DNA from: Rhodocytophaga rosea
Lineage (GTDB): Bacteria; Bacteroidota; Bacteroidia; Cytophagales; 172606-1
NCBI RefSeq assembly: GCF_010119975.1
Contig: NZ_CP048222.1
Coordinates: forward strand, 4,854,501 to 4,918,500
Direction: 5' to 3'
Length of the DNA stretch: 64,000 nucleotides
Under the pieces are notes generated by a model that was not told the origin of the DNA, ran no database searches, and was given only the letters and a program-made list of their open reading frames with translations. Both the position numbers and the translations under genes were made by a program. This document shows, one piece after another, positions 1 through 64,000 of this stretch. Position 1 is the first letter of the stretch, and every line of letters starts with the position of its first letter.

Positions 1-2981
1 AACTGGATGAAGTAGTAGTAACGGCGCTGGGAGTGGAAAGAGAAAAAAGAGAAGTAGGCTATGCCATGCAGATGGTGGCTGGTGAGGATATAAGCAAAGC
101 CCAGGAAATGAATCTGGTGAATACACTTGCCGGAAAAATCGCTGGTGTTACGGTAGTCAATAATCCTTCCAGTATTGGAGGTTCGTCCAGAATTACCATC
201 CGGGGAGAACGTTCCCTGAATATTGGTAAGAACCAGCCTCTTTTTGTAGTGGATGGAGTGCCAATCACCAATGAACTCATAGGTTCCTCAGGCCGCAATA
301 ACCAGGAAGTAGACTATGGCAATGGAGCAGGACTTGTAAATCCGGATGATATAGAGTCGATAACCGTATTGAAAGGAGCTAATGCTACGGCGTTGTATGG
401 TTCCAGAGGGCAGAATGGCGTAGTGCTTATTAAGTCTAAAACTGGTAGAAGAAGTAAAGGAATGGGTGTTATCCTAAGTTCAACCTTTACGCTGGAAAAT
501 CCCCTGCGTTTGCCTGAGTATCAGAATGTATATGGCCAGGGGATCAATGGAATATTTGAATTCAGGGAGGACCTGGGAAGTATTAGCTGGGGACCTGAGA
601 TGAATGGCCAGCTGGTTAAACAATTCGATTCACCCACCACCAACGGATTCCGGGGTGGAGATGTAGGTAATTTACATGCACAGATCGGTGACATCGATAT
701 ATCTGCTCAACTAGCCGAAAGAGGCGAGATTATGCCAACTTCCTTTCTTTCGCATTCAGCCAATGTAAAAGACTTTTTTCAAACCGGCATTACCACCAGT
801 CAGCATGTGGCTGTTAGCGGAAGTAACGACAAAGCACATATCCGGCTAGCCTATACGTATGCGAATCAACGTGGTATCATTCCTAATACTGATTTAAAAC
901 GCCATGCCGTTACCTTAAATACCGGATATAAAATAGGTTCCAGGCTCAATCTTTCTTTGTCTGCTAATTATTCTAAAAGTCTGAGTAATAACCGGCCCAG
1001 CCTTACCTATGGCAATGAAAATCTGATGTTTTATTTTATCTGGATGGGACGTTCCGTGAATATGCGGTCTTTGCGGGAGTACTGGCAGTATGGGAAAACA
1101 GGGGTAAATCAGTTTAATTCAAGCTATGGCGCACATGATAATCCATATTTTACCGTATATGAAAATACCAACGGACAAGATTTAAACCGCCTCTTAGGAA
1201 ATATTTCAGCCACTTACCGGTTTTCAAGCTGGTTGCAGCTCATGTTACGGGCAGGAACCGATTATGTAGATGAATTTCGCAACCGGAAAAGGGCATACAG
1301 CTCTCAGAAATTTCCCAAAGGTTCTTACCGGGAAGAAGAGATTTTATTGCAGGAAACCAATGTTGACTTTTTGCTTTCTGCGAATAAAGCTATCTCTTCA
1401 GATATTAGTTTGTCAGCAAGTGTGGGAGGCAATGCACTTTACAGAAAGATAAAATTATCTGATACTAGTGTTCCGCAGCTTGCCATTCCTGGCGAATATT
1501 CATTGATGAATGCCAACGTTCCTCTGGAATATGCCAGCTTTCACTCAGAGAAAAAGATACATAGTTTATATGCTTTCACACAACTAGGATATAAAGACTT
1601 ATTATATCTTGAACTAACCGGCCGCAATGACTGGTCCAGTGCGTTGCCTGCACATAACTGGTCGTATTTTTATCCCTCAGTTTCGGTAAGCGCCATTGTT
1701 TCAGATATTTTCTCACTCTCTCCCCACATTAATTTTGCTAAAGTACGGGCAGGAATCGCCGGTGTGGGAAACGATACCGATCCTTATCAGCTAGCCTCAG
1801 TATATGGACCGCAAACACCGGTTCAAGGTACACCCACCTATACCGAGTTTAATTTTATTCCCAATGCACAGCTAAAACCAGAACAAAGTCGATCGGTAGA
1901 AACAGGATTTGAGATGAAGCTTTTCCAAAACCGTCTGGCAGTGGATGTATCCTTGTATCATACCCTAAGCAAAAATCAGATTCTGAGTGCAAGAGTGAGC
2001 AATACAACCGGGTACCGAACTCGTATCATTAATGCCGGTAAAATTGAGAACAAGGGTCTGGAAGCAATCCTTACTTTCATTCCCATCCAACTGAAAAACG
2101 GCTTTACCTGGACCACCGGAATTAACTTTTCTCTCAACCGGAGTAAAGTCAGAGAATTATACACAGACCCTGTAACCGGCCAGAAGATCGAAAGCCATGT
2201 AATCAGCACAAGGTATGTGAATATTCAGGCCAGTGTCGGCGACAGGATGGGCGATATATATGGGATTGGTTATCAGCGGGTAAGTGCCAATCCAAACGAT
2301 CCGTATTATGATCCTTCGGGAAAGTATGTGGGGCAAATCGTATACAATGAAAAAGGAGCGCCCTTAGCTACTCCAAATCTCATTAAACTTGGCAATTATA
2401 ACCCTGACTGGTTGGCTGGATGGCAACATACTTTTTCCTGGAAAAATCTTTCACTGATGGTTTTACTGGATATCCGCAAAGGAGGAAAATTGTATTCACA
2501 TACACAAACCATTGGCCGGGAAGCAGGCTCTTTGATTGAAACACTCGAAGGCAGAACCAATGGCTATGACCTGAATTTACCTGGAAATGGAGTGGTTGGA
2601 AAAGGTGTAGTTGCTTTAACAGATGCAGAAGGCAATATTACCGGATTCTTACCGAATACTATAAAACTTCCGGCACAGGAATGGCATACCGCTCTTACAG
2701 CCAACCGGCGTATTCTCGAACCGATGATGTATGATGCTTCCTTTGTAAAACTCAGGGAGATGAAAGTAAGCTACACTTTTTCCAAACGGTTGCTGCCCTC
2801 CAGTTTCTTACAGGAACTTACCTTTTCATTGGTAGGCCGCAACTTATTTTTGTGGTCAAAAGTACCTCACATTGACCCTGAAACGGCTTCAACCGCCGGA
2901 GGTACGATTATTCCTGGAGTAGATTCATTGGCCTTACCTACTGTCAGAAGTTATGGATTTACTTTAAGTGTTAAATTATAA
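1..2981 (+). CDS. SusC/RagA-family TonB-dependent outer-membrane transporter (5' end outside window)
   Basis: The open frame runs in from the left edge (codons in phase with base 3), so the signal peptide, carboxypeptidase-like domain and TonB box region upstream are missing. The visible part starts with LDEVVVTALGVERE, the stretch that precedes the plug in SusC proteins, followed by the plug with LFVVDGVPI and a barrel of about 800 residues ending in a hydrophobic-alternating strand (YGFTLSVKL), as expected for an outer-membrane barrel. SusC proteins import oligosaccharides or peptides across the outer membrane with TonB energy, capped by a SusD lipoprotein. The next gene is that SusD partner, 10 bases downstream. 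The substrate cannot be read from the sequence, and no glycoside hydrolase lies next to the pair in this window. Confidence 0.95.
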   Translation, partial: LDEVVVTALGVEREKREVGYAMQMVAGEDISKAQEMNLVNTLAGKIAGVTVVNNPSSIGGSSRITIRGERSLNIGKNQPLFVVDGVPITNELIGSSGRNNQEVDYGNGAGLVNPDDIESITVLKGANATALYGSRGQNGVVLIKSKTGRRSKGMGVILSSTFTLENPLRLPEYQNVYGQGINGIFEFREDLGSISWGPEMNGQLVKQFDSPTTNGFRGGDVGNLHAQIGDIDISAQLAERGEIMPTSFLSHSANVKDFFQTGITTSQHVAVSGSNDKAHIRLAYTYANQRGIIPNTDLKRHAVTLNTGYKIGSRLNLSLSANYSKSLSNNRPSLTYGNENLMFYFIWMGRSVNMRSLREYWQYGKTGVNQFNSSYGAHDNPYFTVYENTNGQDLNRLLGNISATYRFSSWLQLMLRAGTDYVDEFRNRKRAYSSQKFPKGSYREEEILLQETNVDFLLSANKAISSDISLSASVGGNALYRKIKLSDTSVPQLAIPGEYSLMNANVPLEYASFHSEKKIHSLYAFTQLGYKDLLYLELTGRNDWSSALPAHNWSYFYPSVSVSAIVSDIFSLSPHINFAKVRAGIAGVGNDTDPYQLASVYGPQTPVQGTPTYTEFNFIPNAQLKPEQSRSVETGFEMKLFQNRLAVDVSLYHTLSKNQILSARVSNTTGYRTRIINAGKIENKGLEAILTFIPIQLKNGFTWTTGINFSLNRSKVRELYTDPVTGQKIESHVISTRYVNIQASVGDRMGDIYGIGYQRVSANPNDPYYDPSGKYVGQIVYNEKGAPLATPNLIKLGNYNPDWLAGWQHTFSWKNLSLMVLLDIRKGGKLYSHTQTIGREAGSLIETLEGRTNGYDLNLPGNGVVGKGVVALTDAEGNITGFLPNTIKLPAQEWHTALTANRRILEPMMYDASFVKLREMKVSYTFSKRLLPSSFLQELTFSLVGRNLFLWSKVPHIDPETASTAGGTIIPGVDSLALPTVRSYGFTLSVKL

Positions 2982-2991
2982 TGGCGTAAGT

Positions 2992-4482
2992 ATGAATAGC
3001 ACACAAAGCAATGGCAGATTTTTGAATAATACCCGGCTGTTATTTGTAGGGCTGCTTATATCTGCCTGCACCCATTCCTTTGAAGACATAAATACCAATT
3101 CCAATAACCCTTCGACTGTATTACCAAAACAGCTCTTAGCCGGTATCCAGCGGGACATGATGCATACCCTGGTGAATGAATCCTGGGTGATTGGCACAAC
3201 GGTGATTCAGTATACGGCTAAAAATACAACTACCCTGGTTGACCGCTATATATGGGGTGAACGGAACCAGATCTGGGATGCAGTATACGATAATATGCGG
3301 GATGTAAACAATATATTAAAGCAAACCAGTGAAGGAAAAGAGAACAATTACCGGGGTGTTGCCTTGGTGTTACGGGCATGGCTATTTTCTCTGGTAACGG
3401 ATTGTTATGGCGATATTCCTTATACAGAAGCGATTCAAGGCAAAGAAGGTATACTATCGCCCGCTTACGACAGGCAGGAAACTATTTATGAAGGTATATT
3501 GACTGATCTGGCAGAAGCTAACCGGTTATTATCAGATGCAGCCAATATTGAAAATGATTTTATCTATGGCGGAGATATAAACAAATGGAGAAAACTGGCC
3601 AATTCCTTGCGCCTGCGTTATTTACTGCGTATTTCTGGCCGCAAAGAGGTAGGAGCAGAGATGCAGCAAATCGTAGCAAACCCGGCAGAATATCCCTTGT
3701 TTGAAAGCAATGTTGACAATGCTTCTTATACTTTTTCTGCCACGGCTCCTGACCAGTTTCCTTTGCTTGCGCTGAGAATAGGCTCATTCAACGAATCCAG
3801 AGCAAGCAAAACCCTAATCGATAAACTTCAGCAATTACAGGACCCCAGGCTAAAAGTTTTCTTTCGGCCTACTCCTTCAACAGAAGCCACTCCATCCACA
3901 GACGATGAATATACAGGGATTCCGAATGGATTAACAGATGTAGAAGCCATCCGCTATAATGGAGGCCCTGATTTTCAATCACGTATCAGCCCATTGTTTT
4001 ATGAGCAATCCATTACTGACAAAGGTTTACAGATAGCCAAAGGATTTATGATGACGTATGCCGAACTACAGTTTATTCTGGCAGAAGCAGCCCAGCGAAA
4101 AATTATTATCTCCAGTCCTGAAACACATTACAAAAATGGTATTCAGGCATCGTTTCAATTTTATGGGAAACAAGTTGAGGAAGCTTATTTTTTGCAAAAT
4201 GAAGTGATGTTTGAAGGGACAGATATACAAAAACTAGAGAAAGTACTCACGCAGAAATGGATTTCCCAGTTTTTTCAGGGGTTTGAAGCGTGGTTTGACT
4301 GGCGGCGTACCGGATTTCCTAGCTTAAAACCTGGTGTACATAATGAGAACGCAAATAAAATTCCAGTCCGGTTTATATACCCCATCATAGAACAATCATT
4401 AAATGCAAAAAACCGTGCTGATGCTATTCTGCTGCAAGGTCCGGATGACATCAATACTAGGGTCTGGTGGGATATAGAGTAA
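2992..4482 (+). CDS. SusD/RagB-family substrate-binding outer-membrane lipoprotein
   Basis: This is the partner of the preceding SusC. A GTG at 2968 overlaps the SusC stop, but the ATG at 2992 is preferred because it gives a short basic N-terminus, a hydrophobic stretch and the lipobox LISAC with the lipidated Cys near residue 26. The mature protein (about 470 residues) has the helical TPR-like SusD pattern, including a DxYGDIPYTEA segment and a C-terminal QGFEAWFDWRRTGFP segment that are typical of the SusD-like group. It would sit on the outer face of the outer membrane and close over the SusC barrel. Length (497 aa) is normal for the family. The ligand is unknown. Confidence 0.93.
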   Translation: MNSTQSNGRFLNNTRLLFVGLLISACTHSFEDINTNSNNPSTVLPKQLLAGIQRDMMHTLVNESWVIGTTVIQYTAKNTTTLVDRYIWGERNQIWDAVYDNMRDVNNILKQTSEGKENNYRGVALVLRAWLFSLVTDCYGDIPYTEAIQGKEGILSPAYDRQETIYEGILTDLAEANRLLSDAANIENDFIYGGDINKWRKLANSLRLRYLLRISGRKEVGAEMQQIVANPAEYPLFESNVDNASYTFSATAPDQFPLLALRIGSFNESRASKTLIDKLQQLQDPRLKVFFRPTPSTEATPSTDDEYTGIPNGLTDVEAIRYNGGPDFQSRISPLFYEQSITDKGLQIAKGFMMTYAELQFILAEAAQRKIIISSPETHYKNGIQASFQFYGKQVEEAYFLQNEVMFEGTDIQKLEKVLTQKWISQFFQGFEAWFDWRRTGFPSLKPGVHNENANKIPVRFIYPIIEQSLNAKNRADAILLQGPDDINTRVWWDIE

Positions 4483-5181
4483 GAGCAGGAATTTGTATTC
4501 GTTTTTTAGACTGGTAATTAAATAATTTTTGTAAAATAATTTATATTAAGGTAGGGTATAATACCCCTTACCTGACAATAATATATAGGACAGAATAAAA
4601 TGTAAGCTTTCCGTCTTATCATAAAACATGTAATGATTTTCTACCATGATCTTGCCTGATACCTTTTCGGTTCGTTACCCCTGAGTGCTGATTTTTAAAT
4701 TTAGCCTTAGGCGAACTCTTTTAGCTTTAACTCATCTTACTCTTTACTCATTAACCTTTGCTTTAATGAAAAATATAAAATGAATTCCTTTGTCTTATTT
4801 AACTGTGTGTACATACCCATAGTTAAAATAATTTTCAGTGGATCTGTAATCATTGGTTTTTCATACAAGTATTGAAATATCACATAGTTACATAATTAAA
4901 AATGCCGATATGCGTATACTTAGTTATATGATGAATTAAATAAGGCCTGCATACATATCTTATTAATATTTTAGGAGAGTAGGCATAAAATAATAGAAGC
5001 CTTTTGCAGAAGGTGATTTAATAGCAGATCTATATGTGTGTATGTACACATAGTTTTTAAAAGATGAAAATGCAGTTTTGATTCCATTATATAAGTTGCC
5101 TGATCACGTAAAGCAGAGGCATCTTTCACCACAATAAAAAATAATTCAAGTTGTATTTATAAACTATTAGCTTTTACCACA
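4483..5181. other. Non-coding spacer, about 700 bp
   Basis: Strongly AT-rich and without a credible ORF on either strand. A short imperfect palindrome (TATGTGT...ACACATA) lies near 5033-5052, and a related TGTGTGTACATA string is near 4806. These could be regulator sites for the LuxR-type gene downstream, but nothing proves it. No convincing terminator hairpin follows the SusD gene. Confidence 0.4.
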
Positions 5182-5931
5182 ATGCTCCAATCAAGACTTT
5201 TTACTTCTGAATTTTTGGGTCAGATACCTGCCAGAGAAATATCCATTCACAAACAATCAGCAGCTGAAGGGCTAGGGCTCCAGATGATTGAGCGGCTTTT
5301 TCATCCCTGTGTAATTGTGTTACAGGATAAATATATGAATGTATCCTACCTGAGCGAAAACAGCCTTCATCTGTTTGGGTATGGAATCGATGATTTAAAG
5401 AATACCGTTTTTAGAAATACGGCGAATTATCTGCCTGCAGAAGATAAAGAACTTTTCTTGCGGGCCAGGCAAAAAATAGATGAATTTTCCAGAACCATTC
5501 GCCAGCGTGAAATACAGGAACACCGGTTTGTAATGAATTATCGATTCCGCAGAGGTGATGGCAAATATATTCACCTGATGGAAGAAAGAATAAGTATTGC
5601 CGATCCTACAGGCAAGTATTCCTATTTTCTTCTTTTTAAAGATATATCCGCTGAAAAACCTTTTATGCGGGTTCATCTGCAATGGCTGAAATATCAGAAT
5701 GGAGCGTATACCAAAATCAATTCGTATGTGCCGGCTGTGGATGAATCCAATTTTTCGCAACGGGAAATTGAGGTTCTTCAATTAATTAAAGAAGGGTTCA
5801 GCAGCAAAGAAATAGCGGATACTTTATCTATCAGCATCAATACCGTACGAAACCACCGCAGCAACCTTTTTAAAAAATCCCATGCCAGAAACATGGTTGA
5901 ACTGCTTAACTATGCAGCTTCTGTCGCATAG
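5182..5931 (+). CDS. PAS-domain LuxR-type transcriptional regulator
   Basis: 249 aa. Residues about 40-160 form a PAS-like sensor with the PAC-type ending YRFRRGDGKYIHLMEERI...YSYFLLFKDIS. Residues about 190-249 are a LuxR/GerE helix-turn-helix (FSQREIEVLQLIKEG, SSKEIADTLSISINTVRNH). There is no receiver domain, so it probably responds directly to a small ligand or redox signal through PAS rather than to phosphorylation. PAS-LuxR proteins of this layout are common in Cytophagales and Sphingobacteria. It stands alone between two spacers of 700 and 300 bp, so its targets cannot be inferred from an operon. Confidence 0.85.
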   Translation: MLQSRLFTSEFLGQIPAREISIHKQSAAEGLGLQMIERLFHPCVIVLQDKYMNVSYLSENSLHLFGYGIDDLKNTVFRNTANYLPAEDKELFLRARQKIDEFSRTIRQREIQEHRFVMNYRFRRGDGKYIHLMEERISIADPTGKYSYFLLFKDISAEKPFMRVHLQWLKYQNGAYTKINSYVPAVDESNFSQREIEVLQLIKEGFSSKEIADTLSISINTVRNHRSNLFKKSHARNMVELLNYAASVA

Positions 5932-6232
5932 CATACCAATTGTGGCCTTGTTTCGGTAAACTGAGCGGTAAGTTAAGCGCTAATTTTGTAAGCACCCCCT
6001 ACATTAATGGCAACAATTATCAGGCAATTTATTTAACTGCCTGTTTAATTTTACTCAAAGGATAAGCCGTATATTTTTAGGTAAGGTTTGAAATTTAATC
6101 CAGTTATGGAATATAACATACCACTTATCTGAATAAACCTGCCAGATATGCAGTGGCCATTCAATGGAATAGTTTATTTGTGCATCTTTCATCTATACAT
6201 CCTTCATTCCACACAAAACTTAATAAAACCAT
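5932..6232. other. Non-coding spacer, about 300 bp
   Basis: No ORF, RNA gene or strong hairpin seen. It presumably carries the promoter of the lipoprotein gene that follows, but no clear Bacteroidota -33/-7 pair was found. Confidence 0.3.
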
Positions 6233-6898
6233 ATGAAACGCACTTTATTTTTTTTATTTATTCTTTTGCTGGCAATAACCTGGAGCTGCCAAACAGAGAG
6301 TGATTTTTCTTCTTCCCCGCCTCAGCCCGAATTCTCTTCCACCCAGGAAGTTTCATCTCGTAGCCAGCAAACTATTAGTTCACAAATGCTAAATAATGTA
6401 GCCGTAGATGTAATTAATTTAAATTTTGGGCAGGAATTCTATCCTATTACCCTTACCCAAATAAAAGGGGTAAGTCAGCAGCAATTTACCCAATGGTTGC
6501 AGAGTAGTGCTATAGCCTCTGCCCATCAGGGTTTACTTCCTGTATTGGCCAATACAGCTACAGAATATATTATCATCTCTAATGTTACAGTACGGGCTAC
6601 CGGTAAACAAACAACGGTGGCCATGATTGGTGTCCCATCTCAGCTCACAGGCCAGTATGCGGAGGCGATCATCCTGGAGGAAAAATCAAATATCCCGGCT
6701 TCAATGCAATTGAAAATCTGTATCTGGAAAAAATGTACCCCTTACGCTAAATGTGTTACCCGGATCAGACCTTTTCCTGCCAATGTTGCCTGCCCTACTG
6801 ATCAATGCAATGTAAATAATCCCTGCGTAATGTATGCTGTACCTCCTGGTACCACCATCGGATTAGCCTCTTTACGAAGTGCAATAGCCGCATTTTAA
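6233..6898 (+). CDS. Hypothetical lipoprotein with cysteine-rich C-terminus
   Basis: 221 aa. The N-terminus MKRTLFFLFILLLAITWSC is a lipoprotein signal with the lipidated Cys at residue 19. It is followed by a Ser/Gln-rich linker of about 30 residues and a globular region. Residues about 160-205 hold seven cysteines (CIWKKC, KCVTR, ACPTDQC, NPC), which suggests disulfides or metal binding in the periplasm or on the cell surface. I do not recognise the family. It stands alone, with the sensor kinase genes about 490 bp downstream. Confidence 0.7.
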   Translation: MKRTLFFLFILLLAITWSCQTESDFSSSPPQPEFSSTQEVSSRSQQTISSQMLNNVAVDVINLNFGQEFYPITLTQIKGVSQQQFTQWLQSSAIASAHQGLLPVLANTATEYIIISNVTVRATGKQTTVAMIGVPSQLTGQYAEAIILEEKSNIPASMQLKICIWKKCTPYAKCVTRIRPFPANVACPTDQCNVNNPCVMYAVPPGTTIGLASLRSAIAAF

Positions 6899-7390
6899 TT
6901 ACTGCCATTATTATACCATAGAAATATACCTTAAGGAAACTATACTCAATTAATCAACATCGCGTCTGTAATTGGCTCAAACACAAAATCAACTCTATTT
7001 TAATCAGGAAAAGAATATAATGCTGCAAATATATTCTGTTCCTGATGCTTTACTTTTAAAATCAGCTTCCTGTCACTCTTTTATATTTATATGGTCTCAA
7101 GCTATCCTTCCATTGAGATTCTCCTTTTATTTCCTGCTCAGAAAACCTGCATGTTTAACAGGAAATATGGCTTGTGCAGCTAATAAACATTGCTCCCATT
7201 TTTCGATACAGATTTTCGCATGGAACCAAAAAATGCATCGTGTACATCCTTCCATTATTACGCTGAGTATACCTGCCAGTAATAGTAACAGATGATACAA
7301 TTTCTTTGCTTTTCCTTTCGGAATGAGTAGCTTTATATAAGCTACCACTCAATAAAACAGGTTTTATAATTTCATTTTTACAGTACAGCT
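6899..7390. other. Non-coding spacer, about 490 bp
   Basis: Contains short frames on both strands, the longest about 107 codons from a TTG, but none resembles a protein and their composition is like the flanking AT-rich DNA. No RNA gene or clear hairpin was recognised. Confidence 0.35.
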
Positions 7391-9454
7391 ATGGGCTCCC
7401 TCACCTCTGTTCTACCCCTGATTCTGCTGTTGATGTTGTTTGCCTCTTCCCTCCATGGTCAATCGGTACGTGAGAAACCAAAACCAACCAAAGCAGCCAA
7501 ACAGGTTCCCGGAATGGCACAGGTATATGTGGATAGTTTGCAGGCTGTTTTACAAGCTACGCCGGACAAAGCTGATAAGATTGAACTGTATGGACTCCTG
7601 TTTTTTACATACGCCAGTACAGTAGGTAACCTGGAAGTGGCCCGCCAGTATGCAGATACGATAAAACGAGTGGCCACTCAGGTAAATACGAAAGATGCCT
7701 TGGCATATGTTAACTATTATCTTGGCATGCTGGCCCGTTTTGATGGAAAATATACAGAAGCCCTCAACTATTTAAATCCCATCATAGAGTATTGCAATAC
7801 TACCGGGAATTCCTCCCTGTTGGCTGATTGCTTATTTCAAACGGCCGTAATAGAAAATGAACTGGGCAACTATGATAAAAGTCTTGAAATTAGTTATGGT
7901 GCTTTTGAGCTTTTCGAAAAGGAAAGAATACACTTTGGTGTAGCCAGGGTAGCGATGAATGTAGGCAATTTGTTTACATCTATGAAAAAGTGGGAGGATG
8001 CTATTTCGATGTATAATAAATCCCTGGCCAGTTTTACCAGCATGAAACAGGATATCAATTCAAAAATGGGTGAGCTGAGGGTAATGATCAATATGGGGAA
8101 TGCGTATGCACAGATGAAACAATATGAAAAAGCCAGAACGCATTACAAACAAGCCTTGCTGCTTAGCGATTCTATTGGCTCAACCCGGACAGCAGCTACC
8201 ATTCTCAGTAATATGGGGGAAGTATTAAGTGCCGAGGGAAAATATGACAGCGCCCTGCAATATCATCTTCAGGCTTTACGCATCCGCGAACAGGCTTCTC
8301 AGATGGATAAGATCGCATTAAATCTACTATGGGTGGGTGACACTTATATGTTGCTGAAAAATTATGCTCAGGCCCAACATTATCTCCAGAAAGCGCTTTC
8401 GGTATCAAAAGAATTTCATGCCAAACCTGCCTTGCGCGATAGTTATAAGAAACTTTCTGCCTTATATGCGGCTCAGCAAAATTTCCAGAAAGCCTTTGAG
8501 TACCAGGGGCTATTTACTGCCATGAAAGATAGTATACTGAATGAAGAAACTACCCGACAGCTGAGTGAACTGCAAACCAAATATGAAATAGGCGAAAAAG
8601 ACAAACAACTCGCCCTTTTTGCCAAGGAGAAACAGGTGCAGCAAAAAGAAGTGCAGCGGAAAGTGCTGCAGCAAAAAGCCCTGATTGGCGGCCTGCTTCT
8701 GGTAACAGTTATTGCCGGGTTGGTTATTTATTTACTTCGCCAGAGAATGAGGAACCAGAAATTATTGATGGCAAAAGACCAGGAAATCAAAGAAACCCAG
8801 CTCCTGCACCAGATGAGTGCACTGGAAATGAAAGCCTTACGGGCACAGATGAATCCTCATTTCATTTTTAACTGCATGAATTCCATCAACCGCATGATTC
8901 TGGAACAGGATACGGCTGGTGCTTCCAGGTACCTGACTAAGCTTTCGAAATTAATCCGGCTTATCCTGGAAAATTCGGAAAACACGTCTGTCTCCCTACA
9001 GAATGAACTAATCATGCTGGAAGCGTATCTCCAACTGGAGAATCTGCGGTTTAAAGGCAGGATCGGATATAAAATCAGCGTAGATGAGGCAATAGACCAG
9101 GAAAATACATTTTTACCCTCGATGGTATTACAACCCTTTGTAGAAAATGCGATCTGGCATGGCTTAATGCACAAAGAAAAAGAGGAACAGGGATTTATAC
9201 ATATCAGCATTAAAGAAACAGAAGACGTGCTCAGGTGTGTGATTGAAGATAATGGCGTGGGCAGGGAAATAGCTACTGCGTTAAAGAAAAATTCGGTGGT
9301 TCACAGTAAATCCATGGGATTGCATATTACCGAAGAGCGTCTGAGGCTGTACAATAAGGGAAAAACCGGCCAGTTGATTCAAATTACTGACCTGAAAGAT
9401 TCTATGAACCGGGCTTTAGGTACCAGGGTAGATCTTCTGGTTCCCTTAGAATAA
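7391..9454 (+). CDS. TPR-containing LytS-type sensor histidine kinase
   Basis: 687 aa. A signal peptide (cut after SSLHGQ, about residue 24) leads into a periplasmic sensor of tandem TPR repeats, residues about 50-390, with repeated forms of the YxKAxxYYxxAL type. A coiled coil rich in K/Q/E follows, then one membrane segment (about 430-452) and a cytoplasmic HisKA_LytS domain with ALRAQMNPHFIFNCMNSI (phosphoacceptor His490). The ATPase part has the N-box LQPFVENAIWHGL and EDNGVGRE. The family normally pairs with a LytTR response regulator encoded just downstream. Here only a decayed start of one is visible (9451-9510), so the partner must be elsewhere. The protein at 9828 is a close paralogue. 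Confidence 0.92.
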   Translation: MGSLTSVLPLILLLMLFASSLHGQSVREKPKPTKAAKQVPGMAQVYVDSLQAVLQATPDKADKIELYGLLFFTYASTVGNLEVARQYADTIKRVATQVNTKDALAYVNYYLGMLARFDGKYTEALNYLNPIIEYCNTTGNSSLLADCLFQTAVIENELGNYDKSLEISYGAFELFEKERIHFGVARVAMNVGNLFTSMKKWEDAISMYNKSLASFTSMKQDINSKMGELRVMINMGNAYAQMKQYEKARTHYKQALLLSDSIGSTRTAATILSNMGEVLSAEGKYDSALQYHLQALRIREQASQMDKIALNLLWVGDTYMLLKNYAQAQHYLQKALSVSKEFHAKPALRDSYKKLSALYAAQQNFQKAFEYQGLFTAMKDSILNEETTRQLSELQTKYEIGEKDKQLALFAKEKQVQQKEVQRKVLQQKALIGGLLLVTVIAGLVIYLLRQRMRNQKLLMAKDQEIKETQLLHQMSALEMKALRAQMNPHFIFNCMNSINRMILEQDTAGASRYLTKLSKLIRLILENSENTSVSLQNELIMLEAYLQLENLRFKGRIGYKISVDEAIDQENTFLPSMVLQPFVENAIWHGLMHKEKEEQGFIHISIKETEDVLRCVIEDNGVGREIATALKKNSVVHSKSMGLHITEERLRLYNKGKTGQLIQITDLKDSMNRALGTRVDLLVPLE

Positions 9455-9510
9455 AAGTTATCATACAAACTATTCTGATGGATGATGAAGCAGGTGCTGG
9501 GAATCCATGA
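9451..9510 (+). pseudogene. Apparent remnant of a response-regulator start
   Basis: Overlapping the stop codon of the kinase, a frame reading (I)KVIIQTILMDDEAGAGNP then stops. It closely resembles the first residues of a LytR-type receiver domain, where the DDE acidic cluster follows a hydrophobic strand. The codon at the expected start is ATA rather than ATG and the frame ends after 19 codons. The rest of 9511-9827 has no receiver or LytTR sequence that I can read, only a short LLEKAGIPVYIL stretch near 9562. I infer a decayed regulator gene formerly coupled to the kinase. The match is short, so chance is possible. Confidence 0.4.
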
Positions 9511-9827
9511 CAATGATTATGGAAAAGTATGGCCTTAATGGAGATGCTTATCTATTATAGCTACTGGAAAAAGCAGGCATTCCTGTTTACATCCTTATGA
9601 TTATGTTTTCATCTACTCTTATCAGGAACGCCTAGTCTTTTTGTATAAAAATTCACGTTTATTTTCGGCCTTACTCACTTGGCAATTTGAAGATGCCGGA
9701 CATTCCATACCATTCACACCCCAATTACTCAGCTTTTTTATGCGTTTGCTGCTATATTTTATAGCACAGGTAAACCTCTGTGTTAAAAATGATTATATTC
9801 AAAACGTACTCTTGAATATAATAACCT

Positions 9828-11822
9828 ATGAAGCTACAAGTATTATTGCAAGTGATAATGTTTATACTTTTAGCAGGTAGTACATCTCTCCTGGCGCAAC
9901 CGGAAATTGATAGCTTACTCTCACAGCTGAAAATCACTCCGGCCGGGCAGGGAAAAATTGACTTGTACGAAAAAATAGGCTGTTATTACATGAACGTTGA
10001 AGTGCAGGATTTTGTCAGGGCTAAAAGCTATACAGACAGCATCAAACTCCTGTCCGAAAAGTTGCATAGCAGGAAGGGGCATTTTCAGGCACTGTACGCA
10101 TATGGCCTGCTTGCCTACCAGCAGGGCAACTATGCCCAGGCCCAGGAAAACTTGCAGGCAGTAATTGATTACAGTAAGGCACAGGGAGATTCCGTGCGGT
10201 TGGGCGAAGGATTGTATCATATGGCGGTGGTGGATATGAATCTGGGCAAATATGACAAGAGCCTGGCCACGCTTTACCTTCTGATGGAGAATGAAGAAAA
10301 AGAGAGTGACCCCCGAAAGGTCGGTATGCTGCTCAACATGATTGGTATCATACATGACCGCACCAATAAGTTCAATGAAGCAGTAGATGCGTATATACAG
10401 GCGGGAGATATGTTCAAAAAGGCCAATCTGCCGGTTAGGTATGGCATGAGTCTTCAGAATATGGCCAACATCTATTTGGCCCAGAAAAAGTATGGCCAGG
10501 CAGCAAAAGCCTACAAAGAGGCGCTGCGGATTTTTGAAGTGGCAAGGCTGCCGGTTTTGGTTGCTATCGTTTTGGGCAATCTGGGAAGATTGTACGTAGC
10601 CCAAAATGAACATGGCCAGGCGCTTGGGTATCACCAGCGGGCACTGGTGGTCTGGCGGCAGCATAGCAGAAAACAGTCGCTGGCAAACTGCCTGAAAAAT
10701 CTGGGCAATACCTCGCTCAAGCTCAAACAGTATGCGCAGGCCAGTACCTATTTGAACGAAGCCTTGCAGTTAGCTCAGGAAATCAAGGCGGATCTGCTGT
10801 TGTATGATGTGTATTCGGCCATCCAGGCCTTACATCTGGAACAGGACGATTACAAACAGGCATATCATTTCTATTCTTTAGCAAATCAAATGAAAGACAG
10901 CCTGTTCACTGAAAGTAAGATCAAAGAGGTAAATGAACTGCAGGCAAAATATGAGACTGAGAAGAAAGACAAGCAGATTGCCTTATTGGCAAAGGAAAAG
11001 GCAATCCAGGCCCAGGAAACGCAGCGGCAGGCCACTTTTAAAAAAGCTTCTATTGGCGGTGGCATCCTCATCAGTCTGTTAGCCATTTTATCGTTCTATG
11101 TTTTTCAGCAGCGGCTGAAAAATCAAAAGTTGCTCACTTCAAAAAATGATGAAATCAAGGAGGCTACGTTTAAACGCCAACTGAGTGAACTGGAAATAAA
11201 AGCCCTTCGGGCACAGATTAATCCGCATTTTTTATTCAATTGCCTCAATTCAATCAACCGGATGGTGTTGGATGGGGAAACTGATACTGCTTCGGTATAC
11301 CTTTCTAAATTTTCCAAACTAGTCCGGCTAATTCTGGAGAATACAGAAACGACAACTGTCACGTTAGAGAATGAACTGGCCTTACTGGAATCCTATATTC
11401 AGCTGGAAGAACTCCGTTTCAAAGGTAAAATAAGCTATTCCATAGGCGTGGATAAGTCTATAGAGAAAGAAAGTACTTATTTGCCTTCTATGGTGTTGCA
11501 GCCTTTTGTAGAGAATGCCATCTGGCATGGCTTACTGCATAAAGATGCCACAGAAAAGGGTGCCATTTCTATTACGGTCAGAGAGGCGGATGAACAATTG
11601 TTGTGCACGATTGAAGATAATGGAGTGGGCAGAGAAAAAGCGGCGCAACTTCGTGAAAAGTCAGTGTTGAAATCTAAATCCATGGGAATCAAAATAACAG
11701 AAGAACGCTTACGGTTGTTAAACCCTAAACGGCTGGAAGAATTGATCCGCATTACAGACTTGAAAGATGCTCTTAATCATACTTCGGGAACACGTGTGGA
11801 AATCAATATTCCTATTCTTTAA
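9828..11822 (+). CDS. TPR-containing LytS-type sensor histidine kinase, paralogue of the preceding kinase
   Basis: 664 aa with the same plan as the gene at 7391. It has a signal peptide (ending SLLAQ), TPR repeats over about residues 50-370 (for example KKYGQAAKAYKEALRIFE), a charged coiled coil, a membrane segment near 408-425 and a HisKA_LytS domain with ALRAQINPHFLFNCLNSI (His467). The N-box PSMVLQPFVENAIWHGL and EDNGVGREKA follow. The C-terminal kinase halves of the two proteins are nearly colinear, so this is a tandem duplication. No response regulator follows before the IS element at 11.9 kb. The product should be an inner-membrane sensor with a periplasmic TPR domain. Confidence 0.92.
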   Translation: MKLQVLLQVIMFILLAGSTSLLAQPEIDSLLSQLKITPAGQGKIDLYEKIGCYYMNVEVQDFVRAKSYTDSIKLLSEKLHSRKGHFQALYAYGLLAYQQGNYAQAQENLQAVIDYSKAQGDSVRLGEGLYHMAVVDMNLGKYDKSLATLYLLMENEEKESDPRKVGMLLNMIGIIHDRTNKFNEAVDAYIQAGDMFKKANLPVRYGMSLQNMANIYLAQKKYGQAAKAYKEALRIFEVARLPVLVAIVLGNLGRLYVAQNEHGQALGYHQRALVVWRQHSRKQSLANCLKNLGNTSLKLKQYAQASTYLNEALQLAQEIKADLLLYDVYSAIQALHLEQDDYKQAYHFYSLANQMKDSLFTESKIKEVNELQAKYETEKKDKQIALLAKEKAIQAQETQRQATFKKASIGGGILISLLAILSFYVFQQRLKNQKLLTSKNDEIKEATFKRQLSELEIKALRAQINPHFLFNCLNSINRMVLDGETDTASVYLSKFSKLVRLILENTETTTVTLENELALLESYIQLEELRFKGKISYSIGVDKSIEKESTYLPSMVLQPFVENAIWHGLLHKDATEKGAISITVREADEQLLCTIEDNGVGREKAAQLREKSVLKSKSMGIKITEERLRLLNPKRLEELIRITDLKDALNHTSGTRVEINIPIL

Positions 11823-11941
11823 ACTTTGATTCATTCTCCCCTCTGATGCAGATATAAGTAAATACCCAGACAGAAAACAAACTCAAAAAGCTCAATGCAA
11901 AACTCAAATCCCAGAACTTAAAACTAAAAATTACTAAGTAA

Positions 11942-12550
11942 TTAAACACAATTAAGTATAATATTTTCATCTACTTCAAGTTTTTTAAAATCAAGTTTAA
12001 AGTAAGTACCCAATCCTGAAAAGATGGTATAAAGTGCCTCCTTAAGCGCTTCTACAGACAGATAGTCTTCGGCTTTGAGCCAATGATATTTCACCTGCTT
12101 CCAAAATCGTTCGATCCTGTTAAGATGAGGACTATACTTAGGCAGCAAAAAGATGTATAATCCTTTCTGTTCCCATTCTTCTTTTTTGACTTCCCATAGG
12201 CCACATGTATGCCAGGAGGCGTTGTCTAAGACTATGACAGTAAACTTGGAAATAGATGTTGAGAAGGCCTCTACACATTCAATGATAAAGTCAGCGTTTA
12301 GACTCCCACTTTTCTGATAAGTAAGCAACTCATTATTTGTACTTAACAAGCCAAATACATTTATCCTTGTACTTCTTTGGGATAAAATAGGGGCGTGTTC
12401 GCCTTTTTTGATCCATCCATAAGGTACACAAGGGGTAAGGCAAAACCCTGATTCGTCTCCAAAATATAAATCTATACTGCCTGTCTGTGCCAAATAAAGC
12501 AAAGCATGTAATCGCTTGACTTTCTGCTCATATGCTTCTTTGTTTTGCAA
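11942..12550 (-). CDS. IS630-family transposase, catalytic DDE part, ORF B
   Basis: 202 aa as an isolated frame, but probably made only as a -1 frameshift fusion with ORF A. It carries the DDE_3 catalytic triad: Asp in LYFGDESGF, Asp in VIVLDNASWH and Glu in NRIERFWKQVKYHW. The stop codon (11942-11944) lies just outside the left inverted repeat, so the last codons and the stop depend on flanking DNA. No inactivating mutation is visible, so the element may still be functional. Confidence 0.88.
   Translation of the reverse strand: MQNKEAYEQKVKRLHALLYLAQTGSIDLYFGDESGFCLTPCVPYGWIKKGEHAPILSQRSTRINVFGLLSTNNELLTYQKSGSLNADFIIECVEAFSTSISKFTVIVLDNASWHTCGLWEVKKEEWEQKGLYIFLLPKYSPHLNRIERFWKQVKYHWLKAEDYLSVEALKEALYTIFSGLGTYFKLDFKKLEVDENIILNCV
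11946..11967 (+). repeat. Left terminal inverted repeat of the IS630-type element
   Basis: Matches the reverse complement of 13008-13029 at 21 of 22 positions. The end of the transposase reading frame runs through this repeat. Confidence 0.8.
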
Positions 12551-13028
12551 TGGCTTTATCCATTTACGGAAACGTTTCCATCGGTAGTCAATTTTTTTAA
12601 AAACCGCTTCAAGGTCATCTCACTCATAGCCGTGCCTAATTTAGCTTCTATCTCTCGCTTAGCTAATTTAAGTTGTTGTTTTTCTTTCTCTATGCTATTT
12701 TCCACTACTTCAACATGGGTAGCATTACTGGTAGTAAGGATGGGTTTTCTGCCTTTCCCTTTTTGGTTCTTTAACCCTACCACACCTGTTTTCTCAAAGC
12801 GATCAAACCACTTATAAATACTTAACTGACTTACTTGAAAAATGCTTGCTAACTTCTGTACTTGATAGCCTTGATTGGATAACAGTATACATTGGCAACG
12901 GTTACGTTCCTGATAACTTTTACTATCTTTATGAATCTTCTCTAAGTCTTGTTTTTGCTTGTCTGTAATCTTCTTGATATAACGCATAAGCAAAGATACA
13001 ATTTGCCAAAATCTTATACTTAATTGTG
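11947..13028 (-). mobile_element. IS630-family insertion sequence
   Basis: About 1.08 kb, with two overlapping-frame transposase ORFs on the minus strand. The ends are inverted repeats of about 22 bp: 11946-11967 and 13008-13029 share ACACAATTAAGTATAA, one mismatch, then ATTTT. IS630 elements insert at TA. A TA is present at the right border (13029-13030), but the left border reads AA (11945-11946), so the target duplication is not clean and may have mutated. It separates the LytS kinases from a decayed kinase remnant. Confidence 0.85.
12556..12987 (-). CDS. IS630-family transposase, N-terminal (HTH) part, ORF A
   Basis: About 143 aa from the ATG at 12987 (a TTG lies two codons upstream). 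It contains a helix-turn-helix of the IS630/Tc1 type: RNRCQCILLSNQGYQVQKLASIF, then the Trp-containing IYKWFDRFEKTGVVGL and the basic KGKGRKP. It ends with a short off-frame tail after an A-AAA-AAA run (12598-12592 read on the minus strand). A -1 shift there continues as KKIDYRWKRFRKWIKPLQNKE into ORF B, which looks like the natural protein sequence. The complete transposase would therefore be made by -1 frameshifting, giving about 349 aa. Confidence 0.85.
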   Translation of the reverse strand: MRYIKKITDKQKQDLEKIHKDSKSYQERNRCQCILLSNQGYQVQKLASIFQVSQLSIYKWFDRFEKTGVVGLKNQKGKGRKPILTTSNATHVEVVENSIEKEKQQLKLAKREIEAKLGTAMSEMTLKRFLKKLTTDGNVSVNG

Positions 13029-13029
13029 T
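13008..13029 (-). repeat. Right terminal inverted repeat of the IS630-type element
   Basis: Reverse complement of the left repeat with one mismatch. It is followed by the TA at 13029-13030 that IS630-type elements usually duplicate. Confidence 0.8.
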
Positions 13030-13220
13030 ACTCTTACTTACTAGTGAATTGGATAGTTTATTTATAAAGCCTCACCTTATTTACGTTCACCTTTTGCCTC
13101 ATTATAATAGCTCACTACTATTTCCCGCAACTCCAACCTGGAAGTTTGCCGGAAGGCCATCTATTTTGACAACTTACCGGAACAATCACTGGAGCAGTTA
13201 CTATACAAGGAATAGTACGA

Positions 13221-13570
13221 CCGAATATTAGAGAACATTCCTCTTCCTACAGTAGCCAATTCTTTCTCCACAGGCCCAAAAGGATCAATATTGTTCCAAA
13301 TAACTTACAGGCAAGTGCCATCCAGTATGCGGATTTTACAAAAGAAAACCTGTATTTTAAGATCGATATAAGTAATTTTGCCCCATCAGGCTATCATTGA
13401 AATAAGTGATAATAGAATCGGTATTGGGGAAAGCCTGGTAAAATATCTTTCAGATGTTTTACCAGGCTGGGCTTATATATTGTGTGGGAAGTAATTCATA
13501 AGATAGGTAGAACTATTGAGCTTACTTCCTGGGAAGGTGAATGGACTCGTTTTGAAATTTGTTTACTCAA
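13221..13570 (+). pseudogene. Decayed histidine-kinase ATPase (HATPase_c) domain
   Basis: Reading across frames gives a recognisable kinase catalytic domain. There is an N-box region (PKRINIVPNNLQASAIQYADFTKENLYFKIDISNFA as separate short parts), then after one extra C near 13380-13383 the frame continues HQAIIEISDNRIGIGE (G1 box, G changed to R). After further damage comes LGLYIVWEVIHKIGRTIEL (G2 box) and GEWTRFEI. No start codon or phosphoacceptor region remains, and the 5' side is close to the IS630 element. This is the 3' remnant of a sensor kinase. The gene downstream (13758) is a kinase-like protein that lacks exactly this domain, but it lies in the wrong order to be its other half. Confidence 0.7.
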
Positions 13571-13757
13571 ATGCTGTTTCCATGAATAATCTGTAAACAG
13601 GGCAATCCGAGGTATGGCAGGTTAATACTGAAACCCATGTGCTTGCCTGATTGGTATAGACTCACAGGTAGGAAAATAAAATCTAACATTGTGATAGTGC
13701 CTTATTTTCAGGCAAAACTAAAAGTAAGTGAATGAGAAGCAATTCTACCTGTATTAC

Positions 13758-15074
13758 ATGGCTAACATAAAATCGCAACTACTAAATTTATGGCAAACAG
13801 CCCTTCGCATAGGTTTTAATCCAGCAATGGATTATACTCAGCAAATGAAGTTATTTGCCCTGAATGCATTTCTGTTCATGGGTATTATTCTAACTCTATT
13901 TTTTGTAATAGTTTTTACAATGCTCGGCTCATATAGTGCATTACAAGGCTTGGCAATTCTACCCATACTTTCACTGGTATTTTACCTCAATTCAAAAGCA
14001 CAATATACACTAGCCAGGATTGTAGTTATTTATGGTCTTTTGTTTTTGATACTGATGCTTGCCATAGCTGACAGGCGTACAGGAACAGAATACATACTGA
14101 TTGCGATTGGCTGCTGCTCGGTAAGCGTTTTTGACAGGCCATTTAGTGTGCTGTTTGCTTTCTTATCGGCTTTTGGATGCTATAGCGTGTATATATGGTT
14201 TGATGCTACACATTCATTTGTTGCCGATCCTTCGGTACCATATATTTTCGTTCAGAATGCGCTGATGTTTCTCTCCGGTTTTGCTGTTATGGCCCAGTCA
14301 TTTGCGCTGCGTTCATTGATCGATACCTATTCGAAAAGCCTTAGTCTTGCCAATGAGGAAGTTAAATCTGTAAATGAAAAATTAAAAACATCGAATGAAG
14401 AGTTGCTTACTTTTTCTGAACAATTGGATGTAAGGGTAAAGCAGCAAAGCGCCGAACTGCAAGCGTACCTGGATGCCATTAATATAAATCTTTTATCTGC
14501 CACTACCGATTGGACTGGCCATATAATAAGGGTGAACGATCCATTAACAGAAGCAACCAGCTTTTCTTCGCAGGAATTAATCAACCGCAACTTTCAGCTA
14601 TTTACCATAGAAGACCATCACGAAACTTCATTTGAACATATACTACATATTGTCCATACAGGCCAGAGCTGGCGGGGCGAAGTAAAGATTAAAACAAAAG
14701 CGGAATCTTTTTTATGGGTAGATATGGTGGTTATTCCTGTTAAAGCCCAACCGGAGGTGCAACCCTATCTTTTGCTATTAGCCTTATCTATTTCTGAACG
14801 TAAACAACTGGAGGAACAGAATCTTAAAGCCATAAGTGCACTTGAGTCAGTTGCTTTTCGCACATCACATGAAGTAAGGGGGCCTCTTGCCCGTATCATA
14901 GGGCTTACTGACCTGCTGAATAAAGATGCAATTGAATTTGCTGAGATAAATTATGTGTCTCAACAGTTAATAGCCTCCTGTAAACAACTAGATCTGGCAA
15001 CACGTGATCTAACGATCTTTGTAAATGAATACCAAGGAAATACTGCATCAAATGACAGCGATACTAAAAAATAA
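13758..15074 (+). CDS. Membrane PAS/HisKA signalling protein lacking an ATPase domain
   Basis: 438 aa from the ATG at 13758, giving MANIKSQLLNLW (a GTG at 13728 is less likely). About six membrane segments over residues 30-195 form the sensor. A coiled coil (about 205-245) and a PAS domain (about 250-360, with SFSSQELINRNFQLF and WRGEVKIKTKAESFLWVDM) follow. Last is a DHp/HisKA helix with FRTSHEVRGPLARIIGLTDLL (His371). The protein stops about 65 residues later, before any N, G1 or G2 box. Kinases end this way in a few Bacteroidota, which would make it a phosphotransfer or dimerisation partner, or it is a truncated kinase. The sequence past the stop does not resume an ATPase domain. Confidence 0.8.
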   Translation: MANIKSQLLNLWQTALRIGFNPAMDYTQQMKLFALNAFLFMGIILTLFFVIVFTMLGSYSALQGLAILPILSLVFYLNSKAQYTLARIVVIYGLLFLILMLAIADRRTGTEYILIAIGCCSVSVFDRPFSVLFAFLSAFGCYSVYIWFDATHSFVADPSVPYIFVQNALMFLSGFAVMAQSFALRSLIDTYSKSLSLANEEVKSVNEKLKTSNEELLTFSEQLDVRVKQQSAELQAYLDAININLLSATTDWTGHIIRVNDPLTEATSFSSQELINRNFQLFTIEDHHETSFEHILHIVHTGQSWRGEVKIKTKAESFLWVDMVVIPVKAQPEVQPYLLLLALSISERKQLEEQNLKAISALESVAFRTSHEVRGPLARIIGLTDLLNKDAIEFAEINYVSQQLIASCKQLDLATRDLTIFVNEYQGNTASNDSDTKK

Positions 15075-15313
15075 ATAGTACCATAAGTTGTCTGGTCTAT
15101 GTACTACCAGGCACTTCTACCGGAGCAATAGTGAGTGTTTTTCGCACGACTTAAATATAACTTCTACCTGGGTAATATGGAGATTTTACGGCAAATTGTA
15201 TCCCTATATAAGTGAATAGTAGCTTTTTCTCTATGGCTTTATCTTGAGTACAGGCATGCAGTTTGGTAGATTTGATATGAACGATGAATATCCATTTTCT
15301 GCATGCAATTATT

Positions 15314-16120
15314 CTACGGCTTATTAGAAATTATTGCCCGAACATCTACTATAAGAAGTAAAGCTATCAATAGTATTCCTATCTGTCGGATCTTTTTTGC
15401 TACATAGCCCAAATCAGCCTGAGGATAATTAAGGATAACAAATTCTTTTTGAGAAGCAGCCATCAGGCTGTGCTTATCGTTCAACTGATGCATCATTTCA
15501 GTAAAAACGGCAATTTTTGCAGTATCCTTTATTAAAAAAGCGTTGTCAACCCGGTCGGTTAGCCAATCATTCTGGTAATCTTCCTCATCCTTATCCAATA
15601 TAAACCATCCTGCATTATCCATGTCACCCACATAGGAAGAAAAGGCAGCATACGCTTTTATACTATCGCCCGATTGGTATTCTTTATTTACCAGGGGTAC
15701 CATTGCTCTTGATCCGTTATAGCTACCTTTAAAATTAAATATCCGTTTTGTGATGGCATCTGGCAATGTGCGTGCATCATCAAGATATACCAGCTGATAT
15801 TCTCTTTTTGAATCTATGCTTTGGAGGGAGCTTGGTTGCGAGTCTTTTTTAACCTTTAGCCAGGTTTGCCATAAAACGTATGGATTGGGACTAATCAGTA
15901 ATGAGATACCTATTGTCAGCACCATAAAGGTAATGACTACAGGCAGGTAATTTCTTTTGATTTTCCGTTTTGCCACTAAACTTACCAGTATAGCCAATAC
16001 AAAGAACAAGATAATGGCCCCAAAAAAACGAAAATTATACTTCGTAAGTTGTTCCCATATAATCAGCAAACTCCCCAATAAGAGAGGAATTATTAAGGAA
16101 AAAAATATCTTTCGGGCCAT
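15314..16120 (-). CDS. Hypothetical membrane protein
   Basis: 268 aa. Two or three membrane segments lie in the first 90 residues and one at the C-terminus (GILLIALLLIVDVRAII). Between them is a hydrophilic domain of about 150 residues, probably periplasmic, with YLDDARTLPDAITKRIFNFKG and GWFILDKDEED. I do not recognise the family. It is convergent with the PAS/HisKA gene across 240 bp and has no operon partner. Confidence 0.65.
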   Translation of the reverse strand: MARKIFFSLIIPLLLGSLLIIWEQLTKYNFRFFGAIILFFVLAILVSLVAKRKIKRNYLPVVITFMVLTIGISLLISPNPYVLWQTWLKVKKDSQPSSLQSIDSKREYQLVYLDDARTLPDAITKRIFNFKGSYNGSRAMVPLVNKEYQSGDSIKAYAAFSSYVGDMDNAGWFILDKDEEDYQNDWLTDRVDNAFLIKDTAKIAVFTEMMHQLNDKHSLMAASQKEFVILNYPQADLGYVAKKIRQIGILLIALLLIVDVRAIISNKP

Positions 16121-16646
16121 TTTGCTTATCTAGTTTGAAACTGTTTATACTTCTGACATTTTTAAAGACTTTTATTACTGCCGCGAAAGCCAACAAAGCT
16201 TGAAACCTTTTAATGGTATTTCAGCCAGGTTTATACCCTACATTTTTAATGTAAAATTGAATAATAATGCCGTAGGGATACTTTTTCTTATTTGGCATAA
16301 AAGGCTGTAAAGCAACAGGATACTGAATATTAAAAATCCAGTAAAAACAGCAATTTGTTATCCTTAATTGCTTTAAATTCTAAGCATTGTAAGTTTCTAG
16401 AAACTAAGCAAGCGTTTAATACTAATAGAGAAGAAGAATGGGTAGTAAATAGCGAAATATTTCAACGCAGATGTAAATGGATAATCCTCCTATATGCCAT
16501 TTTTTTCTATCCACATAGCCAAAGTTCAGCAGGGTTTTCAGAAATAATGTATTTCACCACACTATATGTTGGGCAGCCTGTTTTTGAGCGTACTTATATT
16601 GAACAAGGGAAGTGACAATGTATTTCACATAAAAATGTGCATTCCG
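16121..16646. other. Non-coding spacer, about 530 bp
   Basis: Holds only a short plus-strand frame (16355-16615, TTG start) with no protein-like features. The phrase AATGTATTTCAC occurs twice, near 16544 and 16616. Nothing else was recognised. It ends at the target duplication of the ISAs1-type element. Confidence 0.35.
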
Positions 16647-16655
16647 TATAAAATA

Positions 16656-17820
16656 TAGGGTTTCCGCACTAAATATTAAGTTTTAAGAATAGCTAACAGG
16701 AAATTAGTGTCTCTGTTAGCTTTTTTTCTTTTCCGTTTGACACTCACGCAAGAAGGCTCTTTTTTGAGCAGATGCAAAGACCACTTTCTAATCAGATGCA
16801 GATTGATGGGTCCTTTATCTTTCCTGACTTTAGCCTCATCTTCCCTAAAGGTAACATCTAGTTGCCAATGCAAGCCATTCTCTATCGCCCAATGGCCTCT
16901 TATGTAGCGGCTGTACAAGGCAGGGTCTGTATCTGTTAAACTGCTTATATAGAACAGGGTTTGTTCTTGCTTTTTGCCTGCTATAATGCGTTTTCTTTCT
17001 ACCATGACTAAAGTATGTAAGTCCTGCCATTTTTCCTTTTCCTCTACCAAATCAATGCATTGAGCAATATATACCCTACGTTCTTCTCCTCTGCCATGGG
17101 CTTTATCTAGTTGCTGATTAAAAGCGAGAGCAGACTTATTGATTTGCATAAAATGGGCTACCTGCTCATAGAGTACACCTTGATTAGCCTTTAGGGCAAT
17201 CACATAATGGGCTTGCTTATCCCTGATCTTTTCTACAATTGCCTGCTGACAAGCAATAGCATCTATAGTAATGATACTACCTTTGCAATCAAGGGTATCT
17301 AATAAAGCAGGAATAGTTGTAATCTCATTACTCTTGGCTTCTACGGCTACTTGTCCAAAGCTTAAGCTATGTTCCTCTACCCATACATTGACCATACGAA
17401 CCAAAGCATGCTTTTTGCCTGCAGGTATAGTACCTCTCAATTCTTTGCCATCTATACATACCTGCTTGCCTGCTAAGGAGAAGCCAGCTACACACGCTTT
17501 GAAGCATTGCTCCAAACTATGGCTATCCAGGTGTCTGATCACCCGATTTAAAGTGTCAGCAGAAGGTATACCATTAACAAAACTTAATCCTAGTTCTTGC
17601 TGCAGAAACGCTGTATTATCTTTGCCATAATCTGCTATCTCGTCAAAGTCATCACAATCGGCTATTACCCCACATAAAACTAAGCCTAAAATATCTGCTA
17701 ATAGATGTAAGCAGCGGCCTTGCACCCGAAAATCAGCTACTTTGTTTAGTATCTTTTTAAGTTCCATGCACAAAGTTAGCCCCTCTTTCCTTTTTCTCTA
17801 TCTTTGGTGCGGAAACCCTA
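16656..17820 (-). mobile_element. ISAs1-family insertion sequence, intact with target duplication
   Basis: 1165 bp. The ends are inverted repeats starting TAGGGTTTCCGCAC (16656-16669 and the complement of 17807-17820), with similarity continuing for several bases. A 9-bp direct repeat TATAAAATA flanks the element (16647-16655 and 17821-17829), which fits the 8-10 bp duplication known for ISAs1. One full transposase gene fills the element. Perfect duplication and an intact gene suggest a fairly recent insertion, into non-coding DNA. Confidence 0.92.
16676..17767 (-). CDS. ISAs1-family transposase
   Basis: 363 aa from ATG 17767 (MELKKIL). Features of the family are an N-terminal domain with HLLADILGLVLCGVIADCDDFDEIADYG and GIPSADTLNRVIRHLD, then the catalytic core with IDGKELRGT, IITIDAIACQ, a YFISSL-like FYISSLTD segment, and the C-terminal RGHWAIENGLHWQLDVTFREDEAKVRKDKGP (as parts), which carries the catalytic Glu. 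It ends in a basic tail. Full length, with no visible damage, it should be able to move this element. Confidence 0.93.
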   Translation of the reverse strand: MELKKILNKVADFRVQGRCLHLLADILGLVLCGVIADCDDFDEIADYGKDNTAFLQQELGLSFVNGIPSADTLNRVIRHLDSHSLEQCFKACVAGFSLAGKQVCIDGKELRGTIPAGKKHALVRMVNVWVEEHSLSFGQVAVEAKSNEITTIPALLDTLDCKGSIITIDAIACQQAIVEKIRDKQAHYVIALKANQGVLYEQVAHFMQINKSALAFNQQLDKAHGRGEERRVYIAQCIDLVEEKEKWQDLHTLVMVERKRIIAGKKQEQTLFYISSLTDTDPALYSRYIRGHWAIENGLHWQLDVTFREDEAKVRKDKGPINLHLIRKWSLHLLKKEPSCVSVKRKRKKANRDTNFLLAILKT

Positions 17821-17829
17821 TATAAAATA

Positions 17830-18193
17830 TCTACATCATAAACTATCAGCTGTTTATTTTAAGGTAGTATCCTACAGTTTTCAAACTATAGTGACTCATG
17901 CAATACATTAACTCGAATATGAACTGTTTGAAATGTCAGTTAACCTCTATCAGTTGCGCATAATTTTGCTGATGGATATTCATTAGTTAGTAATAAACAG
18001 CCTCACTTTATCCTTCTTCCGGCATTAAGCCATTGTTTGCGGGCGATCTACAAAATGATTGAAACATAGGTTTAAACCACTTATGTTTTATAAACCTCCA
18101 CTTGTGAAGTGAAAACGGCCATAAGTGAAGTGGAAATTCCTTATTAACTGCCTAACACTATTTTTACTAAGCAACCACTACAATTTTAGAATA
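17830..18193. other. Non-coding spacer, about 360 bp
   Basis: No gene seen. A GTG/ATG-proximal extension of the next frame (from 18125) is possible, but it would put a second hydrophobic stretch before the lipoprotein signal, so the region is taken as upstream sequence. Confidence 0.3.
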
Positions 18194-18787
18194 ATGATAA
18201 AAGTAAGGCTGATTAGTTTATTTTCCTGTCTATTACTGATTTGTATCTTTTTCATCTTTGCCTGTAAGTCGGATGAATCTGAAACTGAACCCAAAAATGA
18301 CAATCCTGCTGATACCATTTCAGTAGCAGACTTGGATACTTTTTCTGACCACCTCAGGTTTTTAGGTGCCACAAAAAAACCGGGTAAAAGTCCGGTGTAC
18401 AGCGGTAGTTCCTCGCTGAAAATATCTCTCAAAGATACGCTCTACCTGATGGACGAAATAAAGGGGCCTATCAAATTTCTGCATGAGGATACTACTAAAA
18501 ATGTAGCCGGAGTTTATATACAGGTGCATAGTATGGTTGGTGGCGGTAGTCTGGCAACCTATTTTTATGACGTACCTGAAATACCGGAAATGGCAGATGA
18601 TGATTCAGTATCCGTTGTTCTGGTTGGTGTTGACCATGATGGCCTCGAAGATATTTTCGGAGTGCCTCCGGCAGGTGCACCTTTTATTTTTGATGTGACA
18701 ATTATTCCGTATGGCGAAAATGGACAAACACTTGGACAAACTACCAGGCCAGTTAAAATAAAGGATCAAATGTATAAATCCCAATGA
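18194..18787 (+). CDS. Hypothetical lipoprotein, possibly the N-terminal half of a split gene
   Basis: 197 aa from the ATG at 18194, chosen over the upstream start at 18125 because it gives a lipoprotein signal MIKVRLISLFSCLLL...FIFAC. The mature part has an acidic linker and then a domain of beta character (ISLKDTLYLMDEIKGPIKFL, GVYIQVHSMVGGGS, FIFDVTIIPYGENGQ). The family is not recognised. The next ORF starts 4 bp after this stop in another frame and has no signal of its own, so the two may be one secreted protein broken by a one-base change near 18762-18770. Confidence 0.65.
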   Translation: MIKVRLISLFSCLLLICIFFIFACKSDESETEPKNDNPADTISVADLDTFSDHLRFLGATKKPGKSPVYSGSSSLKISLKDTLYLMDEIKGPIKFLHEDTTKNVAGVYIQVHSMVGGGSLATYFYDVPEIPEMADDDSVSVVLVGVDHDGLEDIFGVPPAGAPFIFDVTIIPYGENGQTLGQTTRPVKIKDQMYKSQ

Positions 18788-18791
18788 TGCT

Positions 18792-19418
18792 ATGTGTGGA
18801 CTGGTTCTTCCCGATGGGCAATACTGGCAGTGGGACCTCACGCTTATAGAAGATGTAAATAACAATAAGCTCCTATTTTATAATGATCATAACAAAAAAT
18901 GGGGTGCCGGGGGGCAATTTATTAATGGGTGTTGTATTGATGGGGTCTCCTCCTACAATATACAGTGTGCCAACAATCCTTCTGCTTTTGTAAAGATGCG
19001 GTTCAAAACCTTTTTTGTATTTGAGGATGAGGTGTTACAATTTTTCAAAGAGGGTGAGTATCATCGGAATACGTGGGAACTGCATTCTATTCCAGCTCCT
19101 GATGAAAGCAATTTTTGCGGAAATGGGCCAGGTGTTGTTCATTGGAAAGAATATGACGTTTTCTATCTGGGCAATTGGTCTGTGAGTCAGCTTGCTACTC
19201 CTTTTCAGGGAGATTCCCTTCTTCTCACGCTACTTACAAAAGATAAAGTTGGAGGCTCCGGTTACGGCAGGTCAGGAGGTATTATCCATCAATTGGATTG
19301 CAATACGCTGGCATTAATCAATCCGGACCGGGAAGGTGGAAACCGTCATGAAGTTTCATTCTTTGCCCGCGTGCATGCCATTGGAGAAGATGGCTGGTAT
19401 GCCGGGATGGGGTCTTGA
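18792..19418 (+). CDS. Hypothetical protein, probably the C-terminal part of the preceding lipoprotein
   Basis: 208 aa. No signal peptide or membrane segment. It has two groups of cysteines (GCCIDG, IQCANN, NFCGNG, LDC) that look like disulfides of an exported protein. Extending the frame upstream adds RIKCINPNDA before the ATG, a plausible continuation of the previous ORF after ..RPVKIKD. This supports a frameshifted single gene. The alternative is two translationally coupled genes. No known domain is recognised. Confidence 0.55.
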   Translation: MCGLVLPDGQYWQWDLTLIEDVNNNKLLFYNDHNKKWGAGGQFINGCCIDGVSSYNIQCANNPSAFVKMRFKTFFVFEDEVLQFFKEGEYHRNTWELHSIPAPDESNFCGNGPGVVHWKEYDVFYLGNWSVSQLATPFQGDSLLLTLLTKDKVGGSGYGRSGGIIHQLDCNTLALINPDREGGNRHEVSFFARVHAIGEDGWYAGMGS

Positions 19419-19601
19419 AATGTGTATATATTCTGATCAGCCAGACAAACGGAGAAGGATTAATAACATCTATAGCGTATCCGGATGCTTGCAGGTTTGG
19501 TGCATGGTGAGAATTGATAAGCGTATCGTTCAAACATCTTTTTGAGGCAGCCTAATTTCATCATTCTGGTTTTTCTAAAAATATTCTAACCTTTTCAATT
19601 C

Positions 19602-21164
19602 GTGAAAAAAGCATTCTATTTATTTGTACTGAGTTTTCTGTTTACTCTTTTGTGGGGCGGATGTAAAAAAAGTGATGATCCAGGCACACAGTTTATCTCA
19701 TCACCTACGCTAACCGGATTTTCTCCTACTTCGGGTGCAGTAGGAACTAATGTAACAGTTACCGGTACCAATTTTTCTGCAACCACAGCCAGTAATGTAG
19801 TAAAATTCAATGGTACAACCTCCACTGTTTCATCCGCTACCACTACTACCCTGATTGTAAGTGTACCGGCAGGTGCAGGCAGTGGTAAAATTACGGTACA
19901 AGTAGGTACTCAGATTGCTACTTCTGCCAGTGATTTCACAGTTACTCAGCCCGTATCATTAGTAACGCTTACCAGCTTTTCTCCCACTTCAGGTACCGCT
20001 GGCACTATCGTTACTATTACCGGTACTAACTTTTCTGCGAACGCTTTTAATAACGTAGTAAAATTCAATGGTGCACTAGCTCAACTGACGGCATCTACGC
20101 CTACCAGTCTGACAGTGAATGTGCCAGCCGGAGGCAGCACTGGTAAAATTACTGTACAGGTAGGCTCCCAGACCGTTACCTCCACCGAGGATTTTGTATA
20201 TCAATCCTCATCCGTTACTACCCTGGCTGGCAGCGGTGCTTTCGGTTTTGCTGACGGTATTGGTACTGTTGCTCAGTTTTTTCAGCCTATTGGAATAGCA
20301 GTAGATGCTCTGGGGAATGCCTATGTCACAGATGCAGAAAACCACCGCATCCGCAAGGTTTCAGTGAGTGGTACAGTAACTACGTTGGCTGGTAGCGGCA
20401 CCGCCGGATTTGCAGATGGAAGCGCTGCCCAGTTTAGTTCTCCCAGAGGTATTGCAATAGATGCTTCAGGCAATTTGTATGTAGCGGATGGAGTGAATAA
20501 TAGAATCCGTAAGATTACGCCTGCCGGAATTGTAAGTACCATAGCCGGTAGTGGTGTTGCCGGGTTTGCGGATGGAAATGGAGTTTCTGCTCAATTTAAT
20601 TTTCCGAAAGAGATAGCAGTAGATGCCTCAGGAAATTTGTATGTAGCGGATGATATTAACCACAGAGTCCGCAAGATTACTCCTACAGGAACGGTAAGCA
20701 CGCTGGCTGGCAGCACCTTCGGTAATACAGATGGTGTAGGTACAGCCGCCCAGTTTAACCGGCCTACAGGCATAGCAGTAGATGCTTCAGGAAATGTATA
20801 TGTAGCTGATTTGGGAAATCACCGTATCCGCAAGATTACTGCTACTGGTACTGTGAGTACAATAGCAGGCAGTTCGTCCGGCTTTGCTGATGGCAATGGT
20901 ACAGAGGCCCGGTTTGATTCGCCGGCGGGAATTGCGGTAGATGTTACAGGAAATGTGTATGTAGCGGATGCAGATAACCAACGAATCCGCAAAATTACCT
21001 CTACTGGTAGTGTCAGTACCCTGGCCGGAACTATTCCTGCAGGTTTTGCTGATGGTAATGCCACAATTGCCCGTTTCAATAAACCAACAGGGATTGCCAT
21101 AGATGCTTCAGGTAAAATATATGTAGCCGACCGGCTTAATCACCGCATCCGTACGATTCAATAA
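19602..21164 (+). CDS. Lipoprotein with two IPT/TIG domains and a six-repeat NHL propeller
   Basis: 520 aa, GTG start. The lipoprotein signal ends at LLWGGC (Cys about 21). Two IPT/TIG immunoglobulin-like domains follow (about 35-115 and 122-200), both starting LTxFSPTSGxxGT and containing VTGTNFSA and VVKFNG. Residues about 205-520 are six NHL repeats of about 52 residues, each with TLAGSG.AGFADG, F..P.GIAVDASGN.YVAD and NHRIRKI. Six NHL repeats would close one propeller. It should be a surface or periplasmic lipoprotein with a binding role, and the ligand is unknown. The repeats are also visible in the DNA, with a period of about 155-165 bp. Confidence 0.88.
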   Translation: MKKAFYLFVLSFLFTLLWGGCKKSDDPGTQFISSPTLTGFSPTSGAVGTNVTVTGTNFSATTASNVVKFNGTTSTVSSATTTTLIVSVPAGAGSGKITVQVGTQIATSASDFTVTQPVSLVTLTSFSPTSGTAGTIVTITGTNFSANAFNNVVKFNGALAQLTASTPTSLTVNVPAGGSTGKITVQVGSQTVTSTEDFVYQSSSVTTLAGSGAFGFADGIGTVAQFFQPIGIAVDALGNAYVTDAENHRIRKVSVSGTVTTLAGSGTAGFADGSAAQFSSPRGIAIDASGNLYVADGVNNRIRKITPAGIVSTIAGSGVAGFADGNGVSAQFNFPKEIAVDASGNLYVADDINHRVRKITPTGTVSTLAGSTFGNTDGVGTAAQFNRPTGIAVDASGNVYVADLGNHRIRKITATGTVSTIAGSSSGFADGNGTEARFDSPAGIAVDVTGNVYVADADNQRIRKITSTGSVSTLAGTIPAGFADGNATIARFNKPTGIAIDASGKIYVADRLNHRIRTIQ

Positions 21165-21323
21165 GGGCACCTGCTTGTGCTTAAATCTGGTTTATCTGTT
21201 TTCGAGATTGGTTAGTACAGTGAATCAGATGAACACAGGAAGAAGCTTATTTTGCTTTTCTTTCCCACAGTATACAGGCGAAGGATTTTTTGAACAGATA
21301 CAATCTGAATAAATTTTACCACC

Positions 21324-22565
21324 ATGTATGTCTCTCAACAAGAACTTGCTATTAATACAGAAGCCATCAGGAAAGAATTTCCGGTTTTGCATCAGAAAGT
21401 GAATGGGTATCCCCTGGTATATCTGGATAATGCAGCTACCACCCAAAAACCTACACAAGTAATTGATGCCTTAGTGGACTATTATCAGGGCTACAATGCC
21501 AACATCCACCGGGGCATTCATACCCTGGCCGAAAAAGCAACCAGTGCCTTTGAGCAAACCCGCGAAAGCGTCAGGTCATTGCTGCATGCAAAGCAAACAG
21601 AGGAAATTATTTTTGTAAGGGGAGTAACGGAAGCCATCAACTTAGTAGCTTCCTCCTATGGCCACACTTTTATTGGGGAGGGCGATGAAATTATGATCTC
21701 AGCGCTTGAGCACCATGCCAACATTGTTCCCTGGCAATGGGTATGCCAGCAGAAAAAGGCAACGCTTCGGGTTATTCCCATAACTGATGCAGGTGAAATA
21801 GATGTAGATGCCTATAAAAAAATGCTCTCGCCCTGTACAAAACTGGTTGCCCTGGCGCATGTTTCCAATACCCTGGGTACGATCAATCCAGTCAAAGAAA
21901 TGATCCGGATGGCGCACCAGGCAGGCGCTGTAATTTTAATTGATGGTGCTCAGGCAGCCGGACACCTTGCGGTAGATGTGCAGGAACTTGATTGTGACTT
22001 TTATTGTCTCTCTGCTCACAAATTATATGGCCCAACAGGCATAGGCGTGCTGTATGGCAAAAAAGCTCTCCTAGAGCGAATGCCTCCTTATCAGGGAGGA
22101 GGTGAAATGATCCGGGAAGTAACCTATGCACATACTACCTATAATGATCTTCCTTATAAATTTGAGGCCGGAACCCCTAACATTGCTGATGTGGTAGCAT
22201 TCTGGTATGCCATCGAGTTTATACAGAAGATAGGAACCCCTTCTATTGTGGCCCATGAACAAGAACTGTTAGCGTACTGTACGGAAAAGTTATCGGCTTT
22301 GCCTTTTATTCAATTAGTGGGCAGGGCTAAAGAAAAAGTAGGAATAGTATCTTTTATCATGGATGGAGTTCACTGCTTTGATGTAGGCCAGATGCTGGAT
22401 GCATATGGAATTGCTGTACGAACTGGCCATCATTGCACACAACCTTTAATGCAAAGATTAGGTTTGGACGGAACTATACGGGCTTCCTTTGCTCTGTACA
22501 ATACCCTGGCTGAAATTGATAAACTGGCAGCCATGCTTGAGAAAATTAGTAAAATATTGAAGTAA
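21324..22565 (+). CDS. sufS: Cysteine desulfurase SufS
   Basis: 413 aa, the usual length for SufS. It is a PLP enzyme that takes sulfur from cysteine for Fe-S cluster assembly. Visible motifs are YLDNAATTQKP near the N-terminus, SALEHHANIVPWQ, DGAQAAGH, the PLP lysine in LSAHKLYGPTG (Lys233) and the persulfide cysteine in RTGHHCTQP (Cys371). The next gene, 2 bp downstream, is its SufE partner. The other suf genes (sufBCD) are not in the window, so here sufSE is a separate unit. Confidence 0.96.
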   Translation: MYVSQQELAINTEAIRKEFPVLHQKVNGYPLVYLDNAATTQKPTQVIDALVDYYQGYNANIHRGIHTLAEKATSAFEQTRESVRSLLHAKQTEEIIFVRGVTEAINLVASSYGHTFIGEGDEIMISALEHHANIVPWQWVCQQKKATLRVIPITDAGEIDVDAYKKMLSPCTKLVALAHVSNTLGTINPVKEMIRMAHQAGAVILIDGAQAAGHLAVDVQELDCDFYCLSAHKLYGPTGIGVLYGKKALLERMPPYQGGGEMIREVTYAHTTYNDLPYKFEAGTPNIADVVAFWYAIEFIQKIGTPSIVAHEQELLAYCTEKLSALPFIQLVGRAKEKVGIVSFIMDGVHCFDVGQMLDAYGIAVRTGHHCTQPLMQRLGLDGTIRASFALYNTLAEIDKLAAMLEKISKILK

Positions 22566-22567
22566 AG

Positions 22568-23011
22568 ATGAGAACTATTCTTGAAATTCAGCAGGAAATC
22601 ATCGGTGAATGTTCCGGGCTCAATGGAGAGGTTGAAAAAATATTGTTTTATCTCATACAACAAGGAAAGCAATTACCTGCAATGCCTCTTTATTACAAAA
22701 CAGAAGCTTATCTCATCAAAGGCTGCCATTCAAAAGTATGGCTGGCAACTGTATCAGACAAGGAACAGGTGTATTTGTATGCGGATAGTAATACAGCCAT
22801 TACCAAAGGACTAATAAGCTTGTTGATCCGGATTTTAAATGGGCAATTTCTGAAAGCTGTTGAAGAGGCCGACATTTCCTTTATGCAAGGAAGCGGTTTG
22901 GAACGTTTTATTGGCAGTGAACGATCCAATGGGTTTGCAGCCATGATAAATCAAATAAAAGACAGTACAAATAAACTAGCAGCAACGCATATGCTCCAGA
23001 CTGATAGATAA
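22568..23011 (+). CDS. sufE: SufE-family sulfur acceptor protein
   Basis: 147 aa. SufE takes the persulfide from SufS and stimulates it. The family motif is present as LIKGCHSKVWL, with the sulfur-accepting Cys53. The C-terminal part (LISLLIRILNGQ, LERFIGSERSNGFAAMI) also fits SufE, where the region before the end normally reads L.P.R.NG...M. It is coupled to sufS by a 2-bp gap, so the two are probably translated together. It is convergent with the NUDIX regulator gene. Confidence 0.93.
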   Translation: MRTILEIQQEIIGECSGLNGEVEKILFYLIQQGKQLPAMPLYYKTEAYLIKGCHSKVWLATVSDKEQVYLYADSNTAITKGLISLLIRILNGQFLKAVEEADISFMQGSGLERFIGSERSNGFAAMINQIKDSTNKLAATHMLQTDR

Positions 23012-23028
23012 TGTTGTGTATCTGCTTT

Positions 23029-23805
23029 TTAATACGTATGGACAATGCCTTCTTTTAATGCTTCCTCATAAGTCTCTTTCTCAAACTGATATAAATAGGG
23101 TGCACGATGGGGACCAATGTTACGTCTTTCATCCAGTTTTTTAATTAGTCCTAGGTTTGTGAGCTTTTTACTAAAGTTTCGCTGATCTAATTCTTTTCCT
23201 AAGATGGTTTCATAAAGAGTATGAATTTCCGGTAGGGTAAATGTTGAGGGCAATAGATTGTAACCTATAGGCTGGTGATAGATTTGAAGCCGTAAGGTGA
23301 GCAAAGCTTTATCCACTACTTCATTCTGATCAAATAAAAGATCTGGCACCTCATTTACATCCCACCACTGGTAATCTTCCGTAAAAAAGTCTGTTGTCAC
23401 ACTCACTTTTGAATAATCTACTAACGCGAAGAACCCAATTGATAAGGTACGCTCAAATAACCAGTTATCTTCATCCACTTCCAGGCCAAATTTATCTCTA
23501 AAATCTTTAGGATTTCTTTCCTTCACCCGGTAAGGCGAATCGCCAAAGACCTCAAATTGCTGCAGAAACAGATTACTTAAACTCGTTCTTTCCTCTAAAA
23601 TCCGGTGTGCAGCCTCACTTAATGGTTCTCTGCGCTTAATGAAACCTCCAGGCAACCCCCATCCATTCAATCCTTTCCATTTAAGGAGGAGAATTTTGAG
23701 TTGCTGGTCGTGGTAACCAAATATAACATTGTCTATACTTATATGAGGTAGATAGTGTTTATGGCCGTTTTTTACAAAGTCAGTTACTTCTTCTAATGAG
23801 TTCAT
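23029..23805 (-). CDS. NUDIX-domain transcriptional regulator (NrtR/AraR type)
   Basis: 258 aa. Residues about 20-165 are a NUDIX fold (ISIDNVIFGY, LKILLLKWKGLNGWGLPGGF). The NUDIX box G54-x5-E60-x7 is followed by RILEE instead of the catalytic REUxEE pattern: the Glu after Arg68 is Ile69. This degeneration is typical of NUDIX proteins that became ligand-sensing repressors. The C-terminal part (about 180-258) is a winged helix (LPEIHTLYETILGKELDQRNFSKKL, KKLDERRN). Known relatives control NAD or sugar genes. A perfect palindrome lies just upstream of the start (23823-23849), which suggests autoregulation and control of the divergent gene. Confidence 0.88.
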   Translation of the reverse strand: MNSLEEVTDFVKNGHKHYLPHISIDNVIFGYHDQQLKILLLKWKGLNGWGLPGGFIKRREPLSEAAHRILEERTSLSNLFLQQFEVFGDSPYRVKERNPKDFRDKFGLEVDEDNWLFERTLSIGFFALVDYSKVSVTTDFFTEDYQWWDVNEVPDLLFDQNEVVDKALLTLRLQIYHQPIGYNLLPSTFTLPEIHTLYETILGKELDQRNFSKKLTNLGLIKKLDERRNIGPHRAPYLYQFEKETYEEALKEGIVHTY

Positions 23806-23822
23806 ATCTCAAAGGTAAAAAA

Positions 23823-23849
23823 TATATTTCGTAAAATTTACGAAATATA
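23823..23849. promoter_or_regulatory. 27-bp perfect palindrome, probable operator of the NUDIX regulator
   Basis: The sequence is a perfect inverted repeat around one central base: TATATTTCGTAAA, A, then TTTACGAAATATA. It lies 18 bp upstream of the regulator start codon, in the divergent spacer. A second, shorter copy of the core GTAAAATTTAC is at 23873-23883. Confidence 0.75.
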
Positions 23850-23872
23850 AAAAATACTCTTACCTTTATTCC

Positions 23873-23883
23873 GTAAAATTTAC
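23873..23883. promoter_or_regulatory. Second copy of the GTAAAATTTAC palindrome core
   Basis: Identical 11-bp core to the operator candidate at 23831-23841, 42 bp away (about four helical turns), with weaker flanking symmetry (TTCC before it, AATA after). It is placed to affect the plus-strand gene at 23964. Confidence 0.6.
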
Positions 23884-23963
23884 AATATAAACTTAATTAT
23901 TAGTAATCCACATCATTTCTTCAATCCTTAACTAAATTAATTTCTATCAACCCCTCATCCCTT

Positions 23964-24350
23964 ATGAAAACATTAAGCGCTCTTTTCTTCTTTTGCTTTT
24001 TATCTGTTGTGTTGTTTGCTACAAACGCGCAGGCACAAACCGTTTCGGAAGATTATTTTGTAGGTACCTGGAATGTGACAGCCTTTGGCCTCCCTCAAGG
24101 TGATACCAATATGATTATCCAGCTTGACAAAAAAGATGGTAAACTTTCCGGAGGAATTATTGATCCTGCTACCAATAAGATAGGAACACCTTTTACTAAA
24201 ATTAATGTTGCTGCCAATAAGCTCACTGCTTATTTTATTGCCCAGGAACAAGGTATGGAGGTATACCTTTCTCTGGAAAAGAAAGATGACACCAATGTAA
24301 AAGGAAGTATTATGGACATGTTCAATATGGAAGGCACAAAAGCGAAGTAA
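23964..24350 (+). CDS. Small secreted protein, possibly lipocalin-like
   Basis: 128 aa with a signal peptide cut after NAQA (about residue 24). The mature part starts DYFVGTWNVTAFGLPQGD and continues as alternating short strands (MIIQLDKKDGKLSGGIID, KLTAYFIAQEQGMEVYLSL), which resembles small beta-barrel or lipocalin-like proteins of Bacteroidota. The identity of the ligand is unknown. It is divergent from the NUDIX regulator gene across the palindromes, so it is a likely target of that regulator. It could be cotranscribed with the large gene 210 bp downstream. Confidence 0.7.
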   Translation: MKTLSALFFFCFLSVVLFATNAQAQTVSEDYFVGTWNVTAFGLPQGDTNMIIQLDKKDGKLSGGIIDPATNKIGTPFTKINVAANKLTAYFIAQEQGMEVYLSLEKKDDTNVKGSIMDMFNMEGTKAK

Positions 24351-24562
24351 AATTTCATGGGTTTCTCTGTCTAATTGCCATAATACAAGCTACATTCTTG
24401 TTAGCATAGCTACACATATTTGTGAATTCAATCGCTTAACCAGCTATGCTATTCCATTATTTTTTAACTTTCATATCTTATATCACCGAACTGCCTGAAA
24501 AAACCTCACCTTATCCGTACAATGCAGGCAATCATGGCAGACTACCATTTAATCTAATTTCA

Positions 24563-27500
24563 ATGAACCGCAATTTCTCCTCTCTCTTTAGAACATTGAC
24601 CCTGGCTGTAATAACCAGCCTGCTTGCGTTTGGGCTTTGGGCTTATACTTTTGTGAAAGAACAGCCCCGCATTTTGGTGTTCAGCAAAACAGCTGCCTTC
24701 CGTCATGCTTCTATTGAAGCCGGTCAAAAAGCATTTTTTGCGCTTGGTAAACAACATGGTTTTGCCGTAGATACCACTGAAAATGCCTCCAGATTTACAG
24801 AAGAAAACCTTAAAAAATATCAGGCGGTTGTATTTTTAAACACCACTGGCGATGTGCTCAATAATGAGCAACAGAATGCCTTTGAGCGGTATATACAGGC
24901 TGGTGGCGGTTATTTAGGGCTTCATGCGGCCGCTGACACAGAATATGGCTGGCCCTGGTATAATAAACTGGCCGGTGCCTGGTTTGAAAGTCACCCTAAC
25001 CCGGATAATGTGCAAAAAGGTACATTTGTGGTGGTAGATAAAACGCATCCGGCAACCAGCTTTCTGCCTGAGAAATGGGAGCGGACAGATGAATTTTATT
25101 CATATAAGAACATTAGTTCAGCCATTAAAGTATTGGTAAAGATTGATGAAAAAACCTACCGGGGAGGCACCAATGGCGATAACCATCCCATGGCCTGGTA
25201 TCAGGAATTTGATGGCGGACGTTCTTTTTATACAGCCGGAGGTCATACAGATGCCACTTTCTCTGAGCCTTTATTTGTAAAACATCTCTATGCCGGTTTA
25301 CACTATGTGATGGGAGGTAATTCGCCCAAACCTCTGGACTATACCAAGGTTAAAACCAAACGGATGCCGGAAGAAAACCGGTTTTCAAAAGTAATTCTGG
25401 AAGAGAAACTCGATGAACCCATGGAACTGACTGTGCTGCCAGATAACCGGGTATTGTTTGTGGAAAGAAAAGGGGGAGTAAAACTCTATAGTCCGGCTAC
25501 TGGCAAAGTTAAGTTGATTGCAACTATTCCCGTAAATACTAAAGTAACAGATAAAAAAGGGACAGTAGGCAATGATGAAGGAGGTTTACTGAGTATAACC
25601 AAAGATCCTGATTTTGCTAAAAACGGATGGATTTATCTGTTTTACTCTCCGGAAGGAAAAGAAGCCAAAAATATTCTTACACGTTACCAGTTAAAAGGCG
25701 ATGAACTCGTGATGGATTCCAAGAAGGTGATCCTGGAAGTGGCTACGCAACGGGAAATAACTGGTCATGCAGGAGGTTCGCTCACCTTTGATACAAAAGG
25801 AAATCTGTATCTATCCACGGGAGATAATATTAATCCACACGGCTCTAATGGCTACAGCCCCTCCGATGAACGTCCGGAAAGAAGCCCATGGGATGCACAA
25901 ATGACCTCCGGTAATACCAATGACTTGAGAGGTAAAATAATCCGGATTAAACCACAGCCTGATGGAACATACACTATTCCAGAAGGTAATTTATTCCCAA
26001 AAGGTACACCTAAAACCCGCCCTGAGATCTATACGATGGGACACCGCAATCCCTACCGTATCTCGGTAGATCCTAAAACTGGGTTTCTTTATTGGGGAGA
26101 TATTGGCCCGGATGCCAGTCAACCTGGAGAGAAACGTGGTCCGGAAGGACAGGATGAAGTAGGACAGGCCAGGAAAGCCGGTAATTATGGATGGCCCTAT
26201 TTTGTGGGAGATAATAAAGCCTATTACAAATACGATTTTGCTGCCAGTCAGTCTGGAGAACTGTATGATCCTGCTAAACCTGTAAATAACTCACCCAACA
26301 ATACTGGGTTAAACGAGTTGCCCCCAGCCCAAAAGGCATTCATCTGGTATCCGTATGGAGAGTCAAAAGAATTTCCACTGGTAGGCGCTGGTGGGCGCAG
26401 TGCTATGGCTGGACCTGTGTTTTACTCAGATCAGTTTAAGACTGCTAAACGGGCTTTTCCGGATTATTATGATGGGAAGTTACTCATTTACGAGTGGATG
26501 CGTGGCTGGCTGATGGCAGTTACGATGGATAAGGAAGGCAATTATGCTTCGATGGAACGGGTAATGCCGAGTTATAAATTCTCCAATCCGGTAGATATAG
26601 AATTCAGCTCAGAAGGTGATCTATATATGATTGAATATGGAAGCGGGTGGTTCACGCAGAATGATGATGCCAGGCTGGTTCGTATTGAATACAACAGCGG
26701 CAACCGCAAGCCTGTTATCCAATTAGCTACCGATAAAAAAGGAGGAACTCTTCCTTTCAAAGCCCGTCTTTCCTCAAAAGGTACTAGTGATGCGGATAAT
26801 GATGTCCTGAAATATGTATGGAAAGTAACGGCTCAAAATGGAGGAACAGCCCGGACATTCAATGAACCTAGTCCAACTGTAACTTTTGATAAGGCAGGTA
26901 TCTATAAAGCTACCCTTACCGTTACCGATGCCAAAGGAGCCAGTACCAGCCAGAGCCTGGAAATTATGGCAGGAAATGAAGAACCATTACTCACCTTTGA
27001 TACGCCTACCAGCAATCAAACATTTTTCTTCCCGAATCAACCCTTTGAATACGAAGTAAAAGTAAGTGATAAAGAAGATGGCAGCCTATCAGATGGAAAA
27101 ATCAAGCCGGAAGAAGTAGCCATTAGCTTCGATTATTTGCCGGAAGGATATGATATAGTGGCTATTGCCCAGGGGCATCGCAGTGCAGATGCTTCTGCCG
27201 GAGCTGTAAAAGGCCTCAAACTCATTGAAAGCAGCGATTGCAAAGCCTGCCATAGTATTGATAAAAAATCGGTAGGCCCGACTTACAAACAAGTTGCTGC
27301 TAAATACAAAGATGATAAAGGTGCCTCTGAAAAGCTGGCTAAAAAAGTAATTTCCGGAGGCAGCGGTGTATGGGGAGAAGTATCTATGAGTGCGCATCCC
27401 CAATTGGCAGAAACAGATGCCAGGGAAATGGTGAATTATATCCTGGGTCTGGCTGAAGAAAAACAGGGAGTCGTATCGTTACCGGTGAAAGGAAGTTACA

Positions 27501-28336
27501 CCATGGCTATCCCCAAAGGCGATAAAGGCGAAGGTATGTATGTGGTTAGAGCAGCGTATAAGGATAAAGGAAGTAATGGGATTCCTGCGATTAGTGCTGA
27601 AAAAATAATGACTTTACGCAATGCCAAGATGCCGGCCGGAAAAGCAGCTAAGCTAGAAGGCGTAATGAAATATGGCACGGTGATTATTGCTTCAACCAAA
27701 GGCTCCAGTATTGGGTTTACTAACATTGATCTGACTGGCATCGAGCAAATTAAATTTACGGCCGCTGCTCCCAAAGCGCAATTAAATGCAGCCGGTGGCA
27801 TCATTGAAGTCCACCTGGACTCACCCACCGGAAAACTCGTCGGACAAACCGATATGATGTCGCCGACAGAGGGAGGGAGCTTAACCAATATGCCACCACC
27901 AGTAGTAGCTAAAATTTCAGGAGCCAGCGGTAAGCACGATGTATATTTTGTCTTTCAAAATGAGAAATCTCCTGCAGGACAGGCATTGTTTGTAGTAATG
28001 GATCTGGAATTCCAAACGGGTAAATCTGCTAACAGCACCTCACAGGCAGCCAAAGCAACTACTCAGGCAAGTGTTGCTACAAAGGAGTTAGGAGCTTATG
28101 TAGGAAAGTATAAGATGACAGGGCTTCCTTTTGAGTATGTTGAAATTACCACCAAAGAAGATAAACTACACATCAGTGCCGGAGGCAATGAAGGAGATCT
28201 CTTGCCAGGCCAGGAAGCAGATGTATTTGCAGGTGATAACGGAGCCGAGTTACTATTTGGCCGGGATACCCAAAAGAAAGTTACCACACTGACCCTGAAA
28301 GCACAGGGCTTCACTTTTGAAGGAACGAAAGAATAA
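24563..28336 (+). CDS. ThuA / PQQ-type sugar dehydrogenase / PKD / cytochrome c / CBM6-like multidomain protein
   Basis: About 1257 aa from ATG 24563 (an upstream ATG at 24446 lacks a signal sequence). Order: signal or membrane anchor (1-30); ThuA-like glutamine-amidotransferase fold (about 32-245, with ILVFSKTAAFRH and GGYLGLHAAADTEYGWPWY); glucose/sorbosone dehydrogenase propeller (about 270-690, with MELTVLPDNRVLFVERKGGV and YTMGHRNPYRISVDP); PKD domain (about 715-790); cytochrome c with CKACH (Cys893-His897); CBM6-like sandwich (about 975-1130); and a C-terminal extension. Proteins of this plan are found in Bacteroidota, where they probably oxidise sugars in the periplasm and pass electrons to the attached heme. 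The exact substrate is unknown. Confidence 0.9.
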   Translation: MNRNFSSLFRTLTLAVITSLLAFGLWAYTFVKEQPRILVFSKTAAFRHASIEAGQKAFFALGKQHGFAVDTTENASRFTEENLKKYQAVVFLNTTGDVLNNEQQNAFERYIQAGGGYLGLHAAADTEYGWPWYNKLAGAWFESHPNPDNVQKGTFVVVDKTHPATSFLPEKWERTDEFYSYKNISSAIKVLVKIDEKTYRGGTNGDNHPMAWYQEFDGGRSFYTAGGHTDATFSEPLFVKHLYAGLHYVMGGNSPKPLDYTKVKTKRMPEENRFSKVILEEKLDEPMELTVLPDNRVLFVERKGGVKLYSPATGKVKLIATIPVNTKVTDKKGTVGNDEGGLLSITKDPDFAKNGWIYLFYSPEGKEAKNILTRYQLKGDELVMDSKKVILEVATQREITGHAGGSLTFDTKGNLYLSTGDNINPHGSNGYSPSDERPERSPWDAQMTSGNTNDLRGKIIRIKPQPDGTYTIPEGNLFPKGTPKTRPEIYTMGHRNPYRISVDPKTGFLYWGDIGPDASQPGEKRGPEGQDEVGQARKAGNYGWPYFVGDNKAYYKYDFAASQSGELYDPAKPVNNSPNNTGLNELPPAQKAFIWYPYGESKEFPLVGAGGRSAMAGPVFYSDQFKTAKRAFPDYYDGKLLIYEWMRGWLMAVTMDKEGNYASMERVMPSYKFSNPVDIEFSSEGDLYMIEYGSGWFTQNDDARLVRIEYNSGNRKPVIQLATDKKGGTLPFKARLSSKGTSDADNDVLKYVWKVTAQNGGTARTFNEPSPTVTFDKAGIYKATLTVTDAKGASTSQSLEIMAGNEEPLLTFDTPTSNQTFFFPNQPFEYEVKVSDKEDGSLSDGKIKPEEVAISFDYLPEGYDIVAIAQGHRSADASAGAVKGLKLIESSDCKACHSIDKKSVGPTYKQVAAKYKDDKGASEKLAKKVISGGSGVWGEVSMSAHPQLAETDAREMVNYILGLAEEKQGVVSLPVKGSYTMAIPKGDKGEGMYVVRAAYKDKGSNGIPAISAEKIMTLRNAKMPAGKAAKLEGVMKYGTVIIASTKGSSIGFTNIDLTGIEQIKFTAAAPKAQLNAAGGIIEVHLDSPTGKLVGQTDMMSPTEGGSLTNMPPPVVAKISGASGKHDVYFVFQNEKSPAGQALFVVMDLEFQTGKSANSTSQAAKATTQASVATKELGAYVGKYKMTGLPFEYVEITTKEDKLHISAGGNEGDLLPGQEADVFAGDNGAELLFGRDTQKKVTTLTLKAQGFTFEGTKE

Positions 28337-28366
28337 TAAGCGTTTGTCTGGATTTTCAAGCTAATG

Positions 28367-28400
28367 TATCCAGGTTGGGTATGCATACCTAACCTGGATA
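28367..28400 (+). terminator. Long hairpin after the ThuA/dehydrogenase gene
   Basis: TATCCAGGTT, G, GGTATG and its complement CATACC, T, AACCTGGATA form a near-perfect 34-bp palindrome with one G-T wobble, 30 bp past the stop codon. The T-run after it is weak (TTTGTAT). It is probably an intrinsic terminator or an mRNA 3' stabiliser. Confidence 0.65.
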
Positions 28401-28689
28401 TTTGTATATGATTAAAGATAATACCTGCCAGGATTATTGTTGGGTGATGCTTATTTCCCGAAAGTTTATCCGCTCATACAGATTGATCTGTCCTTTGCCA
28501 TATTTTTTCTATAACGAAGACAAAAATTATTATTAAGTTAACGCTTGTACATTCCCCTGAAATTACCTTTATTTCTTTAGGATAATTATTGAAGCGCAAT
28601 AGCAGCAGGGAGGAGAAGCCTTCCTGTAAACTACAGGTATGTAAAAAGAGATTTTTTAATCATATACCCCAACCTAAATTAATAATATA

Positions 28690-29579
28690 ATGAGTTATTC
28701 CAATTCCCGTCGGTCTACTTTACAAAAAATAGCCGGAAGTGTAGCATTGGCTACCATAGGTTCGTCGCTTAGCACCCGCCTGGAAGCGGCTGATAAAACG
28801 GTAGGCGACACTTTAAAAGGTAAAATTAACCATTCGGTTTGCCGCTGGTGCTACCAAAGTATTGCCTTCGAAGATTTATGCAAAGCGGCTAAAGACATCG
28901 GGCTGCAATCTATTGAACTGGTAGGGCCAGCAGAATGGCCGGTTTTAAAAAAATATGGGTTAACGGCTGCACTTCCCAATGGTGCGGGTATGGGAATTGA
29001 AAAAGGATTCAACGACCCCAATACCATGATGCACTGGTAAAAAGCTACGAAGAGGTGATTCCTTTAGTAGCCAAGGCAGGCCTTAGCCAGATCATCTGTT
29101 TTTCGGGTAACCGCAATGGCATGGACGATGAAAAAGGAATGGAAAATGCAGCCGTAGGTTTAAAGCGTCTGATGCCGGTAGCAGAGAAACACAAGGTTAC
29201 GCTGGTGATGGAACTACTCAACAGCAAAGTAAATCACAAAGATTATATGTGTGACCACACACCCTGGGGAGCCGCTTTAGCTGAAAAAATAGGATCTGAC
29301 CGATTTAAACTGCTTTATGATATTTATCACATGCAGATTATGGAAGGCGACGTAATTGCAACCATTAAGAAGTATAGTAAGTATATTTCGCATTACCATA
29401 CCGGAGGTGTACCCGGAAGAAATGAAATTGATGAAACGCAGGAACTGAACTATCCGGCTATCATGAAGGCGATTACTGAAACTGGTTACAAAGGGTTTGT
29501 GGCTCAGGAGTTTATTCCAAAACGGGAAGATAAATTAGCTTCTCTCAAGCAGGGCGTTCAGATTTGTGATGTTGCCTGA
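28690..29579 (+). pseudogene. Hydroxypyruvate isomerase-like TIM-barrel sugar isomerase, frameshifted
   Basis: A single gene in two frames (28690-29040, then continuing to 29579). The N-terminus has a twin-arginine signal (SRRSTLQKIAGSVALA), so the product would be exported folded. The barrel shows SVCRWCYQSIAFEDLCKAAK, SIELVGPAEWP, IICFSGNRNGMDDEKG, VMELLNSKVNH, LLYDIYHMQIMEGD and FVAQEFIP, as in the Hyi/IolE-like sugar isomerases. The frame breaks at about 29024 (AATACCATGAT), where one more C restores DP-N-T-HDALVKSYEEVIPLV. Otherwise it is intact, so either a sequencing error or a very recent mutation. It follows the sugar dehydrogenase gene and may act on a related sugar. Confidence 0.85.
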
Positions 29580-29646
29580 TTCTATAGGTTTTTATGAAAT
29601 TAGACGGCTCAACCTGTAAGTAGTTGAAAATAATCGTTATCAATTA

Positions 29647-29680
29647 AAAAGTGACCAGGTATTATTACCTGGTCACTTTT
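29647..29680. terminator. Bidirectional terminator hairpin
   Basis: AAAAGTGACCAGGTA, loop TTAT, TACCTGGTCACTTTT: a 15-bp perfect stem with A-run and T-run on the two sides, between the convergent isomerase and esterase genes. It should stop transcription from both. Confidence 0.9.
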
Positions 29681-29771
29681 AGTTTCAAGCCAGTAGATAA
29701 AACTATCTTTAGCTGCTTGGCTATTGTAAAATCGGACAAAAGATTAGCGAAAAGGTTAAACCTTAAAACTT

Positions 29772-30635
29772 CTAATGCTGATGGAAAGCTTGTGAGATAA
29801 AAGTCAATACTTCGGGCAGCGCTTCCCGCCAGTATGTCCAGGTATGGCCTCCATTGCGAACACGGAATTCATGGGGAATCTCTTTTTTTCGCATGGCTAC
29901 ATGAACCTGTGCATTTCCTTCATATAAAAAGTCATCATCACCACAATCAATATACCAGCGAACGGCCTTCTTAGTGGTATCCGGCATAGCTTCTAGTAAG
30001 GCTAACGTGCTATGGCGTTTGTAATAGTTTTCTACCTGGGCAGCCGAGGCATCCTTAATTCCTCTTCTTTCCAGTTGCGTCTTGGTATCTGCCAAGGTAA
30101 TAGGTCCGGCAGCGGCACTTAGTGGACAAGCCGACGAGAACAGCTCAGGATGATGCAAGGCATACATAAATGATCCTCCACCTCCCATAGACAATCCGGC
30201 AACCGCCCGGTAACGTTTATCTGCCTTGATGCGGTAGGTCTTTTCTATGAAGGGCATAAATTCTTCAAAGAAAAAATCTTCATACCGCCATTCTCCTTTG
30301 ATATCATTGAAGTATCCCCGTTGGCCGGTATTGGCATCCGGCATCACAATAATCATAGGTGTGGCTTTCCCTTCAGCGATGGCTTTATCTGTAATGTGTT
30401 GTACTTCTCCGAACTGTACCCAGCCGGTATGATCGTCTCCTCCGCCATGCAACAAATACAGCACGGGATAGCTGCGTTGGGAAGTTTCGTAATCTGGCGG
30501 AAAATAAACGGCATACTTGCGGGAAGATTTCAGAATCTTACTAGGCATGGACAAATTATCGGATACTTTTCCGCTTTGTGCTAACGATACAAATGGAAAA
30601 AATACAGCAAGGGCAAAGAGAATCTGTTTAAACAT
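29772..30635 (-). CDS. Secreted esterase D-family alpha/beta hydrolase
   Basis: 287 aa with a signal peptide cut after FVSLAQ (about residue 20). It belongs to the putative-esterase family (feruloyl and acetyl-xylan esterases, S-formylglutathione hydrolase). Motifs are YPVLYLLHGGGDDHTGW (oxyanion region), the nucleophile in GLSMGG (Ser149), an acid in DCGDDDFLYEGN and the catalytic His in NGGHTWTYW near residue 265. The length is that of a single-domain esterase with no carbohydrate-binding module. It is probably active on an esterified carbohydrate outside the cytoplasm. Monocistronic, ending at the shared terminator. Confidence 0.9.
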   Translation of the reverse strand: MFKQILFALAVFFPFVSLAQSGKVSDNLSMPSKILKSSRKYAVYFPPDYETSQRSYPVLYLLHGGGDDHTGWVQFGEVQHITDKAIAEGKATPMIIVMPDANTGQRGYFNDIKGEWRYEDFFFEEFMPFIEKTYRIKADKRYRAVAGLSMGGGGSFMYALHHPELFSSACPLSAAAGPITLADTKTQLERRGIKDASAAQVENYYKRHSTLALLEAMPDTTKKAVRWYIDCGDDDFLYEGNAQVHVAMRKKEIPHEFRVRNGGHTWTYWREALPEVLTFISQAFHQH

Positions 30636-30888
30636 ATGTTGATCAGCTTAAAATATAAAGTAAACCAGGTATTTTTGACATTTTCCAAGTAACAAATTTT
30701 TTTATATTCTACCTATTGCTGAATCATTCTTTGTTGCATACTTTACCTTTAAGCAATATATTTTCTTCAAAGCTGATTTGTACAATGGGTATTTTTGAGA
30801 AGAGAGGATAAATCCTGAGTAACCATATTCTGATCTTTTCACAAATGGCCGCTCTGATTTAATTTTAAAAATCTTCTGAGTGAACCAT

Positions 30889-31722
30889 TTAATTGAAGAT
30901 TTCATTCAAATCAGTTTTTACCTTTCTGGTTGCTATCACTAATGCAATTCCACTGAAAGCCAGGGCATCAAATGCGCTTGAAACTTCATTTCCTCTGGCA
31001 GCCAGTGGTTCTGCTATGGCTCTTGGCATGTGCAGTAAAATAACCCATAGAAATAACATGATAGAAAGCAGTAGTGCAATGGCACCTTGTCGTATGCTTA
31101 ATATAATGGCTACGCCGGAACCTATTAATGCTACCGCCCCAAAATAGGTCCAGAAGACAGGATCTGGAAACCTGGCAGGCATAAGTGTAGATACAAACTG
31201 GGTATACATAAAATGCATAATTCCGAAACTGATCATGGTTATACAAAAAAAGATTCTACCCAAAGGAATAAGCTTTTCTAATAGTGTTATAACCAGAGAT
31301 TCTCCTGTAAGCCTTGTGTTATCTTCAGGGAGACAGCCTGCAATCACAAAAGCGCCTCCAGACAAGGCAAGTTCTTTCAGAGCATCCGTCCACAAGGCAA
31401 AGTGTAAACTGCTATGTTCTTCGCCGAAAATCTCAAATGGAAAATGAACACATATAAACAACAACAGAAAGAAGCCGCCTATTATAAGTGATGCTGTTCG
31501 GGCTTTTTTCCCGAGAATAATGGCAATTCCGGCAATGATTAAACCGAGTCCGGTACTATATGCCCACACAGGAAGCAAGGGAAGAGACGATTGCCATTTT
31601 GGGAACTGCACATTCCGGAAATTGGCATAAACAAATTGCTGGATTCCATATACGACCATTGCCAGGCCATAAAATGTGCGGCCAATTTTAATCATGGTTT
31701 GCATATATTTTTTATTATTCAT
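30889..31722 (-). CDS. DoxX-like membrane protein with internal duplication
   Basis: 277 aa with about eight membrane segments. The two halves repeat each other: IGRTFYGLAMVVYGIQQFVYANF (about 12-34) against LGRIFFCITMISFGIMHFMYTQF (about 153-175), each followed by a P/W-containing loop and three more membrane helices. This is the four-helix DoxX-type unit in tandem. The function of such proteins is poorly known. There is no operon partner. The start ATG at 31722 is 134 bp from the divergent gene at 31857. Confidence 0.8.
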   Translation of the reverse strand: MNNKKYMQTMIKIGRTFYGLAMVVYGIQQFVYANFRNVQFPKWQSSLPLLPVWAYSTGLGLIIAGIAIILGKKARTASLIIGGFFLLLFICVHFPFEIFGEEHSSLHFALWTDALKELALSGGAFVIAGCLPEDNTRLTGESLVITLLEKLIPLGRIFFCITMISFGIMHFMYTQFVSTLMPARFPDPVFWTYFGAVALIGSGVAIILSIRQGAIALLLSIMLFLWVILLHMPRAIAEPLAARGNEVSSAFDALAFSGIALVIATRKVKTDLNEIFN

Positions 31723-31856
31723 AATAATTTGTCTGAAACTTTATCAGGTATAGTTTAATGCCTAAATTAAGGCTGGGATTAGCAATTTTTAAACTCAAAA
31801 CCTGAACAAAGTCCTGCAAAATCTAACCAAAGTAGCAGGTAAACCCGTCAAGCAAT

Positions 31857-33164
31857 ATGACAGAACAAGCAATCGTAAAAGAAAGCCTGATAGAAGTTTT
31901 CAAAAAGAATGGATATATAGAAACCGGACAGCTGACGCAGCGGGACTTTGATCACATCAGTCATCAGATCGAAACTGCTACCGGAACCTTAATCAGTGGG
32001 TCCACGGTAAAGCGGCTCTTACATGGCGAATTCAGCAGGTTACCCCAGATAGCCACACTGGATGCCATTTCCAGATACCTGGGCTACACAACATGGCAGG
32101 AATATAGATCGGCAAGGAGAAAACCGGAAACGTTTATTGCGCAAGAGGCAAAACAAAGAATTGCAGAGAATAAGAACCATACACATACTTCTGCCCGTGT
32201 AAAAGGATACAAACTGATAGCATTGGTATGCCTGGCAATCGGGGCAATAGCCATTGTGGTGTTTGTTCAGTTTACGCAAAAAAAACAATTTCAGCATATG
32301 GAAAAGGCTTCTTTTTCTGCACGCAGAAACACAAATCACGATTTGCCCAATACAGTTGTTTTCAATTATAATGTGGATGAAGTAATCGCTGATAGTTTTT
32401 TTATTCAGCAATCGTGGGATACGAACAAGCGGGTGCGAATTTCTAAAAATAACTATACGCTTACTGATATTTACTATGAGCCCGGTTATCATATTGCCAA
32501 ACTTATCGCCAATGATTCCGTCATCAGAACGATTGATATAAGTATTCCCACGGACCGCTGGTTTTTATTTGCGAAAGATAACCCAGGCAGTAAACCTGAA
32601 TATATCAAAGCGGATCATTGCATACGGGATGGCTTTTTTGGTTTGTCAGAAAAAGATATTCTGGCTAATAAAATAGATATAGGAAAAGAAAAGGAATACC
32701 TCTATACGTTTTTTCCTGGCAAGCTAGAAGTGAGTAGCGACAAGTTTGTGTTGAAAACAAGAGTGAGAATGAAGGAAGTTAAAAATAACAATTGTCCTTA
32801 TATCACAATGGAAGTTTTTTGCCAGAGATATGCGATGTTCTTTAAAACTACGTCTAAAGGCTGTTCCAGCGAATCGATGCTACAATTCGGAGAGCAATTC
32901 ATTAGTGGTAAAGAAAGCGACCTGGCTTCCTTAGGTTTTGATGTTACCCAATGGATGGACATGGAAGTAATTGTAAAAAACAAGCAGGCAAATATTATCA
33001 TTAATAACCAGCCAGTATTTTCAACTTCCTACAAAAATACTTCTCGGCTGATTGCCGGCCTTGGTTTCGTTTCTAACGGGCTTTGTGAAGTTGATTTTGT
33101 TGAATTAAAAGGAATAGATGGCACAGTCGTTTATGCGAACGGTTTCGACAGTGAAAACCAGTAA
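31857..33164 (+). CDS. Membrane-anchored HTH-like protein with extracytoplasmic sandwich domain
   Basis: 435 aa. Residues about 1-95 form a small helical domain with TGTLISGSTVKRLLHGEFSRLP and ATLDAISRYLGYTTWQEY, a pattern found at the N-terminus of many Bacteroidota proteins and resembling a helix-turn-helix. One membrane segment (about 116-138) follows. Residues about 150-435 are beta-rich, the last part (FFPGKLEVSSDKFVLKTRVRM ... LIAGLGFVSNGLCEVDFVELKG) like a concanavalin-type sandwich. The topology would put the HTH-like part in the cytoplasm and the sandwich outside, so a one-protein sensor is possible. No closer family is recognised. Confidence 0.75.
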   Translation: MTEQAIVKESLIEVFKKNGYIETGQLTQRDFDHISHQIETATGTLISGSTVKRLLHGEFSRLPQIATLDAISRYLGYTTWQEYRSARRKPETFIAQEAKQRIAENKNHTHTSARVKGYKLIALVCLAIGAIAIVVFVQFTQKKQFQHMEKASFSARRNTNHDLPNTVVFNYNVDEVIADSFFIQQSWDTNKRVRISKNNYTLTDIYYEPGYHIAKLIANDSVIRTIDISIPTDRWFLFAKDNPGSKPEYIKADHCIRDGFFGLSEKDILANKIDIGKEKEYLYTFFPGKLEVSSDKFVLKTRVRMKEVKNNNCPYITMEVFCQRYAMFFKTTSKGCSSESMLQFGEQFISGKESDLASLGFDVTQWMDMEVIVKNKQANIIINNQPVFSTSYKNTSRLIAGLGFVSNGLCEVDFVELKGIDGTVVYANGFDSENQ

Positions 33165-33484
33165 CTGACCTATTATTCAACTATAATATTGATTTTGCCA
33201 AACCCATTGACCTGTTGAAATAACAGATAGAATAATAATCTGCAACCAGAAAAGATGAGAGCCGTAATAAAATAAAATGGGTATAGAATAAGCACTGCTG
33301 CATTCTTCCAGCTACACTTACTTTCTTTACACTAATTCTTTCCTGAGTTCTATTTATCTGCCTCCGCCAAAACAACCAAATCTTTTTAATTCCCTTTCTT
33401 TATTTTTGTCGTTTAATTTCACAATTTACGCAGCAATTTAATTGTATTATTTTGCTGTAAACCATCTTTATTCTGGCTTTTCTT
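33165..33484. other. Non-coding spacer, about 320 bp
   Basis: No ORF or hairpin of note. It presumably contains the promoter of pyruvate carboxylase, but no clear -33/-7 pair was seen. Confidence 0.3.
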
Positions 33485-36400
33485 ATGCAACAGGCTGTAC
33501 AGAAAATAAATAAGCTTTTAGTAGCCAACCGTGGCGAAATTGCCATCCGCATTTTCCGGGCGGCTTCAGAATTGAATATCCGTACGATTGCTGTATATAC
33601 TTACGAAGACCGCTATTCCCTGCACCGCTACAAAGCTGATGAGGCTTACCAGATCGGGCGGGATGATGATCCACTGAAGCCGTATCTGGATATTGAAGGT
33701 ATTATTAAAGTAGCCAAACGCTATGGGGCAAATGCCATACATCCTGGTTATGGTTTTCTGTCGGAGAATGTAACGCTTGCCAGACGTTGCCGGGAGGAGG
33801 GAATCATTTTCGTTGGTCCGAGGCCGGAAGTAATGGAGCAGTTGGGCGATAAGGTGGCAGCTAAAGCCATTGCCATGCAAGCCAAAGTGCCTCTCATTGA
33901 AGATAGTCATGAAAAGCTCGATACGATAGAAATCGCCAGAAAAGAAGCTAATCGCATTGGTTTCCCGGTGATGATTAAAGCGGCCGCCGGTGGGGGAGGA
34001 AGAGGGATGCGGGTGGTGCGGGACGAAAGTACGCTGGAGAAATCTTTCAATGAAGCCCGCAATGAAGCTAAAAATGCGTTTGGAGACGATACGATCTTTC
34101 TGGAAAAATTTATTGATGACCCCAAACATATTGAAGTCCAGATCCTGGGAGATAATTACGGCAATATTGTTCATTTGTATGAACGGGATTGTTCGGTACA
34201 ACGGCGATTCCAGAAAGTAGTAGAAGTAGCCCCCTCTCTTGGATTGAGTCCGGCGGTGAAACAGAAATTGTATGAGTATGCGCTCTCTATTGCCAAACTA
34301 GTACAGTATAATAATGCCGGAACTGTAGAATTTCTGGTAGAACGCAATGAACACATTTATTTTATCGAAGTAAATCCCCGTATCCAGGTTGAACACACCA
34401 TTACCGAGGAAATTACCGGGATTGATATTGTGCGTTCGCAGATTCTGATTGCACAGGGTACCAAGTTATCTGATAAAAGCATTTATATTCTCGATCAGGA
34501 AAGTATTCCCTGTAACGGGTTTGCCATCCAGTGCCGCATTACTACTGAAGATCCCACCAATGGTTTTAAACCAGATTATGGTACCATTATCGCCTACCGG
34601 AATGCCGGTGGGTTTGGTATCCGCTTAGATGAAGGAAGTTCCTATGCCGGGGTGAAAGTTTCCCCTTTCTTTGATTCGATGCTGGTAAAAGTTTCTGCCA
34701 AGGGCCGTACCTTGTGGGGAACCAGTGAACGCTTACACCGGGCTTTGCGTGAATTCCGGATCAGAGGTGTTAAGACCAATATTGGTTTTCTGGAAAATGT
34801 AATTTCTCATCCTGTTTTCCAGAGAGGCCAGGCAACCGTTAAATTCATTGAAAACAATCCGGAACTGCTGCAAATCAGCCGTAAATTTGACAGGGCTACC
34901 AAGACCCTGCAATACCTGGCCGATGTAATTGTCAATGGCAATCCGGATGTAAAGGTTATCGATAAACAAAAAGTTTTCAGAAATCCCATTGTTCCTGATT
35001 TTGACAAATTCGGACCTCATCCGGCAGGAACTAAAAATAAGCTGACAGAATTAGGGCCTGAAAAATTCATGGAATGGCTGAAAGCTGAAAAGAAGATACA
35101 ATATACCGATACTACTTTCCGGGATGGACATCAGTCTTTACTCGCTACCAGGGTGCGTACCTTTGATATGCTGAAAGTAGCAGAAGGTTTTGCCAAGAAT
35201 CATCCGCAACTGTTTTCGATGGAAGTATGGGGAGGCGCTACCTTCGATGTAGCCATGCGTTTTTTGCACGAAGACCCTTGGGACCGCCTGCAGCAGTTAC
35301 GGAAAGCTATACCTAATATTCTCCTGCAAATGCTTATCCGGGGTTCTAATGCTGTAGGCTACTCTGCCTATCCGGATAACCTGATTTCAACATTCATTGA
35401 AAAGTCCTGGGAAACTGGTATTGACGTATTTCGCATTTTTGATTCACTCAACTGGATAGAAGCTATGAAAGTGAGCATCAAAGCGGTACGGGAAAGAACC
35501 GGAGGAATTGCCGAAGCTTCCATCTGTTATACCAACGACATTCTCAATCCGGATAACAAAAATATACGCTGCAATACTACCTGGATCTGGCCAGGCAACT
35601 TGAAGACCAGGGTGCTCACATGCTCTGTATCAAAGATATGGCTGGTTTGCTAAAGCCGTATGCAGCAGAGGTATTAGTAACAGAACTCAAAAAGGCATTG
35701 TCTATTCCGGTTCATTTACATACCCATGATACTTCTTCTATTCAGGCAGCTACATATCTGAAAGCCATAGAAGCCGGAGTAGATATTATAGATGTAGCCT
35801 TGAGTTCGATGTCGGGACTTACTTCCCAGCCCAATTTCAATTCCATTGTGGCCATGATGCAGGGACATGAACGGGAAAATCCGATTAATCTTTCCTCTTT
35901 AAATCAATATGCCAATTACTGGGAAGATGTTCGGGAATATTATTATCCCTTCGAATCAGGTTTGAAAAACGGAACGGCTGAAGTGTATGAACATGAAATT
36001 CCTGGCGGCCAGTATTCCAATCTGCGGCCACAGGCACAGGGACTGGGCTTACTCGACAAGTTTGAGGAAATGAAGAAAAACTATGTGGTGGTAAACCAGT
36101 TATTTGGAGATATTGTAAAAGTAACACCTTCCTCCAAAGTGGTGGGCGATATGGCCTTGTTCATGACCTCCAATAACCTGACCGCTGAGGATATTTTTGA
36201 AAGAGGGAAAACATTGTCTTTTCCGGAATCTGTAAAAAGTTTGTTTAAAGGAGAATTGGGACAGCCATATGGTGGCTTTCCCAAGGAATTACAGGAAATC
36301 ATTTTAAAGGGCGAAACGCCCATTACCGACCGGCCGAATGCCCACCTGGCTCCGGTAGATTTCGATGCAGACTTTGAAAAGTTCAAGCAGAAGTTTGATG

Positions 36401-36936
36401 CCCATGCTACTTTCCTGGATTACCTTTCCTACAAAATGTATCCGAAAGTATACGAGGAATATCACACGCACCGAAGGTTATATGGAGAAGTAGATTATAT
36501 TCCAAGCCAGGCTTTCTTCTTTGGCCTGAAACCTGATGAGGAAATATTAGTGGAAATTTCTGATGGCAAAACCATTATCATTAAACTGCTTTTCGTGTTA
36601 GAACCGGATGAAAATGGAATGCGCCAGGTGTCTTTCGAACTGAATGGCCAGACTCGCCGGGTGCTTGTAAAAGACCGGTCTTTCAAAATTACAAAAGCGC
36701 TTCATACAAAAGCCAAACAGAAAAATGAAGTAGGTGCTCCCTTACAAGGCCGCCTGGCAAATATACTGGTAAAAACAGGAGATGTTATAAAATCCAATAT
36801 GCCGCTATTTGTTATTGAAGCCATGAAAATGGAAACAGTCGTAGCCTCACCAATAGCTGGAACCGTTAAAACCATTCACCTCCCCATTGGAGAAATTGTG
36901 GAGCAGGATGATCTGGTGGTGGAAATGGAAGGGTAA
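33485..36936 (+). pseudogene. pyc: Pyruvate carboxylase, frameshifted by one base
   Basis: One gene of about 1150 codons, the normal size, split into 33485-35653 and a frame continuing to 36936. It converts pyruvate to oxaloacetate with biotin, bicarbonate and ATP. Domains: biotin carboxylase (about 8-460; KLLVANRGEIAIRI, AAAGGGGRGMRVV, EVNPRIQVEHT); carboxyltransferase (about 535-810; YTDTTFRDGHQSLLATRVRT, LLKPYAAEVL); tetramerisation region; and a biotinyl domain near the end with EAMKMET. At 35558-35562 a run of five A should be six to keep NPDNKKYTLQYYLDLARQLEDQ in frame. Everything else is intact, so error or very recent loss. As an anaplerotic enzyme it would be expected to be functional. 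Confidence 0.92.
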
Positions 36937-36939
36937 AGA

Positions 36940-36988
36940 AATACTAGGATTGGCTACTTAAAATTAATAAGTAACCAATCCTAGTATT
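36940..36988. terminator. Terminator hairpin after pyruvate carboxylase
   Basis: A 21-bp stem with one mismatch: the left arm at 36940-36960 (AATACTAGGATTGG...) pairs with 36968-36988, with a 7-base AT loop. It starts 4 bp past the stop codon. Confidence 0.8.
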
Positions 36989-37010
36989 CTATAAAAGGAA
37001 TGCCCACGCG

Positions 37011-37050
37011 TTAAAGTGCATCTAGATTTGGGTACCTGGATGCACTTTAA
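37011..37050 (-). terminator. Terminator hairpin after the Wzz-like gene
   Basis: TTAAAGTGCATC (37011-37022) pairs with GATGCACTTTAA near 37039-37050, a stem of 12 bp with A/T flanks. It lies 12 bp past the stop of the minus-strand gene at 37062. Confidence 0.7.
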
Positions 37051-37061
37051 CTATTATTATG

Positions 37062-37931
37062 TTAGGAAATAGTTCTTATTTTATTTCGCAGATAGAGAAC
37101 AAAAACTATAACAAAAGCAAGGAATAAACCTATAGCTCCGCCGATAGCTGGAAATTTAATTAAATCTGGTCCATCCGGCGTATTTGATTTTGTAAAACTT
37201 TCTACAACCTGCACATCATCCACTAATTTAATAGAGGTTTCTATATTAAGTGATCTTTCATACAACTCTATAATTTTTACATTTACTTCAGCTGGATTTG
37301 TCAAAAATGCTCCAGAAGGATATCGGTTATTATTTAATATATTATTCAATGAATGTTTTAAACTATCCAATGAAGCAATCTCGTTATCTATTTTAATTTT
37401 TAACCGCTGAAGATTTGCTTTTTTTAAAGCCGACCTGATTTTAATATACTTATTATCTTCTAAAAAATTAATAATAGCCATTTCTAAAGAATCCAGTACC
37501 TGCACATCAGAAACAGAGGCTTCTATAGTAAAACTGCCGTCTTCGGCTTCAGGAGGAAGAAAACGTTTGTTCTCTGCAGGAACTGTCTCATTTGCCTTAA
37601 AGTTTTTAATCTTATATGCAGTTTCATAGCTGAGGTTTAGTTTTCTGGCTAATATTTCGTAATCATTTTTGGTAATATGTACCTGCCATGAATTTATTAT
37701 ATTGATTGCTTCAGGATTAGATAAGGCTGTTGAATTAACAATCATTCGGGATTTGTAATAAAAAGGGGTTCTGGTATATAATAAAATCCCAATCAGGATA
37801 CCAATAATTGTGAAAATTATAAGTAAGCCAACATATTGTTTTAAAAATAGAATAGCTTTTGTCAATAGTTCTATTAAATCTATCTCATCATCCTTTTCGG
37901 AACGGATATTTATTTTCTCTAACTCTAGCAT
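37062..37931 (-). CDS. Wzz-like polysaccharide chain-length / export protein
   Basis: 289 aa. The plan is that of Wzz proteins: a short cytoplasmic N-terminus (EIDLIELLTKAILFLKQY), a first membrane segment (about 34-54, LLIIFTIIGILIGILLYTR), a periplasmic region of about 205 residues with a coiled-coil part (LKKANLQRLKIKIDNEIASLDSL) and a C-terminal membrane segment (about 262-282) preceded by the PD-rich FTKSNTPDGPDLIKFPAIGG. There is no tyrosine-kinase domain. It stands on the opposite strand at the left edge of the surface-glycan locus, so it probably controls chain length of that glycan. Confidence 0.82.
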   Translation of the reverse strand: MLELEKINIRSEKDDEIDLIELLTKAILFLKQYVGLLIIFTIIGILIGILLYTRTPFYYKSRMIVNSTALSNPEAINIINSWQVHITKNDYEILARKLNLSYETAYKIKNFKANETVPAENKRFLPPEAEDGSFTIEASVSDVQVLDSLEMAIINFLEDNKYIKIRSALKKANLQRLKIKIDNEIASLDSLKHSLNNILNNNRYPSGAFLTNPAEVNVKIIELYERSLNIETSIKLVDDVQVVESFTKSNTPDGPDLIKFPAIGGAIGLFLAFVIVFVLYLRNKIRTIS

Positions 37932-38151
37932 TATTATTTGAATAATTGACAGGCTGCAAATATAGAAATTAGCACTGAAGTAATTGATATGTTTCTGTCA
38001 TTAAGGATGAACTTACCAAATATATATACCTATATTTATATTTCAGCCCTATTTACCCTTAGATTAAAGGTATCAGCCTATTTTTATTCATGAAAACTAC
38101 GGGTTGATACGAATTTTAATAAATTTGCAAGCTCTTTGTAAAATAATAAAT

Positions 38152-39189
38152 ATGGCCATAAATTTAAACGGAAAATCTATCTTAGTAACAGGGGGTACAG
38201 GCTCATTTGGAAAAGAATTTGTTAAAACTGTTCTAAATAAATTTCCTGAAGTAAAAAGATTAGTAATCTATTCAAGGGACGAATTAAAACAATTCGAGAT
38301 GTCTCAGCTCTATTCTGATAGAGACTACGAAGCAATCAGGTATTTTATTGGAGATATCCGGGATGGGGAAAGATTTAAACGTGCCTGCGAAGGTATTGAT
38401 ATTATTGTACATGCAGCAGCTCTCAAACAGGTGCCTGCCGCTGAATACAACCCTATGGAGTGTATTAAAACCAATGTGTTTGGTGCCGAAAACGTAATAA
38501 ATGCTGCCCTGGATTGCGGAGTTAAAAAGGTAGTAGCCCTTTCTACAGATAAAGCAGCTGCGCCCATAAACTTGTATGGAGCTACCAAATTATGCTCTGA
38601 TAAATTATTTGTAGCAGCAAATAATATGAAAGGCAAACGGGATGTAACCTTCTCTGTAGTAAGATATGGAAATGTAATTGGTTCCAGAGGTTCGGTAGTC
38701 CCTTTCTTTCTAAACAAACGTGCACAGGGAATACTTCCTATTACACATCCGGAGATGACCAGATTTAATATTTCCCTGCAAGAAGGCGTTGATCTGGTAC
38801 TATATGCCCTGGAAAATGCCTGGGGAGGCGAGATATTTGTTCCTAAAATCCCATCCTATAAGATTACGGATGTAGCCGAAGCCATAGGTCCAGGTTGCGA
38901 GCAGTTAATTGTCGGAATCCGCCCTGGTGAAAAACTGCATGAGGAAATGATCACAGAAACAGACTCGCTTAATACCATAGAACTGGAGAAATACTATGTG
39001 ATTTGCCCTTCTACGCCATTATGGAGTATAAATGAGTTCAATACAGCATTTAACGGAAAGGCAGTACCTATCGGATTTAAATATAATTCCGGTACGAATA
39101 ATCAGTGGATGACCGTAGAAGATTTGCGGGAACAAATCAGATTACATGTTGATCCCAATTTTAGTGTGGAAACAATAATAGAGAGTTAA
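38152..39189 (+). CDS. pseB: UDP-GlcNAc 4,6-dehydratase (inverting), PseB
   Basis: 345 aa from ATG 38152 (MAINLNGKSILVTGGTGSFG); an upstream ATG at 38104 adds a non-conserved leader. First step of pseudaminic acid synthesis: UDP-GlcNAc is dehydrated and inverted at C5. It is an extended SDR with the nucleotide motif GGTGSFGK, the PseB-type catalytic region (STDKAAAPINLYGATK, with the Asp-Lys pair next to Thr and the YxxxK), and RYGNVIGSRGSVVPFF. The C-terminal GIRPGEKLHEEMI is also family-typical. It opens the plus-strand pse operon, 10 bp before pseC. Confidence 0.95.
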   Translation: MAINLNGKSILVTGGTGSFGKEFVKTVLNKFPEVKRLVIYSRDELKQFEMSQLYSDRDYEAIRYFIGDIRDGERFKRACEGIDIIVHAAALKQVPAAEYNPMECIKTNVFGAENVINAALDCGVKKVVALSTDKAAAPINLYGATKLCSDKLFVAANNMKGKRDVTFSVVRYGNVIGSRGSVVPFFLNKRAQGILPITHPEMTRFNISLQEGVDLVLYALENAWGGEIFVPKIPSYKITDVAEAIGPGCEQLIVGIRPGEKLHEEMITETDSLNTIELEKYYVICPSTPLWSINEFNTAFNGKAVPIGFKYNSGTNNQWMTVEDLREQIRLHVDPNFSVETIIES

Positions 39190-39198
39190 ACTTTATCC

Positions 39199-40350
39199 AT
39201 GAAAGCTATCCCATATGGCCGGCAGCACATCAACCAGGAAGACATTGATGCTGTGGTTGAAGTGCTCAAATCTGATTATCTCACGCAGGGACCAAAAATT
39301 GAAGAACTAGAAAAGAAGTTTGCACAATATATTGGATCTTCGTATGCCCTGGCTGTGTCGAATGGTACGGCTGCTCTACATTTGTGTACATTGGCGTTAA
39401 ATGTTTCCAAAGGTAGTAATGTAATTACTACGCCACTTACCTTTGTAGCAAGCGCCAACTGTGTCGAATATTGTGGAGGAAACGTATATTTTGCCGACAT
39501 TGATCCAGATACATACCTGCTTGATATTAATAAAGTAAAGGCACTAATTGAGTCAAAACCGAAAGGCTTTTTCTCAGGCATTATACCTGTTGATTTTGCT
39601 GGCTATCCGGTAGACCTGGAACAGTACAGACAGCTGGCTAAAGAACATAATTTATGGATTGTTGAAGATGCTTGTCATGCGCCTGGTGGCTATTTTACTG
39701 ACAGTACAGCTACACAGCAATGGTGTGGCAATAGTAAATTTGCAGACTTAGCTATATTCTCATTTCACCCAGTAAAACATATTGCTACCGGTGAGGGAGG
39801 AATGATCACGACTAATAATGAGGAATTGTATAAAAAACTGTTGCTATTGCGCACCCATGGAATTACCAAAAATGCAGATTTATTAATTGAAAATCATGGG
39901 GGATGGTATTATGAAATGCAGGAACTTGGATATAATTACCGGCTCACCGACTTCCAGGCAGCTTTGGGCATTTCTCAACTAGCCAGAGCAGATAAAGGAT
40001 TGCAACGAAGAAAAGAAATAGCCAGAAAATATGATGAAGCATTTCAAGGAACTTCCTTAAAAACACCGAAGCCTCATCCTGGACATGCGTATCATTTATA
40101 TGTGATTCAGGTAGAAAACCGCCTGGTATTATATAACCATTTGAGAAACAAGAATATATTTGCCCAGGTACATTATATTCCGGTACACTTGCAACCTTTT
40201 TATAAGCAAAAAGGTCATACGGCAAATGAATTCCCTATAGTTGAAGAATATTATAAGCATTGCCTGAGTATTCCCATGTATCCGACGTTAACCGATGATG
40301 AACAACAGTATATCATTGATACTATCAATAATTATTTAGCTACCTATTAA
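39199..40350 (+). CDS. pseC: UDP-4-keto-6-deoxy-sugar aminotransferase, PseC
   Basis: 383 aa. PLP-dependent DegT/DnrJ/EryC1 enzyme for the second step of pseudaminic acid synthesis (amino transfer to C4). It shows IPYGRQHINQEDIDAVVEVL, TQGPKIEELEKKFAQY, SNGTAALHL, IVEDACHAPGG and the PLP lysine in FSFHPVKHIATGEGG (Lys193), followed by YRLTDFQAALGISQL. The spacing to pseB (9 bp) and to the methylase (5 bp) indicates one operon. Confidence 0.95.
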   Translation: MKAIPYGRQHINQEDIDAVVEVLKSDYLTQGPKIEELEKKFAQYIGSSYALAVSNGTAALHLCTLALNVSKGSNVITTPLTFVASANCVEYCGGNVYFADIDPDTYLLDINKVKALIESKPKGFFSGIIPVDFAGYPVDLEQYRQLAKEHNLWIVEDACHAPGGYFTDSTATQQWCGNSKFADLAIFSFHPVKHIATGEGGMITTNNEELYKKLLLLRTHGITKNADLLIENHGGWYYEMQELGYNYRLTDFQAALGISQLARADKGLQRRKEIARKYDEAFQGTSLKTPKPHPGHAYHLYVIQVENRLVLYNHLRNKNIFAQVHYIPVHLQPFYKQKGHTANEFPIVEEYYKHCLSIPMYPTLTDDEQQYIIDTINNYLATY

Positions 40351-40355
40351 AATTT

Positions 40356-40991
40356 ATGACAGCAAACAAGCAAATAGATTTCTGGAAAGGTGAGTTTGGG
40401 CAGGAATACACGCTCAGGAATTCAAGGTCACAGCAAGAGTGGGACCAGTTTCATCTGGATACCTGGGGTATTACCAAAATTGACATGTATCAGAAATTTA
40501 TTGGTGATTTACCTAAAGATGCCCGCATATTAGAAGTAGGTTCAAATACAGGGATGCAACTAGCCGGTTTACGGCGGATGGGTTTTACGCAATTGTATGG
40601 TATAGAGATTCAGCCGGATGCCGTAGAATTATCAAAGCAATATACACATCATACAAATATCATTGTGGGTTCTGGGCTGGACATCCCTTTTAAAGACAAT
40701 TATTTTGACCTCGTATTTACTTCCGGCGTATTAATTCATATCTCACCAGATAACCTCCCTATTGTGATGAAAGAAATGGTACGATGCAGCCGCCGCTATA
40801 TTCTCGGGTTTGAATATTATGCGGCATATGTTCAATCTATCAATTACAGAGGAAATGAAGGGTTCTTGTGGAAGGCTGATTATGCAGGATTATTTAGGAA
40901 AACAGAGCCAACATTAAAAGAGGTAAAAAAAGAATATTACAAATACGTCAAAGATGATAACGTAGACGCGATGTATTTGCTGGAAAAATAA
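40356..40991 (+). CDS. SAM-dependent methyltransferase of the pseudaminic-acid-associated type
   Basis: 211 aa. Class I methyltransferase with LPKDARILEVGSNTGMQL (SAM binding), LYGIEIQPDAVELSK and a FDLVFTSGVLIHISPDNL segment. The N-terminus (QIDFWKGEFGQEYTLRN) and overall form match a small family known to occur next to pseudaminic acid genes. Its substrate has not been established for this organism. The position, 5 bp after pseC, suggests that it modifies the nonulosonic acid or its precursor, perhaps by O- or N-methylation. Confidence 0.85.
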   Translation: MTANKQIDFWKGEFGQEYTLRNSRSQQEWDQFHLDTWGITKIDMYQKFIGDLPKDARILEVGSNTGMQLAGLRRMGFTQLYGIEIQPDAVELSKQYTHHTNIIVGSGLDIPFKDNYFDLVFTSGVLIHISPDNLPIVMKEMVRCSRRYILGFEYYAAYVQSINYRGNEGFLWKADYAGLFRKTEPTLKEVKKEYYKYVKDDNVDAMYLLEK

Positions 40992-41014
40992 TTCCTTACT
41001 AGCTATTAGCACAC

Positions 41015-42163
41015 ATGAAGATAAGATATTGTAAAAAATGCTTGTTTCCTGAAACCAAACCGGATCTTTTTTTTGATGACAGAGGCGTTTGCAGTGCCTG
41101 TATTGCAGGGGAACAGAAATTTAAAGACATTAACTGGAAACAAAGGGAAAATGATTTCTACGAAATCATTAACTATTATAAGAAAAAGCCGCATGAGACC
41201 GGGTATGATTGTATAGTTCCTGTAAGTGGGGGCAAGGATAGCACCTACCAGGCCTACTTTATGAAGCATGTGTGTGGCTTGAATCCTTTATGTGTATGTT
41301 TTGAGACTACTGCCGTAACCGAATTGGGACAGCAAAACCTGGATAATATTTCTAAAATGGGTATTGACGTAATTCACTTCAAGAAAAATTACGAGGTATA
41401 CCGGAAGATGGTGGTAGAAAGCTTTAGGCGGGTAGGCGACGAAATGTGGCCTAATCACATTGGCATCTTTACCATTCCTGTCATGATCGCTGTTAAATTC
41501 AATATACCTCTTATTATCTGGGGAGAAAATTCCCAGCAGGAATATGGTGGGCCATTAGAATCTATCCATAGTAATATTCTGAACCGACGATGGCTGGAAG
41601 AATTTGGTGGCCTGCTTGGCAACCGGATACAGGATATGGTTGGGGTAGATGGCATTACTGAGAAAGATCTAACGCCTTATATTTATCCTTCCGATGAAGA
41701 AATAGAACGGGTAGGCATAACAGGTTTGTTCCTCGGCCATTATTTCTTCTGGGATGCCCGTAAGCAACTGGAAATTGTAAAGCAACATGGATTTAAAGTG
41801 AAAGAAGATAGCCCAATAGAAGGTACCTATACCAACTACGAGAACCTGGATGAGAAACTGGTAGGTTTACATGACTACCTGAAATTTGTAAAATATGGCT
41901 TTGGCAGGGCTACCGACCATGCTGGTATCGACATTCGTAATAACCGGCTTACTAGGGAAGAAGGTAAAAAACTGGTGATGCAGTATGATGGAAAATATCC
42001 TCATTATGCGGTGTCAGAATTTATTACATACTCAGGTTTGAGTAAGCAGGAAATAGACGAAGTAATTGATTCGTATACCAATACCATTCTGTTCAAAAAT
42101 GAGGATGGGAAATTTGTACGGGATGCTGAAGGGAATCTAATCCGCAATTTTGAAATAGAATAG
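41015..42163 (+). CDS. N-acetyl sugar amidotransferase (PseA/WbpG type)
   Basis: 382 aa. ATP-dependent enzyme that converts an acetamido group into an acetamidino group with ammonia. It has an N-terminal double CxxC (YCKKCLFPETKPD ... GVCSACIAG), probably zinc-binding, then the PP-loop SGGKDS (71-76) and a long C-terminal part with IIWGENSQQEYGG and FWDARKQLEI. It is followed by hisH (3 bp) and hisF, the glutaminase and ammonia-channel proteins. This set is known from P. aeruginosa O-antigen loci (wbpG with its own hisH and hisF). The sugar modified could be pseudaminic acid or the 3-acetamido sugar of the trio at 61-64 kb. Confidence 0.9.
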   Translation: MKIRYCKKCLFPETKPDLFFDDRGVCSACIAGEQKFKDINWKQRENDFYEIINYYKKKPHETGYDCIVPVSGGKDSTYQAYFMKHVCGLNPLCVCFETTAVTELGQQNLDNISKMGIDVIHFKKNYEVYRKMVVESFRRVGDEMWPNHIGIFTIPVMIAVKFNIPLIIWGENSQQEYGGPLESIHSNILNRRWLEEFGGLLGNRIQDMVGVDGITEKDLTPYIYPSDEEIERVGITGLFLGHYFFWDARKQLEIVKQHGFKVKEDSPIEGTYTNYENLDEKLVGLHDYLKFVKYGFGRATDHAGIDIRNNRLTREEGKKLVMQYDGKYPHYAVSEFITYSGLSKQEIDEVIDSYTNTILFKNEDGKFVRDAEGNLIRNFEIE

Positions 42164-42166
42164 TAC

Positions 42167-42805
42167 ATGTCAGTAGCCATAATCGATTATAAGATGGGAA
42201 ATGTTGCTTCTGTACAGAAAGCACTCAGCTATCTTAAAATGCCCAGTGTAATCACCAGCGATTTCGACCAGATACGCCAGGCTGATTTTATTGTGCTTCC
42301 GGGGGTAGGTTCCTTCGAAAAAGGAATGCAGAATTTACACGAAGCAGGCTTAACTACTTTGCTCACCGAAGAAGTTATTCAGAATAAAAAGCCATTTATA
42401 GGCATGTGCCTGGGAATGCAACTGATTGCTACCACCGGGTATGAACCTGCAAAAACACCTGGCTTAGGCTGGATTGATGGAGAAGTGGTCAGAATTGTAG
42501 CGCCGGGCAAAAGAATACCACATATGGGTTGGAATAATATTCACATCAAAGACGATACTTATTTCAAAGACATACCCGGCTCAGATTTTTATTTTATCCA
42601 TAGTTATCATTTTGAGGTTCGGGATGAAAGTGCTGTTTCATCAATTGTAGAGTATGGCATACCTATCACAGCGACTGTTCAAAAAGACAATATTTTTGCT
42701 GCCCAGTTCCATCCCGAAAAAAGCCAGAAAGCCGGATTGGCAGTTCTGAAAAATTTCTTTCACATACATGCTCAAAATAAGAGTTATACCCATATTAACA
42801 TTTAA
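42167..42805 (+). CDS. hisH: HisH-type glutamine amidotransferase subunit of the sugar amidotransferase
   Basis: 212 aa. Class I glutaminase with IDYKMGNVASVQKALSYL, VLPGVGSFEKGM, the nucleophile in GMCLGMQL (Cys81), an ISYHFEV-like HSYHFEVRD and the catalytic HPEKS. It releases ammonia from glutamine. No other his genes surround it, so it serves the neighbouring PseA/WbpG enzyme rather than histidine synthesis. Its end overlaps the start of hisF by 38 bp. Confidence 0.93.
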   Translation: MSVAIIDYKMGNVASVQKALSYLKMPSVITSDFDQIRQADFIVLPGVGSFEKGMQNLHEAGLTTLLTEEVIQNKKPFIGMCLGMQLIATTGYEPAKTPGLGWIDGEVVRIVAPGKRIPHMGWNNIHIKDDTYFKDIPGSDFYFIHSYHFEVRDESAVSSIVEYGIPITATVQKDNIFAAQFHPEKSQKAGLAVLKNFFHIHAQNKSYTHINI

Positions 42806-43519
42806 TGGATTTGCCCTGGTAAAAACCAAACAATTTGCCAATCCCAGAATGGTAGGCAATGCTGTGCAAGCCGCCAGGGTATACAATAGCAGGGGAGTAG
42901 ATGAGCTGGTTTTTCTGGATATTTTCGCCAGCGAACAAAACAGAAGATTAAATTTGTCTTTGGTGAAGGATATTATTAAAGAGTGCCTGATGCCCATAGG
43001 TATAGGCGGTGCAATCGCTTCACTGGAAGATATTAACAACTTACTCAAAATTGGAGCAGATAAGGTTATTATTAAAATGAAAGCATTAACCGACCCCGGT
43101 TTATTGAAGAGGCCGCCAATGTGTTCGGAAGCCAGTGTATTACAATCGCCGTAGATGCCAAAAGGCAAGGCGAAGACTATAAAATATATAATAAGCTTGG
43201 TATTGATGTTTCTTTATCTGATTTTATTAAACAGTGTGCTGATAGGGGAGCAGGCGAAGTTATTGTAAATTCTGTAGATAATGACGGAATGATGAATGGA
43301 TTTGACCTGGAATTAATTAAAAAAGCCGAACAACTGACTTCCCTGCCGATTATTGCCTGCGGTGGCGGTGGAAATCCCACACACTATAGCCAGCTTTTCC
43401 AGGAAACATCTATCGAAGCAGTAGCTTCTGCCAGTATTTTTCATTTTACCCAGTACACCCCCAACGACATAAAACGTACCCTCGAAAGCCTGGGCAAACC
43501 AGTAAGAATTACAGCTTAA
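42768..43519 (+). pseudogene. hisF: HisF-type imidazole glycerol phosphate synthase subunit, frameshifted
   Basis: A single gene of about 250 codons (usual HisF length) in two frames, 42768-43154 and then to 43519. The TIM barrel shows RVIPILTFNGFALVKTKQF, ELVFLDIFAS, MPIGIGGAIASLEDI, ITIAVDAKR, VNSVDNDGMMNGFDLELI and IIACGGGG. At 43100-43102 the run TTT should be TTTT, so that DPGFIEEAANVFGSQ stays in frame. The typical HisF lysine region near the N-terminus reads LVKTKQF, as in the LPS-associated HisF copies, rather than the biosynthetic form. It would guide ammonia from HisH to the amidotransferase. Sequencing error is likely. Confidence 0.88.
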
Positions 43520-43527
43520 ATTTTATT

Positions 43528-44265
43528 ATGGCATTTTCTTCTCCGAAAGTAGGTATTATTTCACAAGCCCGGATGGGAAGCACCAGGCTTCCTGGCAAAA
43601 TTATGCTGGAGGCAAAAGGCAAAAAACTGTTACAATACCACCTGGAAAGATTACACTGGAGTGGGTATCCTGTTATTATTGCTACTACTACACTTTCGCA
43701 AGATGATATTATTGTAGAATTTTGTCTGCAACACAATATTCCCTACTACCGGGGGGATGAAGAAAATGTATTGAGCAGGTTTTATCTATGTGCAAAGCAG
43801 TTTAAGCTCGATATTATTATAAGAGTTACTTCCGATTGCCCTCTCATCGATGGACTGTTAATTAAGCAAGCTGTAGAAGAATATATCGCTATAGGCGAAG
43901 AAAATGTATATGCCTCTAATTGCCTGGTCAGGTCATACCCTAGAGGCTTCGATTTTGAAATATTTTCCTTTGCGTTACTGAAAGAAGCCTACACACAGGC
44001 ATCCTTGCCTGCACAGAAAGAGCACGTTACTCCTTATTTATATCAAAATACTTCAGGTAACATAGTGATCAGGCATTTTGTAAATGACCAGGATGCCAGT
44101 AGGTTTAGAATTACATTAGATACACCTGAAGATTACAAATTGATACTTGAGCTAATAGAAACGTATTATGCTGAAACTTTGTATGCGGCAGAAATAATCA
44201 AACTATTAGCAGACCATCCAGAACTCTCCCTTATCAATGCACATATTGAGCAGAAGAAAATTTAA
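43528..44265 (+). CDS. pseF: SpsF/PseF-type cytidylyltransferase (CMP-nonulosonate synthesis)
   Basis: 245 aa of the SpsF (COG1861) kind. It would activate pseudaminic acid with CTP. The N-terminal nucleotide-binding motif is present as ISQARMGSTRLPGKIML, then YRGDEENVLSRFYLC, IIRVTSDCPLID and a C-terminal FRITLDTPEDYKLIL. It is 8 bp after hisF in the operon. A diverged second copy of its last 165 bases lies at 48168-48335, and pseG, which often follows pseF directly or is fused to it, is 7.3 kb away because of an inserted block. Confidence 0.88.
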   Translation: MAFSSPKVGIISQARMGSTRLPGKIMLEAKGKKLLQYHLERLHWSGYPVIIATTTLSQDDIIVEFCLQHNIPYYRGDEENVLSRFYLCAKQFKLDIIIRVTSDCPLIDGLLIKQAVEEYIAIGEENVYASNCLVRSYPRGFDFEIFSFALLKEAYTQASLPAQKEHVTPYLYQNTSGNIVIRHFVNDQDASRFRITLDTPEDYKLILELIETYYAETLYAAEIIKLLADHPELSLINAHIEQKKI

Positions 44266-44283
44266 CTATAAAATACTTTGCTA

Positions 44284-46650
44284 TTATCTGAATAATCTTT
44301 CTACGTACCCTTCAATTACCACATCTGGTTTTTCTTTCTCAACTATATTCCAGTCAAAATTTTTCCAGCAGTATACAATTCTTTTAAAGTGCCTGTTCAT
44401 AAAAGGTTTTAATGCAAGTGTATAAGAATCATGGAAAACAACGGCTGTGATACCTGTAGTATCTAAAGAATTTTCATAGATTTCGCAATCAGGGTATGAA
44501 GAACTAATGTTGGATATAGAATCAGAAGAGTTTTTTAATAAGAAATAAGGTTTGTTATCAATAAACTGTGTATTGTTCTGCATACCAATTAAATCTATTA
44601 AATCTCCTCCTCCTTCCTTTACCCATTTTATAGTGAAATCACTGATAGGAAGAGGTTTGAGACCAGAGAAATCTTTACTTATATGATTAAACAAAGATGA
44701 ATAGCCTATAAACGCACCATAATTATTCCAATGGGTATCATGCTTATAATAAAGCTGTGCATTCTGTTTCTGTCTTAATAAATCCGCTTTTATATCAATA
44801 ATGCTTACGGCAGATTTTTTCTGCCTAAGAAACCTGTTCAATTGCTCAATTCTGGAAACAGTATCCAATTGCTGAACTTTTATTCTGAAAGGCAGAAATT
44901 CAGAGTAAATTGTATGTGTATTCGGATAGTATGCTTTATAGTACTTTATATTATTACTCTTGCACAGTGTATGTATATTTTCGAGATTTTTATGAATCAC
45001 CTCCAACTCTTCTTGAGTGTAAAGATTTCGGTGGGCATAATCAGCCAGCACATTCTCATGGGGTTTAATAACGCTTAAAAATAACCAGCCCTGGTTTCCT
45101 ATAATTGCCTGATTTGATACCTGAGATTCATTAAACAGAAACAATCTTAGTTTTCCTCCCCAGTCAATAAGTGTTCTTCTGAAATTAAAATTATCATTAA
45201 AATAATCGGTATATAATGAGGGAAATTCCTTAACAGAATCCAGAGAAAAGGCTGGCTTACTCTGTAGTTGTCTCTTTTCTATATTAACTCCTCCTTCTGT
45301 ATCGAACTTAAATACGTCGCTTATTAGTGGCAACAAAAGCAATACAATAAAGGAAAAAGATTGTAATATGAGAATCTTGTTTGTTAGACTTAATGATGGA
45401 GTATAAGCATAATTTGATTCTAAGAATAGAAATACGCAGAAGGAAAGTAAAAAGGCAAGTGCTTCCGTAAAGGCTACAGAATTTTTTGCCCCTCTCACCT
45501 TTTCATAATCCGGGCCTATCTCCTGAGCATAAAAGAACGGGTCGTAATAGTTGTCAACCGTTTGAGGGATAAATTTGAGTTTGGAAGAATCTTCGGCAGG
45601 CGCTAAGCAAATATTATTAATAAACACTGTTAAAAAGTTACTCTGGTCATAATATATTGCTTCGCCATTGTGTTCAATGGTAACTTCTTTTAATTCAATT
45701 TCCTTTTGTAGTTTATTCTGTGAAATATCTAGTCTCAGCCTGATTATCTGAAGAGAATCCGGAATCTGAAAATTAATAACCTGATAGCCGGATTCGCCAG
45801 TGATATTAGTTGTTATAGACTGTTGTTCTGTCCAATCTGGTTGTGCCGGTGTTGTATAATATACCTGGAAATAATCATCTACCTCCATTTTTACTATAAT
45901 CTTTAGAGAAACTTTATTGGTATTAAATATTTCATCTACTTTTAAATAAGTAAAAGTTTTTATAAGGACAAAACACAATACAACCCATATAGTTAAGTGT
46001 CCAAAATGTAATACAGTAACTTGTTTGTTGCGCTGGTAAATGTAGAAAAGTACGGATAATACGGCACAAAAAAGCCCCAACAAAATGTATTGCGTATAAT
46101 GAGCAGGAATAAAATAAGTATCAGGTGTATGGAGGGTATCAGAAATAGAAGATAAGCTTGTGGAGTAAATAAACGGGTCGTAACTTCCATCAACTGTTTG
46201 CAGAGAAAAATTATGGGTATCCTGATTGTATTTTACAAAGTGATTGAGATTAAAAAACTTTGTAATATCTGCTTCCTGTAGGGAATAGGTTGTATTCTTT
46301 GCAAAAACTACCTTATTGATTCGGATTATGTTCTGTTTACTCTTGTCCCCCAAATCTATTCTAAGGCCAGTAAAATGATCTATAGGAAGTACAAATGTTA
46401 CTTGCTGCCTTATACCTTCTTTTATTGGCTCGGTCAGTGAATGTTCCTCAGTAAAACCATCTGTGAGGTTAGTGATATAAAATAACTGCAGGTTATCTTG
46501 CTTTTCAGAGATAATATCAAAAGTTATTTTAATCTGATTCTTTTCATTTTTTACTACATATTTATTATAAGTTAATAATGACAATGAAAATATAAAAATA
46601 CCAAAACAGGTGGAATAGAAGCATCTAGCGAAAATATTATTAGTGACCAT
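44284..46650 (-). CDS. AlgJ/AlgX-like SGNH O-acetyltransferase accessory protein
   Basis: 788 aa, on the opposite strand to the operon. The N-terminal half contains membrane segments near 12-30, 195-215 and 225-245 and a further one near 415-450. Between them are two related beta-rich extracytoplasmic parts of similar wording (each with FYITNLTDGFTEEHSL or YYTTPAQPDWTEQQSI and later DGSYDPF or DNYYDPF), so an internal duplication. The C-terminal part (about 500-788) is an AlgJ/AlgX SGNH fold with YKHDTHWNNYGAFIGY (about 635) and VVFHDSYTLALKPF (about 739). It pairs with the MBOAT protein 6 bp away to O-acetylate an exported polysaccharide. Confidence 0.85.
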   Translation of the reverse strand: MVTNNIFARCFYSTCFGIFIFSLSLLTYNKYVVKNEKNQIKITFDIISEKQDNLQLFYITNLTDGFTEEHSLTEPIKEGIRQQVTFVLPIDHFTGLRIDLGDKSKQNIIRINKVVFAKNTTYSLQEADITKFFNLNHFVKYNQDTHNFSLQTVDGSYDPFIYSTSLSSISDTLHTPDTYFIPAHYTQYILLGLFCAVLSVLFYIYQRNKQVTVLHFGHLTIWVVLCFVLIKTFTYLKVDEIFNTNKVSLKIIVKMEVDDYFQVYYTTPAQPDWTEQQSITTNITGESGYQVINFQIPDSLQIIRLRLDISQNKLQKEIELKEVTIEHNGEAIYYDQSNFLTVFINNICLAPAEDSSKLKFIPQTVDNYYDPFFYAQEIGPDYEKVRGAKNSVAFTEALAFLLSFCVFLFLESNYAYTPSLSLTNKILILQSFSFIVLLLLPLISDVFKFDTEGGVNIEKRQLQSKPAFSLDSVKEFPSLYTDYFNDNFNFRRTLIDWGGKLRLFLFNESQVSNQAIIGNQGWLFLSVIKPHENVLADYAHRNLYTQEELEVIHKNLENIHTLCKSNNIKYYKAYYPNTHTIYSEFLPFRIKVQQLDTVSRIEQLNRFLRQKKSAVSIIDIKADLLRQKQNAQLYYKHDTHWNNYGAFIGYSSLFNHISKDFSGLKPLPISDFTIKWVKEGGGDLIDLIGMQNNTQFIDNKPYFLLKNSSDSISNISSSYPDCEIYENSLDTTGITAVVFHDSYTLALKPFMNRHFKRIVYCWKNFDWNIVEKEKPDVVIEGYVERLFR

Positions 46651-46656
46651 AGAATA

Positions 46657-48093
46657 CTAAAATCTAAAATAGATAAAAGGATTATAGCTGCTTTTTGCCA
46701 GTTCGATAATAGAAAGCAGAAACATACTGAGTGAAAATACATATGAAAAAGTATTCTCTAAAAACATATGTAGCCTGGGTGTAAAATACTTCATTGTAAA
46801 AATGCTAACCTGCTTACTGAGGTAAATCCTTAAAGGTGTTGAGAAAATTATTCCTATACCTAACATGAAAAGGGTATATTTATCTAAATAGGTCAGGCTA
46901 CTGAAATTTCTGCCTTCATTCAACCCGAACATAGATTGAATATATTCTACTGCATAGGAAATATCTACTGCTCTAAAGAAAACCCATCCAATTATTACTA
47001 CTAAAAGTGCATATAAGTGTTGTATAGGCTGATAGCTCTTTTTTAATAAGGAATTTAAACCGATTCTTTCCAGAATAATAAAAAAACCATGGAATAATCC
47101 CCAAACTACGAAGTTCCAGCTGGCTCCGTGCCAGAGCCCGGTCAGAAAGAATACGGTTAATAGATTTCTGTAAGTAATTAATTGTGAGCGTCTGCTTCCA
47201 CCTAATGGAATATATACATAGTCTCTAAACCAGCTGGATAAGGAAATATGCCATCTCCTCCAAAATTCTTGTATGGATTTAGATATATAAGGATAATTAA
47301 AATTTTCTAGGAAAGTGAATCCAAACATTTTTCCTAAACCTATGGCCATATCCGAATAACCCGAAAAATCAAAATAAATTTGTAGCGAATAACATATTAT
47401 TCCTAACCATGCTATTATTCCGGGAATATCTGAGGCTGGTAGTTTAAATATATCATCAGCCAGCATGGCCATGCTATTGGCGATCAGTACTTTCTTACCC
47501 AACCCTTTAAAAAATCTAGAAAAACCATCATAAAACTTTTCCCATGTAGTATCCCTTTTCAGAATTTGCTCATCTACGTCATGATACCGGATAATCGGCC
47601 CTGCAATGAGTTGAGGAAATAAGGATATATATAAGGCCAGATGAAAGGGATTGCGCTGTACGTTCACTTCCTTTCTGTACACATCAACCAGGTAGCTTAT
47701 GTTTTGAAAAGTGTAAAAAGAAATACCTATTGGCAGATGTATAAGTGCGGTATGACTAATAGGTAATATAAATTTTAAGGGAAGGAATGTATCTACAATA
47801 AAATTAAAGTACTTGTAGTACAAGAGAAACAATAAATTTATAGCAACCACAACAAATAGGAAAAAAGCCGAAGCAAATTTTATATTCCTGTAATTATATA
47901 TAAGCAGGCCACCTATATAATTAATGGCTATTGTAAGTATCATTAAAAATACATAATATATTTCCCCCCATGCATAAAAAAAGAGGCTAGCTATAAGCAA
48001 AATGCCATTACGGAACAGGGGGTGAGAAAAATAATATATAAGTAATACAATGGGAAGAAATAGAAAAAGAAAGACGGTGGAACTAAATACCAT
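46657..48093 (-). CDS. MBOAT-family O-acyltransferase (AlgI type)
   Basis: 478 aa, about 11 membrane segments. AlgI-type proteins move acetyl groups from the cytoplasm to the periplasm for O-acetylation of exopolysaccharides. It shows the family motifs SYLVDVYR, AGPIIRYHD, the EFWRRWHISLSSWFRDYVYIPLGG block and the catalytic histidine in GLWHGASWNFVVWGLFHG (about residue 320). It is transcribed first and followed by the AlgJ/AlgX-like gene, separated by 6 bp, so the two form one operon opposite to the pse genes. Its acceptor would be the glycan made by this locus. Confidence 0.94.
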   Translation of the reverse strand: MVFSSTVFLFLFLPIVLLIYYFSHPLFRNGILLIASLFFYAWGEIYYVFLMILTIAINYIGGLLIYNYRNIKFASAFFLFVVVAINLLFLLYYKYFNFIVDTFLPLKFILPISHTALIHLPIGISFYTFQNISYLVDVYRKEVNVQRNPFHLALYISLFPQLIAGPIIRYHDVDEQILKRDTTWEKFYDGFSRFFKGLGKKVLIANSMAMLADDIFKLPASDIPGIIAWLGIICYSLQIYFDFSGYSDMAIGLGKMFGFTFLENFNYPYISKSIQEFWRRWHISLSSWFRDYVYIPLGGSRRSQLITYRNLLTVFFLTGLWHGASWNFVVWGLFHGFFIILERIGLNSLLKKSYQPIQHLYALLVVIIGWVFFRAVDISYAVEYIQSMFGLNEGRNFSSLTYLDKYTLFMLGIGIIFSTPLRIYLSKQVSIFTMKYFTPRLHMFLENTFSYVFSLSMFLLSIIELAKSSYNPFIYFRF

Positions 48094-48167
48094 AATGTTG
48101 GTCAGCTTACAAACCTCAAAAATATTTCTTTTTCCATGATATAATACTAAAAGTTTATATTCTTAAA

Positions 48168-48335
48168 CAAGAGGCAAGTAGATTCTTTAAATACCTTGAA
48201 GATTACCGGCTCATACATGAATTAATAGAAACCCATCATGCTGAAACCTTGCAGGCAGCAGCTATAATCAAACTTTTGAAAGCTTATCTGGAACTCTCTC
48301 TTATGAGTGCACATATTGAGCAGAAGAAAATTTAA
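48168..48335 (+). pseudogene. Duplicate, diverged 3' end of the pseF gene
   Basis: Read in frame, this stretch gives KQEASRFFKYLEDYRLIHELIET, then HHAETLQAAAIIKLLKAYLELSL and SAHIEQKKI-stop. It lines up with the last 55 codons of the pseF gene at 44265 (QDASRF..., EDYKLILELIE, AETLYAAEIIKLLA, AHIEQKKI). The last 28 bases are identical in both, and earlier parts differ at roughly one base in four. There is no start codon. It lies at the far border of the MBOAT/AlgJ block, so the block (about 44266-48167) is flanked by two copies of the same gene end. Confidence 0.85.
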
Positions 48336-48647
48336 ATTAAAACGAAAAAATACTTATACTGCGAACTTTTTAGTACACGCCAAATATTTATATCGTTTTA
48401 ATAGCTCATTTATATAACCCGCATATCTAAATTTGGCTTCAATAGTGATATATGAAAAGCATTCGATAAGTGATATATATTAATCATTCTATATACACCT
48501 TCTTATTTTCTATTTCCAGTATTTTTTATACTAATCATTATTTTATCTTTTTGATAATCAGAACGATTCTGTATTATCGTACGTATTGGTATACACTTTT
48601 TGTACAATTACTTTCAACCAAGCACTTTATTCATTTTGTAATTGCCA
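48336..48647. other. Non-coding spacer, about 310 bp
   Basis: AT-rich. ATTAAAACGA (48336-48345) and TCGTTTTAAT (about 48393-48402) form an inverted repeat with a 47-base gap. It is not a clear terminator. It separates the pseF remnant from the secreted propeller gene and presumably contains that gene's promoter. Confidence 0.35.
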
Positions 48648-51530
48648 ATGAAGAATCTTATTATTGTTTTTTACACACTATTACAACTACAAAGCATATT
48701 TTCCTATGGGCAACCTACCCAAGGCGCTCTATACTTCAATAAAACAGGCAGCTATATAAATATTCCTTCTTCTCCTTCATTAAGTCCGGAAAAAGAAATA
48801 ACAGTTGAGTCCTGGATTAAGCCTAATAATTCAAACTGGAACAATAAGTATCAAACTATACTCTCTAAAAAAGAATATAATGATCTCACAAGCTTTACTG
48901 ATAAACAAAAGTGGGAAGTTTATAATGCCACAAATGTAAATGGAGAAAACAATATTACGGGCTTTGTAGGCGCTGTTTTTGATGGGAGGTATGTGTATTT
49001 CAGTCCCTGGTGGAGAGGAGGTGATGAACCTCAATCCGGAGAAGTGCTGCGTTTTGATACACAGGGCGATTACCAGGATACAAATAGCTGGAATACTTAT
49101 AATGCTGATAATGAGGATGGTAAGAACGGTGTGCGCGGCTTGGAGGGTGCTGTTTTTGATGGAAGGTATATTTATTTTGTTCCTCTCCATACAGAAAATA
49201 TTTATTCCAGCCAGGTTTTGAGATACGATACACAAAAGGACTTTAATAGTACGAATTCATGGGATGTCTATGATTACACTACAAACAATGTTGCAGAAAT
49301 TGATGATAAGTATCAGGCACCCAAAGGCTTTGTAGGTGCTGTATTTGATGGAAAATATATCTACTTTCCGCCTAATCCCTGGGAGCCTCACCATAAGGTT
49401 TTAAGATACAATACACAAAGTGATTTTTTTGATTCCAGCTCCTGGGAAACATATGATTTTGCAGCTAAATATGGCCCTGAAGCCTTGGCAGGATGTTTCG
49501 GAGCTATTTTCGATGGAGCTTATGTGTATTTTGTTCCCCAGGATGGGAAAGGTAATGTACTCCGCCTGGATACCAGAAAAGAGTTTTCGGAAGATGATGC
49601 CTGGGAGATGTTTAATTTAATAGATTTACTACCTCCAGGGTATCCTCCCCATTTTGCAGGTGCTGTTTTTGATGGCCGGAATATCTATTTTTCGCCTTTG
49701 TATGGAGGCACTGTAATTAAGTTTGATACTAAAGGCGATTTTATGGATAAGCAATACTGGAAATTAACTTATATACTGAATTTAGATGGCAACCATGCTG
49801 TAAAGGGTGGAGTGGGACCAGTATTCGATGGCCGGTATGTTTATTATCCGCCCATGTATGATCAGGTTGGCAGATCGGGTAAATTTGTTATTTATGACAC
49901 CTACGGAGATTTTGAAGATTTAAGTTCCTGGAATTATTATGACTGGAAAACGCAGGATAAACAACTGGCCGGCTTTGAGGGAGCCGTTTTTGACGGGCAA
50001 TATGTATACTTTTCACCCATGAACTTTGAAGATCCGCATGGTAAAATATTACGTTATGGTTCTACAGAGAGAAATGGGCTAAGCTATTCACTGATCTATA
50101 ATCAGTCATCCAGTTCTTTTGGATCGGTCATGCAAAGGCCTAGTTTTCAGGTGGGTACAACAGCAGGGCTTCGTACAGTATACCTAAAGAAAGAAGCTAA
50201 CCTGGCAGATGGGGAGTGGCATCATATGGCAGGTACGTATAATGGCTCTGTGCTTAGTATATATCTTGATGGACAATTGAATAATCAGATTATATACACC
50301 ACACCTGCAGATATAGTAGTAAATGAGGCAAATGTTACAATTGGTTCAGAATCCGGGCATTCGAGTAGTTTTGATGGCTTAATTGATAATATCAGTATAA
50401 GAAATATAGCGGCAACAGCGGAGGAGATTCTTCAACATGCTAATTGCAGGGAATTTTCCGGAATCGATTCTCATTTGCTTGCTGGATGGCTGTTGGATGA
50501 AGGTAGAGGAGAGGTTGTAAATGATCTAAGCGGGAATAACAATAACGGTGTTTTAATAAATGAACCTAAATGGATTAATTTAAACACTGCTCTTAAGGTT
50601 TTTGCCGGGAAAGATGAAGAAGTTTGCAGCGATGACCTGCCATTTATATTGCAAGATTATTATCCTGCCGGAGGCGTATGGACTGGAAATGGCGTGAGTG
50701 CCAGTGGTTTATTTACTCCGTCTGAAAATTTTGCCAATACTACTCAAAAGCTGCTGTATACCTATCAGGATGAAAATGGCTGTGTATATTCTTCGTTCAA
50801 GAAAATTTATATAAGACCTTCAACCGGTCAGCCATATATATCTGAGCGTTTTAATGCCATTCTTTGCTCCGGGGAATTTACTACCCTCACAGTAGATAGA
50901 GACTATAGCCGATATATATGGTCTACAGGCGATACCACAAAAAGTATTCATGTCTCGCAGTCTGGTACATATAGTGTAAAAGTGGCTGAAGGTGATTCTT
51001 GCCTGAGTATATCTTCTGAGTCAGTTGCCATTCAGGTATTACCTGATATGCCTGCCCCGGTAATCAATTTAACGGATCTTACCAGTTTAAAAGCCAGTAA
51101 TGCGGCTGATAACTTACATTTTGAATGGAAACGCAACAATGACACGCTTCCTCTTCATACACAAACGATAAAAATTACGCAACCAGGCTTCTATTCGGCT
51201 CGAGTCAGAAATTCAAATAACTGCTATTCGGAGTTTTCCGAGGCGTTTTATTTCACTCCACCCCAGCCTGACGAGATACTGAATAAAAACCTTACCATTG
51301 CTCCTAATCCAAGCAATGGCAGATTTCAGATAAGTGTTTCTGATTTTACAGAAGATGTGTCTGTGTATATAAGAGATCAAACCGGTAAAATACTGTATCA
51401 GGCTGTATTACCCGTCCGGGAAGGGCTTACCATAAAAGAAATTAATTTAACACATTTGCCAAAGTCATTATACATGATGAGCTTTGTAACCAGCTATGGT
51501 GTATTACATAAAAAAATAATCATCCAATAG
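48648..51530 (+). CDS. Secreted protein with a seven-repeat propeller inside a LamG domain and a type IX secretion C-terminus
   Basis: 960 aa from ATG 48648 (MKNLIIVFYTLLQLQSIFSYG, signal peptide). Residues about 27-82 are the first half of a LamG/concanavalin domain (GALYFNKTGSYINI, ITVESWIKPNN). Seven repeats follow (about 85-470), each containing G.VGAVFDGRYVYFSP, then VLRYDT..DF and SSWNYY. After them the LamG fold resumes (about 471-600: GLSYSLIYNQ, LADGEWHHMAGTYNGSVLSIYLDG, DGLIDNISI). Next are Ig-like modules (about 650-870) and a type IX sorting domain (LTIAPNPSNGRF ... KKIIIQ). It is probably displayed on the cell surface and binds carbohydrate. It lies in the pse locus between the MBOAT block and pseG. 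Confidence 0.85.
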   Translation: MKNLIIVFYTLLQLQSIFSYGQPTQGALYFNKTGSYINIPSSPSLSPEKEITVESWIKPNNSNWNNKYQTILSKKEYNDLTSFTDKQKWEVYNATNVNGENNITGFVGAVFDGRYVYFSPWWRGGDEPQSGEVLRFDTQGDYQDTNSWNTYNADNEDGKNGVRGLEGAVFDGRYIYFVPLHTENIYSSQVLRYDTQKDFNSTNSWDVYDYTTNNVAEIDDKYQAPKGFVGAVFDGKYIYFPPNPWEPHHKVLRYNTQSDFFDSSSWETYDFAAKYGPEALAGCFGAIFDGAYVYFVPQDGKGNVLRLDTRKEFSEDDAWEMFNLIDLLPPGYPPHFAGAVFDGRNIYFSPLYGGTVIKFDTKGDFMDKQYWKLTYILNLDGNHAVKGGVGPVFDGRYVYYPPMYDQVGRSGKFVIYDTYGDFEDLSSWNYYDWKTQDKQLAGFEGAVFDGQYVYFSPMNFEDPHGKILRYGSTERNGLSYSLIYNQSSSSFGSVMQRPSFQVGTTAGLRTVYLKKEANLADGEWHHMAGTYNGSVLSIYLDGQLNNQIIYTTPADIVVNEANVTIGSESGHSSSFDGLIDNISIRNIAATAEEILQHANCREFSGIDSHLLAGWLLDEGRGEVVNDLSGNNNNGVLINEPKWINLNTALKVFAGKDEEVCSDDLPFILQDYYPAGGVWTGNGVSASGLFTPSENFANTTQKLLYTYQDENGCVYSSFKKIYIRPSTGQPYISERFNAILCSGEFTTLTVDRDYSRYIWSTGDTTKSIHVSQSGTYSVKVAEGDSCLSISSESVAIQVLPDMPAPVINLTDLTSLKASNAADNLHFEWKRNNDTLPLHTQTIKITQPGFYSARVRNSNNCYSEFSEAFYFTPPQPDEILNKNLTIAPNPSNGRFQISVSDFTEDVSVYIRDQTGKILYQAVLPVREGLTIKEINLTHLPKSLYMMSFVTSYGVLHKKIIIQ

Positions 51531-51555
51531 CCGGTAGAAAATCATAAAGGTAATT

Positions 51556-52578
51556 TTGGAAAAAATACGTATAGTTTTCAGGGCAGATGGAGGTACACAA
51601 ATCGGACTGGGCCATATCAGCAGATGCCTGGCAATTGCCGGGAGGCTAAAGCAGAATTTTAATATCTCTTTTGCCATTCAGGAGCCCGGCCCACAACTGG
51701 TAACCCTACTAAAAGATGTATGTGCGCATATTATTCCTCTGCCACCTGGAGATGATTATCAGAAGGATGCAAAACAGTTTGCTGAGCATTTGCATGCAAA
51801 CGATATAGTAGTTCTGGATGGGTATTCGTTTGATAGTACGTATCAGCTTTTTTGTAAAAAACACAGTTCTAAGGTAATATACATAGATGATCTACATACA
51901 ATGCATATGTATGCGGATGGGGTAATCAATCACTGCGGAGATATTTCTCCTGAATTATATGATGGACAGAACTACACCAGATACTTTCTTGGTACAGCCT
52001 ATGCTATCTTACGGGAACCTTTTCTTCAGGCAACTGCCATGAAAAGAACAATTAATGAGATTGATACACTTTTTATCAACATGGGTGGGGCTGATATACA
52101 CAATTATAGTTTGCAAATTATCAGACACTGTGCTACAATAAGCTCTATCCGCCAGATATACTTACTAACAGGAAGTGCCAACCCACATCTTGCTTCACTT
52201 AAAAATTATATAGAAAGCGCCGACAATCAAAAGATTACATTACTGTATAATCTACAGGCAGGAGAAGTGTGCGATTATATGCTGAAATCGCAGGTTGCCA
52301 TCTGTGCTTCGAGCGTAATCGCCTACGAAGCCTGTTGTGCTGGTGTAGGCCTGATCTTATATAAAACGGCTTCTAATCAGAATGACATATACCGGTTTTT
52401 AACGCAGAAAAAACTAGGCATTGGGGTAGAATCTCTGGAGTTACTTCCGGAAAATATTGAAGAATTCGTTGCTTATCCGCAACTCATAGCTGCACAGATC
52501 AATTTACAGAAAAAGTATTTTGATGGTAATTCATTAGTTAGAATTGAGGAAATTTTTTATTCATTGGTGAATGATTGA
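51556..52578 (+). CDS. pseG: UDP-2,4-diacetamido-2,4,6-trideoxy-altrose hydrolase, PseG
   Basis: 340 aa, TTG start (MEKIRIVFRADGGTQIGLGHISRC). It removes UDP to release the free hexose before PseI. It is a GT-B-like protein with the family motif FRADGGTQIGLGHISRCL, whose His is catalytic in PseG, then VLDGYSFD, YIDDLHTMHMYADGVIN, INMGGADIHNYSL and VAICASSVIAYEACCAGVG. Its end overlaps the start of pseH by 8 bp, so the two are coupled. It starts the second part of the pse operon, after the inserted block. Confidence 0.92.
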   Translation: MEKIRIVFRADGGTQIGLGHISRCLAIAGRLKQNFNISFAIQEPGPQLVTLLKDVCAHIIPLPPGDDYQKDAKQFAEHLHANDIVVLDGYSFDSTYQLFCKKHSSKVIYIDDLHTMHMYADGVINHCGDISPELYDGQNYTRYFLGTAYAILREPFLQATAMKRTINEIDTLFINMGGADIHNYSLQIIRHCATISSIRQIYLLTGSANPHLASLKNYIESADNQKITLLYNLQAGEVCDYMLKSQVAICASSVIAYEACCAGVGLILYKTASNQNDIYRFLTQKKLGIGVESLELLPENIEEFVAYPQLIAAQINLQKKYFDGNSLVRIEEIFYSLVND

Positions 52579-53062
52579 TTTTAGAAAGGCCACTAGAGAT
52601 GACCTGCACTTGTATTATGAATGGGTAAATGATAAAGATGTAAGAGCAAATGCTTTGAATCCGGAGCCTATAGCATGGGAAAACCATTACCAATGGTACC
52701 AGAATAAGCTGGCTGATTCTAATACCTTTCTTTTTGTATTTGAGCAGGACAATATCCCTGTTGGACAGGTAAGAATAGACTGCAGAGAGGGATTTGGATA
52801 TATTGATTATTCCGTAGACAGGAATTTCAGAGGTAAGGGTTATGGCAAATCTATGCTCGGGTTAGTTATAAATTATTTACAAAAAGATGGCCGGGAAAAA
52901 GTATTATATTTGAAAGCAGTTGTAAAAACACAAAACATTGCCTCTGTAACCGTTTTTAAAAACTTGCATTTTTTACAATATGGAATTGAAAATATACAAA
53001 ATAATGAATGTATTATCTTTTTGTACATGTTAAATAAAGATGGCCAGAGTCATATTAGCTAA
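52571..53062 (+). CDS. pseH: GNAT N-acetyltransferase, PseH
   Basis: 163 aa. It acetylates the 4-amino group of the PseC product. GNAT fold with FRKATRDDLHLYYEWVND (family-typical start), VGQVRID, the acetyl-CoA loop RNFRGKGYGKSML and a FKNLHFLQYG segment. It overlaps pseG by 8 bp and the formyltransferase-like gene by 23 bp. The order PseG-PseH is common in pse loci. Confidence 0.9.
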   Translation: MIDFRKATRDDLHLYYEWVNDKDVRANALNPEPIAWENHYQWYQNKLADSNTFLFVFEQDNIPVGQVRIDCREGFGYIDYSVDRNFRGKGYGKSMLGLVINYLQKDGREKVLYLKAVVKTQNIASVTVFKNLHFLQYGIENIQNNECIIFLYMLNKDGQSHIS

Positions 53063-53711
53063 TTCTAATCCAGTACACAGAGTAGTTGAAAAAAATATCA
53101 TAGAAATATTTTATGATATAAAAATTATCAATTCAAAAGAGGAGCTTACCCCGGAATTTATTGATTTGATCAATCCTGATTTTATTTTCTTTATACATTG
53201 GTCATACATCATCCCAGAGGTAATATATAAAAATTATACCTGTGTTGTCTTTCATATGACTGATTTACCCTTTGGGAGAGGAGGCAGTCCGTTGCAAAAT
53301 CTGATCGTGAGAGGATTTACTGAAACGGTTATTACGGCAATCCGGGTAGAGGCAGGGATAGATACAGGTGATATATATTTAAAAAAACCTTTAAGCCTTC
53401 TTGGAACAGCTGAAGAAATATTTTTAAGAGCGGGCCAGATAATGCTTGAGATGATAAAGCAGATTATTGCCCAGCCTATTGTTCCTGTTCCTCAGCAAGG
53501 AGAATCGGTTGTATTTAAAAGAAGAAAGCAGGAGGATAGTAATATTTCCGAGATTGAAAAATTAAGTAAAGTATATGACTATATACGGATGCTGGATGCA
53601 GAAAATTATCCTAAAGCTTTTTTGGAAAGCAAATATTTAAAATTTGAATTTTCACGGGCCACTTTAAAATCAGACTGTATTATTGCCGATGTTACAATCA
53701 CTAAAAGATAA
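53040..53711 (+). CDS. Formyltransferase-like protein of the pse locus
   Basis: 223 aa with a formyl_trans_N fold (methionyl-tRNA/sugar formyltransferase superfamily). The active-site region reads CVVFHMTDLPFGRGGSPLQNLI, with His72, and AGIDTGDIYLKKPL with the usual Asp. The catalytic Asn two residues before the His in classic formyltransferases is Val70 here, so the donor or mechanism may differ. Proteins with this HMTDLP form are found in nonulosonate loci. It overlaps both neighbours (pseH by 23 bp, deacetylase by about 23 bp), so the four genes are translated together. It probably attaches formyl or another acyl group to an amine made free by the deacetylase. Confidence 0.75.
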   Translation: MARVILANSNPVHRVVEKNIIEIFYDIKIINSKEELTPEFIDLINPDFIFFIHWSYIIPEVIYKNYTCVVFHMTDLPFGRGGSPLQNLIVRGFTETVITAIRVEAGIDTGDIYLKKPLSLLGTAEEIFLRAGQIMLEMIKQIIAQPIVPVPQQGESVVFKRRKQEDSNISEIEKLSKVYDYIRMLDAENYPKAFLESKYLKFEFSRATLKSDCIIADVTITKR

Positions 53712-54399
53712 AAAAATCCTGGTAGTAGTAGCACATCCTGATGATGAGTTATTAGGCGTAGGAGCCACTATACATAAACTTATCAAAAGGTGTAATTGCC
53801 GTGTGCGGGTTATTATACTTGGAGAAGGTATCACTTCGAGGGCTAACCAAAGAGATACGAAAGCTTGGGGAAATGAGCTTGCCACTCACCGGAAAAATGT
53901 TTTTGCAGCTCAGAAAATTATTGGTTACGAATCCGTAGAACTTTATAATTTCCCGGACAATCGTTTTGATACAGTCGCATTACTAGATATAGTAAAAGTG
54001 ATTGAGAAAGAGAAATCTGAATTTTTACCTGAAATTATTTTCACGCACCATGGGGGTGACACGAATATTGATCATCGCCGCACTTTCGAAGCTGTTATAA
54101 CAGCTTCACGCCCGCTCGAAAAAGAAACAGTAAAAACAATTATTGCTTTTGAAACCCCTTCTTCTACAGAATGGCAGGCATCCAATTATCCAAATCCTTT
54201 TCTCCCAAATCTGTTTTTTGAAGTAGATAAAGGAGATCTGGATGCAAAAATAGCAGGAATGGAAAATTATGAGTTTGAGAAAAGACTATATCCACACCCA
54301 CGGTCTCCGGAAGCATTAGAAATTCAGGCAAAGCGTTGGGGAGTTGTGGTTGGAAAATCATATGCAGAAGCTTTTATGTTAATAAGAAGTATTATATAA
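53689..54399 (+). CDS. PIG-L/LmbE-family N-deacetylase
   Basis: 236 aa from ATG 53689 (a TTG lies two codons upstream). Zinc-dependent deacetylase fold with the metal motif VVVAHPDDELLGVGATI near residue 13-29, then GEGITSR, and a second metal His in IFTHHGGDTNIDHRRTFEAV. The family removes N-acetyl groups from sugars such as GlcNAc-PI or mycothiol precursors. Its overlap with the formyltransferase-like gene suggests a paired deacetylation and re-acylation of a pseudaminic acid amino group. Confidence 0.9.
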   Translation: MLQSLKDKKILVVVAHPDDELLGVGATIHKLIKRCNCRVRVIILGEGITSRANQRDTKAWGNELATHRKNVFAAQKIIGYESVELYNFPDNRFDTVALLDIVKVIEKEKSEFLPEIIFTHHGGDTNIDHRRTFEAVITASRPLEKETVKTIIAFETPSSTEWQASNYPNPFLPNLFFEVDKGDLDAKIAGMENYEFEKRLYPHPRSPEALEIQAKRWGVVVGKSYAEAFMLIRSII

Positions 54400-54406
54400 A
54401 TAAGTA

Positions 54407-55447
54407 ATGAATAATATTAGAATCAACCATATCGAAGTGGGCCTTCATACCAAGCCATTTATTATTGCTGAAATGTCAGGTAATCATAATCAATCGCTGG
54501 ACAGAGCATTAGCCATTGTAGATGCCGCTGCTGAGGCAGGCGCTCATGCTATTAAGCTCCAGACCTATACAGCCGATACCATGACCATAAAAGGCGCCTA
54601 TACCATAACCGATGAAAATTCTTTGTGGAAAGGCAGAGAACTTTACGAATTATACCAGGAAGCCTATACACCCTGGGAGTGGCATAAACCTATATTTGAG
54701 CGGGCCAAAGAAAAAGGTATACTCGCTTTCAGTTCTCCTTTCGACGAAACGGCTGTGGATTTTCTGGAATCTTTAGAGGTGCCTGCCTATAAAGTAGCTT
54801 CTTTTGAAAATACAGACTGGCCTCTTCTAAAAAAGATTGCTGCTACTGGCAAGCCTGTTATTATGTCTACAGGCGTTTCTACCTTAGCTGATATAGACGA
54901 ATCTGTACATATTTTGCGTAAGGCCGATTGTAAAGAATTGATATTATTAAAATGTACCAGTACCTATCCGGCCACTCCAGAAAATACAAATCTGCTCACC
55001 ATTCCGCACATGGCCCAGTTATTCAATTGTATGGTAGGCCTTTCTGATCATACGATGGGAATCGGAGCGGCCATAGCGGCTGTTACCCTTGGTGCCAGGG
55101 TCATTGAAAAGCATTTTACCTTACGCAGGGCAGATGGTGGCGTAGATTCTACTTTCTCTCTCGAACCTGAGGAACTGAAGTCTCTGGTGGTAGAAACAGA
55201 AAGAGCTTTTGATGCCTTAGGAAAAATCCAGTATGGCATTCAAAAAGCAGAAGAGAAAAGCAAACTGTTTAAAAGGTCTATTTATGTAGTGAAAGATCTG
55301 GCAGCAGGAGAAAAACTCACGAAAGATCACATACGCATCATACGGCCCGGCGATGGATTGGCACCGAAGTTTTATGACCAGGTAATAGAAAAAAAAGCCC
55401 GGCAAGCCATAAAAGCAGGTACAGCCCTGGCCTGGAACATGATTTAG
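54407..55447 (+). CDS. pseI: Pseudaminic acid synthase, PseI
   Basis: 346 aa, normal length. It condenses 2,4-diacetamido-2,4,6-trideoxy-altrose with phosphoenolpyruvate. The NeuB-type barrel shows PFIIAEMSGNHNQSLDRALAIVDAA, HAIKLQTYTADTMT, FSSPFDETAVDFLE, YKVASFE, GKPVIMSTGVS, LSDHTMGIGAA and VIEKHFTLRRADGGVDSTFSL. The C-terminal SAF domain (FKRSIYVVKDLAAGEKLTKDHIRIIRPG) is present. The EMSGNHN form, as opposed to the NHNG of other synthases, is typical of PseI. It is 7 bp after the deacetylase gene. Confidence 0.95.
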   Translation: MNNIRINHIEVGLHTKPFIIAEMSGNHNQSLDRALAIVDAAAEAGAHAIKLQTYTADTMTIKGAYTITDENSLWKGRELYELYQEAYTPWEWHKPIFERAKEKGILAFSSPFDETAVDFLESLEVPAYKVASFENTDWPLLKKIAATGKPVIMSTGVSTLADIDESVHILRKADCKELILLKCTSTYPATPENTNLLTIPHMAQLFNCMVGLSDHTMGIGAAIAAVTLGARVIEKHFTLRRADGGVDSTFSLEPEELKSLVVETERAFDALGKIQYGIQKAEEKSKLFKRSIYVVKDLAAGEKLTKDHIRIIRPGDGLAPKFYDQVIEKKARQAIKAGTALAWNMI

Positions 55448-55474
55448 CAGATTATTTAATTTGTCTTCCCCTCT

Positions 55475-56527
55475 ATGAATAGCAGGTATTATCGTCATTC
55501 ACTCCTTTACATAGTTTATGTACTACTACTATGCTGCTGTAAAAAAGAGGAAGATAAGTATCTGTATGGTTATAATGCCTTTCCGGATATTTGCAGGCTG
55601 GCCGATGGACGTATTGCCTGCGTTTTTTACCAGGGGTATTCTCATACATCCCTGCCGGAACAAAATACAGCAGGATACATGGGAGGAAAGATTATGATCG
55701 CCTATTCAATGGATGAAGGTAGAAGCTGGTCTATACCGGAAGTGTTGATCGATACGCCTAATGATGACCGGGACCCTTCTATTACTCAATTATCTAACGG
55801 AGATATACTGGTTAACTATTTTATTGTTAACGGCGAGGGTTTTGAATCATATGGCTTATGGACTGTGCGTTCTACAGATGGAGGCCTCCGCTGGTCGCAG
55901 CCTAGTTTGTTGAGCCAGGATTATTTTGCTTCCTCGCCCATCCGGGAATTATCCAATAAAGAGTTAATACTCGGCCTTTATTCTTATGCGGAAAAGGGTG
56001 TGTACGGTGCCTCTGTCCGCTCCATTGATACCGGCAGAACATGGCAGCAGGCTGTCCGGATCAGAAATCTGCAAGACCTGGATTTTGATGCGGAAACTGA
56101 TATTGTAGAACTAAATAAAGACTCTTTGTATGCCGTATTGCGAACTAATGACCAGAATCGTAATATGCATTTTACTATTTCTACGGATCATGGGGCAAGC
56201 TGGCAGTTAAGCCAGGATATTGGTTTTCCCGGGCATTGCCCGTACTTGTATAAAGCTACAAATGGCGTTTTATTTCTGGCTTCCAGGATTCCAAATACCT
56301 GCATTCGCTATTCCAAAGATAATGGCAAAACGTGGAGTAAACCTTATCTTGTTGAAAATTCAATCGGAGCCTATCCCAGCATAATTCAATCGGTTGACGG
56401 CTCATTTTTAATCAGCTATTACGATGACTTTAATGAGTCGAGAAGGTCTGTAATAAAATTCAAAAGGTTTACTTTTACCGGTAATACGATATTGTTCAAT
56501 ACACAATTTTCCTCTCAACTGCGCTAA
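55475..56527 (+). CDS. Sialidase-like (BNR/Asp-box) lipoprotein
   Basis: 350 aa with a lipoprotein signal (VYVLLLCCCKK). The rest is a six-bladed-type propeller with five Asp-boxes of the SxDxGxxW form: SMDEGRSW, STDGGLRW, SIDTGRTW, STDHGASW and SKDNGKTW. This pattern belongs to exo-alpha-sialidases and related glycosidases. The FRIP-like arginine segment is not clear, so activity is uncertain. It sits in the pse operon between pseI and the flippase, 27 bp after pseI and with the flippase starting right after its stop. It would be an outer-surface or periplasmic enzyme, possibly acting on pseudaminic acid linkages. Confidence 0.75.
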   Translation: MNSRYYRHSLLYIVYVLLLCCCKKEEDKYLYGYNAFPDICRLADGRIACVFYQGYSHTSLPEQNTAGYMGGKIMIAYSMDEGRSWSIPEVLIDTPNDDRDPSITQLSNGDILVNYFIVNGEGFESYGLWTVRSTDGGLRWSQPSLLSQDYFASSPIRELSNKELILGLYSYAEKGVYGASVRSIDTGRTWQQAVRIRNLQDLDFDAETDIVELNKDSLYAVLRTNDQNRNMHFTISTDHGASWQLSQDIGFPGHCPYLYKATNGVLFLASRIPNTCIRYSKDNGKTWSKPYLVENSIGAYPSIIQSVDGSFLISYYDDFNESRRSVIKFKRFTFTGNTILFNTQFSSQLR

Positions 56528-57805
56528 GTGATCCATAAACTTCTTTCCCTCTCTTTATTCCGTTCTACAGCGGTATATACGATAGCTAATATAGTAAATA
56601 GTTCTATTCCCTTCCTGTTAATACCTATACTCACCAGATATCTTACCAAAGCAGACTATGGCATTATTGCCATGTTCCCAGTAGTAACCAACTTACTTAC
56701 TCCGCTTATTGGCTTAAACACCCATGTGGCCATCAGTATTCAGTATTTCCACCAGGATAAAATCGATCTTCCTAAATTCGTTTATAATTGTTTTCTCATT
56801 CTGCTGGGCACTTCTGTAGTTACATGCCTGTTTTTTTTTCTGTTCAAAAACTTCATCAGTGACATGAGTCACTTTCCGCTACAATGGATCTGGCTTTTTC
56901 CGGTTTTCTGTTTTTTTCAATTCATCAGCCAGGTACTACTAGTACTATGGATCAACCAGGCCCAACCTGTAAAATATGGTATTTTTCAGGTGCTTCAAAC
57001 CGTACTTAATTTTGTATTATCACTGGTTTTAGTAATTGAAGCAGATTTCGACTGGAGGGGAAGAATTATTGGACAAGCGACTGCTACTATTTTAGCCGGT
57101 TGTGTGGCTTTATATATTATTTATAAGAGTAAGCTTATAAAACCTGAACCGGACATACCATACATAAAAAAGGCAGTAAGGTTTGGGTTGCCTCTGGTGC
57201 CTACTACGCTGAGTGTATTTGTAATTACCATGACAGACCGGATATTTATTACACAGATGATAGGGGTGAGCAGCACTGGTGAGTATGCTCTAGGTTACCA
57301 GATTGGAATGATTCTGGGAATACTTTCCGATTCATACAATAATGCCTGGGGGCCCTGGCTATTAAAAAGCCTGAAGGAAAATAAGTTAGCTGTAAAAATT
57401 AAAATTGTTAAATACACCTATTTATATTTCCTGGCACTTATCTTTGCCGGCCTATTTATATCCCTTTCTGCACCCTGGTTTTTTGACCTGTTCATAGGGA
57501 AAGAGTTCAGAAATGCGACGATCTATATTATCTGGATTGTTATGGGATTTGTTTTCAGCGGCATGTATAAGACAGTGTCCAACTATATTTATTTTATAGA
57601 AAAATCACAGATACTGATGTGGATTACAGTTATTGCTGCCGTTTTGAATATTATACTCAATTATGTGTTTATCAAAGTAAATGGGGCGGTAGGTGCCGCA
57701 CAGGCTACTACCGTAGTAAATTTTGTTTTTTTTCTTTTAACTTGGCTGGCAGCAATAAAATATTTCCGGATGCCATGGTTTAGTTTCTTCAAAGTAGTTA
57801 AGTAA
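56528..57805 (+). CDS. Wzx-like oligosaccharide flippase
   Basis: 425 aa, GTG start directly after the stop of the sialidase-like gene. About 12 membrane segments with the polysaccharide-transporter pattern (VNSSIPFLLIPILTRYLTKADYGIIAMFPVV at the N-terminus, as parts, and FGLPLVPTTLSVFVITMTDRIFITQMIG in the middle). It should flip the lipid-linked repeat unit from cytoplasm to periplasm. Its position in the pse operon supports pseudaminic-acid-containing repeat units as cargo. Confidence 0.9.
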   Translation: MIHKLLSLSLFRSTAVYTIANIVNSSIPFLLIPILTRYLTKADYGIIAMFPVVTNLLTPLIGLNTHVAISIQYFHQDKIDLPKFVYNCFLILLGTSVVTCLFFFLFKNFISDMSHFPLQWIWLFPVFCFFQFISQVLLVLWINQAQPVKYGIFQVLQTVLNFVLSLVLVIEADFDWRGRIIGQATATILAGCVALYIIYKSKLIKPEPDIPYIKKAVRFGLPLVPTTLSVFVITMTDRIFITQMIGVSSTGEYALGYQIGMILGILSDSYNNAWGPWLLKSLKENKLAVKIKIVKYTYLYFLALIFAGLFISLSAPWFFDLFIGKEFRNATIYIIWIVMGFVFSGMYKTVSNYIYFIEKSQILMWITVIAAVLNIILNYVFIKVNGAVGAAQATTVVNFVFFLLTWLAAIKYFRMPWFSFFKVVK

Positions 57806-57808
57806 CGT

Positions 57809-58720
57809 ATGCTGTCATTCCTGAAAAAATTAACAGAAACCCTTCTCTCTTTTCTGTTTATCCTTAAAGATTCCAAGTTTAGCACCAAAGTAAAAAGTAT
57901 TTCCGGCAGGTCTGGGCAGGTGATTGTATTGGGTAATGGACCGTCTTTCAGAGCGGATGTAGAACAGTATAGCAGCTTCTTTCAGGATAAAGATATTATA
58001 TGTGTTAATAATTTTGCAAATTCTCCCTACTATGAAACTCTCAAACCCTATATGTATCTCTTTCTCGATAATATGTACTGGCATAAGGAGATTTTGAGTG
58101 AGGTAGAAGCACAGATCATGGCTACTTTTGAGTTTGTGAATAATAAAACCAGCTGGCCTGTTATTCTGTTGTTTCCTTTTCAGGCACGTGGCTCAGAAAG
58201 ATTGAAGGTGTTTACTAATCCTAATATCCAGACTTTGTTTTTTAACCATACCCCAGTTTCTGGATTTATAGGCATCAGGCACTGGCTGTATAAACGGAAC
58301 CTGGGCATGCCAAAAGCCCAGAATGTATTGATAGCTGCTTTATTTGTAGGTATTAATATGGGGTATAAAAAAATATACCTGTTTGGGGCCGACCATTCCT
58401 GGCACCAGACGATAGAATTGAACAGCAAGAATATGGTATGTTTCCGGGATTCACATTTCTATGATAATGATGATGCACACCTGATTCCTTTTTATAAAGG
58501 GTATGCAAACCAGGATACGTTTACCATGCAGGAATTATTTGATGCATTTGCCACTATGTTCAGGGGGTATGATATGCTTCAGGTATATGCTCAATCACTT
58601 GGCTGTAAGATCTATAACTTTAGTTCAAAAACATTTGTAGATGCTTTTGAGCGAATAAAGCCAGAGCAGTTACAATCATTTCTCACTTCTGAGACATTAC
58701 TAAAAAAGGCAAATAATTAA
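57809..58720 (+). CDS. GNGPS-motif protein, candidate nonulosonate transferase
   Basis: 303 aa. The N-terminal domain opens with QVIVLGNGPSFRADVEQY, and later there is ALFVGINMGYKKIYLFGADHSWHQ followed by SHFYDNDDAHLIPFYKGY. The GNGPS loop and the G.D/H-containing strand resemble both the DUF115 (Maf flagellin glycosyltransferase) family and GT42 sialyltransferases, which use CMP-sugars. No membrane segment is seen, although the N-terminus is basic and hydrophobic. It follows wzx with a 3-bp gap. A role in transferring pseudaminic acid from CMP is inferred from motif and context only. Confidence 0.6.
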   Translation: MLSFLKKLTETLLSFLFILKDSKFSTKVKSISGRSGQVIVLGNGPSFRADVEQYSSFFQDKDIICVNNFANSPYYETLKPYMYLFLDNMYWHKEILSEVEAQIMATFEFVNNKTSWPVILLFPFQARGSERLKVFTNPNIQTLFFNHTPVSGFIGIRHWLYKRNLGMPKAQNVLIAALFVGINMGYKKIYLFGADHSWHQTIELNSKNMVCFRDSHFYDNDDAHLIPFYKGYANQDTFTMQELFDAFATMFRGYDMLQVYAQSLGCKIYNFSSKTFVDAFERIKPEQLQSFLTSETLLKKANN

Positions 58721-58949
58721 TCTCTGCGATAATATCATAACATATCTAGCTCAGAGGGAAAAAATTAAATGTCGAAGTATCAAACAGCTATATAGACTCA
58801 TTGAAACAATATAGCCCAAGCTTTTGGCAGAGATAAATGTAAACACTAGAAAACGTTAGAAAGGCAAATGAATAGATAGTGTAACTTGTATTTTATCATT
58901 TTAAAACCGGTAATTCTTTTCCAGCACTATATCAACCACTTGTTTCCAC

Positions 58950-61151
58950 ATGCTAAAATTTCCTGCTGTTTCCTCTCCCTCCCTGAATAAATTTGAACTT
59001 ACTACTTCTTTATTTTTGGCATTGGTTTCTCTGGGCATGGTTCGCTTGTATGCCTTAGGACGCAGTGGGTACGAAATCTCTTACTCAGATTTAAATAATG
59101 TCTCAGGAATAAGTCTTTTTATTCTTTTACTACCAGCTATTATTAATTTTATTGATATAGCCCGCCTGGGAAAACATAGAAGCCAAACGATAGGGTTTAG
59201 TGCCCTGGCTACCTTAGCGGCCATTGCTTTTATCATATTTTGTTCTTTCCTTATACCCTTTATCGGATACTGGTTCTTGAGTATCGTAGCTATTATTGGA
59301 CATGTTTTTCTGGCTATAGCCCTGTTTTTGCTTGTTACCAACAGCAGGCCGGCACAATGGCTTTTTGTAATTATTTTTGCGGTTCTGTTGCTGCTATGGT
59401 TATATGGAAGAGTTTATAGCAGTTACCATAGTCCTTTGTTCTTTGAAAATTTGTCGCTGGGCTTAGGACATATGGACACATTGTTCAATGCTAGTATTAT
59501 GCAAATGATTAAAACCTATGGTATTCCCAGTACAGGCCTTAATGGAACTCCTTACTTACCTTACCATTGGGGTAGCAACTGGCTGTTTGCCAGGTTTTCT
59601 GTATTCTTAAACACTTCTGCTATTACTACTTACAACCTGGTATACCCAGCTCTGTTTCTCTGTCTATATTTTAAAGCCTCTATTTCTCTGTCTTATGATG
59701 TGGCCCGGCAATTATCTGGTAATATCCACAAATCTATGGGACCAGGAATAAAATTCTGGTTGTTTTTCCTGGTTGCTAATATCGGTTTTATGCCATCCGC
59801 TTTTTTACAAAACTGGGCGGTATGGGAATCCTGGATTGAATCAGAGTCATATGCCATTTCCTTGTGGTTTGTATTCCTTACGCTCTCCGTTATTTTATTT
59901 GTATATAATGCCACGATAGTTAACCGTTCCTTACAAACGAAAGCCCTGTTATTGCTAATCCCGGTACTTATTCCCCTGATAGGTTTATTAAAAGTGTCAG
60001 TTCTGGTTGTGGTGCTTTCAGGCTTAGTGTACATATTTATAAGAATGGGCCTTTTCCGCAATATCAGCTATTTGCTAATTATGCTGGCTACGCTGGGTTT
60101 GAGTTATTACATGGTTAAGCTTACGGCAAGCGATTTTATAGGCGAACAAGATAACTTTTATCCTTTTCACTTTATGAGAACGTATATACTTTCTAGCTGG
60201 AGGGGGCTTTTTTATTATGTACATTATTTCTGGGCAATTATTTACATAATTTTCCGGTTAAAACAGGCAAATGCCTTTACTTATAAAAGTTTACAAACCG
60301 CCTTTCATACCAATAGTCTGCTGGATGTAGAAGCACTCATTGTTATTGCACTTGTAGGCTTTATACCCGGAACACTGCTGAGAATTGGCGGAGGCAGTGC
60401 CTATTATTTTACAGATGTACAAGCCCGGCTGGCTATTCCACTGGTATTGAGTTTTGTGCTGATCAACAGCATACCTTCTTTAGGTAAGCAGGCAGATACT
60501 TTCAGTTTAACAAATTACCTGAAAAGGTATGCACTAGTTATACCCATGATCTTATTTTTACTGCTAACCAATATTTTTTCAAAGTTTGAAGATGCGGTAA
60601 ATATTAATCTGGCCAACCGGATAAATCATGTGAGTTCCTACGCTGGAAGTAAAGGATATCTTCAGAATGCAACGCCAGATATAATTGCGTTTATTTCAGG
60701 AAATAAAAGTGCCATTAAAGATAAGCTTATAGACCTGAGAAATGTACCTTTTATAGGCATACAAGAGAATCCAAGGTATTTGCTCTATAAAAACCTGGCT
60801 GAACTTGATAAACTAGACAGAGAAGATAAACAGAATAAAATGATATATGTACCCCGGACAAGCACCTGGTTCTGGACAGAATCGTTTTCCAATCCTATTA
60901 CAACACCTTTTATTATTCCGGCTTTAACCGGGATCAAATCTGTGGGAGGTTTGCCTGCTACCTTCGACTTTAATTTCATACTGGCTTACGGCTATCAGAC
61001 GTATACAACAAGCCTGGAAAATAACGATTATAAATCTTTATCTGTGGATAGTGTCTGTAATTATGGCTTACAAAAAAATATACTAGCAAAAGAGATATTA
61101 TTAATCGAACCTGAACAAAATAAGATCAGTACTTTACCTTGTAAACCATAA
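58950..61151 (+). CDS. Large polytopic membrane protein of the glycan locus
   Basis: 733 aa with about 13 membrane segments in the first 570 residues and a C-terminal soluble part of about 150 residues. A conserved-looking loop contains HYHGSNW-like LPYHWGSNWLFARFS, and there is a VQARLAIPLVLSF segment. The family is not recognised. Large membrane proteins with long periplasmic loops in such loci are often Wzy polymerases or C-type glycosyltransferases, and this is a candidate for either. It has its own start after a 230-bp spacer and is not overlapped by neighbours. Confidence 0.6.
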   Translation: MLKFPAVSSPSLNKFELTTSLFLALVSLGMVRLYALGRSGYEISYSDLNNVSGISLFILLLPAIINFIDIARLGKHRSQTIGFSALATLAAIAFIIFCSFLIPFIGYWFLSIVAIIGHVFLAIALFLLVTNSRPAQWLFVIIFAVLLLLWLYGRVYSSYHSPLFFENLSLGLGHMDTLFNASIMQMIKTYGIPSTGLNGTPYLPYHWGSNWLFARFSVFLNTSAITTYNLVYPALFLCLYFKASISLSYDVARQLSGNIHKSMGPGIKFWLFFLVANIGFMPSAFLQNWAVWESWIESESYAISLWFVFLTLSVILFVYNATIVNRSLQTKALLLLIPVLIPLIGLLKVSVLVVVLSGLVYIFIRMGLFRNISYLLIMLATLGLSYYMVKLTASDFIGEQDNFYPFHFMRTYILSSWRGLFYYVHYFWAIIYIIFRLKQANAFTYKSLQTAFHTNSLLDVEALIVIALVGFIPGTLLRIGGGSAYYFTDVQARLAIPLVLSFVLINSIPSLGKQADTFSLTNYLKRYALVIPMILFLLLTNIFSKFEDAVNINLANRINHVSSYAGSKGYLQNATPDIIAFISGNKSAIKDKLIDLRNVPFIGIQENPRYLLYKNLAELDKLDREDKQNKMIYVPRTSTWFWTESFSNPITTPFIIPALTGIKSVGGLPATFDFNFILAYGYQTYTTSLENNDYKSLSVDSVCNYGLQKNILAKEILLIEPEQNKISTLPCKP

Positions 61152-61347
61152 TTACAGATTTTTGAGCAGTAAACCTCGGTAGAGAAAGTGTTTGATAGCA
61201 AGGTTTTTTTGTTAATATTTGCGCTATTTTATTTAGGGGTACAAAAATATAATAATATACTGCAGTTACTTTTTAATAAAATAGATGTTACCACTCGACT
61301 TCATTTAATAAATAGAGGCTGAGTAAAATAAATGGATTTAATTTTAT

Positions 61348-62352
61348 ATGGTAAAAATTGCGATTATAGGCTATGGGTACTGGGGCAAAAATCTGGTAAG
61401 AAACTTCTTTTCTCTTCCCCACTGTACACTTTATACCGTTGCAGATGCAGATCCTAAACGGCTCCAGTCATTAAAATCATTATACCCTGGCCTAAATTCT
61501 ACAAGCGACATAGAAAGTATTTTTAAAAATCCAGAAATAGATGCAGTCGTAATAGCTACTCCTGTTTTTACGCATTATACCTTAGCTAAAAAAGCCTTAC
61601 TGGCAGGTAAGCATGTATTGGTTGAAAAACCCATGACAGCCTCTGTAAAAGAAGCTGAAGAACTGATTGAACTTGCACAGAAAAAAAGTAAACTTCTGAT
61701 GGTAGATCATACTTTTCTCTATACAGGTGCAGTTGAACGCATCAAACACATGATTGAAGCCGGTGAAGTAGGAAAAATCAATTACATAGATTCTACCAGA
61801 ATTAACCTTGGACTTTTTCAGGCAGATGTGAATGTATTATGGGATCTGGCCCCGCATGATGTATCTATCTGCTTTCATCTGACAAAAGACTTGCCCTACA
61901 GTGTACAGGCACGGGGTATTTCCCATACAAAAAACGGAATAGAAAACATTGCCTATCTTACGCTCAACTACCAGACTAGCCTGATTGCTCATTTTAATTG
62001 CTCTTGGTCTTCGCCAGTAAAGATCAGACAAATGTTAATCGGAGGCGATAGAAAAATGATTTTATATAATGATATGGAGCCTACCGAAAAGGTAAAAGTA
62101 TATGATACCGGCTTTGAGGTGAACTCGCATGAAGATAGAACAAAAATAATTGTGGATTACCGTATTGGTGATATATATACCCCAAAACTGCAAACTAACG
62201 AGGCATTAACAGGTATGGCAGGAGATTTTGTAAATGCTATTCTCTCCGAAACCGAACCTGTGTCTAACTGGAAGATCGGTCTGAAGGTAGTTAAAGTGCT
62301 GGAGGGAGCCTCAGTATCAATAAAAGCCAAGGGAAAAGAAGTTACATTGTAA
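61348..62352 (+). CDS. Gfo/Idh/MocA sugar oxidoreductase (WbpB/WlbA-like)
   Basis: 334 aa. N-terminal NAD-binding fold with [31 protein letters not shown] and [15 protein letters not shown], with the conserved Lys of the EKP motif. The C-terminal part has [29 protein letters not shown], containing the catalytic-type Asp-His pair. With the acetyltransferase and DegT aminotransferase genes that follow, it forms the trio known for making 3-acetamido-3-deoxy sugars (WbpB-WbpD-WbpE, WlbA-B-C). It would oxidise C3 of a UDP-HexNAc or uronate. Confidence 0.88.
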
Positions 62353-62377
62353 TAATAGCTCGAGCAAAACAGCGCAT

Positions 62378-62878
62378 ATGGAAATATTGAATATAAGTAC
62401 TGATCGACAGGCACTGGCCAATGTAAAGGTCGGAAAGGATGTTAAAATTTATAATTTCGTAAATGCCTATGGCTGTACCATTGATGATGGTTCTAAAATA
62501 GGTTCTTTTGTAGAAATACAAAAAGGCGTAAGTATAGGTAAAAACTGTAAAATATCAAGTCATACCTTTATTTGTGAAGGAGTAGAGATCAGAGATGGCG
62601 TATTTGTGGGGCATAATGTTTCCTTTATCAATGATAAATTTCCCAGAGCTGTCAATAATGATGGCTCCTTACAGACTGAGGCTGACTGGCACCTGATTAA
62701 AACTCTGGTGGAAGAACATGCCTCTATTGGTACTGGTTCTACTATTTTAGGTGGAATTACTATTGGGAAAAATGCTGTTGTCGGTGCCGGAGCCGTAGTA
62801 ACCAAAGATGTGCCGGCAAATGTGGTAGTAGCAGGAAACCCTGCAAAAATCTTAAAATACCTTAGCGAGCATGAATAA
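62378..62878 (+). CDS. Left-handed beta-helix N-acetyltransferase (WbpD/WlbB-like)
   Basis: 166 aa with hexapeptide repeats ([73 protein letters not shown] as parts). The family acetylates the 3-amino group introduced by the aminotransferase. The conserved [16 protein letters not shown] loop is typical of WlbB/WbpD-type enzymes. Its end overlaps the aminotransferase start by 8 bp. Confidence 0.9.
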
Positions 62879-63988
62879 AGAAATTCTGGTTGCCCATAAA
62901 ATCCCGTTTCTGGATCTCAAGAAACAATATCTTCAGATCAAAGAGGAGGTTCTGGTTAAAATTGAAGAAGTGCTGGATAGTACCCAATATTCAGGCGGTA
63001 AATATGTGGAGGACTTTGAAAATAGTTTTGCTGCTTATTGTCAAACTAAGTATGCCATTGGTGTGAACAACGGAACCTCTGCTTTGCATCTGGCTATGCT
63101 TGCTTTAGGCATAGGAAAAGGAGACGAAGTAATTATTCCTGCTAATACCTTTATTGCTACTGCCTGGGGGTTACGCATGCAGGCGCTACACCTGTTTTTG
63201 CAGATTGCCATCCACAAACCTGGCAAATAGATCCGGAAAAAATTGAAGAAAAAATTACCAGCAGAACCAAAGCCATTATCGGTGTTCATTTATATGGGCA
63301 GCCTTTTGATATAGAGGCTGTAAAAAAAATAGTAGATAAACATAAACTATTTCTGGTAGAAGATGCAGCCCAGGCGCATGGGGCTTTGTATAAAAATACA
63401 CCGGTAGGAGGTTTTGGAGAAATGGCTTGTTTTAGCTTCTATCCCGGAAAGAATCTGGGCACCTATGGAGAAGGTGGCGGAATTACAACCAATACTACTT
63501 CGTATCAGCAGCATTTGCATAGCTTGCGGAATCATGGCTCTACCGTACGTTACTATCACGATGAAGTGGGTTTTAATATGCGGATGGGTGGTATCGAAGC
63601 GGCTGTTTTAGATATAAAACTAAAGTACCTTGATAGCTGGAATAACCGGCGAAGAGAAATTGCCGGTATGTATCAGCAGGGAATCAACAATGCAGCGATC
63701 ACCTTGCAGCAACAGCCAGATTTTACCCGGTCGGTCTATCATTTATTTGTGATTACCACTGATGACAGGGAACGCTTACAGCAGCATTTGAACAAGCATC
63801 AAATTTTTCCGGGCATGCATTATCCGGTGTCTTGCCATTTGCAGAAAGCTTATGCAGACCTGGGTTATAAACCCGGAGATTTTCCACATGCAGAATATCT
63901 GGCTTCACATTGCCTCTCATTGCCTATGTATGCAGAACTAAGCAATGAGGAAGTAGAAAAAGTAATAGAAACTCTTAATATATTCTAA
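62871..63988 (+). pseudogene. DegT/DnrJ/EryC1 aminotransferase (WbpE/WlbC-like), frameshifted
   Basis: About 372 codons in all, a normal length. The first frame (62871-63230) reads IPFLDLKKQYLQIKEEV, NGTSALHLAMLALGIGKGDEVIIPANTFIATAWG and breaks at a G-run (63166-63170) that should have six G. The other frame then gives THAGATPVFADCHPQTWQIDPEKI and continues VEDAAQAHGALYKN, the PLP lysine in FSFYPGKNLGTYGEGG, and NFRM-like FNMRMGGIEAAVLDIKL to the stop at 63988. Sequencing error is likely. It would transaminate C3 of the 3-keto sugar made by the oxidoreductase two genes upstream. Confidence 0.9.
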
Positions 63989-63989
63989 T

Positions 63990-64000
63990 ATGAAGTATTT
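63990..64000 (+). CDS. Start of a further gene, cut by the window edge
   Basis: ATG at 63990 one base after the aminotransferase stop, reading MKY. It fits the tight operon spacing here, but too little is visible to name it. Confidence 0.35.

Follow-up and report, generated by a model that had tools for sequence, protein, structure and literature searches.

Gene and domain layout

The window, that is, the whole stretch of 64,000 nucleotides of Rhodocytophaga rosea DNA analysed here, contains a gene for a large multidomain protein, in which a propeller appears to be inserted into a LamG domain. The following features were assigned, with residues counted from the ATG.

48648..51530, + strand: LamG carrying a propeller insert, 960-aa protein (counted from the ATG) secreted via the type IX system, directly before a pseG-like gene
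48648..48710, + strand: probable signal peptide, residues 1-21 (hydrophobic N-terminus, by eye)
48726..48893, + strand: LamG first half, residues 27-82 (LamG profile positions 1-57; model strands)
48906..48929, + strand: blade-seven closing strand, residues 87-94 (model strand 68-72 = residues 89-93; repeat profile positions 30-49)
48906..50060, + strand: inserted seven-bladed propeller, residues 87-471
48960..49136, + strand: repeat unit 1
49137..49325, + strand: repeat unit 2
49326..49490, + strand: repeat unit 3
49491..49655, + strand: repeat unit 4
49656..49805, + strand: repeat unit 5
49806..49970, + strand: repeat unit 6
49971..50060, + strand: repeat unit 7, three strands, the fourth supplied by residues 87-94
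50064..50435, + strand: LamG second half, residues 473-596 (Pfam Laminin_G_3 at 497-594; LamG profile positions 63-167)
50580..51287, + strand: Ig-like stretch (weak Ig_2 and Ig_7 matches, residues 756-799, below cut-off)
51303..51524, + strand: type IX secretion sorting domain (PF18962, E 5e-8; TIGR04183, E 7e-8)

The C-terminal Por_Secre_tail covers residues 886-959 in Pfam, and this type A sorting domain scores above the curated cut-offs of both libraries (33.5 versus 27 bits for PF18962, 32.3 versus 23 bits for TIGR04183). By this sequence criterion the protein is type IX secretion cargo, and it is secreted and probably held at the surface. Tails similar to its Ig-like stretch occur on other proteins of the same genome.

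One LamG domain interrupted by a predicted closed propeller

Laminin_G_3 matches the protein in two stretches, one of which (residues 497-594) corresponds to profile positions 55-150. A LamG profile of our own, built from uninterrupted LamG domains of this and related genomes (in its last round 45 sequences, window gene excluded), matched residues 29-84 with its positions 1-57 and residues 499-598 with positions 63-167 (numbering of the 962-residue ORF); because the joined window-protein flanks had served to find its three seed domains, it is not wholly independent, whereas the Pfam match is. The whole profile is matched in order along a discontinuous chain, in which positions 57 and 63 lie about 385 residues apart. 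The break falls after strand QTILSK and before YSLIY, in a hairpin loop that is the same in the lineages compared, and the flanks are split alike in L016 (1-55 and 69-166) and in two proteins of L043 (2-58 and 65-155; 2-56 and 48-155). The original prediction of a LamG domain that begins, breaks off and resumes in order after the insert is thereby borne out, and the flanks turned out to be complementary parts of one profile, not halves of two different LamG domains. At the sequence level, the domain is one interrupted LamG. That the two pieces represent different LamG domains flanking a separate propeller is very improbable, because the weak match of the first half alone in many relatives (detected in 23 of 44 LamG-bearing ORFs even at the permissive E<5), the 17-position overlap in L011 (3-62 and 46-169) and the start of the second range at position 31 in L033 are set against ranges that complement each other in the window protein, in L016 and in one of the two L043 proteins (the other shows a small overlap), insertion at the same loop across the lineages compared, a single confident predicted model, and conservation of at least 90% in 33 rows for TV.AW..Q..W before the insert and the LamG strands after it.

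The insert consists of seven repeat units starting at residues 105, 164, 227, 282, 337, 387 and 442, six of them 50-63 residues long and the seventh, which runs up to LamG, 30 residues. The units are 36-49% identical to the first, and six columns (G, F, D, G, Y, P) are invariant in all seven. The repeat profile matches the ORF with E 3e-166, but it was built from these same repeats. In the predicted structure the units form a closed seven-bladed propeller, as originally proposed, and an open or separate array was not seen; the DSSP line of the model gives short or split first strands in blades 3 and 6. According to both model and repeat profile, the ring is closed by the strand QKWEVYNA near residue 87, which completes blade seven. 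For this reason the start of the insert is set at about residue 87; the insert does lie inside the LamG loop, as had been claimed, but it begins before the first GxxGAVFDG core. As modelled, the insert is a seven-bladed beta-propeller of repeats with about four strands, in which N- and C-terminal strands share one blade. Sequence and confident predicted structure together leave little doubt about the nested architecture of a propeller in LamG. The LamG jelly roll would hold the closed propeller in the hairpin loop after QTILSK, tethered at both ends by short linkers, and the last propeller strand would lead straight into the next LamG strand. Because of this strand continuity, both domains should move as one body.

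Setting in the pse locus

About 25 bases separate the end of the LamG-propeller gene from the pseG-like ORF, after which come pseH-like, formyltransferase, PIG-L, pseI and BNR sialidase-like genes; pseB-, pseC- and pseF-like genes are located upstream. The pse names are presumptive, based on Pfam families and the order of the genes; no Pfam match above cut-off was obtained for the pseG-like protein. In the corresponding locus of a congener, of which 19 kb were taken, the ends are conserved (PseB 87%, PseC 69%, PseI 81%) and PseF, PseG and PseH are 37-39% identical. No LamG-propeller, MBOAT, AlgX-like, formyltransferase, PIG-L or BNR gene was found in these 19 kb at E 1e-5. Since the ends are kept while the LamG-propeller gene and the others are absent, the gene sits in an exchanged centre of the locus.

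Some further observations were made in this region. Just upstream of the LamG-propeller gene, 48187-48342 matches 44116-44273 over 158 columns with 78% identity and represents a broken copy of the pseF-like 3' end; this duplication is probably the scar of a cassette exchange. The MBOAT and AlgX-like genes lie on the opposite strand between the two pseF-like 3' copies, and their G+C content (0.33) is as low as that of the pseH-like and formyltransferase genes (0.34). The gene at 55475-56527 encodes BNR sialidase-like repeats (BNR_2, E 3e-21) behind an N-terminus that looks lipoprotein-like by eye, and is a candidate nonulosonidase or binder. At 43121-43519 a HisF-like match was obtained for the C-terminal half of the profile only, and the upstream ORF 42768-43154 overlaps it; the region 42768-43519 is perhaps frameshifted.

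Distribution of the repeat and of the nest

A blade-pair scan of genome_contigs, a collection of 84,980 species represented by one genome each, identified 148 relatives; the best 80, at 79 loci, were kept, and 6 more were found in viral_contigs. These kept loci and the window gave 94 repeat-bearing ORFs, with L009 dropped as the same gene as L001. With the whole propeller as query, no relative was obtained in genome_contigs, phages, plasmids or viral_contigs, and one 93-residue match (E 1.7e-4) in 147 other relatives; the stand-alone relative L030 as query gave nothing in phages or plasmids. Among 394 other Bacteroidota genomes the sole match comprised 33 residues (E 9e-4). The domain-in-domain arrangement had been called unusual, which holds in so far as it is very rare among the Bacteroidota searched, but it is recurrent elsewhere. 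Proteins with the same repeat do exist, and in 44 of the 94 ORFs (best 80 of 148, viral and window) the second LamG half follows within 60 residues after the last blade.

The number seven is widely kept. Exactly seven cores were counted in 82 of the 94 ORFs and in 41 of the 44 with LamG, and seven units in 86 of the 94 when partly matched ones are included; four ORFs (L091, L078 and one each of L093 and L094) have six cores and a seventh unit of which only the later part is matched. The other cases are L036 with eight matches, of which the first is short and separated by 70 residues, L034 and L079 with two pieces each (4 + 3 cores) of frame-broken look, L046 and L090 cut by contig ends, L074 with four cores and no obvious cut, and L095, which reaches seven only via matches of 17-25 residues. 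By the 60-residue rule 50 of the 94 ORFs have no adjacent second half, some of them ending at a contig edge. Two of this class, L074 and a piece of L034, do have a first half, and two others, L014 and L020, carry LamG elsewhere in the protein. L030 is little more than a propeller (419 residues). The LamG-bearing relatives were assigned to Latescibacterota, Gemmatimonadota, Planctomycetota, Lentisphaerota, Kiritimatiellota, Verrucomicrobiota, Nitrospirota, Chloroflexota, Acidobacteriota, Bdellovibrionota and others, nearly all as metagenome bins in which single labels may be wrong, for example L011 on a 5.4 kb Aenigmatarchaeota contig. Two viral contigs were also observed: L090 (2-6029) contains the end of a LamG-propeller followed by genes that look tail-fibre-like by eye, a possible transfer route, and L093 (1460-5318) carries three tandem stand-alone propeller genes, two of which have near-identical copies in L094.

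Origin of the nest and rebuilding of blades

In the propeller tree the window protein is sister to L011 (99/92) on a long branch, with 45% identity between its propeller and that of the nearest relative. Both of its LamG flanks have their nearest counterpart in L011 and are more distant from the uninterrupted LamG domains retrieved; for the second half, L090 ranks next after L011. Hence, the nest was probably inherited or transferred whole, and it is likely that it was acquired as a ready-made module and not assembled in this lineage. Regarding its deeper history, one old insertion of a propeller into LamG with later losses is the preferred reading. LamG might instead have caught a propeller several times independently at the same loop, which concerns the history only and would be compatible with our overall explanation. 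The LamG label needs five changes on the tree, which does not separate LamG gain from loss, and a single LamG clade is rejected (p-AU 1e-64); this careful tree excludes seven rows (three of L093, two of L094, L092 and L034_3841), and a quick tree with 87 rows gave six changes instead of five. However, the same hairpin each time is more easily obtained via one old insertion with LamG losses, or via propeller exchange between LamG frames, and repeated capture is rather unlikely.

Blades within one protein share a median mean identity of 49% over 87 proteins, with 46% in the window protein. Higher values were found in L045 (90%), the two L043 proteins (81%) and L011 (75%), all four LamG-bearing with seven cores. 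At the DNA level L045 contains a tandem array of 6.6 copies (5503-6590) and L011 one of 6.8 copies (3107-4255), with 84-88% matches, and no such array was found in the window gene. Moreover, in L034 (98-3799) a stretch of 300 residues with Kelch repeats separates blades 2 and 3 of the LamG-inserted propeller; by sequence this is a three-level nest of Kelch in propeller in LamG. The neighbouring ORFs 3841-7290 and 7059-8237 of L034 look like a frame-broken gene of similar design. As a tentative idea, it might be that the propeller in LamG is an old mobile module, in which the LamG loop clamps the ring at seven although the array is time and again erased and amplified anew in place from a single blade, and that the array can in turn host a second propeller. 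If true, the stand-alone propellers would be escapees of the clamp. The proteins with 75-90% identical blades that still number seven represent natural cases of ring rebuilding and bear on what fixes the blade number.

Possible functions

Taken as a whole, a type IX-secreted LamG protein with a ready-made seven-bladed propeller, encoded in the exchanged central part of a surface sugar locus of the pseudaminic acid type, is with good confidence the best explanation of our data. LamG domains and propellers commonly bind sugars or proteins, and for this reason a surface lectin or adhesin is suggested, in which LamG or a propeller face would bind carbohydrate; as a guess by analogy this falls somewhat short of an even chance. 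It is doubtful that its putative ligand is the nonulosonate-bearing glycan made by the same locus. Accordingly, the protein may be listed among the candidates for surface binding encoded in a nonulosonate locus.

About equally doubtful is an enzymatic role of the propeller, similar to that of virginiamycin B lyase or sugar lactonases, in which LamG would present the substrate. The top fold match of the propeller is a lyase. Moreover, 33 related LamG-propellers keep, with at least 90% conservation, residues that depart from the blade consensus, both at individual blades and in the entry segment of LamG (D.GHNGG..NT), a pattern expected of a binding or catalytic site. In addition, L068 (4723-8619) lies between genes for an enolase-superfamily protein and a GFO/IDH oxidoreductase with gaps within about 15 bases (ATG by eye), and sulfatase and GH5 genes are found near the L068-type gene, where a sugar lactonase would fit. 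However, the common propeller fold is uninformative on catalysis, the window protein lacks most of the asymmetric residues conserved in this largest related group, the L068-type context comes from near-identical relatives and represents about one lineage, and the upstream neighbours differ in L056, L063 and L082. The lineage with the tight gene row is the Latescibacterota/Gemmatimonadota group; the proteins of L058, L063 and L068 have no evident signal peptide by eye.

Even less probable is that the protein carries the locus sugar as a glycosylated surface protein instead of binding it. Papers on Tannerella deal jointly with type IX secretion, O-glycosylation and nonulosonic acids (PMC8550257, PMC6388019), but only two D(S/T)(A/I/L/V/M/T) sites occur in the protein versus 3.0 expected from shuffles, none of them in LamG or the propeller, although this is the Tannerella motif, and another one may apply here.

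Comparison with known systems

The blade had been described as having no obvious family name, and Pfam and NCBIfam indeed gave no blade-specific model, only generic, scattered matches. Pfam on the window protein (E up to 1) yielded nothing over the repeats, only Laminin_G_3, the weak Ig-like matches and the sorting domain, and NCBIfam on the whole protein (E up to 1) the sorting domain only. No repeat-specific model was found in Pfam (2025), NCBIfam (2026) or PDB sequences. A structure alignment of 58 members (40 of the 44 with LamG and 18 of the 50 without; L034 pieces, L036 and L090 omitted) was used for further comparison. Among these, Pfam matches were scattered (PD40 in 19, MAR_sialic_bdg in 4, DUF1513, DUF5122 and Kelch in 2 each) and spanned no whole propeller in the 10 proteins whose positions were inspected. 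NCBIfam TafC matched 4 of the 58 (best 2e-10) and the window protein weakly, in the second LamG half. From PHROGs 34 families touch the 58 members, in the window protein only in the second LamG half; on 10 propeller regions alone, the window's included, 8 had no match at E 0.001 and 2 had short matches only. In the literature covered, to which most subscription journals did not belong, no description was found on propeller, LamG, domain insertion or blade motif.

MAR_sialic_bdg (PF10564) matches 4 of the 58 members at E up to 0.01, and L071 sums to 32 bits versus a cut-off of 25.1. The stretches comprise about 32 residues, none passes alone and the window protein has no match; the matches were taken as chance resemblance of repeats.

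PD40, a WD40-like repeat (PF07676), matches 19 of the 58 members at E up to 0.01 (best 7e-5), whereas the window protein is without match and its blade has its own RYDT...F...SW signature. Laminin_G_3 (PF13385) matches the window protein and 38 further members (39 of 58, with 40 of the 58 rows entered with LamG), but in the window protein an insert of about 385 residues splits LamG at one hairpin. Virginiamycin B lyase, or streptogramin B lyase (PDB 2z2o, 2qc5), is the best fold match to the propeller with 13% identity over model residues 50-456, which comprise the propeller and not LamG; the lyase propeller is not inserted into LamG and the likeness is one of fold alone. The top Foldseek rows were trypanosomal trans-sialidases (1ms5 and others). 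Trypanosomal trans-sialidase combines a six-bladed propeller and a LamG-like lectin domain in tandem. Over both domains the rmsd to the window protein is about 21 A and the TM about 0.3, hence the arrangement differs. Compared with these systems, the fold is known, while the repeat family and its recurrent nest in LamG are the new part; our data point to a widespread propeller repeat without specific library match and to a recurrent nested architecture, once with Kelch inside.
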